DNA of 64,000 bases, from contig JAAZZG010000009.1 in the NCBI GenBank assembly GCA_014237715.1, forward strand, positions 20,710 to 84,709, in the 5' to 3' direction. Origin of the DNA: Acidimicrobiales bacterium (lineage in GTDB: Bacteria; Actinomycetota; Acidimicrobiia; Acidimicrobiales; MedAcidi-G1). The translations under genes were made by a program, and so were the position numbers. Below the pieces are notes generated by a model that searched no databases, was not told where the DNA came from, and worked only from the letters and a program-made list of their open reading frames with translations. Positions 1 to 64,000 of the stretch are shown here, piece after piece. Every line of letters starts with the position of its first letter. The first letter of the stretch is position 1.

Positions 1-943
1 TCCGTGCCGAACGAACCGGGCCGACGACGTTCGCCGAGGTGGACTGGAACACGGCTACCAGTCGGGTGACGCCACCCTCCACGATCTCCTCATAGACCAC
101 GTCGGCCTGGTTGAGGCCGGCCTGGGGATGGGCCCGGGTGACGTTGTCGATCTTGACGGCCAGTGCCGGACGGCCGGCGTCGGCTCCCTGGATGCCGGTC
201 CACCGACGGGTCACGGCCATGCGCTCGAAGGCCAGGATCTCGGCCTCCAGCCCCGTGATGGTGGCTTCTGCCTCGGCGATGACCGTGCGGGTCACCGCAA
301 TCTCGGCCTGGATGGCCGGCTGCGAGCCGATCAGCTGGTCCCGGGCCTCCCGGGCACCGTCCTGGCGGTCTGCGGCCTCGGCGACCAGGGAACGGAGAGT
401 GACTACCTCCCTGGCCGTCAACCGCATAGCGGCATCGACGAGGTCAATGCGTCGCTGGGCTTCGCGGATCACCGAGTCGTAGAGCATCCGGTGGCGGACA
501 CCCTCCAGCGCAGTGGACGTGAGCTGGGCCGACTGGGTGAGGACGTCATTCATCCGCTCGTCGTTAATGACGTAGGCGTCCACGGCCATGGTTCGGTGCA
601 GCGAGGACGGAGCCTCTCGGGAGGCCAGGACCTTCACGAACCGATCGGCGGTCAGCTCGATGCGAATGGAGAGCAGGCGGAGTTCCCGGTCGTCGTCGCC
701 GATGAGTCCGTCGGTATCGGCCACCTCTTCGTCGAGGGTGGACAGGCGGCTTTCCAGTTCGGCGATGTGGCTTCGACGACCGGCAATGGTGGATTGCTGA
801 TCATCGATGCCGTCGCGGAGCGCGGCGATCTCGACGTCGTAGGGACCGGCCACAGCCACCAGAGTGCCCGCAGCCCCGAGCACCACGATGGCACCGACCA
901 GGATCGTCGCGAGAGCGGACCGGCGACGACGAATTCGGGGCAC
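1..943 (-). CDS. Exported DUF3048 (YerB-like) protein, C-terminus cut by window edge
   Basis: The reading frame opens at a GTG at 943 and runs off the left edge, so about 314 residues are visible. It begins with an arginine-rich stretch and one membrane or signal segment (about residues 8-30). A long heptad-like region rich in Glu, Ala, Leu and Arg follows (about 35-225) and looks like a coiled coil. From about residue 235 it enters a DUF3048 domain, recognised by ALAVKIDNV, then GLNQADVVYEE and GGVTRLVAVFQS. DUF3048 proteins are secreted or lipid-anchored and of uncertain function. Joining the domain to so long a coiled coil is unusual. No ATG, GTG or TTG lies upstream in frame back to mutM. 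The gene follows mutM by 79 nt on the same strand. Confidence 0.8.
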   Translation of the reverse strand, partial: MPRIRRRRSALATILVGAIVVLGAAGTLVAVAGPYDVEIAALRDGIDDQQSTIAGRRSHIAELESRLSTLDEEVADTDGLIGDDDRELRLLSIRIELTADRFVKVLASREAPSSLHRTMAVDAYVINDERMNDVLTQSAQLTSTALEGVRHRMLYDSVIREAQRRIDLVDAAMRLTAREVVTLRSLVAEAADRQDGAREARDQLIGSQPAIQAEIAVTRTVIAEAEATITGLEAEILAFERMAVTRRWTGIQGADAGRPALAVKIDNVTRAHPQAGLNQADVVYEEIVEGGVTRLVAVFQSTSANVVGPVRSAR

Positions 944-1022
944 GGCGCAGATCGTAGGGCTCGCTGTCGTTTGGGTCGGGGCACCCCCGGAGGGTCGGTC
1001 TGTCCTTGAGGGGCCCTTCAAT

Positions 1023-1874
1023 TCAGTGGGCTTGGCAAGCGGGACACCACGTGGCGGTGCGTTGGTCCAGCTCCCGCGAGGTCAACGGTGTGGCGCAGCG
1101 CCGACAGGGCTGGCCCGAGCGCCCGTAGCAGTCGAGGCGGAACTGGTTGCGGCCCGTGGAACGGTCGGGGGTGCGGTAGTCGCGCAAGGTGGTACCGCCA
1201 TGGTCCAGAGCCTCGGCCAGCACGTCACGGATATGGCCTAGGAGGAGGTCGGCCCGGCCGGGGCCTACCCGCCGGACCGCGGGGTGGATCTCAGCCCGCC
1301 ACAGGGCCTCGTCGGCGTAGATGTTGCCTACGCCGGCGATCGGGCGTTGAGATAACAGCTGGGTCTTGATCCGTTGGCGGCTGGCGGACAATGACTGGTG
1401 GAAGCGGATGCCGTCCAGCAACGGGTCGAACGGCTCGGGTCCGAGGTGGTGCAGGGTCGGCAACGACTGGTGGTCGCCGGCCCGGACGACGGCGATGCGG
1501 CCGAAGCGTCGGATGTCCCGGAACCACAGGGTCCGGCCGTCGGCTAGGTGCCACGAGGCGCGTTCGTAGGGGTCCTGGGGCGGGGCGTCGTCGACGTGGA
1601 GTGCGCCGGTCATGCCCAGGTGCACGATGAGCTCGCGGTCGGCGTGTACCTGTCTCGGGTTCGGGCCCGGGTCGGATTGTTCGGCTGCGGCGTCGGCCAG
1701 CCCGAACAGGAGGTACTTGCCGCGACGGTTGATCCCGGTGATGGCCGAGCCGATGGCCTCGGGGGCCGAGGCGAACTTGGGGGAGCGGTGGGCCCGGGCA
1801 TCGGTCACCACGGCGCCACGGACCAACGGTTCGAGTTGGGCTCGAACCGTCTCGACCTCTGGGAGTTCGGGCAT
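1023..1874 (-). CDS. mutM: Formamidopyrimidine-DNA glycosylase (Fpg/MutM)
   Basis: Base-excision repair enzyme that removes 8-oxoguanine and ring-opened purines and nicks the abasic site. The 283-residue protein, the usual family length, starts with MPELPEVETV, in which the proline after the initiator methionine is the catalytic nucleophile and the next glutamate is conserved. The GRRGKYLLF segment carries the conserved lysine. The C-terminus holds the zinc finger, CRRC then CPAC. The frame stays open far upstream, but the ATG at 1874 puts Pro-Glu at the N-terminus as the chemistry needs, and a TACCTT hexamer lies 6 nt upstream. It is divergent from parA. Confidence 0.97.
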   Translation of the reverse strand: MPELPEVETVRAQLEPLVRGAVVTDARAHRSPKFASAPEAIGSAITGINRRGKYLLFGLADAAAEQSDPGPNPRQVHADRELIVHLGMTGALHVDDAPPQDPYERASWHLADGRTLWFRDIRRFGRIAVVRAGDHQSLPTLHHLGPEPFDPLLDGIRFHQSLSASRQRIKTQLLSQRPIAGVGNIYADEALWRAEIHPAVRRVGPGRADLLLGHIRDVLAEALDHGGTTLRDYRTPDRSTGRNQFRLDCYGRSGQPCRRCATPLTSRELDQRTATWCPACQAH

Positions 1875-1880
1875 GACCCG

Positions 1881-1886
1881 AAGGTA
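1881..1886 (-). promoter_or_regulatory. Candidate -10 box for leaderless mutM
   Basis: TACCTT followed by six bases and then the mutM ATG, with no purine-rich ribosome site between. The spacing fits a transcript starting at or next to the start codon. Confidence 0.5.
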
Positions 1887-1967
1887 TCGCCGACCATCGC
1901 AGCGGTGGGCGGGTAGTGGGCAGCCCGGTGAAGCCTGAGACACCCCGGTCCAGAAGGTTGGGTGGAT

Positions 1968-1973
1968 TAGGTT
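1968..1973 (+). promoter_or_regulatory. Candidate -10 box for leaderless parA
   Basis: TAGGTT, six bases, then the ATG of the ParA-family gene. It faces the mutM promoter about 80 bp away. Confidence 0.5.
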
Positions 1974-1979
1974 GCGTGC

Positions 1980-2870
1980 ATGTTCACAGTGGCTGTGGTG
2001 AACCAGAAGGGTGGCGTGGGCAAGACCACGGTCGTCCTCGGGCTGGCCTCGGCGGCATCGGCTCGGGGGATCGACACGTTGGTCGTCGACCTCGACCCAC
2101 AGGGCAACGCCACCACCGGTCTGGGCGTCTTCGAGCCCGGTCCGGGGGTCGACGCGGTGTTGGCCGACGAGCGGCCTGGCGGCCTCGCTGGCGTGATCGA
2201 GCCAGGAGGCTGGCCTGCCGAGGTGGGGCCGGTGCCTAGCCTCGCCGCATCCTCGCCTGAGCTCTCGGTTCGCGAGCCCCTGTTGGCTACGGACCCGCTG
2301 GGTGCCCAGGACCGGCTGGCCATGGCCCTTCGACCGGCTCTGCGGGCCGCCCCCGACGCGGGTTCGACGGTGGTGCCCGATGGTCGACTGGTGTTGATCG
2401 ACTGCCCGCCGTCCTTGGGTCTGTTGACGGTCAATGCTCTGTTCGCCGCCGATGCGGTGCTGGTGGTGACCGAGCCCGGAGCGTGGGCCGTCGACGGTGT
2501 GGGGCGCATGCTCCAGACCATTGATCGCATCCGGATGCGTCGACCCGACGGACGACCCGCGATCGCCGGTATCGCCGTGAACCGGTTGGGACGGACCCGT
2601 GACGGGCGTTACTGGAACGAACAGCTTCAGGAGGCCTACCCGGAACAGTGCCTGCCGCCGGTGCACCTCCGTGCCGCGCTGTCCGAAGCCGCGGCGCAGT
2701 CGATGCCCATCCATGCATTGCGTCGCCCTGGCGCCACCGAGGCGGCCACCGAGTTCGACGAACTGCTGGCTCGGGTGGCACCGCTGTCCGACCTGGCGGA
2801 AATGGGGGCGGGCGACCCCGGAGCGGTCGACGCCTCGGAGGCGCCCCCGTTTATGGAGCGTTCCGCCTGA
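1980..2870 (+). CDS. ParA/Soj-family partition ATPase (orphan)
   Basis: A 296-residue MinD/ParA P-loop ATPase. The N-terminus shows the deviant Walker A motif KGGVGKTT (about residues 10-17) with the signature lysine, then VDLDPQGNATTG as switch I and LIDCPPSLGLL as Walker B/switch II. Such proteins dimerise on ATP and bind DNA or membrane to position chromosomes, plasmids or protein complexes. There is no parB or parS-like site beside it. Instead it overlaps by one base a small protein with a C-terminal membrane segment, suggesting an orphan ParA with its own partner. Start ATG chosen for the TAGGTT box and the canonical N-terminus. Confidence 0.88.
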   Translation: MFTVAVVNQKGGVGKTTVVLGLASAASARGIDTLVVDLDPQGNATTGLGVFEPGPGVDAVLADERPGGLAGVIEPGGWPAEVGPVPSLAASSPELSVREPLLATDPLGAQDRLAMALRPALRAAPDAGSTVVPDGRLVLIDCPPSLGLLTVNALFAADAVLVVTEPGAWAVDGVGRMLQTIDRIRMRRPDGRPAIAGIAVNRLGRTRDGRYWNEQLQEAYPEQCLPPVHLRAALSEAAAQSMPIHALRRPGATEAATEFDELLARVAPLSDLAEMGAGDPGAVDASEAPPFMERSA

Positions 2871-3229
2871 TGGCGGGCTACGACCCGCAGGCCCGACGGT
2901 CGCGCCCGACGCCGCCGGTCGACAGCCCGGTGGACGGCCTGTTGGACATGCTGCCGGACGAAGCCGAGATAGAGGCATCGGTCGACGGAACGGGCGAGGC
3001 TCCCGTCGTGGATCTCCTCGTGGAGTCGAACTCCGGTGCAGTCGAGGAGCGTATGGCCGGGGAGACGGTCGATCGGGGGACCGACGAGGGACTACTCCCG
3101 TTCGAGACCCCTCCAGTCGAGATGACCGACGAGCGGGCCGACCTGTTGCACCGGATCTGGGTACTGGCAGCTGTGGCCGCTCTGGTTCTGGTGCTGGTGG
3201 CGGTACGCCGCCGCCGTCGGAACGCCTGA
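2870..3229 (+). CDS. Small tail-anchored membrane protein partnered with ParA
   Basis: A 119-residue protein of unknown function whose ATG shares one base with the parA stop (TGATG), implying translational coupling. Its N-terminal 90 residues are acidic and predicted disordered, with a short PVDGLLDMLPDE stretch that could be a docking motif. Residues about 95-112 form one hydrophobic helix followed by RRRRRN, so the soluble part should face the cytoplasm from a C-terminal anchor. I know no named family for it. The coupling suggests it recruits or tethers the ParA ATPase at the membrane; that is inference. Confidence 0.75.
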   Translation: MAGYDPQARRSRPTPPVDSPVDGLLDMLPDEAEIEASVDGTGEAPVVDLLVESNSGAVEERMAGETVDRGTDEGLLPFETPPVEMTDERADLLHRIWVLAAVAALVLVLVAVRRRRRNA

Positions 3230-3235
3230 CCGTCT

Positions 3236-3286
3236 AGAGACCTACTTTTAGGTAACGGTCTCTCAGAGACCCGCCATCTAGAGACC
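3236..3286. repeat. Cluster of four AGAGACC heptamers between convergent genes
   Basis: AGAGACC occurs directly at 3236-3242, 3265-3271 and 3280-3286 and inverted at 3257-3263. The middle pair forms a perfect GGTCTCT-C-AGAGACC palindrome, and ACCTA/TAGGT forms a second small hairpin inside. The cluster lies between the ends of the parA partner gene and the nuclease gene, so a bidirectional terminator is the simplest reading; there is no T-run. Confidence 0.5.
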
Positions 3287-4105
3287 CAGCAACGTGCGGG
3301 CCGGGGCATCGGCGCGCATGCGGCCCCGGGATACCCGGACCTGAACCTCGGCGGTGCCTTCTTCGCAGTCGGCCACGTAGGCGCACCAGCCGCAGAGAGG
3401 TCCGACCCGCGCTTCGAACTGATCGGATGAGCAGGCCTTCCCGACACCGTCCCACGTTTCGACGAAGCGACCAACCGCTGCCTCGAGGCCGTCCTCGGTC
3501 ACCGGAGTCTCCACGATGCTGTTGCCGAGGAAGTAGAGGCGTCCGCGGCTGGGACGTTCGCCCCGGTGGTCCTCCACGGCGGCGGCGTAGAGCAGGACCT
3601 GGTCAAGCTTCTCGGGGACGTCACCCGGGCGGGGGGCCTTGCCTGTCTTGTAGTCGGTCACCACTAGCCCGTCGGCCGCGTTGTCGAGGCGGTCGATGAT
3701 CCCGAAGAACGGCACGCCGCCGACGGTGGCCGACACCTTGGCTTCAGTGGCCTCCACCTCGACCTGGGCCGGGTCCTCGAACTCCCAGAGATTCTCGATG
3801 GCCGTCCAACCCCTCCACCGGAACTGCCGTTGCGCGTCATCATCGAGGGCCAGAGCGATGAAATTCCCGTCGTCCCGAGTCTCGGGCCAGGCCGTGGCGG
3901 CCAACTCCCGTGCACGATCAGTGGTCCGACCTCCGGCCGGTTCGGCGCAGAGGAGCTCCAGTACCCGGTGGACGAAGGTGCCCAACAGGGCGGCCTCGCC
4001 CGGCGGGTCGGACCGCTTCTCGACGTAGCGGAACCGCCATCGTCGCTGGCACTGGTTGAAGAGGCCGGCCGACGAGACCGAAAAGGAGCGGGGAGGGGTG
4101 GGCAT
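3278..4105 (-). CDS. RecB-family PD-(D/E)XK nuclease with Fe-S cluster cysteines
   Basis: A 275-residue protein of the RecB/AddB C-terminal nuclease (Cas4-like) family. Near the N-terminus lies FNQCQRRWRFRY, typical of these nucleases and carrying the first cluster cysteine. The catalytic core is seen as GIIDRLD then VVTDYKTGKAP, matching the D-(D/E)xK signature. The C-terminal C-x2-C-x5-C (CGWCAYVADC) supplies the other iron-sulfur ligands. It probably cuts single-stranded DNA ends in recombination or repair. No helicase domain is present, so it is a free-standing nuclease. The start is 13 nt after the parE stop on the same strand. The frame is open further upstream, but that would overlap parE. 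Confidence 0.87.
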   Translation of the reverse strand: MPTPPRSFSVSSAGLFNQCQRRWRFRYVEKRSDPPGEAALLGTFVHRVLELLCAEPAGGRTTDRARELAATAWPETRDDGNFIALALDDDAQRQFRWRGWTAIENLWEFEDPAQVEVEATEAKVSATVGGVPFFGIIDRLDNAADGLVVTDYKTGKAPRPGDVPEKLDQVLLYAAAVEDHRGERPSRGRLYFLGNSIVETPVTEDGLEAAVGRFVETWDGVGKACSSDQFEARVGPLCGWCAYVADCEEGTAEVQVRVSRGRMRADAPARTLLGL

Positions 4106-4118
4106 GGGTCGGGGGTTC

Positions 4119-6188
4119 CTAGACGTCGAGTGCGGCGGGATCCAGCAGGGCGCTGTTGGCAATGAGATAGTCACGGCGTTGTGTGACATCAGCGCCCATG
4201 AGAATCTCGAAAAGGTTCGCGGCGTCGGCCGCCGCCTTGCCGTCCTCCATGGTGAGTCGCTTGAGGACCCGGGTTTCCGGATCGAGCGCACACTCGGCTA
4301 GCTCTTCGACGTTCATCTCGCCCAGACCCTTGAAGCGGTTCCACCGGAGGTTCTCGACCTTGCGTCCACCCTGGGCCAGCGATGCCGTGATCTCATCGCG
4401 CTCCTCATCGGTGAACGCCCGGTGGACGGTGTCACCGACCCGGAGTGAGTACAGCGGTGGCTGGGCGGCGAAGACCCGACCTTCGGTGAGGAGAGGACAC
4501 ATGTACTTGTGGATGAGGGTGAGGAGTAGGCAGCGGATGTGGCTGCCGTCCACGTCGGCGTCGCAGAGGATGACGATGCGCCCGTAACGCGCCGCGTCGA
4601 TATCAAAGTCGTTACCCGATCCCGCCCCGATGGCTGTGAAGAGGGCCTGGGCCTCAGCGTTGTCGAGGACTTGCTTGAGAGTGGCCTTCCCGGCGTTCAC
4701 CACTTTTCCCCGCAGGGGAAGAATGGCCGTGTTCGCCGAGTTCCGACCTGCCTTGGCTGGCCCGGCGGCCGAGTCGCCCTCCACGATGATGAGTTCGGAG
4801 TCCGGACCGTGAGTCCGGCAGTCGGCCAACTTGTCGGGCATACCGGTCGAACCCATGCTGGCTGCCTTGCGGCGGGTCTCCAGCATCTGCTTGGACGTCA
4901 CCCGGTTGATCACCGCGTTGGTCAACTTGTCGCGCACCGCGTTGATGTGGGTCTTGGGCCCGCCACCGCCAAACCAGTCGGTGAGGCCGCCCTTGACCAC
5001 TTCGTAGACGATTTTCTCAACGGCCGGGGTGCCCAACTCCTGCTTGGTCTGGCCCCGGAACTGTGGCTCGGGGAACACCACTTTGAGCGCCGCAACCAGA
5101 CCCTCCTGGACGTCGTCCTTGGTGGCCCGGTGCTTGTTCTCCCTAGCCAGCTTGGCCAGCTTTCGGGTGTCCTTGAGGAGGACATCGTTGACGGCGCGGG
5201 TGAGTGCCCGATCGAAGCCCGCCGAGTGCGTGCCACCGTGGCTGGTTGGGATGGTGTTCACGAACGACTCGACCCGGGGGTCGTAGCCCTTGACCCACCG
5301 GAGGGCGACCTCGACGGTGCATTCCCGATCGACGTCGCTCATCTTCCCGTTGACCGGCACCCGTTCGGTGAACTCCGAGATGCCCGACAGGGTGATGATC
5401 TCGCAGGCGTTGTCGCCGACCGACAGGTGGTCAACGAGATCTGCCAGGCCGCCCCGGGACACGAACTCGAACGGCTCGGCGCCGCCTGGTCGTTTGTCGA
5501 CTAGGACGACCTTCACGCCCGGCACGAGGAAGCACGACTGCACGATCCGCTCACGGATCTCCTCGGCATCGACGTGGGCGCCCTCGTCGAAGATCTCCCG
5601 GTCGGGCCAGAAGCGGATGCGGGTACCGGTTTTGTTCTTGGAGAGCCGCTTGACCCGGACCAGATCGTGGCCGACCTTGAAGGCCGAGCCAGAGAAGTGG
5701 CCGGCCACCCGTTCCTTGAACGAGAGTTCGTGGGTGTGGCCGTCACGGTCGACCTGAGCCACCAGCTTGGTGGACAGGGCGTTGACCACCGAGGCGCCTA
5801 CACCGTGGAGGCCACCCGATGCGCCGTAGGCGCCACCACCGAACTTGCCTCCGGCATGCAGCTCGGTCAGGACGACCTCCAGCGCTGAGATCTTCCGCTT
5901 CGCGTGGCGGTCAATAGGGATACCCCGGCCGTCGTCGGCCACCTCGACGGAGTGGTCGCGGTGCAGGGTGATCTCGATCTTGCGGGCGAATCCGGCGGCA
6001 GCCTCGTCGACCGCATTGTCGACCAGTTCCCAGACCAGGTGCATGAGCCCCGGTCCGCCGGTGCCGCCGATGTACATGCCGGGCCGTTTCCGCACGGCAT
6101 CCAGCCCCTCGAGGGTCTGGATGGCATCGGCGTCGTAGCCCGATCCATTCGGCCTGCTCGTGGATTGTGCGGCGCCCACCGTCACCAC
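4119..6188 (-). CDS. parE: Topoisomerase IV-type subunit B (ParE/GyrB family)
   Basis: A 689-residue type IIA topoisomerase ATPase subunit. GHKL motifs are clear: VRKRPGMYIGGT, ELVDNAVDEA with the catalytic region, and DDGRGIPID. The transducer and TOPRIM parts follow, with LIIVEGDSAAGPAKAGR and ILCDADVDGSHI holding the metal-binding Glu and Asp-x-Asp. The C-terminus carries RFKGLGEMN. It lacks the large insertion seen in some gyrase B proteins. The GTG start overlaps the last 7 nt of the upstream A subunit. Order A then B is the reverse of a usual gyrB-gyrA operon, and the A subunit lacks a proper GyrA box, so I favour topoisomerase IV. A second gyrase pair elsewhere would be expected. Confidence 0.9.
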   Translation of the reverse strand: MVTVGAAQSTSRPNGSGYDADAIQTLEGLDAVRKRPGMYIGGTGGPGLMHLVWELVDNAVDEAAAGFARKIEITLHRDHSVEVADDGRGIPIDRHAKRKISALEVVLTELHAGGKFGGGAYGASGGLHGVGASVVNALSTKLVAQVDRDGHTHELSFKERVAGHFSGSAFKVGHDLVRVKRLSKNKTGTRIRFWPDREIFDEGAHVDAEEIRERIVQSCFLVPGVKVVLVDKRPGGAEPFEFVSRGGLADLVDHLSVGDNACEIITLSGISEFTERVPVNGKMSDVDRECTVEVALRWVKGYDPRVESFVNTIPTSHGGTHSAGFDRALTRAVNDVLLKDTRKLAKLARENKHRATKDDVQEGLVAALKVVFPEPQFRGQTKQELGTPAVEKIVYEVVKGGLTDWFGGGGPKTHINAVRDKLTNAVINRVTSKQMLETRRKAASMGSTGMPDKLADCRTHGPDSELIIVEGDSAAGPAKAGRNSANTAILPLRGKVVNAGKATLKQVLDNAEAQALFTAIGAGSGNDFDIDAARYGRIVILCDADVDGSHIRCLLLTLIHKYMCPLLTEGRVFAAQPPLYSLRVGDTVHRAFTDEERDEITASLAQGGRKVENLRWNRFKGLGEMNVEELAECALDPETRVLKRLTMEDGKAAADAANLFEILMGADVTQRRDYLIANSALLDPAALDV

Positions 6189-8599
6189 CTCGCCGGCCCG
6201 ATGGCCAGGATCTGTCGTTCCGACTCAGCGCTCACCAGATCGCGCTTCGTGGCCTCCAACATGAGCGGTACTGGTGCGGGGTCGGGCTTCTTCGCGTCGT
6301 CGTCGCTGGCCATGATGGCCAGCAGGCCGATGGCGGGCCCCACGTGGGCCACGCTGAGTGAGGCGCCGTCGGCCAGGCGGGAGACCCGGACACCGATACC
6401 GCCACGACCCTTGGCCTCCAGTTCGGACAGCGGCGTGGCCTTCACCGAGGAGTCGTCGGTGACAGTCACCAGAGCGTCGTCACCGAGGACGGCGGCCGCG
6501 GCGACCACGGTGGCCCCGTCGCGGAGCTTCATCCCGGCGACGCCGCTCGCACCCCGCCCCTGGACGCTGATGCCGTCGACTGCGGTTCGTAGCACCTGGC
6601 CGTCGGAAGCCACGAAGACCACGTCGACGCCGTCGGGAGCGGTGAACGCAGCGGCCACTCGGTCGCCGGCCTTGAGCTTCATGATCGTCCTACCGCCCCG
6701 GGTTTCACGGACCTCGGCCATGGTCAGGCGCTTGGCTGCGCCTTGGGCAGAGACCACCACGAGGTGTTCGTCACCGTCGGCTACCACGGTGTGGATGACC
6801 TCGCCTCGGTTTGTGCCGAAGGCCTGGGCGGCGCCGGCTCCCCGGGCCCGGCCCTCACCGTCGGCTAGTTCGGCGGGCAGGACCTGCAGGGCCCGACCCT
6901 CGGACGTGACCGCTGTGACCGTGGACGTGGTTCGGGTCAGCAGCTGGGCGACTAGCACGTCGTGGCGGCCCGGCGTGGCTCGCTTGGCCCCCTCCGCCGG
7001 CAGCCGTCCGATCTGCCCGGAGGTGGAGAGCGTGACCACGCAGGGCTCGTCGGCCACGTCGTCGGCCACCTCGATGGAATCGAATACCGGGAGGTCATCG
7101 GGGTTCACGATCTCAGTACTGCGATCCCGACCGAACTGCTTGACGGCCTCACCCAGCTCGTTGAGGACCAGCGTGCGCTGGCGAGTTTCGGACTCGAGGA
7201 GCTTGGTGTGCCCGGCAATGGCCGCCTCGAGCTCGGCCCGTTCGTCCTCGAGGCGACGGACCTCCAGGGCGGTGAGCCGTTTGAGCGGCATGTCCAGGAT
7301 GTGATCGGTCTGGACGCGGCTGAGTGAGAAACGTTCCATGAGGGCGTCGCGGGCTGTCGCCGTGTCCTCCGAACCACGGATGATGGTCACCACCTCGTCG
7401 ATGGCTTGGAGGGCCACCAGCAGGCCGGCCACGATGTGAAGCCGCTCCTCGGCACGGTCCCGACGGTAGGCCGTCCGGCGGACGACGACCTCGAGTCGGT
7501 GGTCGATGTAGTGGCGGCACAGGTCGTACAGGCCGACGGTGCGAGGTTCGCCGTCGACCAGCACCACGTTGTTGATGCCGAAGGACTCCTCCATGGGAGT
7601 CAGGCGGTACAGCTCGCCGAGCACCGCCTGGGGGTTGTGCCCCGGCTTGACCGTGACCTGGAGTCGGAGTCCGGTGTGGCGGTCCGAGAGGTTCTTGAAA
7701 TCGGCGATCCCTGTCACCTTCCCGGCTTCGTTCAACTCCTTGAGCTTGCTGATCACCCGCTCGGGGCCCACCATGTAGGGCAACTCGGTGACCACGATGG
7801 CCTGGCGGCCCTTCCCGACGTCCTCGACGTGAGCCCGGGCGCGGATCCGGATCGAACCCCGGCCGGAGGCGTAGGCGTCGCGGATGCCGTCGTCGACCAC
7901 GATGCCGCCACTGGGGAAGTCCGGACCGGGGAGGACGGCCAGCAACTCGTCGACCGTCGGCTTGGGCCGTCGCTGCTTCATGACGAGGGTCACCGCGGCA
8001 TGGACCTCGGCCAGGTTGTGGGTGGGCATGTTGGTGGCCATTCCCACGGCGATGCCTGTAGTGCCGTTCAACAGCAGGTTGGGGAGCAGCGCGGGGAGGT
8101 GGGTGGGCTCGGTGGACTCGCCGTCGTAGGTCGGTCGGAAGCCCACCGTGTCCTCGTCGAGCTCGCGGACCATGGCCATGGCGGCCTCGCTGAGCCGGCA
8201 CTCGGTGTAGCGGGGTGCGGCCGGTGGGTCGTCCAGCGAACCGAAGTTGCCCTGCGGGTCGATCAGGGTCATGCCCCGGGAGAATGACTGGCCCATGCGG
8301 ACCAGGGCGTCGTAGATCGCCGAGTCGCCGTGTGGGTGGTATCGACCCATGGTGTCGCCAACTACCCGAGCGCTCTTGCGGTGCGGGGTATCGGGCCGGA
8401 TGCCCATGCGGAGCATGGAGTAGAGGATCCGCCGCTGGACCGGCTTGAGCCCGTCACGGATGTCGGGGATAGCCCGCGACGTGATGACCGACAACGAGTA
8501 GGCGAGGAAGGACTCCTTCATCTCCTGCGCGACGGAGACATCGACGACCTCGCGGGCGTAGTCCATCTCGTCGGGGATGAGCTTCTGCTGCTTGCCCAT
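6182..8599 (-). CDS. parC: Topoisomerase IV-type subunit A (ParC/GyrA family)
   Basis: The 805-residue DNA-cleavage subunit. The N-terminus has the winged-helix core with YHPHGDSAIYDALVRM, the quinolone-resistance region, retaining the drug-sensitive Ser and Asp, and APRYTECRLS with the catalytic tyrosine. A coiled-coil region then leads to a C-terminal beta-pinwheel of repeated blades. The gyrase signature QRRGGKG is degenerate here: KGRGGIG and QGRGASG occur at equivalent places. That favours decatenation (topoisomerase IV) over negative supercoiling, although family assignment by eye is not decisive. It is the first gene of a leftward parC-parE-nuclease run. Confidence 0.9.
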   Translation of the reverse strand: MGKQQKLIPDEMDYAREVVDVSVAQEMKESFLAYSLSVITSRAIPDIRDGLKPVQRRILYSMLRMGIRPDTPHRKSARVVGDTMGRYHPHGDSAIYDALVRMGQSFSRGMTLIDPQGNFGSLDDPPAAPRYTECRLSEAAMAMVRELDEDTVGFRPTYDGESTEPTHLPALLPNLLLNGTTGIAVGMATNMPTHNLAEVHAAVTLVMKQRRPKPTVDELLAVLPGPDFPSGGIVVDDGIRDAYASGRGSIRIRARAHVEDVGKGRQAIVVTELPYMVGPERVISKLKELNEAGKVTGIADFKNLSDRHTGLRLQVTVKPGHNPQAVLGELYRLTPMEESFGINNVVLVDGEPRTVGLYDLCRHYIDHRLEVVVRRTAYRRDRAEERLHIVAGLLVALQAIDEVVTIIRGSEDTATARDALMERFSLSRVQTDHILDMPLKRLTALEVRRLEDERAELEAAIAGHTKLLESETRQRTLVLNELGEAVKQFGRDRSTEIVNPDDLPVFDSIEVADDVADEPCVVTLSTSGQIGRLPAEGAKRATPGRHDVLVAQLLTRTTSTVTAVTSEGRALQVLPAELADGEGRARGAGAAQAFGTNRGEVIHTVVADGDEHLVVVSAQGAAKRLTMAEVRETRGGRTIMKLKAGDRVAAAFTAPDGVDVVFVASDGQVLRTAVDGISVQGRGASGVAGMKLRDGATVVAAAAVLGDDALVTVTDDSSVKATPLSELEAKGRGGIGVRVSRLADGASLSVAHVGPAIGLLAIMASDDDAKKPDPAPVPLMLEATKRDLVSAESERQILAIGPARW

Positions 8600-8733
8600 G
8601 GGTGCGGTCGGTGGTCCTGGTCTGTTCGGTCGACGGGGAGTCTGTCGCAGGGGTGTGACAGCGGTCGGTGGCCCGCTGGCGACCGTACAGGCGCGGGCCC
8701 GGCGGGCCGCGGCAGAAGGAGGCTGAGGTCAGT

Positions 8734-9048
8734 TCAGCTGCGGAAGCGGCAGCGGGTGACGCCGGTGACGAGCTCGTCGAGGGCGTCCAAGAGGGCAGAC
8801 CCGCCGACCGAGCGGAGCCGGGCGGCCTCACCGGCCGTCCACGGGTGGTCGATGTGATCTGGTGTCAGGCCGGCCTGACACCAGGTTTCGCCAACCATCC
8901 GGAGGGCATGGTCCACCCCGGGGTCGCCGCAGGCCACGAGCAGCGCGCCGGTTTCGTCGGCGTTGAGGCCGGGCGGTGAATCGACCCGGGCGGAGAACGT
9001 TCCCAGACGAAAGCGGAGGGCTTCCGTGGCGATGCGAGCGTGGTTCAT
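8734..9048 (-). CDS. Hypothetical protein, 104 residues
   Basis: A small soluble protein I do not recognise. The ATG at 9048 is preceded by AGAGGTG, a possible ribosome site but very close, so the adjacent GTG at 9051 could serve. The sequence has no membrane segment. It contains NADETGALLVACGDPGVDHA and a tryptophan/cysteine pair in GETWCQAG. It lies between hemH and parC on the same strand. Third positions are GC-rich, consistent with coding. Confidence 0.6.
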   Translation of the reverse strand: MNHARIATEALRFRLGTFSARVDSPPGLNADETGALLVACGDPGVDHALRMVGETWCQAGLTPDHIDHPWTAGEAARLRSVGGSALLDALDELVTGVTRCRFRS

Positions 9049-9115
9049 CACCTCTGAAAATACCCGTTCCGGGAGGGCTGGTCGGGGATGTCTCCGGTCG
9101 AGGAGCGGGGCAGGG

Positions 9116-10108
9116 TCAGTGGGGGAGCGGCGGACAGCAGTCGGCTCGGCAGGTCCGGGCCGACGCCGGGTCGTGTCCCAGAAACAGGTCGACGACCATG
9201 TCCACGAAGCGCTGGTCGTCATCAATCGCGGCGGCCCGCTGGAAGGCCACGCCGGCCCGTTCAGCTCGGCCGGCGGCCTCCACCTCGAGGTCCCAGACGA
9301 TCTCGAAGTTCTCCACTGGGAAACCGATGGGCGAGACCACAACGGCATCCACGCCGGCCGCTGCCAGGGCATCGATCCGGTCGCCCACGTCGGGTTCCAG
9401 CCACGAGGTCTGGGGCGGGCCGCTTCGGGACTGCCACACCAGTTCGCGGTTGTGGCGACCGGCTGGATCCACTCGCTGGGCGACCAGCCGGGCCACCTCT
9501 TGGAGTTGGGCTACATAGTCACAGTTGGCGGCCATGGTGCTCGGAATGCTGTGGGCTGAAAAGAGCAGGTGTGCCCGATCGCGACGGTCGGCAGGCAGTC
9601 GGTCGAGCGCCTCGACGAGTCGATCCGCTGCCGGCCCGATCAGACCCGGGTGGTCGTGGTGGCCACCGATGCGGTCGACAACCGGGGCGCCGGCCCCCAC
9701 GGCGGTCCGGGCCCTTTCGATGTCCTCGGTGTACTGGCGGCACGTGCTGTAGGAGGCGTAGGGCGACGCCACCCAGGCCACCGCTCGGCGCACGCCGGCG
9801 TTGCGCATCTCGGCGATCGTGTCGACCAGCAGGGGATCGGCGTTGCGGTTCCCCCAGAAGACCGGCGTGTTGACGCCACGGTCGACCAGTTGCTCCGCCA
9901 CCGTCGCCTGCAGGGTTCGCAACCTTGCGTTTAGCGGTGAACGGCCACCGACGGAGCGGTAGCGGTCGGCAACCTGGGCCAGTCGTTCCGGGGGAATGGG
10001 TCGTCCAGCTGTGACCCGGGCCAGGAACGGAGCCACGTCGTCGATCGACTCCGGCCCCCCGAAGGCCACGAGCAGCAGTGCGTCGTACCCGCCGGAATCG
10101 TCGATCAT
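9116..10108 (-). CDS. hemH: Ferrochelatase (probably coproporphyrin ferrochelatase)
   Basis: Inserts ferrous iron into a porphyrin. The 330-residue protein has the family motifs LLVAFGGPES at the N-terminus, SAHSIP around residues 185-189 with the catalytic histidine, and GFPVENFEIVWDLE with the conserved glutamate. The C-terminus ends TCRADCCPPLPH: three cysteines that, with the cysteine near residue 123 (YSTCRQY), could bind the [2Fe-2S] cluster known from actinobacterial enzymes. Actinobacteria use the coproporphyrin route, so the true substrate is likely coproporphyrin III; that is inference. Start ATG at 10108 has GGGGTGA upstream. It sits 31 nt downstream of the crotonase gene. Confidence 0.93.
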   Translation of the reverse strand: MIDDSGGYDALLLVAFGGPESIDDVAPFLARVTAGRPIPPERLAQVADRYRSVGGRSPLNARLRTLQATVAEQLVDRGVNTPVFWGNRNADPLLVDTIAEMRNAGVRRAVAWVASPYASYSTCRQYTEDIERARTAVGAGAPVVDRIGGHHDHPGLIGPAADRLVEALDRLPADRRDRAHLLFSAHSIPSTMAANCDYVAQLQEVARLVAQRVDPAGRHNRELVWQSRSGPPQTSWLEPDVGDRIDALAAAGVDAVVVSPIGFPVENFEIVWDLEVEAAGRAERAGVAFQRAAAIDDDQRFVDMVVDLFLGHDPASARTCRADCCPPLPH

Positions 10109-10139
10109 CGGGTCACCCCTTCGGTTCTGGTTCGAGGCC

Positions 10140-10868
10140 TCAACCCTCGACCACGAAGTGCGACAGGTCCTCGGCCAACCCGGAGCGGACGGCCTCCGCA
10201 ATCGCACCGCGCGTGGTAGTGCGGGTTCGCTTCATCGCACCGCGGCCGACCCCGCCGGCGACCCGGGCGTGGGCCACAGCAGTGTCGACGAGATCCTCGG
10301 CATTGACTACCTCATCCAGGAAGCCCACGTCGATTGCTGTCTCGGGGTCGTACATCTGACCCAGAGTCGCCCTTGCCAGGTGGCGCTTGGACAGGCGGTC
10401 CCTCATCAACTCGGTGGCGAAGAAGGGCAGCGGCATGCCGATGGTCAATTCAGGCATGCCGATCTTGAACTCGCCGGCCGTACCGACCCGGAGGTCCGAC
10501 GACATCAGGATGATGGCGCCCGCCGCGATGGCATGTCCGGTGCAGGCCACGACGACCGGTCGGGGGAACTGGTAGATCCGGAGGAACACATCGACGCCGG
10601 CGGCCAGCATCTCCTTAGGTCCGGTGCCGCCGGCCTTCATGACCGATAGGTCGAAGCCGGCCGAGAACCGGCCAGGGCGACCGACGATGACCACAGCGTC
10701 GGCACCGGAGGCATCCACCTCGTCCAGCGCATCCAGAAGGGCGCTCAGAAGGTCGTGGCCCAGTGCGTTGGCCTTGCCGTCGTCCATGGTGATGACCGCT
10801 ATGCCTGCGTCGGTCGGGCCGTCCATGTACTGGATGGTCATCGGAGTCGGGGTCGTCTCGTCGCTCAT
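10140..10868 (-). CDS. Enoyl-CoA hydratase/isomerase (crotonase) family protein
   Basis: A 242-residue crotonase-fold enzyme. Oxyanion-hole segments are GRFSAGFDLSVM and GHAIAAGAIILMSSDLRVG, and FKIGMPELTIGMPLPFF is the usual active-site region. Substrate cannot be told from sequence. The start ATG at 10868 gives an N-terminus of about 18 residues before the fold; a longer frame exists but would pass through the promoter. A TAGGTT hexamer lies 7 nt before the ATG. Divergent from the Nfu gene, co-directional with hemH. Confidence 0.88.
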   Translation of the reverse strand: MSDETTPTPMTIQYMDGPTDAGIAVITMDDGKANALGHDLLSALLDALDEVDASGADAVVIVGRPGRFSAGFDLSVMKAGGTGPKEMLAAGVDVFLRIYQFPRPVVVACTGHAIAAGAIILMSSDLRVGTAGEFKIGMPELTIGMPLPFFATELMRDRLSKRHLARATLGQMYDPETAIDVGFLDEVVNAEDLVDTAVAHARVAGGVGRGAMKRTRTTTRGAIAEAVRSGLAEDLSHFVVEG

Positions 10869-10875
10869 GCCGGCG

Positions 10876-10881
10876 AACCTA
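10876..10881 (-). promoter_or_regulatory. Candidate -10 box for leaderless crotonase gene
   Basis: TAGGTT, seven bases, then ATG; no ribosome site between. Confidence 0.45.
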
Positions 10882-10948
10882 CCGGTGGAGGCTGACGGTC
10901 GTCCCAACCGGCCCGCCAGATGACAGCCCGCCAGAGAAGAGCCACCGG

Positions 10949-10954
10949 TATCCT
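10949..10954 (+). promoter_or_regulatory. Candidate -10 box for leaderless Nfu gene
   Basis: TATCCT, six bases, then ATG. It faces the crotonase promoter, so about 70 bp hold both promoters. Confidence 0.5.
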
Positions 10955-10960
10955 TACCCC

Positions 10961-11620
10961 ATGAGCGACATTCTCACCACGGAACGGGTCATGGAGGTCA
11001 GCGACGGTGCGCTGAGCAAGGTACTGGAGGTCCGCGACTCGCAGGACGACGGTGAGGACCCCACCACGCTGTCCCTCCTGATCGACGTGACCGGCGTGTC
11101 AGGCGTGGACTACGTCTATGACCTGGCCTTCGTACCAATCATCGAGTTGCCCGACGACTGCCACCGCTGGACGGTGAGTGCAGACGCTGATGGAAAGACC
11201 GGCGCGACCCTTGACATGGCGGTGGGTGATGAGAGTCGTTCCAAGTTGGCCGGCGCCACCCTCGACCTGCCTAGTAACCCGGTGCAGGGCGGGCTGGTGA
11301 TCCGTAACCCCAACCGACCCAACCCTCTGGGGGACGTGGGTGAGCTGGAGTTGACCGGTGAGGTGCCCGAGCGCATCGAGCAACTCCTCGAGAAGACGGT
11401 CAATCCGATGCTGGCTTCCCACGGTGGTTTCGCCACCCTCATCGGGGTCGACACCCACACGGCGTACGTGACAATGGGGGGCGGCTGCCAGGGTTGTTCG
11501 ATGAGCCAGGCCACCCTCACCGAGGGGATCCAGCGGGCCATCGTCGAGGCCGTGCCGGAGATCACCGAGGTGGTGGACGCCACCGATCACTCGGCGGGCG
11601 ACAACCCCTTCTATTCCTGA
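10961..11620 (+). CDS. NfuA-like iron-sulfur carrier protein
   Basis: A 219-residue two-domain protein. The first 110 residues resemble an A-type (HesB/IscA-like) domain without its cysteines. The C-terminal half is an Nfu domain with ASHGGFATL and the cluster-binding GCQGCSMS (C-x2-C), which in the family binds a [4Fe-4S] cluster between two subunits and delivers it to client enzymes. This degenerate-A-domain plus Nfu layout is that of NfuA. Clients nearby could include MoaA and Dxs-pathway enzymes, but that is speculation. Confidence 0.9.
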   Translation: MSDILTTERVMEVSDGALSKVLEVRDSQDDGEDPTTLSLLIDVTGVSGVDYVYDLAFVPIIELPDDCHRWTVSADADGKTGATLDMAVGDESRSKLAGATLDLPSNPVQGGLVIRNPNRPNPLGDVGELELTGEVPERIEQLLEKTVNPMLASHGGFATLIGVDTHTAYVTMGGGCQGCSMSQATLTEGIQRAIVEAVPEITEVVDATDHSAGDNPFYS

Positions 11621-11631
11621 ATCACTGCACC

Positions 11632-11656
11632 GGACCGGCGTCTGAACGGCCGGTCC
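11632..11656. terminator. Putative bidirectional hairpin terminator
   Basis: A perfect 8-bp GGACCGGC / GCCGGTCC stem with a 9-nt loop between the convergent Nfu and dxs genes. No T-run follows on either strand. Confidence 0.5.
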
Positions 11657-11674
11657 TGAGGGGTTCCGCCGGGC

Positions 11675-13516
11675 TCAGCCGAGGCGGAAACGGACGGAAG
11701 CGGCCACGCCGGGACCGTCGAGTCCGAACGACGCCAGCAGCGCGTCGGCCGGCCCGTGGGCGTGGTGGGCCACCGGTACGCCAAGTACCGAGACACGCGG
11801 CATCGGCGCTTCGGCCCGTGGCGGCCGCGCCGCCAGGGCGTCCAGCACCCCGGTGCCGAATCCACCCTCACGGAATCCGTCCTCGATGGTGACCACGAGC
11901 CGGTGTTCGGCGGCGTTGTCCAGCATTGTGTCGTCGAGTGGGCGGATACACCGCGGGTCCCACACGGTGGCTTCGATGCCGTCGGCTGCCAGCTCGTCGG
12001 CCGCGGCCAGGGCGGCGGCCAGCATCTTCCCGGCACCCAGCAGGCACACCTGACCGTCCCCGGCACGAACCCGGCGGGCGGCCAGACCCCGTCCCACCTC
12101 GTCCCAGCCCACGTGGGGGGCCGGCGTCTTGGACCAGCGGATGGCCACCGGGCCGTCGGTGCTGGCCATCGTGTCTTCGAACATTTGCTGCAGCTCTTGA
12201 TAGGAGGACGGGGCCAGCACCGTCATCCCCGGCACTCGGGACAACAAGACCATGTCCAGCACCCCGTGGTGCGAGGGGCCGTCGTCGCCGGTGATGCCCG
12301 CCCGGTCCAGACAGAACACGACCGGGAGGCCGTGGAGGCCGACGTCCAGGTTGGTCTGATCGAAGGCCCGGCTCAGGAACGTGGCGTACAGGGCGATCAC
12401 CGGGCGAAGGCCGCCCATGGCCATGCCGGCTGCCGCGGTCACCGCGTGCTGTTCTGCGATGCCCACGTCGAAGCAGCGGTCGGGGAAACGGTCTCGGAAA
12501 GGAAGGAGGCCCGTCGAATCGGGCATCGCCGCGGTGATGGCTACCACCTCCGGGTGGGACTCGGCGGCCTTGAGGAGCGATTCGGTGAACGCTTCGGTGT
12601 AGCTGCCGGGCTTCACGCCACCCGTGTCGTGCATGTGTTTGATCGGATCCTGTTCGGCTGGGGCGTGGCCCCGACCCTTCTGGGTCAGCACGTGGACCAC
12701 GACCGGTCCGTCGAACTCGGCCGCGTTGGTCAGGGCGTCCTCGACCTCGGCGATGTCGTGGCCGTCGAACGGGCCCAGGTAGTGGACGCCGAGCGCCTCG
12801 AAGAACGCCGTCGGCTCGAACATGTCGCGCAGCGCGGCCTTGGTGGCGCTGATGCCCCGCTCGACCAGTTCGCCCACCCACGGCAGGCGTTCGGCCAGGT
12901 CCTCGAGGTGGCGCTGTCGGCGCATGTAGGTCGGGTTGGAACGGATTCGGATGAGGCTCTCCGACAGGCGACCGACCGTGGGGGCGTAGGACCGCCCGTT
13001 GTCGTTGAGCACAACGGTTACCGGCAGGCCGCTGTGGCCGAGGTTATTGAGACCTTCGAAGGCCATGCCGCCGGTCATCGAGCCATCACCGATCACCGCC
13101 ACGACCCGTCGGCGGTCGCTGGTGGTGGCCCGTGCCGTGGCCAGGCCGTGGGCGTACGACAGCACAGTCGACGCGTGGGAGTTCTCGATCCAGTCGTGGG
13201 CCGATTCATCTCGGGACGCATAGCCCGACATCTGCCCGGCCTGACGTAATCCGTCGAACTCGGCGACCCGTCCGGTCAGGAGTTTGTGGACGTAGGTCTG
13301 GTGGCCGGTGTCGAAGAGGATGGCGTCCCTTGGGCTATCGAAAACCCGGTGGAGAGCCAGGGTGAGCTCCACGGCGCCCAGGTTGGAACCAAGGTGGCCG
13401 CCGGTGCGGTCCACGGTGTCGATGATGCGTTGGCGCAATTCCGTGGCCAGCGCGGCGAGTTCCTCGGGGCCGAGGTCGCGGAGGTCGGCGGGGGACCGAA
13501 GGGCATCGAGGCGCAC
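11675..13516 (-). CDS. dxs: 1-deoxy-D-xylulose-5-phosphate synthase
   Basis: First step of the MEP isoprenoid pathway: condenses pyruvate and glyceraldehyde 3-phosphate with thiamine diphosphate. The 613-residue protein shows HLGSNLGAVELTLALH at the N-terminus, GDGSMTGGMAFEGLNN as the ThDP-binding motif, KGRGHAPAE, and the transketolase core EQHAVTAAAGMA with the catalytic glutamate, plus DRAGITGDDGPSHHG. The GTG at 13516 was chosen because it gives the normal Dxs N-terminus (VRLDALRSPADLR); the frame is open upstream but would enter the PAP2 gene. A TAGCGT box lies 8 nt upstream. Confidence 0.96.
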   Translation of the reverse strand: MRLDALRSPADLRDLGPEELAALATELRQRIIDTVDRTGGHLGSNLGAVELTLALHRVFDSPRDAILFDTGHQTYVHKLLTGRVAEFDGLRQAGQMSGYASRDESAHDWIENSHASTVLSYAHGLATARATTSDRRRVVAVIGDGSMTGGMAFEGLNNLGHSGLPVTVVLNDNGRSYAPTVGRLSESLIRIRSNPTYMRRQRHLEDLAERLPWVGELVERGISATKAALRDMFEPTAFFEALGVHYLGPFDGHDIAEVEDALTNAAEFDGPVVVHVLTQKGRGHAPAEQDPIKHMHDTGGVKPGSYTEAFTESLLKAAESHPEVVAITAAMPDSTGLLPFRDRFPDRCFDVGIAEQHAVTAAAGMAMGGLRPVIALYATFLSRAFDQTNLDVGLHGLPVVFCLDRAGITGDDGPSHHGVLDMVLLSRVPGMTVLAPSSYQELQQMFEDTMASTDGPVAIRWSKTPAPHVGWDEVGRGLAARRVRAGDGQVCLLGAGKMLAAALAAADELAADGIEATVWDPRCIRPLDDTMLDNAAEHRLVVTIEDGFREGGFGTGVLDALAARPPRAEAPMPRVSVLGVPVAHHAHGPADALLASFGLDGPGVAASVRFRLG

Positions 13517-13524
13517 GACGGAAA

Positions 13525-13530
13525 ACGCTA
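13525..13530 (-). promoter_or_regulatory. Candidate -10 box for dxs
   Basis: TAGCGT ending 8 nt before the GTG start; no ribosome site is visible. Confidence 0.4.
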
Positions 13531-13565
13531 TCGCGGTCCAGCCGGACCGGTTCAGCCGGACCGGT

Positions 13566-14429
13566 TCAGTTGGCGTGCGACCGGCGGTGGAGTCGGACCC
13601 AGACCCGGACCAGCACGCCGGCCAGCAGCGAGCCGGCACCCAGGGCTACCAGCCCGCCCGCGGCGTCCAACCAGAAGTGGTTGCCGGTGACGATCACAGC
13701 GAACAGTGTGGCCACCGGGTAGGCGGCGGCCAGCACCTTGACCGCGCGGGTCCGGACCGTTGGCCAGATGACCAGTGCACACCACGTGGCCCAGGTGAAG
13801 TGGAGGCTGGGCATCGCCGCGTACTGGTTGCTGACGCGTTGCATGGTTCCCGAGTCGAACGACCAGAGCCCGCCGACGTCGGTCACCGTGTCGACGTAGG
13901 GATACATGCCGGCCAGACAGGCCCCAAACGCCCCACAGTCCGAAAGCAGCCGTGGCGGCATGAGCGGAAACAGGGCGAAACCGATCAGGGCCAGCCCCGT
14001 CGCACACAGGAAGGTCGAGCGGTGCCGCGCGTACAGGTGGGGGAAGCACCGGTACACCCAGACCAGGGCGGACACCGTCACCGCGAAGTGAAACGTCCCG
14101 TAGAAGAGGTTCCAGAACTGGATGAACCACCGGTGGTCGAGGAAGGCCTGTTGGATCCCCAGCTCTCGGTAGAGGCCCATCGATCGTTCCAGGTCGATAA
14201 TCCGTTCGGCGTTGGCCAGCGCGTCGGCCACCGACACGGACTCGGATCCGAAGAGGTTCCGGATGGTGGAGTAGACGGCGTAGAAGCCGAGGACGAGGAG
14301 GATCTCAACCCACCAGTGGAGTCCGCTGCCCGGCCCGGCTGCACGCCGGGGAAACCGGACCGGACCCGCGCCGGGAACCGTTTCGTCAGGCTGTGGTGCG
14401 GGCTCGGCCCCCGCGGGAACGACCTGCAC
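13566..14429 (-). CDS. PAP2/AUR1-like membrane phosphatase or phosphotransferase
   Basis: A 287-residue polytopic membrane protein of the PAP2 superfamily, closest in layout to the AUR1-like branch (inositol phosphoryl transfer). About six hydrophobic segments are visible. Catalytic motifs are AAMPSLHFTWATW (the S-L-H motif) and VIVTGNHFWLDAAGG (the H-x3-D motif). It may make or turn over phosphoinositol or glycolipid head groups; the substrate is unknown. The GTG start is 3 nt after the stop of the upstream thioesterase gene, so the two are co-transcribed. The first 30 residues are proline-rich and cytoplasmic. Confidence 0.85.
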   Translation of the reverse strand: MQVVPAGAEPAPQPDETVPGAGPVRFPRRAAGPGSGLHWWVEILLVLGFYAVYSTIRNLFGSESVSVADALANAERIIDLERSMGLYRELGIQQAFLDHRWFIQFWNLFYGTFHFAVTVSALVWVYRCFPHLYARHRSTFLCATGLALIGFALFPLMPPRLLSDCGAFGACLAGMYPYVDTVTDVGGLWSFDSGTMQRVSNQYAAMPSLHFTWATWCALVIWPTVRTRAVKVLAAAYPVATLFAVIVTGNHFWLDAAGGLVALGAGSLLAGVLVRVWVRLHRRSHAN

Positions 14430-14432
14430 GGT

Positions 14433-14822
14433 TCAGGCGGGGTCTCCGTCGACCCTGTCGAGGAACCGGTGGGTCTCGACGACCACGCGGATGATGCTGG
14501 CTGTGGCCACCACGGCGTCGCCCACTTTGGCCGTCGCCCCGAAGGTGAGACGCCGACCTTCGACGCCCTCGAGGACCGCCTCGGCGGTGACGCCGACGCC
14601 AGGTGCGGTGGGGGCCGTATGGTCGACGTGGATGCGCATGCCCACGCTGGTCTCGCCATCGGCCAGCGAGCCGTCGAGTGCCTCGACCGAGGCCTCCTCC
14701 ATGAGAGCCACCAGTCGTGGGGTGCCGAGGACCGGCACCTCGCCGGAACGGAGGGCGATCGCCGTGTCGGCATCGGTAACGGTGTGGGAGGCGCGACCGC
14801 GCAACCCTGGCATCGGGGGCAC
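14433..14822 (-). CDS. Hotdog-fold thioesterase, FlK-like
   Basis: A 129-residue single hotdog domain related to fluoroacetyl-CoA thioesterase FlK and acyl-CoA-binding relatives. The segment VPVLGTPRLVALMEEASVEA and the later VGMRIHVDHTAPTAPG carry the Thr, Glu and His positions used by that family. It probably hydrolyses a small acyl-CoA. Start is either this GTG or the ATG at 14813, both plausible. It is the first gene of the leftward pair with the PAP2 protein and divergent from tldD. Confidence 0.82.
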   Translation of the reverse strand: MPPMPGLRGRASHTVTDADTAIALRSGEVPVLGTPRLVALMEEASVEALDGSLADGETSVGMRIHVDHTAPTAPGVGVTAEAVLEGVEGRRLTFGATAKVGDAVVATASIIRVVVETHRFLDRVDGDPA

Positions 14823-14893
14823 AGCGGTACCCTACGCATCCGCCCGGACCCGACCGGGACACCGGCCCGGACCGAGCGCACAGGATCAGGAGC

Positions 14894-16348
14894 ATGATGA
14901 TGGCTGACGGCAACGGTTCTTTCGGCATAGCGGATACCGGGAGTTTGGAAACGGGCCTTCTGGATGCGGGCCTGCTGGCCGACACGCTCTCGGTCGCCAT
15001 GGCAACCGGTGGCGAGTTTGCCGAGGTGTTCGTGGAGGATCGGCGGTCCACCTCGGCGGTGCTCGACGACGGTCGGATCGAGGAGTTGTCCAGCGGGCGG
15101 GATCGCGGCGCTGGGATCCGTGTCGTGGTGGGGGAGACCACTGGGTTCGCCCATACGGCCGACCTGTCGCAGGCCGGCCTGCGAAACGCGGCGGAGGCAG
15201 CATCGGCTGCGGCCCGTTCGGGTGGCGGTGGTGTGCGCGAGGTGACCCTTGATGGCCCCTCGGGCCCCTCCTCGGCGGTGATCGGGGTGCTACCCGCCGA
15301 TGTACCCAAGGCCCGCAAGGTGGCGCTCCTCGAACGAGCCGATGCTGCGGCCCGGTCGGCCGATGGTGCCATAAGCCAGGTCTCGGCCCGCTACGGGGAC
15401 TCGCAGCGGCGAATCCAGGTGGCCAACAGTGAGGGACTGTTGACCGGTGACCGCCAGATCCGCACCTTCTTTTCTGTCTCGTGCGTGGCGTCAGGCGACA
15501 CCGGCTTGCAGACCGGCCGCGAATCAGTCGGCCACACCGTGGGGTTTGAACTCTTCGATCGGGTGGACGTTGATGATCTGGCTCGTCGGGCCGCCGGCCG
15601 GGCGATCACCAAGCTCGGATCGGTGCCGGCACCCAGCGGCGAGATGCCGGTTGTGGTCGGCCCGGGCGGCGGCGGGGTGCTTTTCCATGAGGCGTGCGGC
15701 CACGGCCTGGAGGCCGACCTGGTGGCCAAATCGGCGTCGGTCTTCGCTGGTCGGCGCGGCGAGATGGTGGCTACGCCGACGGTCAGTCTGATCGACGACG
15801 GCACGATGGCCGGGGAGTGGGGCTGCTTTGCCATCGACGACGAGGGTCGCCCGGCGCAGCGCAACGTGCTGATCGAGGACGGGGTGCTCACCGACTACAT
15901 GTGGGACCGCCTCCGGGCCCGCAAAGAGGGACGCGAGGGCTCGGGCAACGGTCGTCGCCAGAGCTACCGACACCTGCCCATGGTGCGGATGACCAACACC
16001 TATCTAGAGGGCGGTCTCGACGACCCCGAGGAGATCGTGGCCGGAACCGACCATGGCGTGTACGTGGCCCAGTTGGGTGGCGGACAGGTCAACACGGCCA
16101 CTGGGGACTTCGTGTTCGGTATGACCGAGGCTTACCTGATCGAGGATGGTCGCCTCACCGCGCCGATCCGTGAGGGAAATCTGATCGGCAACGGCCCGGA
16201 GGCCTTGTTGGCCATCGACGCCATTGCCGGTGACTTCGCCATGGGGTCACCGGGGACGTGCGGAAAGGACGGTCAGGGTGTCCCGGTGGGTGACGGTACG
16301 CCGACGCTGCGGGTGTCTCGGCTCACCGTCGGCGGAACGGCGGCCTGA
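14894..16348 (+). CDS. tldD: TldD metalloprotease subunit
   Basis: Catalytic partner of the TldD/TldE protease, which degrades unfolded peptides and in some hosts matures peptide natural products or supports antitoxin turnover. The 484-residue protein carries FHEACGHGLEADL, the H-E-x3-H zinc motif of the family, and the conserved end GSPGTCGKDGQGVPVGDG. Three ATGs stand in tandem at 14894, 14897 and 14900. AGGAG at 14888-14892 gives best spacing to the third, so the real start is probably 14900 (MADGNGS). tldE follows after one base. Confidence 0.95.
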   Translation: MMMADGNGSFGIADTGSLETGLLDAGLLADTLSVAMATGGEFAEVFVEDRRSTSAVLDDGRIEELSSGRDRGAGIRVVVGETTGFAHTADLSQAGLRNAAEAASAAARSGGGGVREVTLDGPSGPSSAVIGVLPADVPKARKVALLERADAAARSADGAISQVSARYGDSQRRIQVANSEGLLTGDRQIRTFFSVSCVASGDTGLQTGRESVGHTVGFELFDRVDVDDLARRAAGRAITKLGSVPAPSGEMPVVVGPGGGGVLFHEACGHGLEADLVAKSASVFAGRRGEMVATPTVSLIDDGTMAGEWGCFAIDDEGRPAQRNVLIEDGVLTDYMWDRLRARKEGREGSGNGRRQSYRHLPMVRMTNTYLEGGLDDPEEIVAGTDHGVYVAQLGGGQVNTATGDFVFGMTEAYLIEDGRLTAPIREGNLIGNGPEALLAIDAIAGDFAMGSPGTCGKDGQGVPVGDGTPTLRVSRLTVGGTAA

Positions 16349-16349
16349 C

Positions 16350-17711
16350 GTGACGGGCACACGAGACGACGAGGCGGGTCTGTTGGCCATTGCCGAACGG
16401 GTGGTAGCCATGGCCGCCCCTGGCGAGGCCATCGAGGCCGTCGTGGTCCATGAACGTGAAACTGAGGTTCGGGCCTACGAGGGGGAGATCGAGTCGCTGA
16501 CCTCGGCCGAGTCCCGGGGCATCGGCGTACGGGTGGTGCGCGACGGACGCCAGGGCTTCGCCTACGCGGGCACGTTGGATGCCGATGCCCTGATCGAGGT
16601 GCTGGGCGAGGCCCGAGACAACGTGGAGTTCGCCACCCCAGACGAGCACTGTGCGGTGGCCGAGCCTGATGGTGTGCCGGTCGCCGACCTCGACCTGTAC
16701 CGGTCGGCGTTGGTCGCCCACCCGACGGAGGCCAAGGTGGCCATGGCCCTCGAGCTGGAGCGTCTCACCCGGTCGGCTGATCCCCGCATCAGTGGTGTGG
16801 AGTCAGCTGAGTACGGTGACTCGACGTCGGCCAGTGCGGTGGCCACCACGACCGGCATCCGGGCCACCAGCCGGGAAACCGGCTGTTTCCTTTCGGCCTA
16901 TGCGCTGGCCGAGCAAGATGGCGAGACCCAGACCGGCTTTGGCTTCTCGCTGGGACGCGAACCGGGCGACCTGGATGTCGCTACCGCAGCGGCCCAGGCC
17001 GCCGAACGTTCGACCCGCATGTTGGGGTCCGTCAAGCCTGCATCAGGGCGGATCGCCGTGGTGCTCGACCCGTGGGTGAGCGCCCAGTTTCTGGGGATCG
17101 TGGCCGGCACCCTCAACGGCGAGTCGGTCCAGAAGGGGCGGTCCCTGTTTGCCGACCGCTTGGGGGACGAGGTGGCCTCGCCGCTGCTGACCCTGGTCGA
17201 CGATCCCACCGACCCGGCGGCCACCTCGGCTACGGCGACCGACGGAGAAGGCCTGGCCACGCGCCGAAACGTGCTGGTTTCCGGTGGTCGTCTCGAACGA
17301 TTCGTGCACAACAGCGAGACGGCCCGTCGGGCCGGTACCGCGTCCACCGGTTCGGCGGTCCGGGGCTACTCGTCCACGCCGGGCGTCGGGGTCCGGGCCG
17401 TGTCCATTCGGGGCGGGGACCGGACGCCGGCCGAGTTGGTGGCCGGGATCGATGACGGCGTGTTAGTCCAGGGCGTCAGCGGGCTGCACTCGGGGGTCAA
17501 CCCGGTCAGCGGCGACTTCTCGACGGGCGCCGAGGGCCTGCGGATCCGGGGTGGCGAACTGGCCGAACCGATCCGCGAGTTCACCATTGCCTCGACCATC
17601 CAGAAGATGCTTACCGACCTGGTGGCCATCGGTGACGACGTTCAGTGGCTGCCCATGCGGGCGGCCGGCGTCACGCTGGTTTTCGGCGAGCTGACAGTCT
17701 CAGGGGTGTAG
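16350..17711 (+). CDS. tldE: TldE/PmbA protease subunit
   Basis: The 453-residue non-metal-binding partner of TldD. It aligns with the same fold (VRAYEGEIESLTSAESRGIG at the N-terminus; GVSGLHSGVNPVSGDFSTGA near the end) but lacks the HExxxH zinc motif, as expected. The GTG start lies one base after the tldD stop, so translation is coupled and a 1:1 complex is likely. A longer frame exists upstream inside tldD and is rejected. Confidence 0.94.
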   Translation: MTGTRDDEAGLLAIAERVVAMAAPGEAIEAVVVHERETEVRAYEGEIESLTSAESRGIGVRVVRDGRQGFAYAGTLDADALIEVLGEARDNVEFATPDEHCAVAEPDGVPVADLDLYRSALVAHPTEAKVAMALELERLTRSADPRISGVESAEYGDSTSASAVATTTGIRATSRETGCFLSAYALAEQDGETQTGFGFSLGREPGDLDVATAAAQAAERSTRMLGSVKPASGRIAVVLDPWVSAQFLGIVAGTLNGESVQKGRSLFADRLGDEVASPLLTLVDDPTDPAATSATATDGEGLATRRNVLVSGGRLERFVHNSETARRAGTASTGSAVRGYSSTPGVGVRAVSIRGGDRTPAELVAGIDDGVLVQGVSGLHSGVNPVSGDFSTGAEGLRIRGGELAEPIREFTIASTIQKMLTDLVAIGDDVQWLPMRAAGVTLVFGELTVSGV

Positions 17712-17728
17712 GGCCCAGCCCGCAGACC

Positions 17729-18574
17729 ATGCCGATCCTGCACGCCATCCTGTTGGGCCTCGTGCAGGGTCTGACCGAGTTCCTGCCCGTCTCGTCCAGC
17801 GGCCACCTGGAGCTCGTGCCATGGCTCTTTGGTTGGGAGCACTTCGGCGGCGATGGTCGTCTGGAGGATGCCTTCGAGGTTGCCCTCCACGTGGGCACCC
17901 TGGTCGGAGCAGTGTTTTACCTGCGGGCTGACGTGGTCCGGTACCTGCGGGCCGCTCTGGCCTGGATCCGGTCCGGTGCCGGCACCGTTCCCGTCGGGGA
18001 TGCCCGGACGGCCTGCCTGCTGGCTGTGACCGCGGTGCCTACGGGGATCCTTGGTGTGCTGGTGGCGTTCATGATCGAAGACCTCGGGGACCGGATGTGG
18101 TTGGTGGCCACCTGCCTGATCGTGTTCGGACTCGTGTTGTGGGCCGCTGACCGCCGTGGGGCGACCGCCGGTGAAGCGACGAGCCGGGGCATGGCCGATC
18201 TCTCCTTCGGCAACGCCATCGTTCTGGGCGTGGCTCAGGGCCTAGCTTTCCAACCTGGAGTGTCGCGTTCGGGGGTGACCTTGAGCGTTGCCCGGTCGCT
18301 GCGGTTGGAACGCACCGAGGCCGCCCGACTGGTCTTCCTGATGAGCCTGCCGGTCATAGCCGGGGCGGGCCTACTGTCGGCCGTTGACGTGACGGTGCCC
18401 GCCGGTTGGTGGCCCCCGTTCCTCGCCGGGATGGCGGCCGCCGCGGTAAGTGGCTGGTTCGCCGTCCATGGCCTGCTGCGCTTACTGGCCCGGATCGGAC
18501 TCGGAGGGTTCGCGGCCTATCGCGTGGTAGTGGGCCTCGGGGTCCTGGCCCTGTTGGCTACCGGCGTCCGCTAG
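17729..18574 (+). CDS. uppP: Undecaprenyl-diphosphatase (BacA/UppP)
   Basis: Integral membrane enzyme that dephosphorylates undecaprenyl diphosphate so the lipid carrier can be reused in cell-wall synthesis; overproduction gives bacitracin resistance. The 281-residue protein has both family signatures: LVQGLTEFLPVSSSGHL near the N-terminus and PGVSRSGVTLSVARSL in the second half. About eight hydrophobic segments are visible. Start ATG at 17729, 17 nt after tldE, gives the standard N-terminus (MPILHAILLG). Confidence 0.96.
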   Translation: MPILHAILLGLVQGLTEFLPVSSSGHLELVPWLFGWEHFGGDGRLEDAFEVALHVGTLVGAVFYLRADVVRYLRAALAWIRSGAGTVPVGDARTACLLAVTAVPTGILGVLVAFMIEDLGDRMWLVATCLIVFGLVLWAADRRGATAGEATSRGMADLSFGNAIVLGVAQGLAFQPGVSRSGVTLSVARSLRLERTEAARLVFLMSLPVIAGAGLLSAVDVTVPAGWWPPFLAGMAAAAVSGWFAVHGLLRLLARIGLGGFAAYRVVVGLGVLALLATGVR

Positions 18575-18935
18575 CAGGCTGGCGACGGTTCGGAGACCAG
18601 CGCAGGCATCAACGCCGGTATCAGATCACCCCAGTGGAGGGTGCCGGCGACCTAGGGCATCCGGTCGGCGGGTGCGACAACGGTCAGGGTGTGCTCGTCG
18701 AGTTCCAGCAGCCGGCCGACTCGACCATTCGTCGTACCGTGGGCACACCCGGCGATCTTCCTGATGCTGCGCCGGGGGTTGGGTCGACGGCCCACAGGTC
18801 GACCAGGCCACGCGGTGGTGGGCGGGCCATGCTCGAGGTCGGGCGGTGGGACAGGACACGGTCCCCTCCCGGGGGGCTAGGTACGCCAGAGAGGGAAAGT
18901 GGAGGGAGGGGTCGGGCCCGAAAGGGCGTTCCTGG
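18575..18935. other. 361-base stretch without a convincing gene
   Basis: It lies between the convergent uppP and FmdB-type genes. High GC keeps several frames open on both strands, but none shows a recognised domain or a clear ribosome site. The only candidate I would keep is the short minus-strand frame 18652-18795, listed separately. No T-run terminator or obvious repeat is visible. Confidence 0.5.
18652..18795 (-). CDS. Possible 47-residue basic small protein
   Basis: A GTG-started frame encoding a basic N-terminus (GRRPNPRRSIRKIAG) and a C-terminus RLLELDEHTLTVVAPADRMP that reads like a beta-strand-rich protein end. It has no ribosome site and no -10 box, and other frames here are equally open, so it may be chance. 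Confidence 0.2.
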   Translation of the reverse strand: MGRRPNPRRSIRKIAGCAHGTTNGRVGRLLELDEHTLTVVAPADRMP

Positions 18936-19358
18936 TCAGGTAGCGCCGGAGGTTTTGCTACCTGAGGAGCTGCTCGACGATGCCTTTTTCGCTGAGGGAG
19001 TCGAGGCGGCATCGCTGGTCGAACTGCCCGAGGAGGTGTCCTTCGTGCCGGACGAGTCGCCACCGGACGACGATGCGTCCGAGGAGGTTCCGTTCGAGGA
19101 CCCCGAACCCTCCGATCCAGAATCTGACGAGCTGCTGGTCGACGAGGCCTTCTCCGAGGAACGTCCCTCGGCCGAGGACCCGTGGTCGTTCTTGTAGAAG
19201 CCGTCGCCCTTGAATGAGATGCCCACTCCGCTGAACACCTTGTTTACCGGACCGTGGCACTCGACATCGATGCAAGTGGTCAGAGCGTCGTCGGTGAACG
19301 ACTGGCGTAGTTCGAACTCGCCCTCGCAGGTCTGGCAGCGGTACTGGTAGGTCGGCAT
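18936..19358 (-). CDS. FmdB-family zinc-ribbon protein with serine-rich tail
   Basis: A 140-residue protein. The first 60 residues are a typical FmdB/CxxC regulatory zinc ribbon: MPTYQYRCQTCEGEFEL, then TTCIDVECHGPVNKVFSGVG. The remaining 80 residues are almost entirely Ser, Gly, Thr, Asp and Lys, a low-complexity disordered tail of a kind often found in actinobacterial FmdB proteins. The function is not established; the name comes from proximity to amidase operons. The tail's antisense frame gives a long false ORF on the plus strand. Confidence 0.88.
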   Translation of the reverse strand: MPTYQYRCQTCEGEFELRQSFTDDALTTCIDVECHGPVNKVFSGVGISFKGDGFYKNDHGSSAEGRSSEKASSTSSSSDSGSEGSGSSNGTSSDASSSGGDSSGTKDTSSGSSTSDAASTPSAKKASSSSSSGSKTSGAT

Positions 19359-19466
19359 GGCGGAGAGGCCTCGGCTCGTCGGGTCGTGGCAGTAGGAGGG
19401 GATGTCAGCAGGTGGTCGACTGGAGAACGGTGCAGCCTACCGGTGCCCGTCGGGCACACTGGCGGG

Positions 19467-20063
19467 GTGGACATTCCTGCTGGGCTCGGAGCCTGGGCCC
19501 TTGTGGTGGTGGCGTACCTGCTGGGCACGGTGCCGTCGGCCCAACTGGTGGCCGGTCGGCGTGGCGTGGACCCGACGACCGAGGGGTCCGGTAATCCCGG
19601 TGCCACCAACGTCTATCGCACGGCCGGTCGGCGGGCTGGGGTGGCCGTTTTCGTGGCTGATGCCGGCAAGGGCGCGATCGCCGCAGGGCTGGGCTTGGCC
19701 TTATGTGGGCGGCCGCTCAGCTTGGCCTGCTGGGCGGCGGCCACGCTTGGACATGTCCTCCCGGTGACCCGCCGATTCCGCGGTGGGAAGGGCGTGGCCA
19801 CCGGTGGCGGGGGTGCCGTCGTGCTGTTCCCGGTTGTCGGTTTGGTGATCGTGGCGCTGTTCGCCCTGGTGGCCCGACTCTCGGGCAAGTCATCGCTGGG
19901 TTCGGTCACCATCTGCATCGCTCTACCCGTCGGCGTCGCCGCGACCGGCCAGGGTTGGCCAGACTTTCTGGTGGCGACCGGCATCTGTTTGGTGGTGCTA
20001 GTCCGACACCGGACCAATATCCGTCGCCTCATGTCAGGCGAGGAGCAGGGTTGGGGGCGATGA
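19467..20063 (+). CDS. plsY: Glycerol-3-phosphate acyltransferase PlsY
   Basis: Membrane enzyme that acylates glycerol 3-phosphate from acyl-phosphate, the first step of phospholipid synthesis. From the GTG at 19467 it is 198 residues, the normal length. Conserved loops are GSGNPGATNVYRTAG, FRGGKGVATGGGG and VRHRTNIRRLMSGEE, and about five hydrophobic helices are visible. A GTG at 19386 would add 27 residues with no family match, so I reject it. The stop overlaps moeA as ATGA. Confidence 0.93.
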   Translation: MDIPAGLGAWALVVVAYLLGTVPSAQLVAGRRGVDPTTEGSGNPGATNVYRTAGRRAGVAVFVADAGKGAIAAGLGLALCGRPLSLACWAAATLGHVLPVTRRFRGGKGVATGGGGAVVLFPVVGLVIVALFALVARLSGKSSLGSVTICIALPVGVAATGQGWPDFLVATGICLVVLVRHRTNIRRLMSGEEQGWGR

Positions 20064-21268
20064 TCTCCCTGGCCGAGGCCCGTGAACACGTCCTTGGTCG
20101 CTGCGAGGGGCCGGAGCCCGTCGAGGTGGCGTTGTCCGACGCTCGGGGCCTGGTACTGGCCGAGCCCGTCGACTCGCCCGAACATGTTCCCCCGTTCGCC
20201 AACACGGCCATGGACGGCTTCGCCGTGCGGGCGGCCGACACCGTGGGGGCGCCGGTGGTCCTCGATGTGGTGGGCACGGTGGCCGCGGGCGTGGATCCAG
20301 TGGTCGCAGGCATTGAGGTCGGATCGGGCACCGCAGCGCGGATCATGACCGGGGCGCCAATGCCGCCGGGCGCCGATGCCGTGGTGATGGTCGAACGCAC
20401 CGAGATGGCGGCGGACGGGGCGACCGTCTCGGTGGCCATCGAAGTGCCGGTGGGTAATCACGTACGGTCTCCCGGCGAGGACCTGGTGGCCGGCGACCGG
20501 GTGTTTGAGGCCGGAGTGGTCCTGAGTCCTGGACACCTCGGGGTGCTGGCCAGCATCGGTGCCCTCGCGGTGGTTGTTCACCGTCAACTGCGGGTCGGGG
20601 TGTTGTCCACGGGAGACGAGTTGCGAGACGGGCCCGGGGCACTGGCTCCCGGCCAGATCCGGGACGCAAATCGACCGTCTCTCCTTGGTCTGCTCGATGA
20701 ACTGGGCGCCGATGCGGTCGATCTGGGTCGGGTGGTCGATGACGAGACAGCCATCGAGGCGGCATTGCTCGACGGGGCTTCCCGGTGCGATGCCGTGCTG
20801 ACCTCGGGCGGCGTGTCGATGGGCGACTTCGACTACGTCAAGGTCGTCCTGGACCGGATTGGTGACATGCGCTGGATGCAGGTCGCCATCAAGCCGGCCA
20901 AGCCCTTGGCCTTCGGTCGGATCGATGGAGTGCCGGTGTTCGGGCTTCCCGGCAATCCGGTGTCGTCCATGGTTTCCTTCGAGTTGTTCGCCCGTCCGGC
21001 TCTACGGGCCATGTCCGGCCATGCTGAGATCGACCGGACCTGCATTCGGGCGGACGTCGTCGGGGGCCTGCCTCGTCATGCCGACGGCAAGGTCCACTTC
21101 GCCCGGGTGGGCGTCGAGGTGGTCGACGGTCGGTTCCGGGTCCGGTCGGCGGGCGGTCAGGGTTCCCACCAACTGACGGCCATGGCGGCTGCAGGCGGCC
21201 TGGCCGTGTTGCCCGACGGTGACGGGATACCCGACGGCGGCGAGGTCGACGTCTTGTTGCTGGGTTGA
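20060..21268 (+). CDS. moeA: MoeA/gephyrin-family molybdenum insertase
   Basis: A 402-residue MoeA homologue. Family motifs: PFANTAMDGFAVRA, IMTGAPMPPGADAVV, LTSGGVSMGDFDYVKVVL and FGLPGNPVSSMVSFELF. MoeA inserts molybdate into adenylated molybdopterin. In corynebacteria a MoeA paralogue (Glp) instead works in the divisome with a membrane receptor. Here moaA and moaC follow directly, supporting a cofactor role, but a receptor-like membrane gene is also close. The ATG overlaps the plsY stop by 4 nt. Confidence 0.93.
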   Translation: MISLAEAREHVLGRCEGPEPVEVALSDARGLVLAEPVDSPEHVPPFANTAMDGFAVRAADTVGAPVVLDVVGTVAAGVDPVVAGIEVGSGTAARIMTGAPMPPGADAVVMVERTEMAADGATVSVAIEVPVGNHVRSPGEDLVAGDRVFEAGVVLSPGHLGVLASIGALAVVVHRQLRVGVLSTGDELRDGPGALAPGQIRDANRPSLLGLLDELGADAVDLGRVVDDETAIEAALLDGASRCDAVLTSGGVSMGDFDYVKVVLDRIGDMRWMQVAIKPAKPLAFGRIDGVPVFGLPGNPVSSMVSFELFARPALRAMSGHAEIDRTCIRADVVGGLPRHADGKVHFARVGVEVVDGRFRVRSAGGQGSHQLTAMAAAGGLAVLPDGDGIPDGGEVDVLLLG

Positions 21269-21316
21269 GGGTTGTCGAACCGGTGTCCGACGGATGCATC
21301 GTGCGACGGCGAGCCG

Positions 21317-21322
21317 TACGCT
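21317..21322 (+). promoter_or_regulatory. Candidate -10 box for leaderless moaA
   Basis: TACGCT, six bases, then GTG at 21329. This supports the internal GTG over the upstream TTG at 21272. Confidence 0.4.
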
Positions 21323-21328
21323 GGCCCA

Positions 21329-22312
21329 GTGGTCCTTCCCCTGATCGATGGCTTCGGCCGGGTGCACCGAGACCTCCGAATCTCGGTGACCGACCGGTGC
21401 AACTTCCGGTGCAGCTACTGCATGCCCGCCGAAGGTCTCCAGTGGCTGCCCCGAGCTGAACTGCTTACCTTCGAGGAGATTGAGCGGGTGGCCCGGCTGC
21501 TGGTCGAACGCCATGGGATCGACAGCATCCGTCTCACCGGTGGAGAGCCGACGGTGCGGGCCGATCTGCGCCGCCTGGTGGGGATGCTGTCCGCCCTCGG
21601 GGTGGACTTGGCCCTGACCACCAACGGTGCCACCCTGAAGCAGGCTGCGTCCGGACTGGCCGATGCTGGACTGAAGCGAATCAACGTCTCGTTGGATTCG
21701 CTGCAGGCCGAACGGTTCGCCGAGTTGACCCTGCGCGACGAACTCGGTCGGGTGCTCGACGGGATCGACGCGGCGTTGGCCGCCGGTCTGGACCCGGTGA
21801 AAGTCAATGTGGTGGTGATGCGCGGCGTCAACGACGACGAGCTGGTTGACTTTGCCCGTTTCGGTCGGGACCGGGGTGTCATGGTCCGGTTCATCGAGTT
21901 CATGCCGTTGGACGCTGACGAGGCCTGGACCCACGAGTCGGTGGTGGGCATCGACGAGATCGTGGCCCGGGTGGGAGAGGTGTTTCCGCTGGAGCCGATA
22001 GACCGGACCTCGGCCCCGGCCAGCCGGTTCCGCTACCTCGACGGTGGCGGTGAGATCGGAGTGGTGGCCAGCGTCACCCGGAGTTTCTGCGATTCGTGCG
22101 ACCGGATCCGCCTCACAGCGGATGGCCAGTTCCGCAATTGCCTGTTCGCCGTGGACGAGTTCGACGTCCGGTCGCTGCTGCGGTCGGAGGCCACCGACGA
22201 CGAGGTGGGTGCCTTGCTGGAGCGTGCAGTGGCCGCCAAGTGGGCCGGTCACGGGATCGGGCGGGTGGAGTTCATCCGCCCGGCCCGTTCCATGTCCCAG
22301 ATCGGCGGCTGA
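21329..22312 (+). CDS. moaA: GTP 3',8-cyclase MoaA
   Basis: Radical-SAM enzyme that starts molybdopterin synthesis from GTP together with MoaC. The 327-residue protein has the SAM cluster motif CNFRCSYC, then [12 protein letters not shown], a second C-terminal cluster motif ([18 protein letters not shown]) and the conserved Gly-Gly terminus (SQIGG). The GTG at 21329 gives the normal start just before [18 protein letters not shown]; a TTG at 21272 would add 19 unmatched residues. moaC begins 4 nt after the stop. Confidence 0.96.
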
Positions 22313-22316
22313 TCCG

Positions 22317-22817
22317 GTGCCTGAACCGGCGGAGACAGACGGCTTCACCCATCTGGACGACGAGGGTCGGGCCCGCATGGTCGACGTGGGAGGCAAGGAC
22401 GTGACCCGGCGACGAGCCGTGGCCCGGGCCAGGATCACCATGCAGGCCGAGACCGCCGAGGCCCTGAGGTTCGGCAGGGTGCCCAAGGGCGATGTGCTTG
22501 CCGTGGCCCGGGTGGCGGGGATTCAGGCCGCCAAGCGAACGTCGGAACTCATCCCACTGTGCCATCCGTTGATGTTGAGTTCGGTGGTCGTGGACCTGGC
22601 GGTCGGCCATGCTTGGGTGGACGTCGAAGCGACGACTGAGACCGTGGACCGGACCGGCGTCGAGATGGAGGCGTTGACCGCCTGTTCGGTGGCAGCCCTG
22701 ACCATCTACGACATGTGTAAGGCCGTGGACCGCTCGATGAGCGTGGAATCGCTCGGCCTGCACGAGAAATCGGGTGGCCGCTCCGGCGACTGGCGACGGG
22801 CCGACCACCCTGCGTGA
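22317..22817 (+). CDS. moaC: Cyclic pyranopterin monophosphate synthase MoaC
   Basis: Second enzyme of molybdopterin synthesis. The 166-residue protein shows the expected order: [46 protein letters not shown] and [20 protein letters not shown] with the active-site KAVDRSM. The GTG start is 4 nt after the moaA stop. No moaB, moaD or moaE gene is in the window. Confidence 0.96.
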
Positions 22818-22843
22818 CTCCGCCGGGGATCTTCTCGCGCCCT

Positions 22844-22863
22844 GCGCGCGAATATTCGCGCGC
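22844..22863. repeat. 20-bp perfect palindrome
   Basis: Seven alternating G/C bases, AATATT, then seven alternating C/G bases: a perfect 20-bp palindrome. Outer arms CGCGC (22836-22840) and GCGCG (22867-22871) extend the symmetry across a 3-nt mismatch. With no loop and no T-run it looks more like a protein-binding site than a terminator. It follows moaC and precedes the membrane-protein gene. Confidence 0.7.
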
Positions 22864-22915
22864 TGAGCGCGTAGACATCCACCATTTAGCAGGGAAGCCC
22901 TACTACGTTCCCTCG

Positions 22916-22924
22916 TTATCCACA
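22916..22924 (+). promoter_or_regulatory. Perfect DnaA-box sequence
   Basis: TTATCCACA matches the canonical DnaA 9-mer exactly, 52 bp after the palindrome and about 45 bp before the next gene. A single box does not make an origin; it could let DnaA regulate the downstream gene. Confidence 0.45.
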
Positions 22925-22969
22925 GGGGTACGAGCGGACCGGAGGGTGGATCCAAATGAGGCATCGTCA

Positions 22970-23503
22970 ATGCTGATCCTGCTGGGACTCGGGATCCTCT
23001 GGGCTGCGGTCCTGTTGCCACCCGTCATCCGCAATCGTGACGTCCTGACCCGCCCGCTGGCCGCCGTGGCCTCGGTCGGTCGATCAGCCAGCCGGGTAAC
23101 TGTCGGATCAGCCGCCCGATCAGCGGGTCGGCCGAGGGTCGGCGCTTCGCTGTCCGGCGTCAGGTCGCGCCGTCTGCGGGCATTCCGTTCGGCCGCCACT
23201 TCGGTTCCCGATGACGTCGGTTCGGCCCGCCGTCGCCGCCGCGACCTACTCCTGACCCTTGGAGGCGTCGCCATCTTCACGTTCCTAGGTGGCGTGGCCG
23301 TAGGCGGAGCGGTCTGGATGGTCCACTTCCTCGTCGACCTGCTGTTCGTCGGCTACGCCATGCTGGTCACCCAACGCCACCAGTTGGAAGCCGAGCGACG
23401 CGAGACGGTCATCCCCTTCCGGATGGACGGCCCGCTCATGGGTGGGCTGACCGGTACGTCGGCCATGCGCGACGAGGCCGTGCTGAGCCGCCGGGCCAAC
23501 TGA
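22970..23503 (+). CDS. Membrane protein resembling gephyrin-receptor (GlpR) family
   Basis: A 177-residue membrane protein. It starts with one hydrophobic helix (LLGLGILWAAVLLPPVIRNR), then a basic, serine-rich linker of about 65 residues, an RRRRRD patch, and a two-helix hairpin (about 90-135) ending LLFVGYAMLVTQRHQLE. This order of N-terminal helix, Arg-rich linker and C-terminal helical pair matches what I recall of actinobacterial proteins encoded near moeA paralogues, including corynebacterial GlpR, a receptor for the gephyrin-like divisome protein Glp. That match is by architecture only. The start is ATG 22970 or GTG 22946. Confidence 0.7.
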   Translation: MLILLGLGILWAAVLLPPVIRNRDVLTRPLAAVASVGRSASRVTVGSAARSAGRPRVGASLSGVRSRRLRAFRSAATSVPDDVGSARRRRRDLLLTLGGVAIFTFLGGVAVGGAVWMVHFLVDLLFVGYAMLVTQRHQLEAERRETVIPFRMDGPLMGGLTGTSAMRDEAVLSRRAN

Positions 23504-23528
23504 TCCCGATACCATCGCCCCCGGTCGC

Positions 23529-23602
23529 GGGGGTGTAGCTCAGTTGGCTAGAGCGCTACGTTCGCAACGTAGAGGTCGTGAGTTCGATTCTCATCACCTC
23601 CA
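23529..23602 (+). tRNA. tRNA-Ala (anticodon CGC)
   Basis: A 74-nt cloverleaf. The acceptor stem GGGGGTG pairs with CACCTCC and contains the G3-U70 wobble that identifies alanine tRNAs. The anticodon stem is CTACG/CGTAG with loop TTCGCAA, giving anticodon CGC for GCG codons. The T-arm loop is TTCGATT. The discriminator base is A, and CCA is not encoded. Confidence 0.96.
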
Positions 23603-23652
23603 CCGCACCAAGCTTGTTGGTTGGCCAATCGGTTGCCCGTTGAGTGGCCTGA

Positions 23653-24894
23653 TCAGGAACCGGATTCCTCGGCGTGATCGGCTTCGACAGCTGCCACCAG
23701 GCGATCTGGCAGGTCGGGGAGTTCGGAACGGACTCTTGACCAACTGGGGATAAATGCCGTTTCCAACGGATCGTCCAGGAACTCCTGGCCGGCCCGAACG
23801 ACGGACCGGGCGAACACCTCAATGGCTGATTCCTCAGCGTGGCGGTCGTAGGCCATGGCATTGAACGCCGCGTCGGCCTCGTACCGGTCAATGAGGTCTA
23901 GGGCAGTGCGGTCATAGGCCGCCTCTAGTGAGCGGAAACCCTCGGCGCTTAATACCACGCCACCAATGGCCAGCTTCCGGTAGATGGCCCGGGCGATGTC
24001 GACACTCATCCGGTGCAGTCCGTCGGTGGGGTCGTCGGCCGAGAGCTCCCGGTGCTTGTGGTCGTAGCCATCGGCCACGTCTACCTGGCAGACCCGGGTG
24101 GTGGGGAAGTGCCGGTACACCTCGGCCAGGACTCCGATCTCGAACCCCCAGTCTGAAGGCACCCTCAGGGTCTCGGCTACGTCGGTGGACATGGCGCACT
24201 CGCCGGCCAGCGGGTACCGGAAGCTGTCCAGGTAGTTGAGGTAGCCCCGGTCGCCGAACGTCACGGCCAGTGCCCGGACCAGCGGGGTCACGAAGAGGCG
24301 GGTGACCCGCCCGAAGAGTCGATCGGGCCCCACGTCGTCCCCCGAGGCCCGGTGGTAATAGCCCTTGGCGAACCCAAACCGGTTCGAAGGGTGAGCCACC
24401 GGATAGAGCAGGCGGGCCGGCAACGACCGGTCGTAGTCGCGGATGTCGGCGTCGTGGAGGGCCACGATGCCGCTCCGACCTGAAGCCAGGAAGTGGCCGA
24501 GGCAGAACCAGACGTTGCGCCCCTTGCCGGGCTGGCCGGTGGACAGGCCATGGGCCTCCAACTCATCCCGTAGGGCCGTGAGGCGAGGCCCGTCGTGCCA
24601 GAGGATGCGGTGGTGCTGGGGGAGCCGGGAGAAGATTTGACGAGCCCGGGCGAAGTCGTTCCGGTCAGCCCGGTCTAGGCCGACCACCACCTCGTCAAGG
24701 TAGGGAACGGCGGCCAACTGGTCGACGATGCATTGCAGCGCTGCACCGTCGAGGTCGGCCACTAGACAGGGGATGACCAGCGACATGGGCCGGTCGGCGC
24801 TCCACGACTTGAGTTCCTGCTCGAGATCCTCGGTCGGTCGACGCCCGAGATTATGAAGCGTGGCGATCACGCCGTTCTGGAAGAAGTCGGCCAC
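23653..24894 (-). CDS. gpgS: Glucosyl-3-phosphoglycerate synthase-like GT81 glycosyltransferase
   Basis: A 413-residue GT-A glycosyltransferase. The N-terminus ADFFQNGVIATLHNLGRRP is typical of the glucosyl/mannosyl-3-phosphoglycerate synthase group. LVIPCLVADLDG begins the Rossmann-like core, ALHDADIRDYD carries the metal-binding D-x-D, and PLAGECAMSTDVAETLRVP is the acceptor-side loop. Such enzymes make glucosylglycerate, a compatible solute and, in mycobacteria, a precursor of methylglucose polysaccharides. The matching phosphatase is not in the window. The GTG start has a TAGCCT box 6 nt upstream. Confidence 0.86.
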   Translation of the reverse strand: MADFFQNGVIATLHNLGRRPTEDLEQELKSWSADRPMSLVIPCLVADLDGAALQCIVDQLAAVPYLDEVVVGLDRADRNDFARARQIFSRLPQHHRILWHDGPRLTALRDELEAHGLSTGQPGKGRNVWFCLGHFLASGRSGIVALHDADIRDYDRSLPARLLYPVAHPSNRFGFAKGYYHRASGDDVGPDRLFGRVTRLFVTPLVRALAVTFGDRGYLNYLDSFRYPLAGECAMSTDVAETLRVPSDWGFEIGVLAEVYRHFPTTRVCQVDVADGYDHKHRELSADDPTDGLHRMSVDIARAIYRKLAIGGVVLSAEGFRSLEAAYDRTALDLIDRYEADAAFNAMAYDRHAEESAIEVFARSVVRAGQEFLDDPLETAFIPSWSRVRSELPDLPDRLVAAVEADHAEESGS

Positions 24895-24900
24895 CTCCCG

Positions 24901-24906
24901 AGGCTA
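24901..24906 (-). promoter_or_regulatory. Candidate -10 box for gpgS
   Basis: TAGCCT, six bases, then the GTG start. The spacer is CGGGAG, so a ribosome site touching the start cannot be excluded. Confidence 0.4.
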
Positions 24907-25016
24907 GGGGCTCCCGGCAGCCAGTTTCCGTTCCGGCGTGGGCTCCCGTTCCGGCGGGGTGTCGACCATCATCAGATCATCACCGGTCCGATACCTGCGG
25001 ATCACGGGTTAGTCGT

Positions 25017-25022
25017 TAGTTT
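25017..25022 (+). promoter_or_regulatory. Candidate -10 box for the lipoprotein/ABC export operon
   Basis: TAGTTT, seven pyrimidine-rich bases, then the ATG of the first lipoprotein. It would drive the whole five-gene operon. Confidence 0.45.
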
Positions 25023-25029
25023 TTCCCCT

Positions 25030-25914
25030 ATGCACCCCTTCGTCCGGTGGCGTGACGCGCCCGTTCTGATGACCGCCGTCACCGCATCGGCCTTGCTGGC
25101 GGTCGCCTGTTCGGCCACCAGTGGAAGCACCTCGGATGGAGTTCGGACTGTCGTGGTTCTGACCGCCGACCAGGCCACCGAGATCGTCGTTCCCGCCGGA
25201 TTCGCGTCGGCGACGACGAGCATTCCCAATCCCGACCCCTCAGAACCACCGGTCCCCGACGCCGAAACCTCTTCGGCGGACACCTTCCCATCGGACACGG
25301 GGTCCGCATCCTCCGATTCGTCGACATCGGAGACCTCGACGACGGCGGTTGACGAAGACGAGGCCGACGGGTATTCGGATGGGGAATCGGACCAGCAGGC
25401 GGCGAGTACCACGGTCGCGGAGGTGGCTGTCACGACCACAGTGGTCGAAGTGGTGAAGGAGACGGTTCCTCTGGCCGAAGAAGAGCGGGTGCATCCTGGG
25501 GTGCGGCTGATGAGCGCCCTGGACGAGTTCAACGCCTGCCTGGCCGAGGAAGGACACGAGTGGATCGGATTCCCCGATGCAGCGGCGGGTCCCGAGGCAC
25601 CGGCGAATCAGCCCGCCTACCTTCAAGCGCTGCAGCTCTGCAACAGCCGGACTGGGATCTCTGACGCCTACCAGAGCTACGAGACCTCCCGCTCAGACCT
25701 CTCTCCTGAGGAGATCCGGCAGGAGAATCAGAACTTCATCGACCTAGTGGACTGCCTCCGAGGTCTGGGTTGGTTGGTCGGTGACCTCCGACCCGACGAG
25801 GACGGCCTCCTGAACCCGGGCGACGAGTTCGTGGGTCCCGACGGCGGGATCGTGAGCGATGACATTCGAGACTGCGCCAGCGAGATTGCGCTGGCTGCTG
25901 AAACCGAGGAGTGA
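25030..25914 (+). CDS. Lipoprotein with four conserved cysteines (copy 1)
   Basis: A 294-residue exported lipoprotein: signal helix ending in lipobox LLAVAC (about residue 28), then a disordered Ser/Thr/Glu-rich linker of over 100 residues, then a globular C-terminal domain of about 130 residues. That domain has cysteines in FNACLAEEGHEW, LQLCNSR, LVDCLRGLGW and IRDCASE. The next gene encodes a relative with the same four cysteines and the shared segment VVKETVPLAE/VVKETIPLAE. I know no named family. It is the first gene of the export operon, so it probably works at the outer face of that transporter. Confidence 0.85.
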   Translation: MHPFVRWRDAPVLMTAVTASALLAVACSATSGSTSDGVRTVVVLTADQATEIVVPAGFASATTSIPNPDPSEPPVPDAETSSADTFPSDTGSASSDSSTSETSTTAVDEDEADGYSDGESDQQAASTTVAEVAVTTTVVEVVKETVPLAEEERVHPGVRLMSALDEFNACLAEEGHEWIGFPDAAAGPEAPANQPAYLQALQLCNSRTGISDAYQSYETSRSDLSPEEIRQENQNFIDLVDCLRGLGWLVGDLRPDEDGLLNPGDEFVGPDGGIVSDDIRDCASEIALAAETEE

Positions 25915-25918
25915 CCAG

Positions 25919-26668
25919 ATGATTCGAGCAGCAGTAGTGGCAGTAGTGGCCTTGATCGCCGCCGGCTGTGGTGGAGGCGGCAGCGAGGCGGCACGCACGG
26001 TGACCCTGCTGGCCGAGGACGCACCGTCGGTGATCGTGGTCTCGACCACCGTGGCGCCCTCCACGACCGTGGCACCCACCACGGCGGCACCCACGACCGT
26101 AGAGATCATCGAGGAGGCCACGTCCACATCCGCAGAGGCCACGGCGTCCGAGACCAGCCTCGAGGTCGAGCCCGAACCGGAGGCGACCACGACGACGACT
26201 GAGGTGGTCAAGGAGACCATCCCGTTGGCCGAGCAGGATGTTCCCGCCGGGATCAAGATGATGGACTCCCTCGAGGAGTTCAACAGTTGCCTAGAGGAAG
26301 AGGGGACGACATTCATCGGTCGCCCCGATGCCGATCTGGGTCCCGAGGACCCGGTCAACCAGCCGGAGTACATCGAAGCGCTGACCCTGTGTGCAGCGAG
26401 GTCAGGCATCGTGACCGCCATGCAGGAGTTCCAGACGTCGAGGATCGGACGGTCCCCGGATCAGATCCGTGCGGCCAACGAGCAGTTCATCTACCTGGTG
26501 GGCTGCCTGCGAGGAAAGGGCTGGACGGTTAGCGACCCGATGCCCGATGCTGAGGGTTCGCTTGGTCCCAGTGAGGACTTCCAAGGTCCCGACGGCGATC
26601 TCGACCTCGGCGACATCCGCGGCTGTATCAGTGAGCAAAATCTGGCAGACGGAGGAGATGACCAGTGA
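25919..26668 (+). CDS. Lipoprotein with four conserved cysteines (copy 2)
   Basis: A 249-residue paralogue of the preceding lipoprotein. Lipobox LIAAGC, a Thr/Ala/Pro-rich linker, then the same domain: FNSCLEEEGTTF, LTLCAARSG, YLVGCLRGKGW and IRGCISEQN. The linker is shorter than in copy 1. GAGGAG stands 5 nt before the ATG, and the start is 4 nt after the copy 1 stop. The stop overlaps the next gene as GTGA. Two diverged copies kept side by side suggest distinct or hetero-paired roles. Confidence 0.85.
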   Translation: MIRAAVVAVVALIAAGCGGGGSEAARTVTLLAEDAPSVIVVSTTVAPSTTVAPTTAAPTTVEIIEEATSTSAEATASETSLEVEPEPEATTTTTEVVKETIPLAEQDVPAGIKMMDSLEEFNSCLEEEGTTFIGRPDADLGPEDPVNQPEYIEALTLCAARSGIVTAMQEFQTSRIGRSPDQIRAANEQFIYLVGCLRGKGWTVSDPMPDAEGSLGPSEDFQGPDGDLDLGDIRGCISEQNLADGGDDQ

Positions 26669-29520
26669 GGAAGCGCTTGAAGAGCCTGTTTTCCCTGGCC
26701 GTAGCGACGGCCTGTGTGGTGGCCATCGTGATGTGGCAGCCGTGGGCTGACGATGCGACGGTGGTGGATCTTGGGGTCGATCGGGCCATCGCCGAGTCGG
26801 TGTCGGTCCGGACGTTGACTGACGAGATCACTATCCGGGGCGAGCTGCGTCGCGACGAACTCCAGGTGGTGACCGCCGCGGTGGACGGCAAGGTTGGACA
26901 CGTGTCCGTGGAAGACGGGGACACCGTCAAGGCCGGTGATGCCCTGCTGACCATCGACGGCCGCGAGGTCGTCGCCGTGCTGGGCGATTTCGCGTTCTAC
27001 CGCCAGTTGGACGTGGGATCCGAAGGTCCAGACGTCCGACAGTTGGAGGACGTCCTGTCGTCTGCCGGCTACCAGGTGGGAGACGTGGACTCCCTCTATA
27101 CCGAAGAGACCCGATCCGGTCTTGCCGCGTGGCAGGCCGATCACGGTTACATCGGTGCGGCCCCCGAGGCCGACGAGGTCGTGACCGTCTCCCTGCAGGG
27201 CAATCCTGCGGGATATGTGGTCGGTCCGGTCAACGCCGTTTCAGTTCGCATCGGACCGGCGGTCGCCACCGCCGGTGAACTGCGCGAGAGCCAGTCGGCA
27301 GCAGTGATGAGCACCGTGGCAGCCGTTGTAGATGCGGCGGCCGTGGCCGACACGCCGGTTCCCACTTTGAGCCTGACCTCCGCGGCCGTGGTCGTCCAAG
27401 AGGGGCGACCCGTGGTGGTGACCATCTCCGCCGACGTGGCGCCGGTGGCCGACCTGGAGATACCGATCACCATCTCCGGCGACGTCATGGTCGGCGACGA
27501 CTACGTGGATCCGGACGACACAATTGTGCTGCCGGCCGGCAGCTTGTCGGTGGTAGTCGAGATTGAGACGCTTCTGGATGACGACCGCGAGCCTTACGAG
27601 GACCTGAAGGTGGCGATCGGGGGCGCGTTCGATTCGCTGGTCAGCGTCGCCTCCCAGACGCTCGTCGTGTTCGACCTTCAGGCCCAGATCGGCGACACGG
27701 AGTCGCGAAGGTCGGAACTGGTGGACGAGATCGCCGAGGCGGTGGCCGATGGTTGGTCTCTCGGTGAGTACGACAACCGTGTCGAGATAGTTGACCTCGA
27801 GAAGCGGAGACTCGAACTGCTGGACGAGATCGCCGAAGCCGAGGCGGACGTGGCGACGGAACAGACCGAGGTAGACGCGCTCGAGACGCTCTCCAGACTG
27901 AAGACCGACGTCGAACAGGAGTTGATGGACAAGGGCATCATCACTATGGCCAAGGCCATCGAATCCGACTACACCCCGGCAGTTGCTGAGGAGTTGATGG
28001 CCCTTGACACTGCGCTTGAGAATGCTGACGACGACCTCGAGGCCGAAGACATCACTGTGTCGGCCTGGAGAAAGGCCTTCAACGCTTACTACGACGCGCT
28101 GGAGGCCGCTGGGGAGGAGTCGGCTGAGCTCGAGGCGGCACGTGACGTCCTCGAGGCCGAGACCGATGCCCTCACCCTCCTCCGGGAGGAGCAGGATCGG
28201 TTGGGCTACCGGATGGAGGATGCCGAGGGCCGGCTCGCCGACGTCCTCGCTGCCGAGGATGACTCGTTGGCCCTTCTTCGCGATGAGCAGCAGAGGTTGA
28301 CCTACCTGCTCGAATCCCTTCACGAGGACCTCCGGGTGGCTCAGGCGGCCCGCTACGTGGTGGGCGATGCCGATGAGGTCACGGTCAGCATCGACGATCC
28401 CGACGTGCCCGACGTGCCGATCCTGGTCCTGCGGGCCGACGGTGAGACGATCGGCGAGGGCGGCTCGGCCACCTTCACCATCGAGACGAGTGTCGAGCTT
28501 GTGGAAGACCTCGACGTGTTCTACGTAGTGGAGGGTTCGGCCACCGCCGATGCCGATTTCAACGCACCGGACGGCGACATCACGATGAAGATGGGCCAAG
28601 AGCGGATCACGCTGTCCATCCCGGTCCGTAGCGATGACGACGTAGAGGGCGACGAGACCCTGACCGTGCGGCTGAGTGTCGACCCGTCGGCGAAGTACCG
28701 CCTAAGCGACCGTGACCGGGCCACCATCCTGATCGAGTCCTCCGACCTGCCCGAGCTGACGTTGGCCGGTGGTGGTGGCGTGGCTGAGGGCGACACAGCG
28801 GTAGTGACCATCGTGGCCGACCAGCCGCCGGACACCGACACGAGCGTCAACTACCAGGTCTCGGGTAGCGCCCAGGCGGGACAGGACTACGTAGTGGTCA
28901 CCGGTACCGCCCTACTGAGGGCTGGAGAACGTTCGGTCACCGTGGAGATCCGAACCATTAACGACGACGTGGTGTTCATGCCCGGAGACATGGTGGTGGC
29001 TGACTGGCCGGTCCGGGTGGGCACGGTGTCTGTCGTGGAGGGTGACTACGTGCAGCGCGGCACCCCATTGTTCGACCTCACCGAGCCGGTGTTCACCATC
29101 ACCCTGTTCGCCTCGCCGACCGACCGCGCCAAGCTGGCCGAGGGTCAGTCGGTGACGGTCAACCTCGACGCCGGCGACCAGGAGTCACCGGGAACCATTG
29201 TGGAACTGGACGACAACGCCACGGTGAGTGGAAGCAGTGAGACCTACGAGGGCGTTGTGGAGGCCGTCGAGGACCTCGTCGGCGTGGACGGCGCCGTGGT
29301 GACCATCGATGTGGTCGTCGAGGAGTCCCTGAATGCAGTGGTTGTTCCCATTGCCGCCGTGCTGTCGGACGGCGGCCAGCAGACAGTCCGGGTGGTGACT
29401 CCCGCTGGGGTCATCGAACGTCGGCCCATCGAGACCGGGATGTTGGATGGCGCCTACGTCGAGGTGGTGAGCGGCGTGGTGGCCGGAGAGTACGTCATCC
29501 TGGAGATCGACCGCTCGTGA
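26665..29520 (+). CDS. Giant membrane-fusion protein with PG-binding, Calx-beta and coiled-coil inserts
   Basis: A 951-residue periplasmic-adaptor (HlyD/MacA-like) protein. After one N-terminal membrane helix comes the first half of a lipoyl-like domain (GKVGHVSVEDGDTVKAGDAL, about 75-95), then a peptidoglycan-binding type-1 domain (about 110-165). A Calx-beta domain lies near 225-325. A long acidic coiled coil occupies about 335-580. Two further Calx-beta domains fill about 590-770 (DDDVEGDETLTVRL is typical). The second lipoyl half (VRVGTVSVVEGDYVQRGTPL, about 780-800) and the beta-barrel end follow. Ordinary adaptors are 350-500 residues. The GTG start overlaps the upstream stop by 4 nt and the end overlaps the ATPase gene by 4 nt. 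Confidence 0.88.
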   Translation: MRKRLKSLFSLAVATACVVAIVMWQPWADDATVVDLGVDRAIAESVSVRTLTDEITIRGELRRDELQVVTAAVDGKVGHVSVEDGDTVKAGDALLTIDGREVVAVLGDFAFYRQLDVGSEGPDVRQLEDVLSSAGYQVGDVDSLYTEETRSGLAAWQADHGYIGAAPEADEVVTVSLQGNPAGYVVGPVNAVSVRIGPAVATAGELRESQSAAVMSTVAAVVDAAAVADTPVPTLSLTSAAVVVQEGRPVVVTISADVAPVADLEIPITISGDVMVGDDYVDPDDTIVLPAGSLSVVVEIETLLDDDREPYEDLKVAIGGAFDSLVSVASQTLVVFDLQAQIGDTESRRSELVDEIAEAVADGWSLGEYDNRVEIVDLEKRRLELLDEIAEAEADVATEQTEVDALETLSRLKTDVEQELMDKGIITMAKAIESDYTPAVAEELMALDTALENADDDLEAEDITVSAWRKAFNAYYDALEAAGEESAELEAARDVLEAETDALTLLREEQDRLGYRMEDAEGRLADVLAAEDDSLALLRDEQQRLTYLLESLHEDLRVAQAARYVVGDADEVTVSIDDPDVPDVPILVLRADGETIGEGGSATFTIETSVELVEDLDVFYVVEGSATADADFNAPDGDITMKMGQERITLSIPVRSDDDVEGDETLTVRLSVDPSAKYRLSDRDRATILIESSDLPELTLAGGGGVAEGDTAVVTIVADQPPDTDTSVNYQVSGSAQAGQDYVVVTGTALLRAGERSVTVEIRTINDDVVFMPGDMVVADWPVRVGTVSVVEGDYVQRGTPLFDLTEPVFTITLFASPTDRAKLAEGQSVTVNLDAGDQESPGTIVELDDNATVSGSSETYEGVVEAVEDLVGVDGAVVTIDVVVEESLNAVVVPIAAVLSDGGQQTVRVVTPAGVIERRPIETGMLDGAYVEVVSGVVAGEYVILEIDRS

Positions 29521-30281
29521 CGGTCGCGTCACCACAGCGGGAGATACCCGTCGGCGAGGTCGTGTTGGCCCTTGAAGGGGTCTCGCGCGTGTACGGCACC
29601 GAGGTGCAGGTGCGGGCGCTCGACGACGTGTCGCTGGACATCCGGGCCGGCGAGTTCCTGTCCATCATCGGGCCGTCGGGATCCGGCAAGTCGACGATGC
29701 TCGGTCTCCTAGGGGTGCTGGACCTGCCGACTGATGGGGCCATCCGAGTACGAGGAACTGACGTGACCCGTCTGGCCGACGCTGAGCGGTCCCGACTTCG
29801 GGGTGAGGCCATCGGCTTCGTGTTCCAGCAGTTCCATCTGATTCCACATCTGACGGCGCTGGGAAACGTCGAGACGGCGCTGCTCTACCGGGGATTGACC
29901 CCTCGTGAGCGGCGGTCGCGGGCTATGTCGGCCCTTGAACAGGTCGGCCTTGGTGAGCGCCACGACCACCGCCCAGTGCAGATGTCGGGCGGCGAGCAGC
30001 AGCGGGTGGCCATTGCCCGGGCCATCTCGACGGATCCCGGGGTTGTGCTGGCCGATGAGCCGACCGGGGCACTCGACAGTCGCAATGCCGAGAACGTGAT
30101 GCAGATCTTTGCGGACCTGCAGTCGCCCGAACGAGCCATCTGCATTGTCACCCATGACATGGACGTGGCGGATGCGACTCGGCGCAGGATCTCCATGTTG
30201 GATGGGAAGATCGTGGCCGACGAGATGCTCGGTGGCCCATCTGGTGGCCTAGCTGAGACAGGGGCGGGGGCCGGATCTTGA
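29517..30281 (+). CDS. MacB/LolD-type ABC transporter ATPase
   Basis: A 254-residue ATPase of the MacB/LolD/FtsE group. Walker A is GPSGSGKST, the Q-loop region FVFQQFHLIPHLT, signature [14 protein letters not shown], Walker B VVLADEPTGALD and H-loop VTHDMD. Such ATPases do not drive channels but couple ATP use to FtsX-like permeases (mechanotransmission). It overlaps both neighbours by 4 nt (GTGA and TTGA), fixing it in one complex with the adaptor and the permease. Confidence 0.94.
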   Translation: MTVASPQREIPVGEVVLALEGVSRVYGTEVQVRALDDVSLDIRAGEFLSIIGPSGSGKSTMLGLLGVLDLPTDGAIRVRGTDVTRLADAERSRLRGEAIGFVFQQFHLIPHLTALGNVETALLYRGLTPRERRSRAMSALEQVGLGERHDHRPVQMSGGEQQRVAIARAISTDPGVVLADEPTGALDSRNAENVMQIFADLQSPERAICIVTHDMDVADATRRRISMLDGKIVADEMLGGPSGGLAETGAGAGS

Positions 30282-31465
30282 GGCGCTTCCGGGAACTGGT
30301 CGGCGTGGCCACCGCCGGGTTGACGGCCCGCAAGATCCGGACGTTACTCATCATGCTCGGCCCGATCCTGGGCGTGTCGGCCATCGTTGCCGCCATCGGC
30401 ATCAACGAGAGTTCCAAGGGTCACCTCAAGGCCAAGCTCCAGGAGCTGGGTACCGACCTGATCGTGGTGAATGCCGCGGCAGGGTTCGGATTCGGCCAGG
30501 ATCCGGTCATCGAGGCTGCCGCCGTGGCCCGTGTCGGACGACTGCCCGACGTGGTGGCGGTGACCGGCACCCGTCAGCTGTCTGACATCGTGACCGTGCC
30601 GTTTTCTGGAGCGGAGGACTACTACCGGGCCTTCCCCGTCCCGGTGATAGCCACGGGCCCCGAGCTGCCCGACACTCTGGAGGTGCCGATGATCTCGGGA
30701 CGGTTCCTGAACGCCTTCGACAAGGAGTCCAGCGCCCGGGTGGCCGTCATCGGGCGGGATCTGGCCGACGAGTACGGCTATCTGGCGGGGGAGTCGCGCA
30801 CCATTGAGCTGAACGGCTTGGAGTACGGCGTGGTCGGGGTTCTGGACTGGGTCCTATTGGAACCGTCGATGGATTCGGCGGTGTTCGTGACGTTCGCGGC
30901 GGCGGTCGCCGACTGGGATCTGGACGATCCCGATCCGAGTCGTCTGTACGTCCGGGCTCCCACCAACACCGCGATGGTGGCCAAGGAGATCCCCATCGTG
31001 GTCAGCCTCGGCGGGCCGGACGGGGCCAATGCCTCGGTGCCCACGGATCTGCTGGACGCTCAGTCGCAGGTTGACGAGAGCCTCAACAACCTGACCAAGA
31101 TGATGGGTGGGCTGGCCCTCATCGTGGGTGGTGTGGGCATCGCCAATGTGATGTCCATCTCGGTGATCCAGCGATCTTCGGAGATCGGGATCCGGCGGGC
31201 CCTGGGACACAGTCGGGGGACCATCGCCGTCCAGTTTTTGTTCGAGGCCCTCGTAGTGGGGGTGTTCGGGGGAATCCTCGGGGCGCTGGTAGGTGCCGGT
31301 GTGGTCTGGGGTGTGGCGGCCCAAAGGGGCTACACCATGGTGCTGAGCGTGGCCGGACTCGCCGGGTGGGCACTGGTCTCGGTCGGCGTTGCCGTGGTGG
31401 CGGGCCTCTATCCGTCGTCCAAGGCAGCCCGTCTGGAGCCGTTGGAGACCCTCCGTCTCGGCTGA
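30278..31465 (+). CDS. FtsX/MacB-type ABC permease
   Basis: A 395-residue permease: one N-terminal helix (about 18-42, ending before NESSKGH), a large extracytoplasmic MacB_PCD-like domain (about 45-255), then three C-terminal helices (about 270-390) with GGVGIANVMSISVIQRSSEIGIRR-type sequence, the hallmark of MacB/FtsX proteins. The TTG start overlaps the ATPase stop by 4 nt. With the adaptor it should form a tripartite-like exporter, but in a Gram-positive-type envelope there is no TolC, so the adaptor's PG-binding domain may anchor it to the wall. Confidence 0.92.
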   Translation: MRRFRELVGVATAGLTARKIRTLLIMLGPILGVSAIVAAIGINESSKGHLKAKLQELGTDLIVVNAAAGFGFGQDPVIEAAAVARVGRLPDVVAVTGTRQLSDIVTVPFSGAEDYYRAFPVPVIATGPELPDTLEVPMISGRFLNAFDKESSARVAVIGRDLADEYGYLAGESRTIELNGLEYGVVGVLDWVLLEPSMDSAVFVTFAAAVADWDLDDPDPSRLYVRAPTNTAMVAKEIPIVVSLGGPDGANASVPTDLLDAQSQVDESLNNLTKMMGGLALIVGGVGIANVMSISVIQRSSEIGIRRALGHSRGTIAVQFLFEALVVGVFGGILGALVGAGVVWGVAAQRGYTMVLSVAGLAGWALVSVGVAVVAGLYPSSKAARLEPLETLRLG

Positions 31466-31485
31466 TGACGCCTGGTTGCGGGCCC

Positions 31486-31491
31486 TAGCAT
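31486..31491 (+). promoter_or_regulatory. Candidate -10 box for rsgA
   Basis: TAGCAT, eight bases, then ATG; no ribosome site between. Confidence 0.4.
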
Positions 31492-31499
31492 CGGTCCCG

Positions 31500-32504
31500 A
31501 TGGATCCTGACCTTCTGCACGCCTTCGGCTGGACCGGGAAAGCGCGCCCCGACGACGGCCGTCTGGGTCGGATCGTGCGGGTCGATCGGGGCGAGTGCGA
31601 CGTGGTGACTGACGAGGGTCGTCTCCGGGTGCTTTCTGATTCACAACGTTCCCAGGACCTGCTGGCGCCGGCCACCGGCGACTGGGTGGTGGTAGTCGAC
31701 GATCCCGAGTTGGGTCCGCTGATCTCGCGTGTGCTGGAACGGTCCAACACGGTGTCGCGCCGTGACCCGTCCGAGGCGGTCATCGAGCAGGTCCTGGTGG
31801 CCAACGTGGACCTGGTACTCATCGTGCATGGACTGGACCGGCCCCTTCCGCCGGGTCGTCTCGAGCGTTTCCTCGTCGTGGGCTGGGATAGCGGAGCCGA
31901 GGTGGTCGTGGTCCTGACCAAGGCAGATCGGGAACCCGAGGCCGCCATCGAGGTCGCGGCCACCGTCCGGGCACTGGCTCCCGATGTCGAGGTTCTGGTC
32001 GTCGGCATGGGGCGTGACTGTCCAGGGCATGAACAGGTCGCCTCGCTGATGGCACCCGGGCGGACCGTGGCTCTGTTGGGGGAGTCGGGAGCCGGAAAGT
32101 CGACACTGGTCAACGCCCTGGTGGGCGACGAGGTGCTGGCTACTGCGGCGGTGCGAGCCGGCGACTCTAAGGGTCGCCACACCACAGTGAGCCGGGAGCT
32201 GGTTCTGCGTCCTGGCGGGGGCTTGATGGTCGATACGCCGGGAATCCGGGCCGTGGGGATCTGGGATGCCGAGGAGTCTCTCTCCCGGGTGTTCGGTGAC
32301 CTCGAGGAGCGGTCCGCCGACTGTCGGTTCGCCGATTGTGCCCATGACACCGAGCCGGACTGCGCTGTCCGGGCCGAGGTCGAGGCCGGCCGGGTGGATC
32401 ACCGACGGGTTGACCGTTTCCGGTCGTTGCGTGCCGAATTGGTCGAGCAGCGTGAACGTGAGGTGGATCGGGAACGGCGATCCGGTCGGGGGCGCCGCCG
32501 CTAG
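31500..32504 (+). CDS. rsgA: Ribosome small-subunit GTPase RsgA
   Basis: A 334-residue circularly permuted GTPase that helps 30S maturation. An N-terminal OB domain is followed by the G motifs in permuted order: VLTKAD (G4), then GESGAGKSTLVNAL (G1), then MVDTPGIR (G3). The C-terminal zinc knuckle is CRFADCAHDTEPDCAV. The ATG at 31500 gives the standard N-terminus; longer frames run into the permease gene. The end converges on the acyl-CoA ligase gene with only 4 nt between. Confidence 0.95.
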   Translation: MDPDLLHAFGWTGKARPDDGRLGRIVRVDRGECDVVTDEGRLRVLSDSQRSQDLLAPATGDWVVVVDDPELGPLISRVLERSNTVSRRDPSEAVIEQVLVANVDLVLIVHGLDRPLPPGRLERFLVVGWDSGAEVVVVLTKADREPEAAIEVAATVRALAPDVEVLVVGMGRDCPGHEQVASLMAPGRTVALLGESGAGKSTLVNALVGDEVLATAAVRAGDSKGRHTTVSRELVLRPGGGLMVDTPGIRAVGIWDAEESLSRVFGDLEERSADCRFADCAHDTEPDCAVRAEVEAGRVDHRRVDRFRSLRAELVEQREREVDRERRSGRGRRR

Positions 32505-32508
32505 GAGT

Positions 32509-34026
32509 TCAGTCGCCCGTCTGGCTTCGCGCCTCATGGGCGGCCAGGGTTCGGCGGTCCAGCTTGTCGCCTGCGTTCAGTGGGAGCCGATCCACGATGC
32601 GGACGGCTCCGGGCAGCTTGTAGCCCGACAGGTCGTCGTGTCCGTGGGCTATCAGGTCATGCAGGGTCGGCGGATGGTCCGGATCGGCCGGAACTATGAC
32701 GGCAACGCCGATCTCGCCCATGGTTGAGTCAGGCCGGGGCACCACGGCCACCTGGGCAACCGCCGGATGGGTGCCCAGCACCGCCTCGACCTCGAGCGGG
32801 TAGACGTTGTAGCCGCCACGGATGTACATCTCCTTGACCCGTCCGGCCAGCCGGAAGCAACCGGCGTCGTCCACGTGGGCCAGGTCGCCGGTGCGGAGCC
32901 AGCCGTCGACCAGAGCTTCGGTGCTCCCCCCTGGGTCGTTCCAGTAGCCGGACATGGCACTCGGCGTCTGTAGCCATAGTTCGCCTACCTCGCCGTCGGT
33001 GAGGGTCTGACTGTCGCCGTCGCGGACCTCGGCGGCAACCCCTGGGCGGGGTCGCCCCACCGTGTAGAGCGCCTCGTCGTCGTCGGCGTCCAACGCCGTA
33101 CCCAGACCGGTGCCACCGGATTCGGTGGACGAGTAACGGATCGAATAGGCCGCGCCGAATCGTTCACGGGCCTCAATGACCAGCGCTGGCGGCGACGGTC
33201 CTGCACCAACCACGATGGACCGCACGCACGACAGGTCCCGATCGTCGAATCCCGGCTCCTGCATGAGGAGCGAGATCTGGGCGGCGACCCCGTTCACGGC
33301 CGGGAGTCGGTACCGCTCCACCAGGTCCAGGAGGCCGCTGGCTGTCCAGCGGTCCATGACGTGGATGGTGGCGCCCGAGGCCAGCTGCCACCCGAGTTTG
33401 GTCATCACACCGACGTGAGCGAACGCCGTGCCGCTGACCATGTGGCCGCCCGATCCCCATGCGCCACCGGTATCCAGAGCATGGATGGCTACCAGTTGCC
33501 GGTCGGTGAACCAGGCGCCGCGGGGATCGCCGGTGGTACCGGACGTGAAGCAAATGCAGGTCGGCCGGTCAGGGTCCGCTGGGACGGCCGGGACGACCCC
33601 CCCATGGCCCCGGAGGCCGGCCAGCAGCTGGGTTGGATCCGTACTGTTGTCGACCAGCTCGACGCGACAATCTTCGGGAATCCCATCGGAGAGGGCATCG
33701 TTGGCCAGGATCAGGTCAGGATCGACGGCCTCGACGATGAGAGCTCGTTCTCGAGCCCGGAGACGGGGATTGGCACCCGCGGTGGCCGCTCCGACCTTGG
33801 CGGCTGCTAGGTATCCCACCGCGTACTCGAGGCCGGAAGGCAGGGAGAGCAGGAGGACGCTGCCGGGCCCTAGTCCTCGGCCGGCCAGCCCGGCGGCCAC
33901 CTCGTCGCTGGCCCGGTCGAGTTCCCGGTAGGACAATTCGGTGCCGTCGGCCAGCTGGAACGCTGCCCGATTGCCGAACCGGCGGGCAGCCTCGGCCACC
34001 GTTTCAGCTAGCAGGGGCCTGTTCAT
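32509..34026 (-). CDS. AMP-dependent acyl-CoA synthetase/ligase
   Basis: A 505-residue member of the acyl-adenylate-forming superfamily. The P-loop-like motif reads FTSGTTGDPRGAW, with Arg where Lys is usual. YSSTESGG is the A5-type motif, DGWLRTGDLAHVD the adenylate-binding Asp region, GRVKEMYIRGGYNVYP the hinge, and PLNAGDKLDRR carries the C-terminal catalytic lysine. The acyl substrate cannot be told; the fatty-acid genes around suggest a medium- or long-chain acid. It follows the ArsC-like selenoprotein gene by 50 nt on the same strand. Confidence 0.9.
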   Translation of the reverse strand: MNRPLLAETVAEAARRFGNRAAFQLADGTELSYRELDRASDEVAAGLAGRGLGPGSVLLLSLPSGLEYAVGYLAAAKVGAATAGANPRLRARERALIVEAVDPDLILANDALSDGIPEDCRVELVDNSTDPTQLLAGLRGHGGVVPAVPADPDRPTCICFTSGTTGDPRGAWFTDRQLVAIHALDTGGAWGSGGHMVSGTAFAHVGVMTKLGWQLASGATIHVMDRWTASGLLDLVERYRLPAVNGVAAQISLLMQEPGFDDRDLSCVRSIVVGAGPSPPALVIEARERFGAAYSIRYSSTESGGTGLGTALDADDDEALYTVGRPRPGVAAEVRDGDSQTLTDGEVGELWLQTPSAMSGYWNDPGGSTEALVDGWLRTGDLAHVDDAGCFRLAGRVKEMYIRGGYNVYPLEVEAVLGTHPAVAQVAVVPRPDSTMGEIGVAVIVPADPDHPPTLHDLIAHGHDDLSGYKLPGAVRIVDRLPLNAGDKLDRRTLAAHEARSQTGD

Positions 34027-34076
34027 CTAGTTCCCGTCCTGCGAGCGCTCATCAGGTCACCGGTCGATCGGAGATC

Positions 34077-34448
34077 TCAGGCGTCGAGGAGTTCGAGGAT
34101 GCGATCGGCCGGTCGGGCGACTACCGCCCGGTTGCCGAGGATTCCAATGGGTCGCTGCATGAGTTCGGGATGTGCGGAGATCAGGTCGACCACGACGGTC
34201 GGATCATCCAGCGACGTCGGGTCGACGTTCAACGCATCGAACCCGTCTCCCCGGCGGATCATCTCCGCGGGGCCCAGAGTGACCATGTCCAGGATTCGCA
34301 CCAGCAGGTCGTGATCCAGCGGCTCGTCCATGTATTCGATGACGTCGAACTCGACGCCGCGCTCCTCGAGAATTCCGAGGGCGCCCCGGGACTTCCCTCA
34401 GACCGGGTTGTGGACGAGTAGGAGCCGACGGGGATCGATGGAAGCCAT
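34077..34448 (-). CDS. ArsC/Spx-family selenoprotein (UGA at the catalytic position), copy 1
   Basis: Read through one in-frame TGA (34400-34398), the frame gives a 123-residue ArsC-fold protein. The N-terminus is LLLVHNPVUGKSRGALGILE, where U is the TGA codon at residue 17. The arsenate reductase family has H-N-P-x-C-x-x-S-R here, so the TGA replaces exactly the catalytic cysteine. The C-terminus RPIGILGNRAVVARP matches the family's conserved end. A SECIS-like hairpin follows the TGA. Start ATG 34448 has a TACCGT box 7 nt upstream. It is probably a thiol- or arsenate-type oxidoreductase; the real substrate is unknown. Ordinary calling would report only the 84 residues from 34331. Pseudogene is the alternative, but it would be a coincidence to hit this codon. 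Confidence 0.87.
34359..34384 (-). promoter_or_regulatory. SECIS-like hairpin of ArsC selenoprotein 1
   Basis: Within the coding region: GCGC + CCTCG, loop GAATTCT, CGAGG + bulged A + GCGC. The apical loop starts with G and begins after 22 nt following the UGA, inside the 16-37 nt range described for bacterial SECIS elements. Confidence 0.65.
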
Positions 34449-34455
34449 GCGCCGG

Positions 34456-34461
34456 ACGGTA
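34456..34461 (-). promoter_or_regulatory. Candidate -10 box for ArsC selenoprotein 1
   Basis: TACCGT, seven bases, then ATG; leaderless pattern. It is divergent from the ybaK-side promoter 20 bp away. Confidence 0.45.
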
Positions 34462-34481
34462 CCGCGCGCTTCGCCCGCCCC

Positions 34482-34487
34482 TAGAAT
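34482..34487 (+). promoter_or_regulatory. Candidate -10 box for the ybaK leader ORF
   Basis: TAGAAT, six bases, then GTG at 34494, which opens a 27-codon leader frame rather than ybaK itself. Confidence 0.45.
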
Positions 34488-34493
34488 CGTCGC

Positions 34494-34577
34494 GTGGCCT
34501 ACCCCTCATGTGGGCTGCACGCAACCCGGGCGGACCGAGCATCGGCCGCCCCTTCGATCCGGGAGTTCGACCCATGA
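34494..34577 (+). CDS. Possible 27-residue leaderless leader peptide
   Basis: GTG at 34494 stands 6 nt after a TAGAAT hexamer and opens a frame of 27 codons that ends in TGA overlapping the ybaK start as ATGA. It contains two arginine-rich and alanine-rich stretches and no recognisable domain. It could couple ribosome entry to ybaK, which lacks its own ribosome site. The alternative is that ybaK starts in another frame at ATG 34508. Confidence 0.35.
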   Translation: MAYPSCGLHATRADRASAAPSIREFDP

Positions 34578-35047
34578 GCCGACGCAGCGACGCCATTGAG
34601 CGCTTCACCGTCGAAGCCGAGGCCTCGGGGCTCGAGATCGAGGTACAGCAGTATCCCGGTGGAACCCGGACGGCGGCCGATGCGGCTGACGCCGTGGGTT
34701 GCCACGTGGATCAGATCGTGAAGTCGTTGGTGTTCATGGCCGACGTCCGGCCGGTACTCGTGTTGTGCTCGGGCGGCCGCCGGGTCGATGAGGAACGCCT
34801 GGCGTCCTATCTGGGTACCGAGATCAGGATCGCCGGGGCCAGCGAGGTCCGGGCGGCCACCGGGTTCGCCATTGGTGGGACGCCGCCGCTGGGGCACACC
34901 GTTCCGTTGCGGACCGTGGTCGACCCTCATCTCATGGACTTCGACGAGGTGTGGGCGGCGGCCGGCACCCCCGATTCGGTGTTTCCCGTGAAGCCCAAGG
35001 ACCTGGTCAAGGCCACCTCGGGTGCGGTGGTCGGCGTCACCCGCTGA
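34574..35047 (+). CDS. ybaK: YbaK/EbsC-family aminoacyl-tRNA deacylase
   Basis: A 157-residue YbaK/ProX-like editing domain that hydrolyses mischarged tRNA (Cys- or Ala-tRNAPro type). Family features: VGCHVDQIVKSLVF with the catalytic lysine, LVLCSGGRRVDEERLASYLG, FAIGGTPPLGH and VFPVKPKDLVKATSGAV. Start taken at ATG 34574; ATG 34508 in the same frame adds 22 residues without similarity. It is divergent from the ArsC-like selenoprotein gene. Confidence 0.9.
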   Translation: MSRRSDAIERFTVEAEASGLEIEVQQYPGGTRTAADAADAVGCHVDQIVKSLVFMADVRPVLVLCSGGRRVDEERLASYLGTEIRIAGASEVRAATGFAIGGTPPLGHTVPLRTVVDPHLMDFDEVWAAAGTPDSVFPVKPKDLVKATSGAVVGVTR

Positions 35048-35056
35048 CCGGCAGTC

Positions 35057-35518
35057 TCAGGCTTGGTCGTCCAGTGGGATGGCGGTGGTGGACTTGAGTT
35101 CCTCCATGACGAAGATCGAACGGAAGCCCGAGAAGCCGACACGCTGGGTCATCCGCTTGTAGAAATCGTCGTAGGCGGCGATGTCGCGGACGAGTACCCG
35201 AAGCATGTAGTCCACTTCACCACTGGTTCGCCAGGCGTTCACGATCTCGGGAAACTCGGCGATGCCCAGGGTGAACTGCTCCAGCCAATCGGCGGAGTGG
35301 TCGGTGGTGCGGATCTCCACGAGGGCGGTGAGGCCGCGTCCGACCGCCGCGGGATCGACGAGGGCCACCCGTCCACGAAGGATGCCCTGGTCCTGAAGGC
35401 GTTGGACCCGTCGCCAACACGATGTGGCCGAGAGGCCGACCCGTTCGCCGAGTTCGTTGGTGGAGAGGGATCCATCCTCTTGGAGGAGACGCAGTAGATC
35501 CCGGTCGATGGCATCCAT
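35057..35518 (-). CDS. Lrp/AsnC-family transcriptional regulator
   Basis: A 153-residue regulator with an N-terminal winged HTH (IDRDLLRLLQEDGSLSTNELG, then LSATSCWRRVQRLQDQGIL) and a C-terminal RAM ligand domain (about 65-150). Lrp-type proteins sense amino acids. The asparaginase and small DUF6356 genes diverge from it, so they may be targets along with itself. An inverted repeat overlaps its -10 box. Confidence 0.93.
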   Translation of the reverse strand: MDAIDRDLLRLLQEDGSLSTNELGERVGLSATSCWRRVQRLQDQGILRGRVALVDPAAVGRGLTALVEIRTTDHSADWLEQFTLGIAEFPEIVNAWRTSGEVDYMLRVLVRDIAAYDDFYKRMTQRVGFSGFRSIFVMEELKSTTAIPLDDQA

Positions 35519-35520
35519 GG

Positions 35521-35535
35521 TGCAAGCATATTGCA
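35521..35535. promoter_or_regulatory. Candidate Lrp operator over the lrp -10 box
   Basis: TGCAA-N5-TTGCA is a perfect inverted repeat. Its spacer and inner arm overlap TATGCT (35530-35525, minus strand), which lies 6 nt before the lrp ATG. Binding here would repress lrp. Confidence 0.45.
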
Positions 35536-35630
35536 GTTTGTAGGTTATATACGGATAAGAGATGCACGATTATGCTGATATGGCGCAATAACGCACGGAT
35601 TTCTCGGGGATTCTCCAATAAGTTCATGCC

Positions 35631-35924
35631 ATGGTCGCCCACTACGACGTCAGCTCCCATGACGCCAGCCCCCGGCATCCATCCACGCTGTTCACGGCGC
35701 ACCCGGCATCGGTCGGCGAGACGTGGTCGCAGCACGCTCGGTTCGCATTTTCGCTTGCCGGGAGATTGGTTGTTGCTGCCATGGCTGCAGCGGTGCACGC
35801 CCTGTTTCCCTTCCTCTGTCAGACGACGGCCAGTCGGACCATCGACTCACTCCACGCCCTGATCCACGACCCTCGGGGCGTCGAGCCGGTGGCAGCCACC
35901 ATCACGGAGCCTCTGGCTGAGTAA
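35631..35924 (+). CDS. DUF6356 family protein
   Basis: A 97-residue protein of a family better known from proteobacteria. Matching features: FTAHPASVGETWSQH, then a hydrophobic helix (about 43-58) with VHALFPFLCQTTASRTID. Function unknown. It probably binds or inserts in the membrane. It is divergent from lrp and 10 nt upstream of asparaginase, so the two likely share a transcript. Confidence 0.75.
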   Translation: MVAHYDVSSHDASPRHPSTLFTAHPASVGETWSQHARFAFSLAGRLVVAAMAAAVHALFPFLCQTTASRTIDSLHALIHDPRGVEPVAATITEPLAE

Positions 35925-35934
35925 TCCTGTTCCC

Positions 35935-36906
35935 ATGAGCCCGGCGTCGTACCTCCCTCCGCTGGTCGTCGAGGTCACTCGGGGTGATCGGCTTGAGAGT
36001 CGACACGAGGTCGACGTGGCCATCGTCGATGCAGACGGCCGACTGGTCCGTGCCTACGGCGATGCCCATCGTGACGTGATGCCCCGTTCAGCATGCAAGC
36101 CCGTCCAGGCGTTGCCGCTGGTGACCACCGGGGCCGCCGACGCCTTCAGTCTGGGCAGTGTCGAGTTGGCCCTGGCGTGCGCCAGTCACGACGGTGAGCC
36201 GGGCCATGTCTCCGCTGTCCGGGCCTGGCTCGGTCGACTCGGTCTGGACGCCGGTGCCCTGGCGTGTGGAAGCCACCTTCCGATGCACGCGGGCTCGGCC
36301 GCCGACATGGTGGCGGCCGGTGACATACCGGATCAGACGCACAATAACTGTTCTGGCAAGCACGTCGGCTTCCTGACCGTGCTCCGCCACCTCGATCTGC
36401 CACTGGACGGATATCTGGATCCCTCCCATCCGCTGCAGGCCGATCACGTGACTCCGGCTCTGGCTGAGGCTTGCGGGGTCGATCTGGCCAGCCAGGTTCC
36501 CGGCATCGACGGATGTGGGATCCCGGTCTGGTCCGTGCCCCTTGATGGCCTTGCCGGCGCCTGGGCCGGCCTCGGTTCGGCAGCGGCCGGCGCACCGGCC
36601 ACCCGTCTGTTGGACGCCATGCGCGCCGAACCGTTCCATGTGGCTGGTAGCGACCGGACCTGTACTCGGATCATCCGGGCGGCGTCGGGTTCCGCCGTGG
36701 TCAAGACCGGCGCAGAGGGCGTGTTCTGCGCTGCCCTGCCCGCCAGTGGGCTGGGCCTGGGGTTGAAGGTTCGGGACGGGGCGAGGCGGGCCGCCGATGC
36801 GGCAGTCCTCCACCTGCTGACAGATCTGGGATGCCTCCCGGACGATGGCCCCGAACTGCTCCACAACCGGGCCGGCACGATCGTGGGCCAAGTTCGCGTG
36901 GCGTAG
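35935..36906 (+). CDS. L-asparaginase, Rhizobium etli type (PF06089)
   Basis: A 323-residue asparaginase of the zinc-linked, cysteine-containing class rather than the bacterial type I/II fold. Signatures: MPRSACKPVQALPL with the Ser/Lys pair, CASHDGEPGH and HNNCSGKHVGFL. It deaminates asparagine to aspartate and ammonia. Location next to an Lrp-type regulator and not far from PII suggests a place in amino-acid and nitrogen use; that is inference. Confidence 0.9.
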   Translation: MSPASYLPPLVVEVTRGDRLESRHEVDVAIVDADGRLVRAYGDAHRDVMPRSACKPVQALPLVTTGAADAFSLGSVELALACASHDGEPGHVSAVRAWLGRLGLDAGALACGSHLPMHAGSAADMVAAGDIPDQTHNNCSGKHVGFLTVLRHLDLPLDGYLDPSHPLQADHVTPALAEACGVDLASQVPGIDGCGIPVWSVPLDGLAGAWAGLGSAAAGAPATRLLDAMRAEPFHVAGSDRTCTRIIRAASGSAVVKTGAEGVFCAALPASGLGLGLKVRDGARRAADAAVLHLLTDLGCLPDDGPELLHNRAGTIVGQVRVA

Positions 36907-36962
36907 TTGCCCGTGCCGGATTACCCCTGGCTGGACCAGCGTATGGCTGGTCTGAAGGCTCT

Positions 36963-36990
36963 GTTCCCTAGGGTGGGTTCCCTAGGGTGG
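36963..36990. repeat. Two perfect tandem copies of a 14-bp unit
   Basis: GTTCCCTAGGGTGG occurs twice with no gap (36963-36976, 36977-36990). Each copy contains the 8-bp palindrome CCCTAGGG. It lies 38 bp upstream of the SDR gene, where a regulator could bind two adjacent sites. Confidence 0.6.
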
Positions 36991-37027
36991 CGGACTGAAG
37001 ACGACGGAGATCTGAAGGATCGCTTCG

Positions 37028-37945
37028 ATGGAGAGCACTTCAATGGGCAGTTGTGACGGACGGGTGGTGATCGTGACCGGAGCCGGTCGTGGTCTCGGAC
37101 GGGCCCATGCCCTGGCCTTTGCGGCCGAGGGTGCCCACGTGGTGGTCAACGACCTCGGGGTGGGACGCGAGGGACAGGACCCCGATGCGGCCGTGAGCCC
37201 GGCCCACGAAGTGGTGGCCGCCATCGAGGCCATGGGTGGCCAGGCCATCGTCGACGGAGCGGACGTGGCCGACTGGGATCAGGCCGAGTCCATGGTGGCC
37301 CGGGCCGTCGATACGTGGGGACGCCTCGACACGTTGGTCTGCAATGCCGGGTTCCTTCAGGATCGCATGCTGGCCAACATGGGTGAGGACGAGTGGGACT
37401 CGGTGACCCGGGTCCACCTGAAGGGGCACTTCGCCCCGGCCCGTCATGCCATAGCCCACTGGCGCGAGCGGTCCAAAGGCGGCGAGGAGGTGGCCGGTCG
37501 GGTGGTCATGACGTCGTCCGGCGCGGGCTTGATGGGCAGCATCGGGCAGGGCAACTATGCGGCGGCCAAGGCCGGGATCGCCTTGCTGGTCGTCCAGGCG
37601 GCGGCCGAGTGGGGCCGTTACGGGGTGTTGGTCAACGGGGTGGCCCCCGATGCGCGGACCCGCATGACCGAGGGCGTGTTCTACGGCGATGCACCCGACA
37701 ATGCATGGGACGAGAAGGACCCGGCCAACGTGTCACCCCTGATGGTCTGGCTGGGGAGCGGGGCGTGTGACGTGACCGGCCGGGTCTTCGAGGCCACCGG
37801 TGGCCAGTTGAACGTGTGCGATGGATGGCAGCACGGCCCCGTGGTCTCAGTGGGGGAGCGTCGGTTCACCGTTGACGAGGTGGGCGAGGCTGTACGCCGG
37901 TCGATCGCCGAGGGCCCCGAGCCGGCGCCCGTCTTTGGAAGCTGA
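37028..37945 (+). CDS. Short-chain dehydrogenase/reductase, 17-beta-HSD4-like
   Basis: A 305-residue SDR enzyme. VTGAGRGLGRAHALAFA is the cofactor-binding Gly motif, VVNDLGVG with the following acidic residues favours NAD, and GQGNYAAAKAGI holds the catalytic Tyr-x3-Lys, with Ser in MTSSGAGLMG. The early region resembles the dehydrogenase part of peroxisomal multifunctional enzyme 2, suggesting 3-hydroxyacyl-CoA oxidation. The C-terminal 60 residues extend beyond the core SDR. Start could be ATG 37028 or the ATG at 37043. Confidence 0.88.
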   Translation: MESTSMGSCDGRVVIVTGAGRGLGRAHALAFAAEGAHVVVNDLGVGREGQDPDAAVSPAHEVVAAIEAMGGQAIVDGADVADWDQAESMVARAVDTWGRLDTLVCNAGFLQDRMLANMGEDEWDSVTRVHLKGHFAPARHAIAHWRERSKGGEEVAGRVVMTSSGAGLMGSIGQGNYAAAKAGIALLVVQAAAEWGRYGVLVNGVAPDARTRMTEGVFYGDAPDNAWDEKDPANVSPLMVWLGSGACDVTGRVFEATGGQLNVCDGWQHGPVVSVGERRFTVDEVGEAVRRSIAEGPEPAPVFGS

Positions 37946-37987
37946 TTGCCGGCACCTGAGGGTCCCAACGGTGGTTGACCGGGTGGG

Positions 37988-38443
37988 TCAGGACGCCTGT
38001 TCGGCGTCGGCTCCCCGGGTGAGGGCCTCGTCGAGGAGTTGGTGTGCGGAGTCGCGGTCGACGCCCAACTGGCGGACCTCGAAGGCGAAGCGGTCGGCGG
38101 CCGCGGCCAGGCGTTCGCGGCGCTGTTGGAGAGGCTCGGAGTGGGGCGGCTCGTCAACCACGAAGGTGCCTCGTCGCCCGCGACCCTCGAGTGCCCCGGA
38201 AGCCTCCAGTTCGCGGTAGGCCCGGGCCACCGTGCCTGGGGCCAGGGCGAGCGCATCGGCCATGTCGCGGACGGTGGGGAGGCGGGAGCCCGCCACGAGG
38301 TGGCCGACGGCCACCATCACCGAGAGCTGGGCCCTCAACTGTTCGTAGAGGGGGACGGAGACGTTGGCATCCAGGCGGATGACGAGGCGGCGGCGTCGAC
38401 CGGTGGGGTCGATCGAGTCGGCGATGGTCGGGCCTGTCTGCAT
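37988..38443 (-). CDS. GntR-family regulator, YtrA-like
   Basis: A 151-residue GntR protein: winged HTH (VPLYEQLRAQL, LPTVRDMADALALAPGTVARAYREL) with only a short helical C-terminal tail, the YtrA pattern. Such regulators usually repress their own gene and nearby transport genes. It is divergent from glnB, and an inverted repeat overlaps its start region. Confidence 0.92.
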   Translation of the reverse strand: MQTGPTIADSIDPTGRRRRLVIRLDANVSVPLYEQLRAQLSVMVAVGHLVAGSRLPTVRDMADALALAPGTVARAYRELEASGALEGRGRRGTFVVDEPPHSEPLQQRRERLAAAADRFAFEVRQLGVDRDSAHQLLDEALTRGADAEQAS

Positions 38444-38450
38444 ATACGTT

Positions 38451-38463
38451 TACTGTATCAGTA
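38451..38463. promoter_or_regulatory. Candidate GntR operator over its own -10 box
   Basis: TACTG-TAT-CAGTA is a perfect inverted repeat. It covers TACAGT (38457-38452, minus strand), which lies 8 nt before the gntR ATG. Autorepression is the simplest reading. Confidence 0.5.
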
Positions 38464-38484
38464 CAAATAAACAGAACTAGTTAA

Positions 38485-38928
<444 letters not shown>

Positions 38929-38944
38929 TTCCTGCAGGCAGGCA

Positions 38945-38969
38945 CCTCCCGGTCATCTCGTCCGGGAGG
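38945..38969 (+). terminator. Hairpin terminator after glnB
   Basis: CCTCCCGG and CCGGGAGG form a perfect 8-bp stem with a 9-nt loop, 16 nt after the glnB stop. It lacks a T-run. Confidence 0.5.
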
Positions 38970-38978
38970 GGTGACGAC

Positions 38979-38984
38979 TACCGT
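38979..38984 (+). promoter_or_regulatory. Candidate -10 box for crotonase gene
   Basis: TACCGT, eight bases, then ATG at 38993. Confidence 0.4.
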
Positions 38985-38992
38985 CGACGGTG

Positions 38993-39853
38993 ATGAGCGA
39001 CGACCCGACCCCCCAGCAGTCTGATATTGAGCAGCCTGACGTCGAGGAACAGGTCCGGTTCGAGATTCGGAACCAGGTGGCGTGGATCACCATCGACAAC
39101 CCGACCAAGGGCAACGCCATCTCGCCGGACATGCGGGACCGCATGGCTTCGCTGGTCAACGGTTGCAACGGCCGGTTCGAGGCCCGTGCCATCGTGATCA
39201 CTGCTGTAGGCCGGAAACTCTTCTGCCCGGGGGCCGACATCAGCGTCGGTCGTGAGTTCGCTCCGCGACCCGACGATGCTCCACCGCTCGCCGTCGGCGA
39301 GTCCCGACGCATGATGCTCGAGGGCCAGCTCAAGTTGATGCCGGCCATACTGGACAGTGAACTCCCGGTGATCGCCGCGGTGAACGGCACGGCGGCCGGC
39401 GTGGGGGCCCACCTGGCGTTGTGCTGTGACCTGGTGATCATGGCCGACAACGCCAAGCTCATCGAGGTATTCGCTCGTCGAGGCCTGGTGCCCGACGGGC
39501 TCGGTGCCTGGATCCTGCCCCGCCTGGTGGGACTACAGAAGGCTAAGGAACTCATGTTCTTCGCCGAGGACATCAGCGCCGAAGAGGCTCTCCGCATCGG
39601 GCTCTGCAACCGAGTGGTTCCCGGCGACGATCTCATCGAGGCCGCCACCGAATGGGCGGAACGGCTGGCCAGCGGCCCGACCCGAAGCTTCATGCTCACT
39701 AAGTGGCTGGTGAACCGTTCGTTGGACGTCGACCGGCGCACGCTGGAGGACAACGAGGCGTGGGCTGTGGAACTCAACAACGGCACCTTGGACTCCGGCG
39801 AGGGCCTGGCCAGCTTTCGCGAGCGCCGCGACCCGGTGTGGCGGGGTTTCTAG
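38993..39853 (+). CDS. Enoyl-CoA hydratase/isomerase family protein
   Basis: A 286-residue crotonase. Oxyanion-hole regions are RKLFCPGADISVGRE and GTAAGVGAHLALCCDLVIM; FARRGLVPDGLGAWILPRLVG lacks the usual second catalytic Glu, so isomerase or hydrolase chemistry is possible. ATG 38993 follows the TACCGT box; a GTG at 38990 directly precedes it. The first 25 residues are polar and variable. Confidence 0.88.
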   Translation: MSDDPTPQQSDIEQPDVEEQVRFEIRNQVAWITIDNPTKGNAISPDMRDRMASLVNGCNGRFEARAIVITAVGRKLFCPGADISVGREFAPRPDDAPPLAVGESRRMMLEGQLKLMPAILDSELPVIAAVNGTAAGVGAHLALCCDLVIMADNAKLIEVFARRGLVPDGLGAWILPRLVGLQKAKELMFFAEDISAEEALRIGLCNRVVPGDDLIEAATEWAERLASGPTRSFMLTKWLVNRSLDVDRRTLEDNEAWAVELNNGTLDSGEGLASFRERRDPVWRGF

Positions 39854-39923
39854 GACCCGTGCGTCCAGGGCCGGTGCTTCTAATGTCAGCCGTGATCACG
39901 GCGTACAGACGAGGGCTGGACTG

Positions 39924-40229
39924 ATGATCATCCGGGTTGATGCAGCGGGTGAGATCCGGGTCGACGAGTACGACGTGTTCACCGACTTCCACGTCGAGGA
40001 CAGCGCCGGGTTTTCCACCGGTGACCTGGCAGCCACCATGGGCGAGGGCACCCGGGCCGACGGCGAACACCTCTGGATCGCCGAGACGGCCGTCCGTCAC
40101 TGGCTGTCTGGCCGCATCGACGAAACCTGGGACGAGGGCTTCTCGGGGATGTTCGACTTCGCCCGTTCCAAGGGCTGGACCAACGACGCAGGCACCCATC
40201 TACGGACCCACGTCGAGCACCCCGACTGA
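39924..40229 (+). CDS. Hypothetical acidic protein, 101 residues
   Basis: A small soluble protein rich in Asp, Glu, His and Trp, without cysteine or membrane segments (FHVEDSAGFSTGDL; HLWIAETAVRHWLSGRIDE). I do not recognise the family. GAGGG stands about 10 nt before the ATG. It lies 77 nt upstream of the second ArsC-like selenoprotein gene on the same strand and may share its transcript. Confidence 0.7.
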   Translation: MIIRVDAAGEIRVDEYDVFTDFHVEDSAGFSTGDLAATMGEGTRADGEHLWIAETAVRHWLSGRIDETWDEGFSGMFDFARSKGWTNDAGTHLRTHVEHPD

Positions 40230-40306
40230 TTCGCTTCCGATCGACTCGTTCCAGACTGAGAACCCGGCCCATCGAGTTTCGGGCCCCGAACATGACAGGA
40301 GTTTTC

Positions 40307-40693
40307 GTGGCAGACCTCACCGTCCTGCACAACCCCCATTGACACGCATCCAAGAACGCCTTGGCGGTCGCCGAGGAGTTGGGAGTCGACGCCCACGTCG
40401 TGCTCTACATGAAGGAACCACCGGACGAGGCGTTGCTGCGACGCATCGCCGCCGGGCTGGCCGACCCCGTGGAGGACCTGGTCCGTAAGGACTCGCAGTT
40501 CAAGAAGCTGGAGTTGGTCGAGGAAGATTACGTGGGCGACGTCGACGCGGTGGTTGAACTACTGGCCCGCCGCAAAGCTCTCCTGCAGCGACCCATACTG
40601 GTGCGGGGCGATCTGGCAGGCGATGGACCGCTGGTGGCCACCGTGGGACGGCCCAAGGACCGGCTCTACGAGTTCATCGGTGGCGGAAGCTGA
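40307..40693 (+). CDS. ArsC/Spx-family selenoprotein (UGA at the catalytic position), copy 2
   Basis: Read through an in-frame TGA (40340-40342), the frame gives 128 residues starting ADLTVLHNPHUHASKNALAV, with the TGA codon as residue 12. The ArsC pattern H-N-P-x-C-x-x-S-(R/K) fits with U in place of the catalytic cysteine. The C-terminus LLQRPILVRGDLAGDGPLVA then VGRPKDRLYE is the usual family end. AGGAG lies 5 nt before the GTG; ATG 40292 is an in-frame alternative. A SECIS-like hairpin follows the TGA. It diverges strongly from copy 1 in sequence, so these are two separate subfamilies, not a recent duplication. It is followed immediately by an RraA-like gene. Standard calling would begin at 40361 or later and lose the active site. 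Confidence 0.88.
40355..40380 (+). promoter_or_regulatory. SECIS-like hairpin of ArsC selenoprotein 2
   Basis: CCTTGGC and GCCGAGG form a 7-bp stem (one G-U pair) closing a GGTC loop, extended by AAC/GTT across a G-A mismatch. The loop begins after 23 nt following the UGA. GGUC matches the start of the apical loop of the E. coli fdhF SECIS element. Confidence 0.75.
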
Positions 40694-41183
40694 GCCTGAA
40701 TTGAAATCCACCGCCGACCTTTGCGACGACCACGGCGATGCGGTTCAGGTGCTGACCGGCGGCTTCGGGTCCTACGGAGGCGTGGACGCCTTTCGTGGAC
40801 CGGTGTCGACCCTGGCCGTGTTCGAGGACAACACGTTGGTCCGTGACGCGTTGACCGAGCGGGGTGACGGTCGCGTCCTGGTGGTGGCCGGTGGCGGCTC
40901 GGAGCAGTGCGCGCTGGTCGGCGGCAACCTCGGTGTTCTGGCTGTCGAAAACGGTTGGTCGGGCATCGTGGTGGACGGCTGCGTCCGCGACGTCGCCGAA
41001 CTCCGAGCATCGGCCGTTGGTATCCGGGCCAGGGGCACATGCCCCCGCCGGAGCGTCAAGAGTGGTGCGGGCGATCGTGACGTACCGGTCACCGTGGCAG
41101 GGGTGGACCTAGTGCCCGGCATGTGGTTGTGGGCCGACGACGACGGCATCGTCGTGGCCAAGACCGATCTGGGGCGGACCTAG
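40680..41183 (+). CDS. RraA-family protein (regulator of RNase E / HMG aldolase)
   Basis: A 167-residue RraA-fold protein. It matches the group annotated as RNase E inhibitor RraA or 4-hydroxy-4-methyl-2-oxoglutarate aldolase: STADLCDDHGDAVQVL, FEDNTLVRDALTE, GRVLVVAGGGSEQCALVGG, GIVVDGCVRDVAEL and ADDDGIVVA. The G-x-G and R-D residues of the aldolase active site are present. The GTG at 40680 overlaps the selenoprotein gene by 14 nt; the TTG at 40701 gives a more typical N-terminus. Which activity it has is open. Confidence 0.88.
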   Translation: MAEAEPELKSTADLCDDHGDAVQVLTGGFGSYGGVDAFRGPVSTLAVFEDNTLVRDALTERGDGRVLVVAGGGSEQCALVGGNLGVLAVENGWSGIVVDGCVRDVAELRASAVGIRARGTCPRRSVKSGAGDRDVPVTVAGVDLVPGMWLWADDDGIVVAKTDLGRT

Positions 41184-41339
41184 CGTAAGTAGGGACGACG
41201 CTTTCCAGCCAGCGCCCCGGCGCGTCCTCCACGTAGTTTGCCGAGCCATGTGCTCGTCGAAGCGGCACATCTTGAGGTCCACGTCCGAAGGGGCCGAAAG
41301 GAGCGACCCTCCGGACGGAGCGGGAACACCCGATTGCGT

Positions 41340-41363
41340 GTCCGGCGGGCTTCTCGCCGGGAC
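41340..41363. other. Hairpin in the leader of the alcohol dehydrogenase gene
   Basis: GTCCGGCG, a 7-nt loop and CGCCGG-G-GAC form an 8-bp stem with one bulge. It lies in the 241-bp gap between the RraA-like and dehydrogenase genes, and could end the first transcript or shape the leader of the second. Confidence 0.35.
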
Positions 41364-41424
41364 GATCCGACCGGTACCGTCGGCTACATGGGCACCACCC
41401 GTTGCCCAGAACGGAGAATCCCCG

Positions 41425-42507
41425 ATGCTCGCAGCGATCCTGACCGAGACGCCCACCGAGGAGTTGGTCATCGCCGACGACGTGACCCTCCGGGACATCG
41501 CCCCCGGCGACGTCCAGGTGAAGATTGCCCACAGCGGCGTCTGCCACTCAGACCTGTCGGCCATGAACGGCACCATCCCGCTTGCCCCACCGGCCGTGCT
41601 GGGCCACGAAGGTGCCGGCGTGGTGACCGCAGTGGGTGACGGCGTCGACCACGTGGCGCCCGGCGACCACGTGATCATCGCCTTCTCGCCGCCGTGCGGG
41701 ACCTGCCCGTACTGCACCGGTCGCGGGCAGCCCAACCTCTGCCTGAACGGCATGACCTCGATGTTCCTAAACCAGCAGTTCCGCCGGGGCGACGAGGTCG
41801 TCGGTTCGATGACGGGCTGCGGGACGTTCGCCGAGGAGACCATCGTCCCGGGCATTGCGGCCGTCAAGATCGACAACGATATTCCGTTGGACGTGGCTGC
41901 CCTGGTGGGCTGCGGCGTCACCACCGGTGTGGGTGCGGCACTCAACACTGCCAAGGTCACACCGGGTTCGTCGGTGCTGGTCATCGGCGCCGGCGGGGTC
42001 GGGGTGGCCGCCATCCAGGGGGCTCGCATCGCCGGGGCTGCGGTGATCGTGGCCGTCGACCTGCATGAGGGCAAGCTCGACCGCGCCAAGGCGTTCGGAG
42101 CCACCCATGGAGTCACCCCTGACGACCTGCCGGCCGCTCTGGCCGAGGTCACCGGTGGCGAGGGCTTCGACTTCACGCTGGAGTGCATCGGCATGCCGAC
42201 CACCATGCGTCAGGCCTTCGACATGACCCGTCGGGGAGGCACGGCTTGCATCGTCGGCGTAGGCCGGGCCGAGGAGACGTTCGCCCTTTCGGCCTTCGAG
42301 ATGTTCTTCAGCGAGAAGACCTTGGTGGGGTCGATGTACGGCGGTGCCGACGTGCGGACCGACTTCAACCGGTTCCTGCGGCTCTACAAGGCGGGTCGAC
42401 TCGACCTCGAGGGGATGATTACCCGTCGCATCCGGATCGACGAGGTGAACGACGCCATGTCCTGCATGGGAGATGCCGACGTGATCCGACAGGTCATCGA
42501 CTTCTGA
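41425..42507 (+). CDS. Zinc-dependent alcohol dehydrogenase (MDR, class III-like)
   Basis: A 360-residue medium-chain dehydrogenase. Catalytic zinc ligands are in GVCHSDL and VLGHEGAGVV; the structural zinc uses CGTCPYCTGRGQPNLC. VLVIGAGGVGVAAIQGARIAG is the NAD-binding motif, followed by the Asp of VAVDL, favouring NAD. It resembles the S-conjugate formaldehyde/NDMA-dependent dehydrogenase group used by actinobacteria. GGAG lies 8 nt before the ATG. Longer upstream frames are not supported. A TACCGT hexamer at 41382 suggests a leadered transcript. Confidence 0.92.
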   Translation: MLAAILTETPTEELVIADDVTLRDIAPGDVQVKIAHSGVCHSDLSAMNGTIPLAPPAVLGHEGAGVVTAVGDGVDHVAPGDHVIIAFSPPCGTCPYCTGRGQPNLCLNGMTSMFLNQQFRRGDEVVGSMTGCGTFAEETIVPGIAAVKIDNDIPLDVAALVGCGVTTGVGAALNTAKVTPGSSVLVIGAGGVGVAAIQGARIAGAAVIVAVDLHEGKLDRAKAFGATHGVTPDDLPAALAEVTGGEGFDFTLECIGMPTTMRQAFDMTRRGGTACIVGVGRAEETFALSAFEMFFSEKTLVGSMYGGADVRTDFNRFLRLYKAGRLDLEGMITRRIRIDEVNDAMSCMGDADVIRQVIDF

Positions 42508-42550
42508 TCAGGCTCGTTCCCAGAGTGGTGGCTGACACGCCGGACATGAC

Positions 42551-43585
42551 GTGGTGAAGGTCGGATCGGTGGACCCCACACCCCTACGGGCCGACCTGGT
42601 CATTGAATACCCGTTCACACGGACCACCGGACCGGTGGTGGGCGCCTTCATGACCGGCCTGCGTGACGGTCGGATCGTGGGCTCACGGCGCGCCGACGGA
42701 CGGGTCTTCGTGCCGCCCGCCGAGGTCGATCCTGAGACTGGTGACGCCATCGTCGACATGGTCGAGGTGTCATCGGCCGGTGTGGTCGAGACGTGGACGT
42801 GGGTGGATCCGCCCCGGCCCGGCTCGCCGTGGGAGGCGCCTCACGGGCTGGCCCTCATCCGAATGGACGGGGCCGATACGCCGATGCTCCACGGGGTGCT
42901 CGTGGACTCGGTGGCTGACATGGCCACCGGCATGCGGGTCGAGGCCGTCTGGCGCGACGAACGGGTCGGTCACATCACCGACCTTGTGGGGTTCGCGCCC
43001 GAGGGAACCGACGCCATTGTCGAGTTGGCTGCCGGGGAAGCCGCGTCGGCGGTGAGTACCGAAGTGGCCGGGGAACCCGTCCGATCCATAAGGACGCCCA
43101 TCCGTCTCGAATACGACTTCATCCCCAGCGCGGCGGCTCAGGAGTACCTCCGCGCCTATGCCGACAAGCGAATCTTGGGCAACCGCTCGCCGGTCGATGG
43201 GGCGGTATTCGTCCCGCCCCGGGGCGTAGACCCCCGTCACGGTGTGGAGGCCACCGAGATGGTCGATCTGGCCGACACCGGTCACGTAGGCAACTTCTGC
43301 GTCACCCATCTGCCCATTCCGGGCCGCAGCGACCTCCCGACGCCGTACGTGAGTGCCTGGATCCATCTGGACGGCGCCGACATCGGGTTCCTGGGTCTGG
43401 TGTCGGGCTGCGACCTTGATGATGTACGAATCGGCATGCGGGTCCGGGCCGTCTGGAAGCCCGACGACGAGTTGGGGGCCACGGCCGAGAACGTCCGATA
43501 CTGGGAACCCACTGGTGAACCCGACGTGCCCGTCGAACAGGCCGGCAACCAGGCGTGGTCAGCGAAGGAGTCTCCCGATGCGTGA
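42551..43585 (+). CDS. Tandem DUF35 OB-fold protein without zinc-ribbon cysteines
   Basis: A 344-residue protein made of two copies of a DUF35-type unit. Each has a short helical lead, a 'strand-loop' with VFVPP (ADGRVFVPPAEVDP; DGAVFVPPRGVDP) and an OB-fold (GMRVEAVWRDE; GMRVRAVWKPDDE). In ordinary DUF35 proteins the lead is a four-cysteine zinc ribbon; here both ribbons have lost all cysteines. DUF35 partners hold thiolase-fold enzymes and feed them acyl-CoA. It overlaps the next gene by 8 nt. The start is GTG 42551 or 42554. Confidence 0.85.
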   Translation: MVKVGSVDPTPLRADLVIEYPFTRTTGPVVGAFMTGLRDGRIVGSRRADGRVFVPPAEVDPETGDAIVDMVEVSSAGVVETWTWVDPPRPGSPWEAPHGLALIRMDGADTPMLHGVLVDSVADMATGMRVEAVWRDERVGHITDLVGFAPEGTDAIVELAAGEAASAVSTEVAGEPVRSIRTPIRLEYDFIPSAAAQEYLRAYADKRILGNRSPVDGAVFVPPRGVDPRHGVEATEMVDLADTGHVGNFCVTHLPIPGRSDLPTPYVSAWIHLDGADIGFLGLVSGCDLDDVRIGMRVRAVWKPDDELGATAENVRYWEPTGEPDVPVEQAGNQAWSAKESPDA

Positions 43586-44660
43586 GGTGGCCATCGTTTC
43601 CTCGGCCATCCACCAGGTCAAGGCGTTGACCCTCACCACCGATGTCCAGTTGATGGTGCCCCTCATCAACGAGGCCCGTGACGCCGTCGGGCTCACCCAG
43701 GCCGACATCGGCTTTACCTGTTCGGGGAGCAGCGACTTCCTGGCCGGGCAAGGTTTCTCCTTCGTTCAGACGTTGGATGCCGTGGGCGCCTTTCCACCCA
43801 TTGCCGAGAGCCACGTGGAGATGGACGGCGCCTTCGCCCTCTACGAGGCATGGGTGAAGCTCCAGATCGGCGAGGTCGACATCGCGCTCGTCTACTCATA
43901 CGGAAAGTCATCACCCGGCTCGCGCCGTGACGTGCTGGCCGTGCAGCTCGATCCGTACGCGGTGGCACCACTGTGGCCTGACGCCTATTCGGTGGCCGCC
44001 CTCCAGGCCCGGCTGCTGCTCGAGTCCGGTGCCGTGACCGTCGAGGAACTGGCCGCCATTGCCGTACGCAGCCAACGCAACGCGGTGGGCAATCCGAACG
44101 CCCTTCGTGCCTCGCCCGACGTCACGGTGGATGATGTGCTGGCCGGTGCCGTGGTGGCCGACCCGCTGCGCGCCAGTGACCTGGCGGCCGAGGCCGATGG
44201 GGGTTGTGTCGTGGTTCTAGCCGCCGGTGACCGGGCCCGCGACCTGTGTGAACGACCGGTGTGGATCCGCGGCATTGATCACCGCATCGATGCCCACGGC
44301 CTCGGGGTGCGTGACCTGACCCTCGCCCCGTCGGCCGCGCTGGCTGCCGGGAAGGCCGCCGAACGGGCGGGCTTTGCCGCCGATGCCGTCGACGTGGCCG
44401 AGCTGCATGCGGCGAGCACCGCCCAGGCCCACGTGCTGGCCACCGCGATGGGTCTCGGAGGGACGACTTCGGGCAACGGTGTTCGGATCGACCCGTCTGG
44501 GGGATCGCTGGCCGCCGACACGCTGATGGCCGCCGGCCTAGTTCGAATCGCCGAGGCGGCCCGCTGGGTCTCGAGTGGCGATGCCGACCGGGCCCTGGCC
44601 CATGCCTCGTCGGGTCCCTGCCTGCAGCAAAACATGGTCTGCCTGTTGGAGGGGGAGTAA
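43578..44660 (+). CDS. Thiolase-fold protein lacking the nucleophilic cysteine (copy A)
   Basis: A 360-residue thiolase-superfamily protein. Where thiolases have C-A-S-G it reads HVEMDGAFALYEAW, so no acyl-enzyme cysteine is present. The C-terminal glycine-rich region is DPSGGSLAADTLMAAGLVRI. Such proteins, like the lipid-transfer-protein group Ltp2 in steroid degradation, act as retro-aldolases with DUF35 partners. GAAGGAG precedes the ATG at 43578, which overlaps the tandem-DUF35 gene by 8 nt, indicating a complex. Confidence 0.85.
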   Translation: MREVAIVSSAIHQVKALTLTTDVQLMVPLINEARDAVGLTQADIGFTCSGSSDFLAGQGFSFVQTLDAVGAFPPIAESHVEMDGAFALYEAWVKLQIGEVDIALVYSYGKSSPGSRRDVLAVQLDPYAVAPLWPDAYSVAALQARLLLESGAVTVEELAAIAVRSQRNAVGNPNALRASPDVTVDDVLAGAVVADPLRASDLAAEADGGCVVVLAAGDRARDLCERPVWIRGIDHRIDAHGLGVRDLTLAPSAALAAGKAAERAGFAADAVDVAELHAASTAQAHVLATAMGLGGTTSGNGVRIDPSGGSLAADTLMAAGLVRIAEAARWVSSGDADRALAHASSGPCLQQNMVCLLEGE

Positions 44661-44662
44661 CG

Positions 44663-45832
44663 GTGGGAACCCTCGGGGAACGCACCGCCGTGCTGGGCGT
44701 CGGTCAGACGAAGTACCAGTCGACCCGCGGTGATGTCTCCATTGCCGGTCTGGTTCGCGAGGCCGGCCTGCGGGCCCTAGAGGACGCCGCCTGCACATGG
44801 GCCGACATCGACGCCGTGGTCATCGGCAAGGCGCCCGACTTCTTCGAGGGCCTGATGATGCCTGAGTTGTTCCTGGCTGATGCCCTGGGTTGTGTGGGAA
44901 AGCCCATCCTGAGGGTCCACACCGCCGGGTCGGTGGGCGGTTCGACGGCGCTGGTGGCTGCCTCGCTGATCCAGGGCCGGATCCACCGTCGGGTGCTCAC
45001 GATCGGCTTTGAGAAGCAGTCCGAGTCCAACGCGACGTGGGCCCTGTCGTTGCCCCAGCCGTTCTCGGTGTCCATCAACGCTGGGGCCGGGGGCTACTTT
45101 TCGCCGATCATCCGCCGCTACATGGCTCGCTCGGGCGCCCCCGAGTTGATTGGCTGCATGGTGGCCTTCAAGGATCGCCAGCAGGCCCTTCGCAACCCCT
45201 ACGCGCATCTTCACCAAGCTGACCTGACCTTCGACCAGGTGGTTGAGGCCCCGATGCTCTGGGATCCCATCCGGTTCTCGGAGACCTGTCCGTCCTCGGA
45301 CGGGGCGTGCGCGATGGTGCTGGGCGACGAGGCGGCAGGCGACGCTGCCGAGGGCCCGGTGGCCTGGGTGCACGGCACAGCCATGCGTTCGGAGGCCAAC
45401 AACTTTCCGGGTCGGGACGAGGTCAGCCCACAGGCCAGCCGGGACTGCGCCGCCGAGGTGTTCGACAAGGCGGGCATCACCGACCCTCGCTCGGAGATCG
45501 ACGTGGTCGAGATGTACGTGCCCTTCTCGTGGTATGAGCCGATGTGGCTCGAGAGTCTCGGGTTCGCCGAGAGGGACCACGGCTGGCGCATGGTGGAGGA
45601 CGGTTCGACGAACCTCGACGGCGGTGATCTTCCGGTTAACTGCTCGGGAGGCGTGTTGTCGTCCAACCCCATAGGTGCCTCGGGGATGATCCGATTTGCT
45701 GAGGCGGCCCTCCAGGTCCGGGGGATGGCTGGCAACCACCAGGTCGAGGGCGCCCGTCGGGCCTTCGGGCATGCCTACGGCGGCGGGGCCCAGTACTTCG
45801 CCATGTGGGTAGTTGGAGCGGACAAGCCCTGA
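44663..45832 (+). CDS. Thiolase-fold protein lacking the nucleophilic cysteine (copy B)
   Basis: A 389-residue SCP2-thiolase-like protein. The nucleophile region is VHTAGSVGGSTALVAASL, without cysteine. The C-terminus NCSGGVLSSNPIGASGMIRF keeps the family's glycine motif but has Asn for the usual His. With copy A it probably forms a heteromer, as in steroid side-chain aldolases. The GTG start is 2 nt after the copy A stop. Confidence 0.87.
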   Translation: MGTLGERTAVLGVGQTKYQSTRGDVSIAGLVREAGLRALEDAACTWADIDAVVIGKAPDFFEGLMMPELFLADALGCVGKPILRVHTAGSVGGSTALVAASLIQGRIHRRVLTIGFEKQSESNATWALSLPQPFSVSINAGAGGYFSPIIRRYMARSGAPELIGCMVAFKDRQQALRNPYAHLHQADLTFDQVVEAPMLWDPIRFSETCPSSDGACAMVLGDEAAGDAAEGPVAWVHGTAMRSEANNFPGRDEVSPQASRDCAAEVFDKAGITDPRSEIDVVEMYVPFSWYEPMWLESLGFAERDHGWRMVEDGSTNLDGGDLPVNCSGGVLSSNPIGASGMIRFAEAALQVRGMAGNHQVEGARRAFGHAYGGGAQYFAMWVVGADKP

Positions 45833-45915
45833 AGGGCCCTCGGCGCCTATGTTCTGGTCCCGGCCGACTTCCGGTCCGGACACCGATTTGGATAACCGAG
45901 ACCAGGAGAGCCGCC

Positions 45916-46107
45916 ATGCGAGTAGTTGTCGACTACGACCTGTGCGAGAGCAACGCGATCTGCATGCAGATCGCCCCCGATGTGTTCGAGGTACGCGACG
46001 ACGACTTCCTGTACGTCCTCGACGAGAACCCGGGTGATGATCGGCGGGCTGCTCTCGAGGAGTCCGTCCAACGTTGCCCCAAGCAGGCCATTTCGTTGGA
46101 GGACTGA
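45916..46107 (+). CDS. [3Fe-4S] ferredoxin
   Basis: A 63-residue ferredoxin with Cys10, Cys16 and Cys54 (LCESNAIC; VQRCPKQA). The position of the missing fourth cysteine is Asn13, as in P450-associated 3Fe-4S ferredoxins. AGGAG lies 7 nt before the ATG. Its reductase follows at once. No cytochrome P450 is in the window, so its electron acceptor is elsewhere or is a different oxygenase. Confidence 0.92.
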   Translation: MRVVVDYDLCESNAICMQIAPDVFEVRDDDFLYVLDENPGDDRRAALEESVQRCPKQAISLED

Positions 46108-46110
46108 CTG

Positions 46111-47349
46111 GTGCCTGTCGGGCGGGACAGGATCACCATCGTCGGGGCATCCCTGGCTGGCTACTGGGCCGCCGAAACCCTGCGACGTGATGGGTTCGAG
46201 GGGGCCATCAGCCTGATCGGCGACGAGGGGCATGAGCCTTACGACCGACCACCCCTTTCCAAGAAGTACCTGGCCGGCGAGGTCGGGCGCGACCGGGTCA
46301 ATCTCGGCAACGCCGAGAAGTTGGCCGCCCTGGACCTCGACCTGCGACTGGGTCGACGGGCCACCGGGTTGGACGTGGCCGCACGCACCCTCGAGGTCGA
46401 AGGTGTGTCCGAACCGTTCGACGGCCTGGTCATCGCCACCGGGGCCCGATGCCGGACCCTCCCTGGAACCGACGGTGTGGCCGGGGTGCACACCCTTCGC
46501 ACCATCGATGACGCCGATGCGGTGCGAGCCGCCATGGACGTCGGAGTCGAACGGATGGTCGTGGTGGGTGCCGGTTTCATCGGTGCCGAGGTGGCGTCGA
46601 CCGCCGTGGGTCGCGGGTTGGCTGTGACCATGGTGGAGGCGCTTGAAGCCCCGTTCGGACGAGTTCTCGGCATGGAGATGGGCGCTGTGCTGGCCGACGT
46701 GCACCGCGGTCACGGCGTGGACCTGCGTGCCGGTGTCGGTGTGGACGAGGTGTTGACCGAGCCTGATGGGGGCACAGAAGCAGGCCTCCGGGTGGTCGGC
46801 ATCCGGCTGGTGGACGGTTCCGAGGTGGCATGCGATCTCCTGGTGGCTGGTATCGGGGTCATCCCCAATGTGGATTGGCTGGAGGGTTCGGGCTTGGAGG
46901 TGGCCGACGGGGTGGTGTGCGATGAGACCTGTCTTGCCGCGCCGGACGTGGTGGCGGCCGGCGACGTGGCCCGATGGACCAACGCGCGCTACGGCGAGTC
47001 GATGCGGGTGGAACACTGGGACAACGCCGTTCAGCAAGGGGTCCACGCGGCCCGCCGTCTGTTGCAGTCCGATGAGGAGGCCGAGCCGTTCACCCCCGTG
47101 CCGTGGTTTTGGAGCGACCAGTACGACCGCAAGGTGCAGCTGGCCGGCCGCACCCACCCCGACGCCGAGGTCCGAGTGGTGGCCGGATCGGTTGCCGAGC
47201 ATCGCTTCGTGGCGTACTACGGGCTCGGCGGGCGATTTCTGGGCGTGCTTGGCGTGAACCGGCCACGGCAAGTGATGCAGTCCAAGGGGTTGCTCGAGCA
47301 GGACGCCTCGTGGGACGAGGCCCTGGTATTCGCCGCCGACTGGGACTGA
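46111..47349 (+). CDS. FAD-dependent ferredoxin reductase
   Basis: A 412-residue reductase of the oxygenase-coupled NAD(P)H:ferredoxin type. FAD-binding VGASLAGYWAAETLR, NAD-binding VVVGAGFIGAEVAS and AAPDVVAAGDVARW as the second FAD motif. GTG start 3 nt after the ferredoxin stop. The pair supplies electrons to a monooxygenase or similar enzyme, perhaps acting on the substrate handled by the DUF35/thiolase genes just upstream; that link is inference. Confidence 0.93.
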   Translation: MPVGRDRITIVGASLAGYWAAETLRRDGFEGAISLIGDEGHEPYDRPPLSKKYLAGEVGRDRVNLGNAEKLAALDLDLRLGRRATGLDVAARTLEVEGVSEPFDGLVIATGARCRTLPGTDGVAGVHTLRTIDDADAVRAAMDVGVERMVVVGAGFIGAEVASTAVGRGLAVTMVEALEAPFGRVLGMEMGAVLADVHRGHGVDLRAGVGVDEVLTEPDGGTEAGLRVVGIRLVDGSEVACDLLVAGIGVIPNVDWLEGSGLEVADGVVCDETCLAAPDVVAAGDVARWTNARYGESMRVEHWDNAVQQGVHAARRLLQSDEEAEPFTPVPWFWSDQYDRKVQLAGRTHPDAEVRVVAGSVAEHRFVAYYGLGGRFLGVLGVNRPRQVMQSKGLLEQDASWDEALVFAADWD

Positions 47350-47843
47350 CCGCGCTCCTGAGCCTGCTGGGAGTCGTGGCATCGGCCTGCGGCGCCGACG
47401 GCTCGACGCCCCTCAACCTTGAAGCTGTCGAGCGTCAGGTCCCGGGGGTGTTGCTCCCCGCTCATCCCAGCTTGATCACCGACGTGGACTGCGGCGAACC
47501 TGCGTCGACCGGGTTGGGTCCGATGTCATGCACCGCAGTGGTGGCCGGCGTGGAGATCCCGGTCATTGTCCACCGGCCGGCGGTCGACGGTCGGATCCGT
47601 GTCGAGTCCCCGGCTGACCTGGTGGCCGCCGTGGATCTGGCTGGACTAGCCGCTGAGCGCCTGACCACCGACACCGGAGTGGCGGCACAGGTGTCGTGTG
47701 CCCCGGCCGTGCGGGTGGCCTTCGCCGGCCAAACCTTCGACTGTGTGGCCACTGATCCCGATGGTCGTGCCCTCGATCTTGTGATCACACTGGTCGATGC
47801 CGGCGGCGGCTTTCGACTCGACGCTGCTCCAGGTTCCGGCTGA
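47310..47843 (+). CDS. DUF4333-like lipoprotein
   Basis: A 177-residue lipoprotein: signal helix with lipobox VASAC, then two DUF4333-like repeats, each with a cysteine pair (DVDCGEPAS and MSCTAVVAG; VSCAPAV and FDCVATD). Function unknown; this family is typical of actinobacterial cell surfaces. The GTG at 47310 lies inside the end of the reductase gene (40-nt overlap); no better start is present between. It converges on pepN with 17 nt between stops. Confidence 0.75.
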   Translation: MGRGPGIRRRLGLTALLSLLGVVASACGADGSTPLNLEAVERQVPGVLLPAHPSLITDVDCGEPASTGLGPMSCTAVVAGVEIPVIVHRPAVDGRIRVESPADLVAAVDLAGLAAERLTTDTGVAAQVSCAPAVRVAFAGQTFDCVATDPDGRALDLVITLVDAGGGFRLDAAPGSG

Positions 47844-47860
47844 TGGACGGGTACCGCCGG

Positions 47861-50425
47861 TCAGGTGTCGAGCAGTCGGTTCCGTAGCCGCTGGTTGACC
47901 AGACGTCGCTCCCGATGCTGAGCCACCACGAGGGCTCCCTGAGGCACCGGGTGAGCATCCAGGAAGGCATCCACATCGGGGTCTACGTCACCTACGAGGG
48001 CCCGGACGCCCTCGAGCATCCGGGAGATGCTGTTGGAAGGAAGGCGTTCGGCCAGGTCGGTCCACCGGTCAGTGATCGACTGCCAGACGGCGGCTCGCTC
48101 CGTCGGGTGGGTCAACGCCGACCGCAACAGGAAGGGCGCGTCCTGGGTTCGGATCATGCCGCCGTGGACCTCCTCCAAGAGGAGCCCGACCTCGGTGGAG
48201 GCCGGGAAGAGGGCCAACGCCCGTAGGTGTCGCTGTTCGCCCTGGGCCGTGGTGGCGGTCTCGGACCGGTGGCGACACTCGGACCGGTCGGCAGCGTCGC
48301 CGCCGGAGGCCACGATCGACACCACGGCGGCGGCCACCGCCGGATCACTGTCGATGGTGGGATCAGCCCAACGGCGGCGGGCCTCAGCCAGCACCGCACC
48401 ATCGTCGGCCAAGGTTCCCGCTGCAGTTAGTACCGAACCCCGGAGCTGACGGGTCCGGTCGTCCTCGTCGGTTCGGGGTATCCAGCCGAGGTGATCGACG
48501 ATGCTGGCCAGTAGGTCACCAGCCTGGCCAGCCCAGCGGGCGTGCCGTTCGGGTGCTACGAGGTTGATGGTTCCCAGTCCCCGCAGTACGGCCTGCCAGA
48601 CGGCCAGGTCAACTTCGCCTCCGGGTCGTCCCGTCACCGAGGCGACAAGGTCCAGAAAGCCGGCGGGGTGGCCCAGGTCGGCCAGGGTGGCCGCCCAGCA
48701 GTCATCGACTACTGCGGCCCGTTCGGTGGCCGTCAGCGCCGACGGGTCCACACCTGTGAGGCCCATGCTCCGGTGGAAGCCGGTGGCGCCCGCGTTCAGG
48801 GTGAGGAGCGGACCATCCAACGTGATCTCCGCCGGTTCGGCGCCCAATAGAACCCGATGTTCGCCACTCGTGGTTCGAAGTCGAATCGGGACCTGCCAGG
48901 TGGGGAAGGTCTGCTCCTGTGCCTGCTCTTGTTCGGGTAGCAGATACTGGAATGGTCGCTGGAAGAGGGTGCAGGTCGAGCCATCCACCGCCATGACGGC
49001 CTCGACAACGGGATGTCCACCCTGAAAGATCCAACTATCCATTAGGTCGCCCACCGGTTTGTCCGAGGCCTCCCCGAGGGCTGCCCACAGATCACCGTTA
49101 TCGGTGTTCTGGTACAGATGGGCGGCCAGGTATCGGCGCACCCCGTCACGGAACACGTCCTCGCCGAGGAACTGCTCGAGCATGCGAACGACCGCCGCGC
49201 CCTTCTCGTAGGTGAGGAGATCGAACATCGATTCGGCATCGGCCGGGGTGACCACCGGGTACTCGATGGGTCGGGTGGTGGCCAGGGCATCGACGTCCAT
49301 GGCCGCCGAGCGGGCGGCCGTGAATCCGGCCCATACCTGCCAGTCGGGTCGGAACGTCTCGACGGCCTTCATCTCCATGAAGGTGGCGAAGGCCTCGTTA
49401 AGCCAGATGCCGTTCCACCAGCGCATGGTCACCAGATCACCGAACCATAGGTGGGCCAATTCGTGACTAAGCACGGCAGCCACGCTCTCCAGTTCACGCT
49501 GATCGGCAGTGGCCGGATCGACGAGCAGGAGGACCTCCCGAAAGGTGATGCAGCCCAGGTTCTCCATGGCCCCGAAGGCGAAGTCGGGCAGCGCCACCAG
49601 GTCGACCTTGCCGCCCGGGACGGCAATGTCGTACCAGTCGGCCAGCCAACGCAGTGAGTGGGCGGCCACTTCAAGGGCGAACGCCGTCTGATCGCCCTTT
49701 CCCGGTGGGTGGATGACCCGTACCGGAACGCCGTCCACGTCGACAGGTTGAGTTGCCTCCAGAGGCCCGACTACGAACGCCACCAGGTAGGTGGACAGCG
49801 CGATGGTGTCGATGAACACCACCCGGTCGGTGCCGTTGCCCAGCGGTGTCCGGGACTTCTCGGCGGCGTTGGACACGGCCAACAGGTCTGACGCCACCAC
49901 CAGGGTGACGGCGAACGTGGCCTTGAGGTCCGGCTCGTCAAAGCAGGGGAAGGCCCGGCGAGCGTCGGTGGACTGGAACTGGGTGGTGGCAATGGTCCGT
50001 TCCTCCCCGTCCAGCACCAGTGTGCTGCGGTAGAAGCCCCGCAGGCGGTCGTTCAGTACCCCGGTGAAGGCCAACTCGAGGCGGGCCGGACCGGCACCAA
50101 GGGTGGGCCCATGCAGCGACAGCTGTTCGGTCGCCTCGTCGAGCGTGGCCGTCAGGTCGTGGCGGACGCCGTCGATGACGGCCACAGCTGAGGCCACCTC
50201 CAGGTCGGCAGCGTGCAGGACCACCTCGTTGCAGGCTGCCATCACGTCCACGTCGATGGCCACGGTGCCGCTGAACGTGCCTGTATCCAGGTTGGGGAAC
50301 AGTTCCAGGGCGTAGTGACGGGGGAGGACGTGGCGGGGGAGTCGTCCGGGGCCGGGTGCATCATGGGAGGCGACGCCGTCCGGGGGGCCTGTGGTCAGGG
50401 GGCTGTTGTTCTGAGAGCTCGTCAC
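47861..50425 (-). CDS. pepN: Aminopeptidase N (M1 family)
   Basis: An 854-residue zinc aminopeptidase. GAMENLG near residue 285 binds the substrate N-terminus, and LSHELAHLWFG near 317 with NEAFATF about 20 residues later gives the HExxH-x18-E zinc site. The C-terminal ERAP1-like domain is complete. The GTG at 50425 was chosen for its TACCGT box 7 nt upstream; the frame is open further but lacks similarity. It is divergent from the PfkB gene. Confidence 0.95.
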   Translation of the reverse strand: MTSSQNNSPLTTGPPDGVASHDAPGPGRLPRHVLPRHYALELFPNLDTGTFSGTVAIDVDVMAACNEVVLHAADLEVASAVAVIDGVRHDLTATLDEATEQLSLHGPTLGAGPARLELAFTGVLNDRLRGFYRSTLVLDGEERTIATTQFQSTDARRAFPCFDEPDLKATFAVTLVVASDLLAVSNAAEKSRTPLGNGTDRVVFIDTIALSTYLVAFVVGPLEATQPVDVDGVPVRVIHPPGKGDQTAFALEVAAHSLRWLADWYDIAVPGGKVDLVALPDFAFGAMENLGCITFREVLLLVDPATADQRELESVAAVLSHELAHLWFGDLVTMRWWNGIWLNEAFATFMEMKAVETFRPDWQVWAGFTAARSAAMDVDALATTRPIEYPVVTPADAESMFDLLTYEKGAAVVRMLEQFLGEDVFRDGVRRYLAAHLYQNTDNGDLWAALGEASDKPVGDLMDSWIFQGGHPVVEAVMAVDGSTCTLFQRPFQYLLPEQEQAQEQTFPTWQVPIRLRTTSGEHRVLLGAEPAEITLDGPLLTLNAGATGFHRSMGLTGVDPSALTATERAAVVDDCWAATLADLGHPAGFLDLVASVTGRPGGEVDLAVWQAVLRGLGTINLVAPERHARWAGQAGDLLASIVDHLGWIPRTDEDDRTRQLRGSVLTAAGTLADDGAVLAEARRRWADPTIDSDPAVAAAVVSIVASGGDAADRSECRHRSETATTAQGEQRHLRALALFPASTEVGLLLEEVHGGMIRTQDAPFLLRSALTHPTERAAVWQSITDRWTDLAERLPSNSISRMLEGVRALVGDVDPDVDAFLDAHPVPQGALVVAQHRERRLVNQRLRNRLLDT

Positions 50426-50432
50426 CGGCGGA

Positions 50433-50438
50433 ACGGTA
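50433..50438 (-). promoter_or_regulatory. Candidate -10 box for leaderless pepN
   Basis: TACCGT, seven bases, then GTG. Confidence 0.45.
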
Positions 50439-50539
50439 CCGGTCACGGGGAGACTGGGATCCAGCGGGCATGATGTCGCCCGGACGCTCGTCGAGCCTGC
50501 CGAGACCCCCCGAGACCGCATCCGAAAAGGAATCCGCCC

Positions 50540-51559
50540 GTGGCCACCAACGAGACACCCCCCAAGCAGGATCTCACCACGTTGGATGTCGTCGGCATCG
50601 GCAACGCCATAGTGGACGTTCTGGCCGAGGTGGGCGACGACTTCATCGACGAGCACGCCCTGGCCAAGGGCGCCATGACGCTCATCGATGCCGACCGGGC
50701 AGTGCAGCTCTACGCGGCCATGCCGCCCGGGCTCGAGGAGTCCGGGGGATCGGCGGCCAACACCATGGTGGGCGTAGCGTCCTTCGGGGGCCGGGCTGCC
50801 TACATCGGCCTGGTGGCTGACGACTTCCTGGGCGAGGTGTTCCGACGCGATATGCGCCACGTAGGTGTCGACTTCGACGTGCCCGGGGTGGCCGGCGACG
50901 AACCAACCGCTCGCTGCCTCATTCAGGTCACCCCCGACGCGCAACGCACCTTGAACACCCACCTCGGCATTTCGTCACACCTCTCGACCGCCGAGATCGA
51001 CGGCGACCTGGTGGCCTCCGCGTCGCACCTCTACTGCGAGGGCTACCTGTGGGACACCGAGGAGGCCAAGGGGGCCATCCGCTACGCCATGGATCTGGCC
51101 CATGACGCAGGACGGACGGTCTCACTCACCCTGTCCGACGGGTTCTGCGTGGATCGCCATCGTGAAGAGTGGCTTGAGCTGCTCACCGACCGGGTCGACG
51201 TGATCTTCGGCAACGCGTCGGAGCTTTGTTCGCTATTCGAGGTCGATGATGTGAAACAGGCCACCGATGCGGTGGCCGCCGAGGTGGATCTCGCATTCGT
51301 GACGCTCGGCAAGCAGGGGTCGATGGTGGTGGCCGGGTCAGATCGCATCCGGATCGAGGCCGACGAACTCGAGGCGGTGGTCGACACCACAGGCGCCGGC
51401 GACCTCTACGCGTCGGGGGTCCTGTTCGGCCTCAGCAGGGGCGCCGACCTGCCCCACGCCGCCCGTCTGGGAAGTATCGCGGCGGCTGAGGTGATCAGCC
51501 ACCTGGGGGCGCGCCCGGACATCGCGTTGTCGGCCGTGGCAAGGTCGATCCTGGGCTGA
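50540..51559 (+). CDS. PfkB-family carbohydrate/adenosine kinase
   Basis: A 339-residue ribokinase-fold kinase. ESGGSAANTMVGVASFGG is the substrate loop and DTTGAGDLYASGVL the anion-hole/catalytic Asp motif. The closest relatives by look are adenosine kinases and related nucleoside kinases; adenosine deaminase and a nucleoside-type importer lie 5-11 kb away, which fits purine salvage. AAGGA stands about 9 nt before the GTG start. Confidence 0.87.
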   Translation: MATNETPPKQDLTTLDVVGIGNAIVDVLAEVGDDFIDEHALAKGAMTLIDADRAVQLYAAMPPGLEESGGSAANTMVGVASFGGRAAYIGLVADDFLGEVFRRDMRHVGVDFDVPGVAGDEPTARCLIQVTPDAQRTLNTHLGISSHLSTAEIDGDLVASASHLYCEGYLWDTEEAKGAIRYAMDLAHDAGRTVSLTLSDGFCVDRHREEWLELLTDRVDVIFGNASELCSLFEVDDVKQATDAVAAEVDLAFVTLGKQGSMVVAGSDRIRIEADELEAVVDTTGAGDLYASGVLFGLSRGADLPHAARLGSIAAAEVISHLGARPDIALSAVARSILG

Positions 51560-51615
51560 GCTACTGACCGTCCTCAGGAAGCGTGCCGGATGGCCGGGGG
51601 ATCGGAACCGGGGTC

Positions 51616-51621
51616 TACCGT
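51616..51621 (+). promoter_or_regulatory. Candidate -10 box for crotonase gene
   Basis: TACCGT, seven bases, then ATG at 51629; leaderless pattern. Confidence 0.45.
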
Positions 51622-51628
51622 CGGGACC

Positions 51629-52483
51629 ATGAGCGACGGATACACCTGTTTCGAGACAACGTTGGACGGTGGCGTGGCCACCGTGACCCTCAGCCGGGGT
51701 GATCAGCTGAACACCATGGTCCCGGCCTTCTGGGACGAGCTCCCGACGCTGGTCCGGGAGTTGGACGCCACCGGTGAGGCCCGGGTGGTGGTGCTGGCCT
51801 CCACAGGCCGTCACTTCTGTGCCGGAATGGACCTAGCGGTGTTCGGCGGCGGAGACCGGCCGAACCCGGGAGCCCCCCAGGGCCAGGTTCGGGCCAACAT
51901 GCGAGCCAACGTGCTGCACCTCCAGGAGTCCTTCTCGGCTCTCGAGAAGGCCCGGATGCCCGTGCTGGCCGCCATCCAGGGTGGGTGCATCGGCGGCGCG
52001 GTGGACATGGTCACGGCGTGCGACATGCGCTACGCGTCGGAGGACGCTTTCTTCTGTATTCAGGAGATCAACATCGGGATGACGGCCGACGTGGGCACCC
52101 TGCAACGCCTCCCCAAGCTCATCCCCGAGGGTGTCTGTCGTGAGCTGGCCTACACGGGGCGCCGCATGTCGGCCACCGAGGCCAGGTCGGTGGGGCTGGT
52201 CAACGAGGTGTTTGCCGACCACGAGGCGCTGCTGGAGGGGGTCCAGGAGGTTGCCCGGATGATCGCCTCGAAGCCGCCGCTGGCCATCTACGGCTCCAAG
52301 GAGATGATCACCTACAGCCGTGACCACTCGACGGCCGATTCGCTGGACTACATCGCCACCTGGCAGGCCGGGATGTTCCAGCCCTCGGACATGGGTGAGG
52401 CGTTCGCCGCCAAGTCCGAGGGTCGCGACGGCGACTTCGCTGACCTGCTTCCCTTCCGGGGCGGGGTCGGACAGGGCATCTGA
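51629..52483 (+). CDS. Dienoyl-CoA isomerase-like crotonase
   Basis: A 284-residue crotonase. STGRHFCAGMDLAVFGG and QGGCIGGAVDMVTACDMRYA form the oxyanion hole. EINIGMTADVGTLQRLPK closely resembles the active-site segment of delta-3,5-delta-2,4-dienoyl-CoA isomerase (ECH1), including the Asp and Glu. That would let the cell process odd-numbered double bonds during beta-oxidation. Start ATG at 51629 follows a leaderless -10 box. The stop overlaps the YcaQ-like gene. Confidence 0.88.
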   Translation: MSDGYTCFETTLDGGVATVTLSRGDQLNTMVPAFWDELPTLVRELDATGEARVVVLASTGRHFCAGMDLAVFGGGDRPNPGAPQGQVRANMRANVLHLQESFSALEKARMPVLAAIQGGCIGGAVDMVTACDMRYASEDAFFCIQEINIGMTADVGTLQRLPKLIPEGVCRELAYTGRRMSATEARSVGLVNEVFADHEALLEGVQEVARMIASKPPLAIYGSKEMITYSRDHSTADSLDYIATWQAGMFQPSDMGEAFAAKSEGRDGDFADLLPFRGGVGQGI

Positions 52484-53712
52484 TTTCCACACCGGTCTCC
52501 CTCGACACCTCCGCGGCGCGGCGCATTGCGCTGGCCGCCCAGGGTTTCTGCGACAAGGCGCCGGCCAGTCGGGTAGACACCCGACATTTCCGCCGGGTGG
52601 TGGGACGCCTCGGCCTGCTGCAGTTGGATTCCGTGCAGGCCGTCTGTCGGTCGCACTACCTGCCCGTGTACAGCCGTCTCGGGGTCTACGACCGCGACCG
52701 TCTCGACGACTGGTTGTGGCAGTCCGGTGAGATGTTCGAGACATGGTCGCACGAGGCGTCCATCGCTCCCGTGGAACTCGAACCGCTGCTGCGGTGGTTG
52801 AAGGCCCGGGCCCGAGCGGGCCGGACGTGGGCGGGGTTGGCGGCGCTGGCCGAGAACCGGGCCGAGTACGTGGAAGCGGTACTCGATGAGGTCCGTACCA
52901 ACGGGCCGGTGACCGCCGGCAACCTGAGCGACCCACGCCCTCGCGAGGGTTCGTGGTGGGACGGGCGGTCCGACGGGAAGAGGGCGGTGGATTGGCTCTT
53001 CCGGATCGGTGAAGTGGGTAGCCGCCGCATCGGAAACTTCGAACGCACCTACGAGGCTTTCGACCGGCTAGTGCCCGCCGAGGTTCTGGCCCGGCCTACG
53101 CCGACTGAGGCCGACGCCCAACGCGACCTGTTGGAGGTCGCGGCGCGATGCCACGGCATCGGGACCGCGGTTGACCTGGCTGACTACTTCCGCATCAGCC
53201 CACGTGATGCTCGGCCGCTGGTGGCCGACCTCGCCGATGCGGGGCGGCTGGTGCCGGCTGCCGTGGAGGGTTGGCGAGATCCCGCCTTCCTCCACCCCGA
53301 CGCAGTTCGCCCCCGGGAGGTGCGGGCCCGGGCCCTGCTGTCACCGTTCGATCCGGTGGTGTGGTTCCGGCCCCGGGCCGAGCGACTGTTCGACTTTCGG
53401 TACCGCATCGAGATCTACGTGCCAGAACCGGATCGGGAGTACGGCTACTACGTACTGCCGTTCCTCCTGGGCGACCGGTTGGTGGGTCGGGTCGATGTCA
53501 AGGCCGACCGCCGGGCAAGAGGAGGGACCAGCGGGGGAACTGGTCTTTTGTTGGCTCGAGGCGTGTTCGCCGAGGACGGGGTGGATCGGGACCATGTGGC
53601 CGTCGAGTTGTCGGCCGAGTTGGACCGGCTGGCCACGTTCCTGGGCCTGGACGGCGTCGAAGTGGGTAGTCGCGGCAACCTGGCCACCGCCCTCCGCTCA
53701 GCCCGCCGCTGA
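52480..53712 (+). CDS. YcaQ-type winged-helix DNA glycosylase-like protein with unusual start
   Basis: About 410 residues, the length of E. coli YcaQ (AlkX), which unhooks DNA interstrand cross-links. Features: LDTSAARRIALAAQGF at the N-terminus, LGLLQLDSVQAVCRSHYLP (the Q-x-D region) and a C-terminus YGYYVLPFLLGDRLVGRVD. No ATG, GTG or TTG lies between the in-frame stop at 52441 and 52597, where the conserved N-terminus has already passed. The only starts at the right place are CTG 52480 (overlapping the upstream stop as CTGA) or ATT 52483. Coordinates use CTG. Confidence 0.85.
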   Translation: MISTPVSLDTSAARRIALAAQGFCDKAPASRVDTRHFRRVVGRLGLLQLDSVQAVCRSHYLPVYSRLGVYDRDRLDDWLWQSGEMFETWSHEASIAPVELEPLLRWLKARARAGRTWAGLAALAENRAEYVEAVLDEVRTNGPVTAGNLSDPRPREGSWWDGRSDGKRAVDWLFRIGEVGSRRIGNFERTYEAFDRLVPAEVLARPTPTEADAQRDLLEVAARCHGIGTAVDLADYFRISPRDARPLVADLADAGRLVPAAVEGWRDPAFLHPDAVRPREVRARALLSPFDPVVWFRPRAERLFDFRYRIEIYVPEPDREYGYYVLPFLLGDRLVGRVDVKADRRARGGTSGGTGLLLARGVFAEDGVDRDHVAVELSAELDRLATFLGLDGVEVGSRGNLATALRSARR

Positions 53713-53847
53713 CCCTATTTCTGATTGAGCCGCTGACCGGGTGGTGGTGATGGCGACGCTCCAGCCGGGGTGGGCTGGGCAGGTGCTCGGTAGTCGTGGC
53801 CTGGACCCTTCAAACTGTGAGGCTGATCCGCAAAGCGGTTGGTCGGG

Positions 53848-55323
53848 TCAGGCGCGGGCCCGGCGCCACGAGGCGTACCGGACCAGATGGCCGAGGGCTG
53901 CCACGGCCCGGTCGGCCGATGGGTAGCAAAGCCGGTCGGTGCCCCGCACGGCGGCCACCATCGGGTTGTCGGGTTGGGTCACGGCCAGTTCAGAGGCCAC
54001 CAGTACCGGCTTGCCATGGGTTGTCGATGCATCGGCGGCTGCCTCGGCGTAGCGACGCTCCTGACGCTCGTGAAAGTCCACGATACGTTCCAGTCCGTGG
54101 TCGGGGTGGAACGGTCCGCTACGTGTTAACGCCGCGGTGTTGCCCTGGATACCCAACCCCAGCTGGACCACCGAGTCCACACCCGGGTGGCCGGCCACCA
54201 TGTCGAGCAGCTCGGGGATGGTCTCCCGGGTCTCACCGCCGGCCAGGTCAACCGGGTTGTTACGGCTCCAACGGGGCGGAAGCATCGCGTCCACCGCGGT
54301 CAGCAGGTCGTCGGGAAGTGTGGTGAGCGTCAGATCTCGATGGGTGGTTATCGCGTCGGCGGTCACCACGCCCCAGCCGCCGGCCGTGGTCAGCACCACC
54401 ACGCCGCTGCCGCCAGGTAGTGGCTGGGTGGCCAGGGTGGCGGCCGCCTCAAAGGCCGCCTCGATGGTCGTAGCCCGCACCATGCCGGCCTGACGGGCCA
54501 TCCCGTCGAACACGCGATCGTCGGACGCCAGCGACCCGGTGTGGGATGCCGCGGCCCGTTGGCCACCGGTGGTCGCCCCACCCTTGACGACCACCACTGG
54601 CATCCGGGGAGTGATGGCCCGGACCCGCTCGAAGAAGTCGCGCCCATCGGTGAGACCCTCCACGTAGCAAAGACCGACGTCGGTCTCCGGATCGTCGGCG
54701 AACCACTCCAGGTAATCGGCGATGCTGGTGGCCGCAGCGTTTCCAGCGGATACAGAACGGCTGATACCGATGCCCGTCTGGGCCGCGTAGTTCTGGAACG
54801 CAGAGACGAAATTGCCCGACTGGGAGGCCACCCCGATCCTGCCTCGGGGAGGGAAGGGAGCCACGATCTGCGCGCACAGGCCCACCGGTGGGGAGGTGAT
54901 GCCCTGTCCGTTGGGCCCGGCCAGGACGAGGTCCAGTTCATTGGCCAGGGCGACCAGTCGTGTCTCGGCCGCCGCGCCCTCTTCGCTGGCTTCTGAATAC
55001 CCGCCGGCGGCCACGAACACGGCTCTTACGCCACGCTCGGCAGCCGTGCGAATTATCTGCTCGTTGGCCGACACGGGGGTACAGACCACGAGCAGCTCGG
55101 CTGCCCCCTCGGGCAGCGCATCAACGGAGGCCAGAACTGGGCAGTTCAAAATGATGGGGGCCCCTCCCTCGGGATCGGGTCGACCCACGGCAAAGACCTC
55201 GCCCTGATAGCCACACGACAAGAGGTTGTGGAGGGTCACGAAGCCGAACTTGCCCGGATGGCTGGACACGCCGGTCACCACCACACCGCGGGGCTCAAAC
55301 AGCGGGGTCAGGTCGCGCGCCAT
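53848..55323 (-). CDS. ADP-forming acyl-CoA synthetase, CoA-binding (alpha) subunit
   Basis: A 491-residue protein of the acetate/acyl-CoA synthetase (ADP-forming) alpha type: CoA-binding Rossmann domain (GVVVTGVSSHPGKFGFVTL), succinyl-CoA ligase-like domains with VASQSGNFVSAF and a histidine in AAASHTGSLASDDRVF. It would convert acyl-CoA, ADP and phosphate to acid and ATP, or the reverse. The start overlaps the beta-subunit stop by one base. The last 60 residues may be extra. The exact acid is unknown. Confidence 0.87.
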   Translation of the reverse strand: MARDLTPLFEPRGVVVTGVSSHPGKFGFVTLHNLLSCGYQGEVFAVGRPDPEGGAPIILNCPVLASVDALPEGAAELLVVCTPVSANEQIIRTAAERGVRAVFVAAGGYSEASEEGAAAETRLVALANELDLVLAGPNGQGITSPPVGLCAQIVAPFPPRGRIGVASQSGNFVSAFQNYAAQTGIGISRSVSAGNAAATSIADYLEWFADDPETDVGLCYVEGLTDGRDFFERVRAITPRMPVVVVKGGATTGGQRAAASHTGSLASDDRVFDGMARQAGMVRATTIEAAFEAAATLATQPLPGGSGVVVLTTAGGWGVVTADAITTHRDLTLTTLPDDLLTAVDAMLPPRWSRNNPVDLAGGETRETIPELLDMVAGHPGVDSVVQLGLGIQGNTAALTRSGPFHPDHGLERIVDFHERQERRYAEAAADASTTHGKPVLVASELAVTQPDNPMVAAVRGTDRLCYPSADRAVAALGHLVRYASWRRARA

Positions 55324-55961
55324 CAGGTGCGCTCCACGAGAGCGTCGACGGCCATCGGTTGGCCCTCCACCACGATCAACGGGTTCAGGTCGATCGAGGC
55401 GATAGCCGGGTCGCCGGCCAAGTCACCCAGGGCGCACAGGGTGTCGGCCAGAGCGTCGCGGTCGACGGCCGGCTGGCCCCGGAATGGTCCGAGCAGCGTC
55501 TGGGATCCCAGGTCGTCGATCAGCTCGTGGGCATCGAGCCGTTCCAGAGGCGCCAGGCGGAAGGCCACGTCGGCAACTGCTTCGGCCAGGACGCCGCCCA
55601 CGCCCAGCATCACGCACGGTCCGAACTGGGGGTCACGCACCAGTCCGGCGATGAGTTCCCGGTCGCCCCTCACCATGGTCGAAACCAGCAGTTCTACGTC
55701 GCCGTCGGACTCGGTGGCCGCACCCAACAGGTCGGTCGCCGCGACCCGCACATCGTCGGCCGAGGTCAAGGACAGGCGCACCAGCCCCCGTTCGGTTTTG
55801 TGGGCAATGGCATCACCGCACAGCTTGACCACCACCGGGAAGCCCATTTCCTCGGCCGCCACTGCAGCGTTGTCGGCAGTATCGGCCGTGGCCCACCTCG
55901 ATACGATCACGCCGGCTTCGGCGACCAGGGTCCGGGAATCGGCTTCGGACAGCGTGGTCAT
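55323..55961 (-). CDS. ADP-forming acyl-CoA synthetase, ATP-grasp (beta) subunit
   Basis: A 212-residue ATP-grasp_5 protein: [25 protein letters not shown] binds ATP, and [16 protein letters not shown] with [10 protein letters not shown] near the end completes the fold. It is the partner of the alpha subunit; in many bacteria the two are fused. The start overlaps the adenosine deaminase stop by 4 nt (ATGA). Confidence 0.88.
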
Positions 55962-57055
55962 CCAGTCTCCGCCATCAGCTCGGCGTACCCGGGCTTGACG
56001 ACGTTCTCGATGATGGCCAGCCGCTCATCGAAGGGCAGGAAGGCGCTCTTCATGGAGTTGATGGTCAGCCAACGCAGGTCGGCCAGACCCCAGCCGAATG
56101 CCTCGTTCAGGGAGGCCATCTCGGAGGTCATCGAGACGTCGCTCATCAGGCGGTTGTCGGTATTGACGGTAACCCGGAAGCCGAGCCGCCGTAGGTCGCC
56201 AATGGGGTGCGACGCGATGTCGGCCGCCGCCCCGGTGTGCACGTTGGACGTCGGGCAGAGCTCAAGGGGGATGCGGCGGTCCCGGACGAAGGAGGCCAGC
56301 CGGCCCAGGTGAGCCTCGCTGTCGGCGTCGGTCGTGATGTCATCCACGATTCGCACGCCGTGGCCCAGACGTTCGGCACCGCAGTACTGCACGGCCTCCC
56401 AGATCGACGCAGGGCCGAACGCCTCGCCGGCGTGAATGGTGAAGTGGAAGTTCTCCCGTTGCAGGTACTGGAAGGCCGCCAGGTGCAGCGTTGGGGGATA
56501 GCCGGCTTCTCGGCCGGCAATGTCGAAACCCACCACGCCTCGGTCCCGGTACCGGACCGCCAGTTCAGCCACCTCGAGTGAATCGGTCGAGGTCCGCATG
56601 GCCGTGACCAGCGTGCGGACGGTTAGCGGGGTGCCTACCGAACCGTCTGCAAAACCGGCCAGGACGGCTTCGAGCACCTCGTCGAGCGCCATGCCCTGTT
56701 CGGTATGCAACGCCGGCGCGAAGCGGACCTCGGCGTACACGCAGCCGTCGTCGGCCAGGTCGCCGGCGCATTCGGCGGCTACCCGGTGGCAGGCCTCCGG
56801 GGTCTGCATGACGCCGACCGTGTGTTCGAAGGTCTCGAGGTAGAGACCGAGGTCGAGGCGATCGGCGCCCCGGTGGAACCAGGTAGCCAGAGAGGCCTCG
56901 TTGTCGGCGGGAAGGACGTGGCCGGTGGCGTCGGCCAGATCCAGCACTGTGGACGGGCGGAGGCCGCCGTCGAGGTGGTCGTGGAGGAGCACCTTGGGGG
57001 CTCGGCGGATCGTCTCTAACCGGAGTGGCTGGTTGAGGTTGGTATCAGTTCCCAT
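55958..57055 (-). CDS. add: Adenosine deaminase
   Basis: A 365-residue amidohydrolase. [12 protein letters not shown] carries the first zinc histidines, TIHAGEAFG the third histidine and proton-donor Glu, and ERLGHGVRI plus NTDNRLMS the remaining His and Asp. It deaminates adenosine or deoxyadenosine to the inosine form. The ATG at 57055 gives the standard N-terminus, with TAGCCT 5 nt upstream. It may serve nucleosides brought in by the importer encoded upstream on the same strand. Confidence 0.95.
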
Positions 57056-57060
57056 GGGTA

Positions 57061-57066
57061 AGGCTA
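57061..57066 (-). promoter_or_regulatory. Candidate -10 box for adenosine deaminase gene
   Basis: TAGCCT, five bases, then ATG. It would allow expression apart from the upstream transport genes. Confidence 0.4.
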
Positions 57067-57099
57067 CCCAGACCCGCGGATGGGTCAGAAAGACAGGGC

Positions 57100-57978
57100 T
57101 CAGAACCCACGAAGGGGGAGGTCGGGGCTCCGTTGCAGCCAGTTGTCGGCCGAGTAGTGGGCGGTGCCATCGATGAGGTGCAGCGTGTAGGCCAGCCGGG
57201 GCTGGTCCGAGGTGTTGGGGCCGCTCCAGTGTGGAAGGCAACCATGGAAGGCGATGCAGGTGCCTGCCTCCACCTCGAGGGGAACTAGGGCGTCCATGTC
57301 GTATGGGGTGGGGTCGAGTACGTCGGTGGTCGTGCCGGCGCCCTCACGGCGGAACCGGGTGCGGGCCCCGCCGGTCTGCCCGCCGGGGATGGCCCACATG
57401 CAGCCGTTGTTGATCGTGGCGTCGTCCAGGGCGAACCAGAAGCCCACTACGGTCTGCGGCTCGGTCCACAGGAACGAGTGATCGCAGTGGCAGATCACTT
57501 CGCCGCCGATTCGGGGCGGCTTGAAGATCACCATGGACTGGAGGAGCAGTGGGTCGACGAAGCCGAGGTCGGCGGCCAGGCCGGCCATGGAGGGGCTTCG
57601 CGAAAACCGGTCGAACACTGGGTCCAGGTCGTGCATGGCGTGGCCCAACTTGTTCAACGCTTGGTCCATGGGCACGACCTGATGGCTGACGCCGTCACCA
57701 TCCGGGGCGAAGGCCCCGTCCTCGAAGAAGGGGCGGATCACGTCAGCCGAGGTGAGGAACCAGTCGTCCTGGGCATGGGTCTGTTCGGTGGTCGAGAACA
57801 CGCTGGCTGCACCGTCGGGTAATCCACCGTTGGCGTATCCGACCACCATCTCGTCGATCCGGGTACGCAGGTCGTCGAGCAGGTCGTCGGGCACGAAGCC
57901 ACCCAGAACCACGTAGCCGTGTTGCTCGAAGTGCTGTCGCTGCTCGTTGTCCAGTACGCCGGCCACTCCGTCGGTCAC
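57100..57978 (-). CDS. Phytanoyl-CoA dioxygenase (PhyH) family protein
   Basis: A 292-residue Fe(II)/2-oxoglutarate oxygenase. [10 protein letters not shown] supplies the H-x-D iron ligands, [20 protein letters not shown] the distal His and the 2-oxoglutarate Arg. The early residues [19 protein letters not shown] are typical. Marine relatives act on many small substrates, so no substrate can be given. GTG 57978 overlaps the permease stop as GTGA, tying it to the nucleoside-type importer operon; a second GTG five codons in is an alternative. Confidence 0.88.
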
Positions 57979-59228
57979 TCCTGGCCGCGTCGGTAACGGA
58001 GCCCGATGGATGCCGGCGGCCGGAGGCGGCTGGTTGCGAACACTAGGACTAGCAGTGTGGCGACGTGCGGGGTGATCGGTGGCAGCTCGCTGACCACCTC
58101 CTCGGTCACCGCGTACCACCACAACACGCCCGCCGAGGCGACGGAGAGCAGCACCGCTGGGCGGGTACGGCGTTGCACGAAGGCCCGGACGGCCAGGGCG
58201 GCCAGCGCCACGCCGACCAGCAGCAGCAGGGCGTGCACCGCGGTGCGGTCCCGGAGCTGCAGGGCATCGGCGAAGCCGAACAGGAGCGACCCCAGGAAGG
58301 CTCCCGCTGGCTGCCAGTTACCGAAGATGACGGTTGCCAAGCCAATGAAACCCCGGCCCTGGACCTGGTTCTCGCGGTAGATGCCGGTCTGCTCGATAGC
58401 GATAAACGCACCACCGAAGCCGGCAAGCCCGCCGCTCACCACCACAGCGGTGAACTTCATTCGGTACACGTTCACGCCGAGGCTGTCGGCGGCCACCGGG
58501 TGTTCACCCGATGCCCGGATGCGCAGCCCGACTGGTGTGCGCCACAGCAGAAACACCGAGATCGGCACGAGGGCCAGAGCCACCAACGTGGCCCACGAGA
58601 CACTCTGGGTGATGCCTGAGAGCAGGGCGGCAGTGTCCGAGACCAGGAACCAGCCCTGGTCGTCGATCCATCCGAATAAGTCGGGGGTGGTCCAGCCGAA
58701 CAGGTCTCCACCTGATACGAACGGGACGTCTACCGAACCTACCGACTCCACTCGGGGGGACTGGGTCAGGCCGCCGCCCGGGCGTCCGGCGAAGAACTCG
58801 CGTGAGAGGAATCGAGCTGCGGCTGGAGCGAGAATATTGATGGCCACGCCGGAGATGATGTGATCGACTCCGAATCCCACGGTGGCCACAGCGTGGAGTA
58901 GTCCGCCGCCCGCTCCGCCGGCCATGCCTATGGCCATGCCCCACCACGGTCCGAACTCGAGGGCTCCCCAAGCACCGAACCACGTGCCCAGCACCATCAT
59001 CCCTTCGAGACCGATATTGACCACGCCAGCCCGCTCGGCCCAGATGCCGCCCAGGCCGGCCAGCAGGATGGGAACGGCCCGCCGGAGTGTGGACTCAGCG
59101 GTACCGGCCGAGAGGAGGTCGGTGGTCTCGGGTCGGGCCAGGCCCTGGACAATCGACAGGGCCACGACGAGGCCGAGGGCTGCCAGCATCCATCGGAGCA
59201 CCATCGACGACCGCAGCAGGCCTCTCAT
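57975..59228 (-). CDS. Nucleoside-type ABC importer permease (BPD_transp_2), subunit 2
   Basis: A 417-residue permease with about ten hydrophobic helices. GIWAERAGVVNIGLEGMMVLG is the hallmark of the purine-nucleoside/simple-sugar permeases (BmpF/NupC-like), and GFIGLATVIFGNWQP is the conserved later loop. A longer extracytoplasmic insert lies at about 160-200. The start overlaps the first permease gene by 4 nt. Confidence 0.9.
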   Translation of the reverse strand: MRGLLRSSMVLRWMLAALGLVVALSIVQGLARPETTDLLSAGTAESTLRRAVPILLAGLGGIWAERAGVVNIGLEGMMVLGTWFGAWGALEFGPWWGMAIGMAGGAGGGLLHAVATVGFGVDHIISGVAINILAPAAARFLSREFFAGRPGGGLTQSPRVESVGSVDVPFVSGGDLFGWTTPDLFGWIDDQGWFLVSDTAALLSGITQSVSWATLVALALVPISVFLLWRTPVGLRIRASGEHPVAADSLGVNVYRMKFTAVVVSGGLAGFGGAFIAIEQTGIYRENQVQGRGFIGLATVIFGNWQPAGAFLGSLLFGFADALQLRDRTAVHALLLLVGVALAALAVRAFVQRRTRPAVLLSVASAGVLWWYAVTEEVVSELPPITPHVATLLVLVFATSRLRPPASIGLRYRRGQE

Positions 59229-60352
59229 GACGGGCTCCCATCGGGTGCCGTTACGGGGGCGAGGGTCGCCTCGGCTGCGTCGCGGGCCTCAGCGGCCCGG
59301 CGGATCCGGCTGACCACCTCGAAGGCAACCACGGCTGACAGCACCACCACGCCTTGGAGTATCGACACGATCTCCCGGGGGGTGTCGCCAACCACGTCGA
59401 GGATGGGTGCAGCGCTGTCCAACCAGCCGAACAGGAGCGCCGCGATGCCCACTCCGACAGCGTGGTTGCGGCCAATCAGGGCCACGGCGATACCAGCAAA
59501 GCCCAGGCCTTGAGTGAAGTTGAGGTCATACCTGTGGGCGTGGCCGAGGATCTCGGGGAGTCCGATCAGTCCAGCCACCGCGCCCGACAGCAGCATGGCT
59601 CGTAGCACGGTGGACGACGGGTGCACGCCGGAGGCCTCGGCCGCGAACGGGTTCAAACCGGTTACCCGCAGGTCGTAGCCGGCTCGGGTGCGACTCAGGA
59701 ACAGGTGGAATAGGACACCGACGAGGATGGCCACCAGCAGGAAACCCCAGAGTTCACGGCCCCGGGTGATTTCCCGGCTGAGGCCCTCCACCACGCCATT
59801 TAGATTCGGGAACCGGCCTGACGGTGGGATTTCTGGGGTCATCATGTTGAGCGTGGTGTCGGCCCCGTCGAGTAGCCAGGAGCGAAGCAGAAACCCCGTG
59901 AGGCCGAGTGCTACGGCGTTGAGCATGATGGTGGAGATCACCTCGTGGACGCCGCGCGAGACCTTCAGGTAGCCGGCCACCCCGGCGAAACTTGAGCCCA
60001 CGGCCATGGCCACCACCATGATGAGTGCCACATGCAGTATTGGCGGCAGGTTGACCGCCCCGCCGGCGGCAGCGGCCAGCATGGCGGCCAGCACGTACTG
60101 GCCCTCCACGCCGATGTTGAACAGGTTCATGCGGAACCCGATGGCCACCGCGATCCCGGCCAGGTACAGCTGTGTGGCCCGATTGCCGGTCGCAACCAGG
60201 GTCTCGAGGCGGGAGCCGTATGAGAGCATTTCCAGCCAGGCCTCAAGCGGGCTGGTGCCGACGGCCAGCAGTACGAGCGACGACAGGGCGATCGAGAAGG
60301 CGAACGCACAGACGGGCGCGGCCAGGGCCATGGCGATCCGTCGGAGGGTCAC
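59225..60352 (-). CDS. Nucleoside-type ABC importer permease, subunit 1
   Basis: A 375-residue companion permease with about nine helices. AIGFRMNLFNIGVEGQYVLAA is the matching signature, GVHEVISTIMLNAVALG the coupling region, and NFTQGLGFAGIAVALIGRNH the late motif. The GTG start overlaps the ATPase stop by 4 nt. Confidence 0.9.
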   Translation of the reverse strand: MTLRRIAMALAAPVCAFAFSIALSSLVLLAVGTSPLEAWLEMLSYGSRLETLVATGNRATQLYLAGIAVAIGFRMNLFNIGVEGQYVLAAMLAAAAGGAVNLPPILHVALIMVVAMAVGSSFAGVAGYLKVSRGVHEVISTIMLNAVALGLTGFLLRSWLLDGADTTLNMMTPEIPPSGRFPNLNGVVEGLSREITRGRELWGFLLVAILVGVLFHLFLSRTRAGYDLRVTGLNPFAAEASGVHPSSTVLRAMLLSGAVAGLIGLPEILGHAHRYDLNFTQGLGFAGIAVALIGRNHAVGVGIAALLFGWLDSAAPILDVVGDTPREIVSILQGVVVLSAVVAFEVVSRIRRAAEARDAAEATLAPVTAPDGSPS

Positions 60353-61941
60353 GGCGTCCGACCTTCATCGTCGGTCGCCTCTGCGGCCGCGCCGGTCATG
60401 TGGCTGCCCAGCAGGCGTGGCGTGGTGGTGGCCGGGTCGAGCTCGGCCACGATGCGACCCCGCAGCATGACCACCAGTCGGTCGGCCAGACCGATCAGTT
60501 CTTCCAGGTCGGCCGACACCAATAGCACGGCCAGGCCGTCGCGGCGAGCTGTTCGCAGGTTCTCCCAGACGGCAGCCTGGGCGCCCACGTCTATGCCCCG
60601 GGTGGGATGGGCGGCCACCAGCATGCGGGGACCGGCCAGCATTTCGCGGCCGATGACCAACTTCTGCTGGTTGCCGCCCGAGAGCGCCCTGGCGGACGTG
60701 TCGATACCCGGCGTACGGACGTCGAAGCCGGACACGATCCGGGTCGTGGCCTCCCGGGCGCCCGACCGGTTCAGCCATGGGCCCCGGGCGTAGGGAGGTT
60801 GTGTCTGGTGGCCCAACATGGCGTTCTCCCACAGCGGAGCATCGGGCAGCAGGCCACGACGGTTCCGGTCCTCAGGGATGTAACCCATGCCCGCTTCCCG
60901 GCGCCGTCGCACTGGCCAGCCGTTCATGGACTCGCCGTCCAAGAGGAGGTCGCCGTCGCTGGTAGGCCGCAGTCCCAGGACGGCCTCGATGAGCTCGCCT
61001 TGGCCGTTGCCCTCTACCCCGGCCACCCCGACTATCTCGCCTCGGTGGACGTCGAGGTTCACGGCGTCCACGGCTGGCCGGCCGTCGGAGCCGGCCACGC
61101 TCAGACCTTGCATCGAGAGCGTCACGTGCTCGTCGGATGCCCGGGGCTCGGTGGACGGGGCGGGCAGTTCGGAACCCACCATGAGCTCGGCCAACTCGTG
61201 GGCCGTCACCTCGCCGGAGTCGACAGTGGCCACCGTGCGGCCCTGGCGCAGCACGGTGATGGTGTCGGCGATGGCCAGTACCTCGGCGAGCTTGTGGTCG
61301 ATGAAGATGATGGTGTGGCCTCGGGACTTGAGTTCTCGCAGGTTCCGAAACAGTTCTTCGACCTCCTGGGGAACCAGCACAGCCGTTGGCTCGTCCAGGA
61401 TCAGGACCCTGGCTCCGCGGTAGAGCACTTTGATGATCTCGACCCGCTGGCGTTCACCGACTTCGAGGGTCTCCACCAGGTCGTCGGGATGGAGGTCGAG
61501 GCCGTAAGAGCGGCCCAGTTCTTCTAGATCACGGCGAGCTAATCGCCGATCGATGGTGCCACGCCGAGTGGGCTCGGCGCCCAACACCACGTTCTCCAGC
61601 ACAGTCAGGTTGTCGGCCAGCATGAAGTGCTGGTGGACCATGCCGATGCCGGCATCGATGGCCTCGGCCGGCGACGAGAACCGAACCTCGGAGCCGTTGA
61701 CCTGCATGCGACCCTCATCGGCGGACTGCATGCCGTAGAGGATCTTCATGAGCGTCGACTTGCCGGCCCCGTTCTCACCGACTACGGCGTGGATCTCACC
61801 CTCGACGACCCGCAGGTCGACCCGGTCGTTGGCCACCACGCCCGGGAACCGTTTGGTGATCCCGGCGAGCTCTACAGCTGGAGGCGGCGATGATCTGATC
61901 GCCACCGGTCCAGTCCCACGGTCAGTAGATGATGGCGACAC
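60349..61941 (-). CDS. Nucleoside/sugar-type ABC importer ATPase (duplicated)
   Basis: A 530-residue protein with two ABC domains. Domain 1 has GENGAGKSTLMKIL, LEVGERQRVEIIK and LILDEPTAVL; domain 2 has GVEGNGQGELIE, LSGGNQQKLVIGRE and LVAAHPTRGIDVG, a degenerate second Walker B usual in this nucleoside subgroup. It pairs with the two permeases. A substrate-binding lipoprotein (BMP family) is expected with these three but is missing here. The GTG start is 2 nt after the stop of the amino-acid-type ATPase gene. Confidence 0.92.
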   Translation of the reverse strand: MSPSSTDRGTGPVAIRSSPPPAVELAGITKRFPGVVANDRVDLRVVEGEIHAVVGENGAGKSTLMKILYGMQSADEGRMQVNGSEVRFSSPAEAIDAGIGMVHQHFMLADNLTVLENVVLGAEPTRRGTIDRRLARRDLEELGRSYGLDLHPDDLVETLEVGERQRVEIIKVLYRGARVLILDEPTAVLVPQEVEELFRNLRELKSRGHTIIFIDHKLAEVLAIADTITVLRQGRTVATVDSGEVTAHELAELMVGSELPAPSTEPRASDEHVTLSMQGLSVAGSDGRPAVDAVNLDVHRGEIVGVAGVEGNGQGELIEAVLGLRPTSDGDLLLDGESMNGWPVRRRREAGMGYIPEDRNRRGLLPDAPLWENAMLGHQTQPPYARGPWLNRSGAREATTRIVSGFDVRTPGIDTSARALSGGNQQKLVIGREMLAGPRMLVAAHPTRGIDVGAQAAVWENLRTARRDGLAVLLVSADLEELIGLADRLVVMLRGRIVAELDPATTTPRLLGSHMTGAAAEATDDEGRTP

Positions 61942-61943
61942 GG

Positions 61944-62693
61944 TCAGTAGAGGATCTTGTCGAAGAAGGCCCGGGTGCGGTCGTGGCTTGGGTTGGAGAA
62001 GACCTCCTCGGGGGCGCCAACCTCCACGATCTCGCCCTCGTCAATGAACACCAGACGATCCGCGGCGGCTTTAGCGAAGCCCATCTCATGGGTGACCACC
62101 ACCATGGTCATGCCCTCACCGGCCAACTCCAACATGACGTCCAGAACCTCCTTGACCATCTCGGGGTCGAGTGCTGAGGTGGGTTCGTCGAAGAGCATCA
62201 CGCGGGGTTCCATGGCTAGCGCTCGGGCGATCGCCACCCGCTGCTGCTGGCCTCCGGAGAGCTGACGGGGGAAGGCGTCGGCTTTTTCGGGAATGCCCAC
62301 CCTGGTGAGTTGGCGCATGCCCATTTCGTTGGCCTCGGACTTGGAGCGACCTCGGACCTTCCGCTGGGCCAGGGTGATGTTTTCGAGCACCGTCAGATGG
62401 GGGAACAGGTTGAACTGCTGGAAGACCATGCCCACTTCGGCTCGAACATGGTCGAGATCGGTGGCCACGTCGGTGAGGTTGGAGCCGTCGACGATGACGA
62501 CGCCAGTGGTCGGTATCTCCAGGAGGTTGATGCATCGCAGCACCGTGGACTTGCCTGAACCGCTGGGCCCCACGATGACCACCACCTCTCCCTCCTCCAC
62601 GTCAAGATCCACGTCGCGCACAGCGTGGATGGTGCGGTTGAATGTCTTGGAGACGCCCTGCAGGCTGATCATGGGCATGCTGGGCGCAGTCAT
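61944..62693 (-). CDS. Polar amino-acid-type ABC importer ATPase (GlnQ-like)
   Basis: A 249-residue ATPase. Walker [20 protein letters not shown]-loop [20 protein letters not shown], signature [15 protein letters not shown], Walker [16 protein letters not shown]-loop VVTHEMGFA: the glutamine/arginine/opine subgroup. The start overlaps the permease stop by 4 nt. Confidence 0.94.
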
Positions 62694-63517
62694 CGTTCGC
62701 CCTTTCGGTCACGGGTCATGCGCCGCTCCAGTACACCCAGAAGCACTGAGAGGCTGAGGGTCAGGACTAGGTAGATGAAGGCCGACACGAAGTAACCCTC
62801 ACGGAACTTGAACGTGCTGGCTGAGAACTGGCGGGCACGTTGGGTGATTTCCAGGGCCCCAAGTACCGAAAGCAGAGATGTGTCCTTGAGTATGGCGATG
62901 AAGTCATTGCCCATGGGCGGGATGATGGCCCGCATGGCCTGGGGCAGGACCACTGATCGCATGGTCTGGCGACGGTTCAGCCCCAGAGAACGGCCTGCTT
63001 CGGTCTGGCCCGGCGGGATCGATTGGATGCCGCCTCGGAAGATTTCGGCCATGTAGGCCCCATAGATGACGGCAAGGGTCACCGTGGCCCGCATCTCGAA
63101 CGACAGCTTGAACTCCCAACCGAACCACGCATCCAGGCGGGTGTTGAGCAGGTCGGTGAACTCTGGGACGAGGATCAGGGCCACGGTGAAAATCAGGGGG
63201 AGCATGGGAATGCCCCGGACGAACTCGACGTAGGTGCGGGCCAGATTCCGGATTACCACGTTGCGCGACATCTGGCCGGTGCCGGCGATCAGCGCGATTC
63301 CCAGAGCAATGCCGAAGGCGTAGATGGTGGAGCGAAGAGTAAGCCCGAGGCCGGGGATGATCCGTTCCCAGGCGAGGCCGTAGTCGTCGTTGACGATGAT
63401 CTGGCAGCCCATCCACACCAGCACAACGACAATGATCACCGACCACCACGGGAAGGTGTCCCACCACGGCCGTTCGTCGGTGATACGGCCATCGCGCGAT
63501 GACCGAAATTCGCTCAT
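62690..63517 (-). CDS. Polar amino-acid-type ABC importer permease (HisM/GlnP-like)
   Basis: A 275-residue permease. [18 protein letters not shown] and [22 protein letters not shown] (with the E-A-A-type loop at [11 protein letters not shown]) are typical of the His/Glu/Gln/Arg/opine family. A long N-terminal part before the first helix is unusual but modest. It heads the leftward transport run after a hairpin. Confidence 0.93.
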
Positions 63518-63666
63518 CGGGCGGACCTCACCGCTGTGACCCGTATCGCTGCAAGGCGGCAGACCTTATCGGTTGGCTTCTAGTGGAGTCGCCCCGGCAG
63601 GGCTCGGAGAACGGGACAACTTTCCGACTGGAAAGCGGCCTGTGAAAGCGGCCGGTGAAAACGGTG

Positions 63667-63696
63667 GGAGGCCGGGCCCTTGCGGGCCCGGCCTCC
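63667..63696 (-). terminator. Strong hairpin between transport genes
   Basis: A perfect 13-bp stem, GGAGGCCGGGCCC / GGGCCCGGCCTCC, with a 4-nt loop, in the 245-base gap between the partial binding-protein gene and the permease. On the minus strand CGTTTTCA follows, a weak T-run. It probably ends or attenuates the upstream transcript. I see no gene in the rest of the gap. Confidence 0.65.
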
Positions 63697-63762
63697 GGTC
63701 ACCGTGTCCCGTTGCCTGCCCCTCAGAGAGGGACCGGATCCGGGATCAAACGTTTAGGCCGT

Positions 63763-64000
63763 TCAGCCAGCAGCCTCAGCGATCCACGCATCAACGTGAG
63801 CCGCGTTCTCAGCCATCCAGCCAGACGCCAGATCAGCGACATGGGCCTGAGACCCATCACCATCGGTCTGGTCGACCTGCAGGAACGAAATGTCCAGGAT
63901 CGACGGCTTGATCAACGGGAACAGCTTCCGCAAGAACCCACCAGAGCCATCGAGCATGTCGGTACGGGCCGACACCTGAATGTCAGCAGCCGACCAACCC
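63763..64000 (-). CDS. Substrate-binding protein of an ABC importer, N-terminus cut by window edge
   Basis: The last 78 or so residues of a leftward gene entering from the right edge: LRKLFPLIKPSILDISFLQV then ADLASGWMAENAAHVDAWIA and the stop. The ending resembles glycine-betaine or similar solute-binding proteins. It may serve the amino-acid-type permease downstream, or belong to another system upstream. No start is visible. Confidence 0.6.
   Translation of the reverse strand, partial: GWSAADIQVSARTDMLDGSGGFLRKLFPLIKPSILDISFLQVDQTDGDGSQAHVADLASGWMAENAAHVDAWIAEAAG

Follow-up and report, generated by a model that had tools for sequence, protein, structure and literature searches.

UxxS arsenate reductase selenoproteins have been described since 2005, when 14 sequences were reported from the Sargasso Sea; 77 sequences, the 'ArsC 1' of GOS, were listed in 2008, and the group appears in reviews of 2022 and 2026, as far as the accessible portions of these sources go. 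In this study, we analysed a 64,000-nucleotide stretch of DNA from an Acidimicrobiales bacterium (the window), which holds two ArsC-family genes with an in-frame TGA, here called copy 1 and copy 2, and examined copy 2 as a possible selenoprotein gene. Measured against what those portions describe, copy 2 is a well-supported further case of a known type. The reading that we prefer, with a probability of roughly 0.8, is that the UGA of this ArsC-family gene is read as selenocysteine, giving what is likely a selenolate arsenate reductase. Taken by itself, the decoding of the UGA at the catalytic column as selenocysteine appears close to certain from the sequence comparisons, and the arsenate reduction step, also taken by itself, is predicted at slightly better than even odds. 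The product would likely belong to a kind of selenium-based oxyanion reductase that earlier work had predicted from ocean DNA. In the open-licence literature we found neither a paper on selenoproteins of 'Acidimicrobi' nor an experimental test of a Sec-ArsC enzyme.

The copy 2 gene and its relatives

Copy 2 begins with a GTG codon (40307-40309) and runs for 116 codons after the in-frame TGA to a terminal TGA (40691-40693); an in-frame ATG at 40292 is a possible alternative start. The coordinates that the original prediction had given for the AGGAG 5 nt before the GTG, for the in-frame TGA and for the intact frame were all confirmed (Table 1). The protein scores 38.7 bits against PF03960, above the Pfam gathering cut-off of 24, with a query that held the terminal TGA as one extra residue, as it also did in the 298-genome search and in the comparison of the two copies; the NCBIfam scan scores reported below were obtained with a query free of that residue. 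In the source genome (2.33 Mb, 75 contigs, 92.6% complete), PF03960 matches copy 2 and copy 1 only. Copy 1 is real; the two genes lie 6 kb apart and are 37% identical, in agreement with the earlier view that they differ strongly.

Table 1. Features of the copy 2 locus and its paralogue (window coordinates)
Feature	Position	Strand	Basis
Copy 2, predicted ArsC-family selenoprotein gene, 128 residues, predicted Sec12	40307..40693	+	PF03960; frame read through one TGA
AGGAG, putative ribosome-binding site, 5-nt spacer to GTG	40297..40301	+	sequence; function by inference
In-frame TGA at the catalytic column, predicted selenocysteine	40340..40342	+	homologue codon counts
Predicted bacterial SECIS hairpin, 7-bp stem, GGTC loop (40366-40369)	40359..40376	+	covariation, synonymous-codon null
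Copy 1, divergent ArsC-family paralogue, in-frame TGA 34398-34400	34077..34448	-	PF03960, 36.1 bits; TGA in same column
rraA-like gene, 14-nt overlap with copy 2 end	40680..41183	+	PF03737, 138.4 bits

Two sets of relatives were used. Of 298 genomes drawn from the order, 183 had a match to the copy 2 query and 190 to the copy 1 query. In the fetched part of these matches, with the weaker ones left out, 139 genomes contribute 148 distinct ArsC sequences. The second set holds 80 loci from named public genomes, the best 80 of 214 relatives, all in assemblies other than that of the window, although some come from the same genomes as in the 148-homologue set. These 80 are labelled mostly Acidimicrobiales, Acidimicrobiaceae, Acidimicrobiia, 'Candidatus Microthrix' or Actinomycetota MAGs, with one Verrucomicrobiia, and the nearest of them are up to 92% identical to copy 2; these nearest named relatives put the organism in the Acidimicrobiales. 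AG-410-I20 and AG-414-N20, which are among these loci and carry no MAG label, are taken for single cells.

The surroundings of copy 2 vary between lineages. Among the loci fetched, the rraA-like neighbour is found in family f1 only, and the gene at 39924-40229, which encodes a 101-residue protein with no Pfam or NCBIfam match, has copy 2 as its neighbour in just two genera, both of that family. Further upstream, at 38590-38928, lies a P-II (glnB) gene, whose cluster is found near copy-2-like genes in nine core loci, within 500 bases in seven of them. An arsenic operon as the context of copy 2 was considered and rejected, no recurring arsenic gene having been seen among the 148 loci: when ORFs up to roughly 1.5 to 3.5 kb away were clustered, no cluster occurred in more than 17 of them, and the 22 most frequent clusters included nothing that looked arsenic-like from the first 120 residues, with library scans covering some of the window neighbours.

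Arsenate-site residues, predicted fold and possible thiol partner

The reaction scheme of copy 2 is taken by analogy with ArsC. In this scheme Sec12 would attack arsenate held by three arginines, and copy 1 would work in the same way. The classical arsenate-reductase residue set, with a nucleophile at position 12, is complete in copy 2. Across the homologues, Arg60, Arg94 and Arg107 (E. coli numbering) are found in 148 of 148, Asn9 in 147, Ser15 in 142 and His8 in 140, and the motif is UxxS in all 80 copy-2-like Sec rows. According to the accessible part of PMC5593903, a study of PF03960, these six residues are needed for arsenic resistance or belong to the active site. Since the copy 2 protein contains no Cys at all, an outside thiol system would have to resolve the adduct; 129 of the 148 proteins likewise have no Cys besides the catalytic residue. 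The genome holds one glutaredoxin-like match, for which the best NCBIfam match is mycoredoxin (76.6, below the cut-off of 89.5), and an MshC-like gene that scores 447 bits, below 485, with a model that also matches all 14 control genomes. As a suggestion, mycothiol and mycoredoxin may supply the resolving thiol, in place of glutathione and glutaredoxin.

A different product is the alternative that survives best, and we regard it as a serious contender at somewhat less than even odds. Copy 2 would still be a selenoprotein, but it would act on another oxyanion or on a protein or small-molecule disulfide, or it would be an Spx-like transcription regulator, and not an arsenate enzyme. The three arginines together with His8, Asn9 and Ser15, sets which in the accessible part of the literature separate ArsC from homologues of other function, argue against this, as does, for Spx, a motif that is UxxS and not the CxxC of that protein as described there. 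The score of copy 2 against TIGR00014, 'arsenate reductase (glutaredoxin)', on the other hand, is 65.3 bits and thus below the cut-off of 106.05; neither ACR3 nor ArsB was matched in any of the 31 family genomes searched, which are at least 90% complete in 20 cases; and the loci, in which no recurring arsenic neighbour was seen, are in line with another role. The fold is consistent with either product: the predicted copy 2 model (C for U, 51 sequences, mean pLDDT 84.3) has the ArsC/Spx/YffB fold and matches all three equally, so that this comparison fails to separate ArsC from Spx and YffB. A selenolate arsenate reductase remains the product that we prefer.

UGA at the catalytic column and its predicted decoding

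At the catalytic column, the 148 ArsC homologues have TGA in 106 cases, TGC in 41 and TGT in one, and no other codon. If the UGA were a true stop, copy 2 would be the remains of a decayed gene, or a protein of 110 residues would start from TTG at 40361. However, TAA and TAG never occur at this column in the 148 sequences, the conserved HNP loop is encoded before the UGA, and TGA, the GGTC loop and all seven stem pairs of the hairpin are kept in 80 of 80 named loci (best 80 of 214). A 110-aa frame from this TTG is indeed present in the mechanical ORF list, and versions of about 109 aa are found in public catalogues. In addition, the 11 codons before the UGA have no clear purifying signal when compared with 10 family members: the 110 codons compared there hold 27 synonymous-only differences and 30 that change the amino acid, as against 419 and 247 for the 1120 codons downstream of the UGA, in a comparison aligned without regard to gaps. 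On balance, we consider a true stop very improbable.

The catalogue entries themselves were looked at more closely. The protein catalogue search gave 1165 relatives, of which 120 are listed, and those with at least 65% identity cover 71-86% of copy 2. Among seven listed proteins that were inspected, two begin after the UGA, two have W (P0071) or G (P0032) at the Sec column and three have Cys; two inspected proteins of at least 65% identity are without the catalytic end. The W and G look as if these genes had been called with genetic codes 4 and 25, respectively, and the catalogue versions of copy 2, among the matches listed, point to an annotation fault.

A sequencing or assembly error of TGC or TGT, for which the fragmentation of the assembly into 75 contigs might speak, is refuted in practice: in the test by other assemblies that the original prediction had put forward, TGA and no TGC or TGT was found in 80 of 80 near relatives (best 80 of 214), and TGA is also the codon in 106 of the 148 order-level homologues. 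Genome-wide reassignment of UGA, for example to Trp or Gly as in P0071 and P0032, has a negligible chance of being correct, as UGA is otherwise a stop, ending 8 of 13 hand-picked neighbourhood genes (copy 2 included), and tRNA-Sec is present.

For the reading of UGA as selenocysteine, SelB and tRNA-Sec would act at a hairpin just downstream. The arms of this hairpin are at 40359-40365 and 40370-40376, and 23 nt lie between the TGA and the hairpin. The 7-bp stem, the GGTC loop and the 23-nt distance were as previously described, but the further AAC/GTT extension claimed along with them is complete in just 9 of 58 rows. Folded alone, the hairpin has a modest advantage (z -1.95, with 8 of 200 shuffles equally good). 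Across species, in an alignment of 58 rows made up of 57 of the 80 named loci and the window, 406 of 406 cells of the stem are paired, with all seven pairs in 58 of 58 rows, and the stem placed at slid positions pairs only 29-68%. Double-sided changes are seen in 19 cells of this alignment, and 0 of 500 shuffles were as high; in 14 rows one pair has gone from G-C to A-U, and in five rows another has gone from C-G to U-A. Two coarser covariation measures, the count of doubly changed pairs (2) and that of further pair types (6), were unremarkable, with 219 of 500 shuffles each. In the core group, which comprises 60 of the 106 Sec rows, 57 of them distinct, all seven pairs are present in 54 of the 57 distinct rows, compared with a mean of 7.7% and a maximum of 19.3% for the synonymous-codon null, and the 42 Cys rows, taken as the control for these columns, were 59.5% paired. 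The other 20 of the 80 copy-2-like Sec rows misfit the 7-bp stem (one has six pairs and none has seven); 17 of them instead keep a stem located elsewhere (0.95, against a null maximum of 0.72). These data show that the copy 2 hairpin is kept by compensatory changes, beyond chance across species. Rfam at gathering level gave nothing but a tRNA across the window.

The source genome contains selA, selB, selC and selD, each above its cut-off. The tRNA-Sec is located at C22:227315 (67.5 bits, anticodon TCA), selA and selB are adjacent at C22:241028-243367 (396.6 and 268.4 bits), and selD is found at C11:80011-80934 (352 bits). The selD gene has its own in-frame TGA (HGAGUGCK), and selenophosphate synthetase, its product, looks like a selenoprotein too. 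The absence of selB or selC had been proposed as a test, and both selB and tRNA-Sec are present. Conservation, covariation and the presence of the Sec machinery all back the claim that a UGA stands at the catalytic Cys position in a gene of the ArsC family other than copy 1.

Across the order, 185 of 298 genomes gave a selA match, 175 of them above the cut-off. When genomes with a best E-value of 1e-40 or better are counted as selA-bearing (179 genomes), selA is present in 97 of 98 genomes with the UGA form versus 16 of 41 with Cys forms only; the lone UGA genome without selA, G170, is 83% complete. Within genus g90, G232 has the UGA form and selA, and G102, which is 99% complete, has TGC and no selA match; the two are a natural Sec/Cys pair within one genus. 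The genomes, the machinery and this pair now link a selenoprotein family from sea-water surveys to a bacterial order, and the benefit of selenium to an arsenate-type reductase therefore becomes a directly testable question.

With regard to the history of the two copies, a quick tree of 148 rows (115 columns, Sec column masked) requires at least seven Sec/Cys changes, three of them forced by starred branches. On this short tree, neither a single clade of all Sec rows (p-AU 0.063) nor a single clade of the copy-2 Sec rows (AU p 0.188) was rejected. Among the family f1 genomes listed in the draw, copy 2 is present in 11 of 11 and copy 1 in 7 of 11. In G227, a genome of the same genus, copy 2 is kept, and the two flanking genes of copy 1 (C25:1-2600), by reading an acyl-CoA ligase-like and a ybaK-like gene, have no copy 1 between them. 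The copy 1 hairpin alone folds no better than shuffles (z -0.22). In a test that took 23 of 26 copy-1-like rows, its inner stem is above the synonymous null in seven family rows (0.88, null maximum 0.86) and in eight f36 rows (0.98, maximum 0.85), and within the null in seven distinct f56 rows (0.67; mean 0.61, maximum 0.76); the outer stem in the family rows just equals the null maximum of 0.96. A wider scheme for acidimicrobial actinobacteria, which we put forward as speculative and rather unlikely in its entirety, would have two old and separate Sec-ArsC subfamilies that are linked to mycothiol and mycoredoxin, operate with no arsenite pump and do a job other than classical arsenic export, with Sec giving way to Cys in lineages that lose the selenium machinery. 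If true, this would mean a selenium-dependent oxyanion reductase with such a job.

Comparison with known ArsC-like proteins

Copy 2 shares its fold with YffB and Spx. In the accessible part of PMC3169414, a YffB without the arginine triad and an Spx with CxxC are described; unlike these, copy 2 has a complete arginine triad and UxxS, and the CxxC redox switch of Spx is absent from it. Compared with the glutaredoxin-dependent E. coli ArsC (PDB 1i9d), to which it is 25% identical, copy 2 has Sec for Cys12, falls below the TIGR00014 cut-off and shows no recurring arsenic neighbour in the loci studied; a further difference is a 7-residue insert before the last Arg, relative to most homologues studied here. 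Another ArsC-like selenoprotein is the one named 'Arsenate reductase 2' in GOS and listed as NF041106 by the 2026 review, but its motif is UxxC in the accessible portions of these sources, whereas that of copy 2 is UxxS, and NF041106 is absent from the NCBIfam matches of copy 2 up to an E-value of 0.01.

The closest likeness is to the UxxS ArsC proteins of 2005 and 2008. As far as the accessible portions of those papers describe them, they and copy 2 have in common the assignment to COG1393/pfam03960, Sec at the position of the catalytic Cys, the UxxS motif and a predicted SECIS with a G in the small loop after the UGA; the comparison of copy 2 itself with the published cluster covered the UxxS motif and pfam03960, which agree. 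Whereas the earlier proteins, according to the same portions, came from metagenome surveys, copy 2 is placed here in a genome and a lineage, together with the Sec machinery, a second paralogue and a selA-linked exchange of Sec and Cys.
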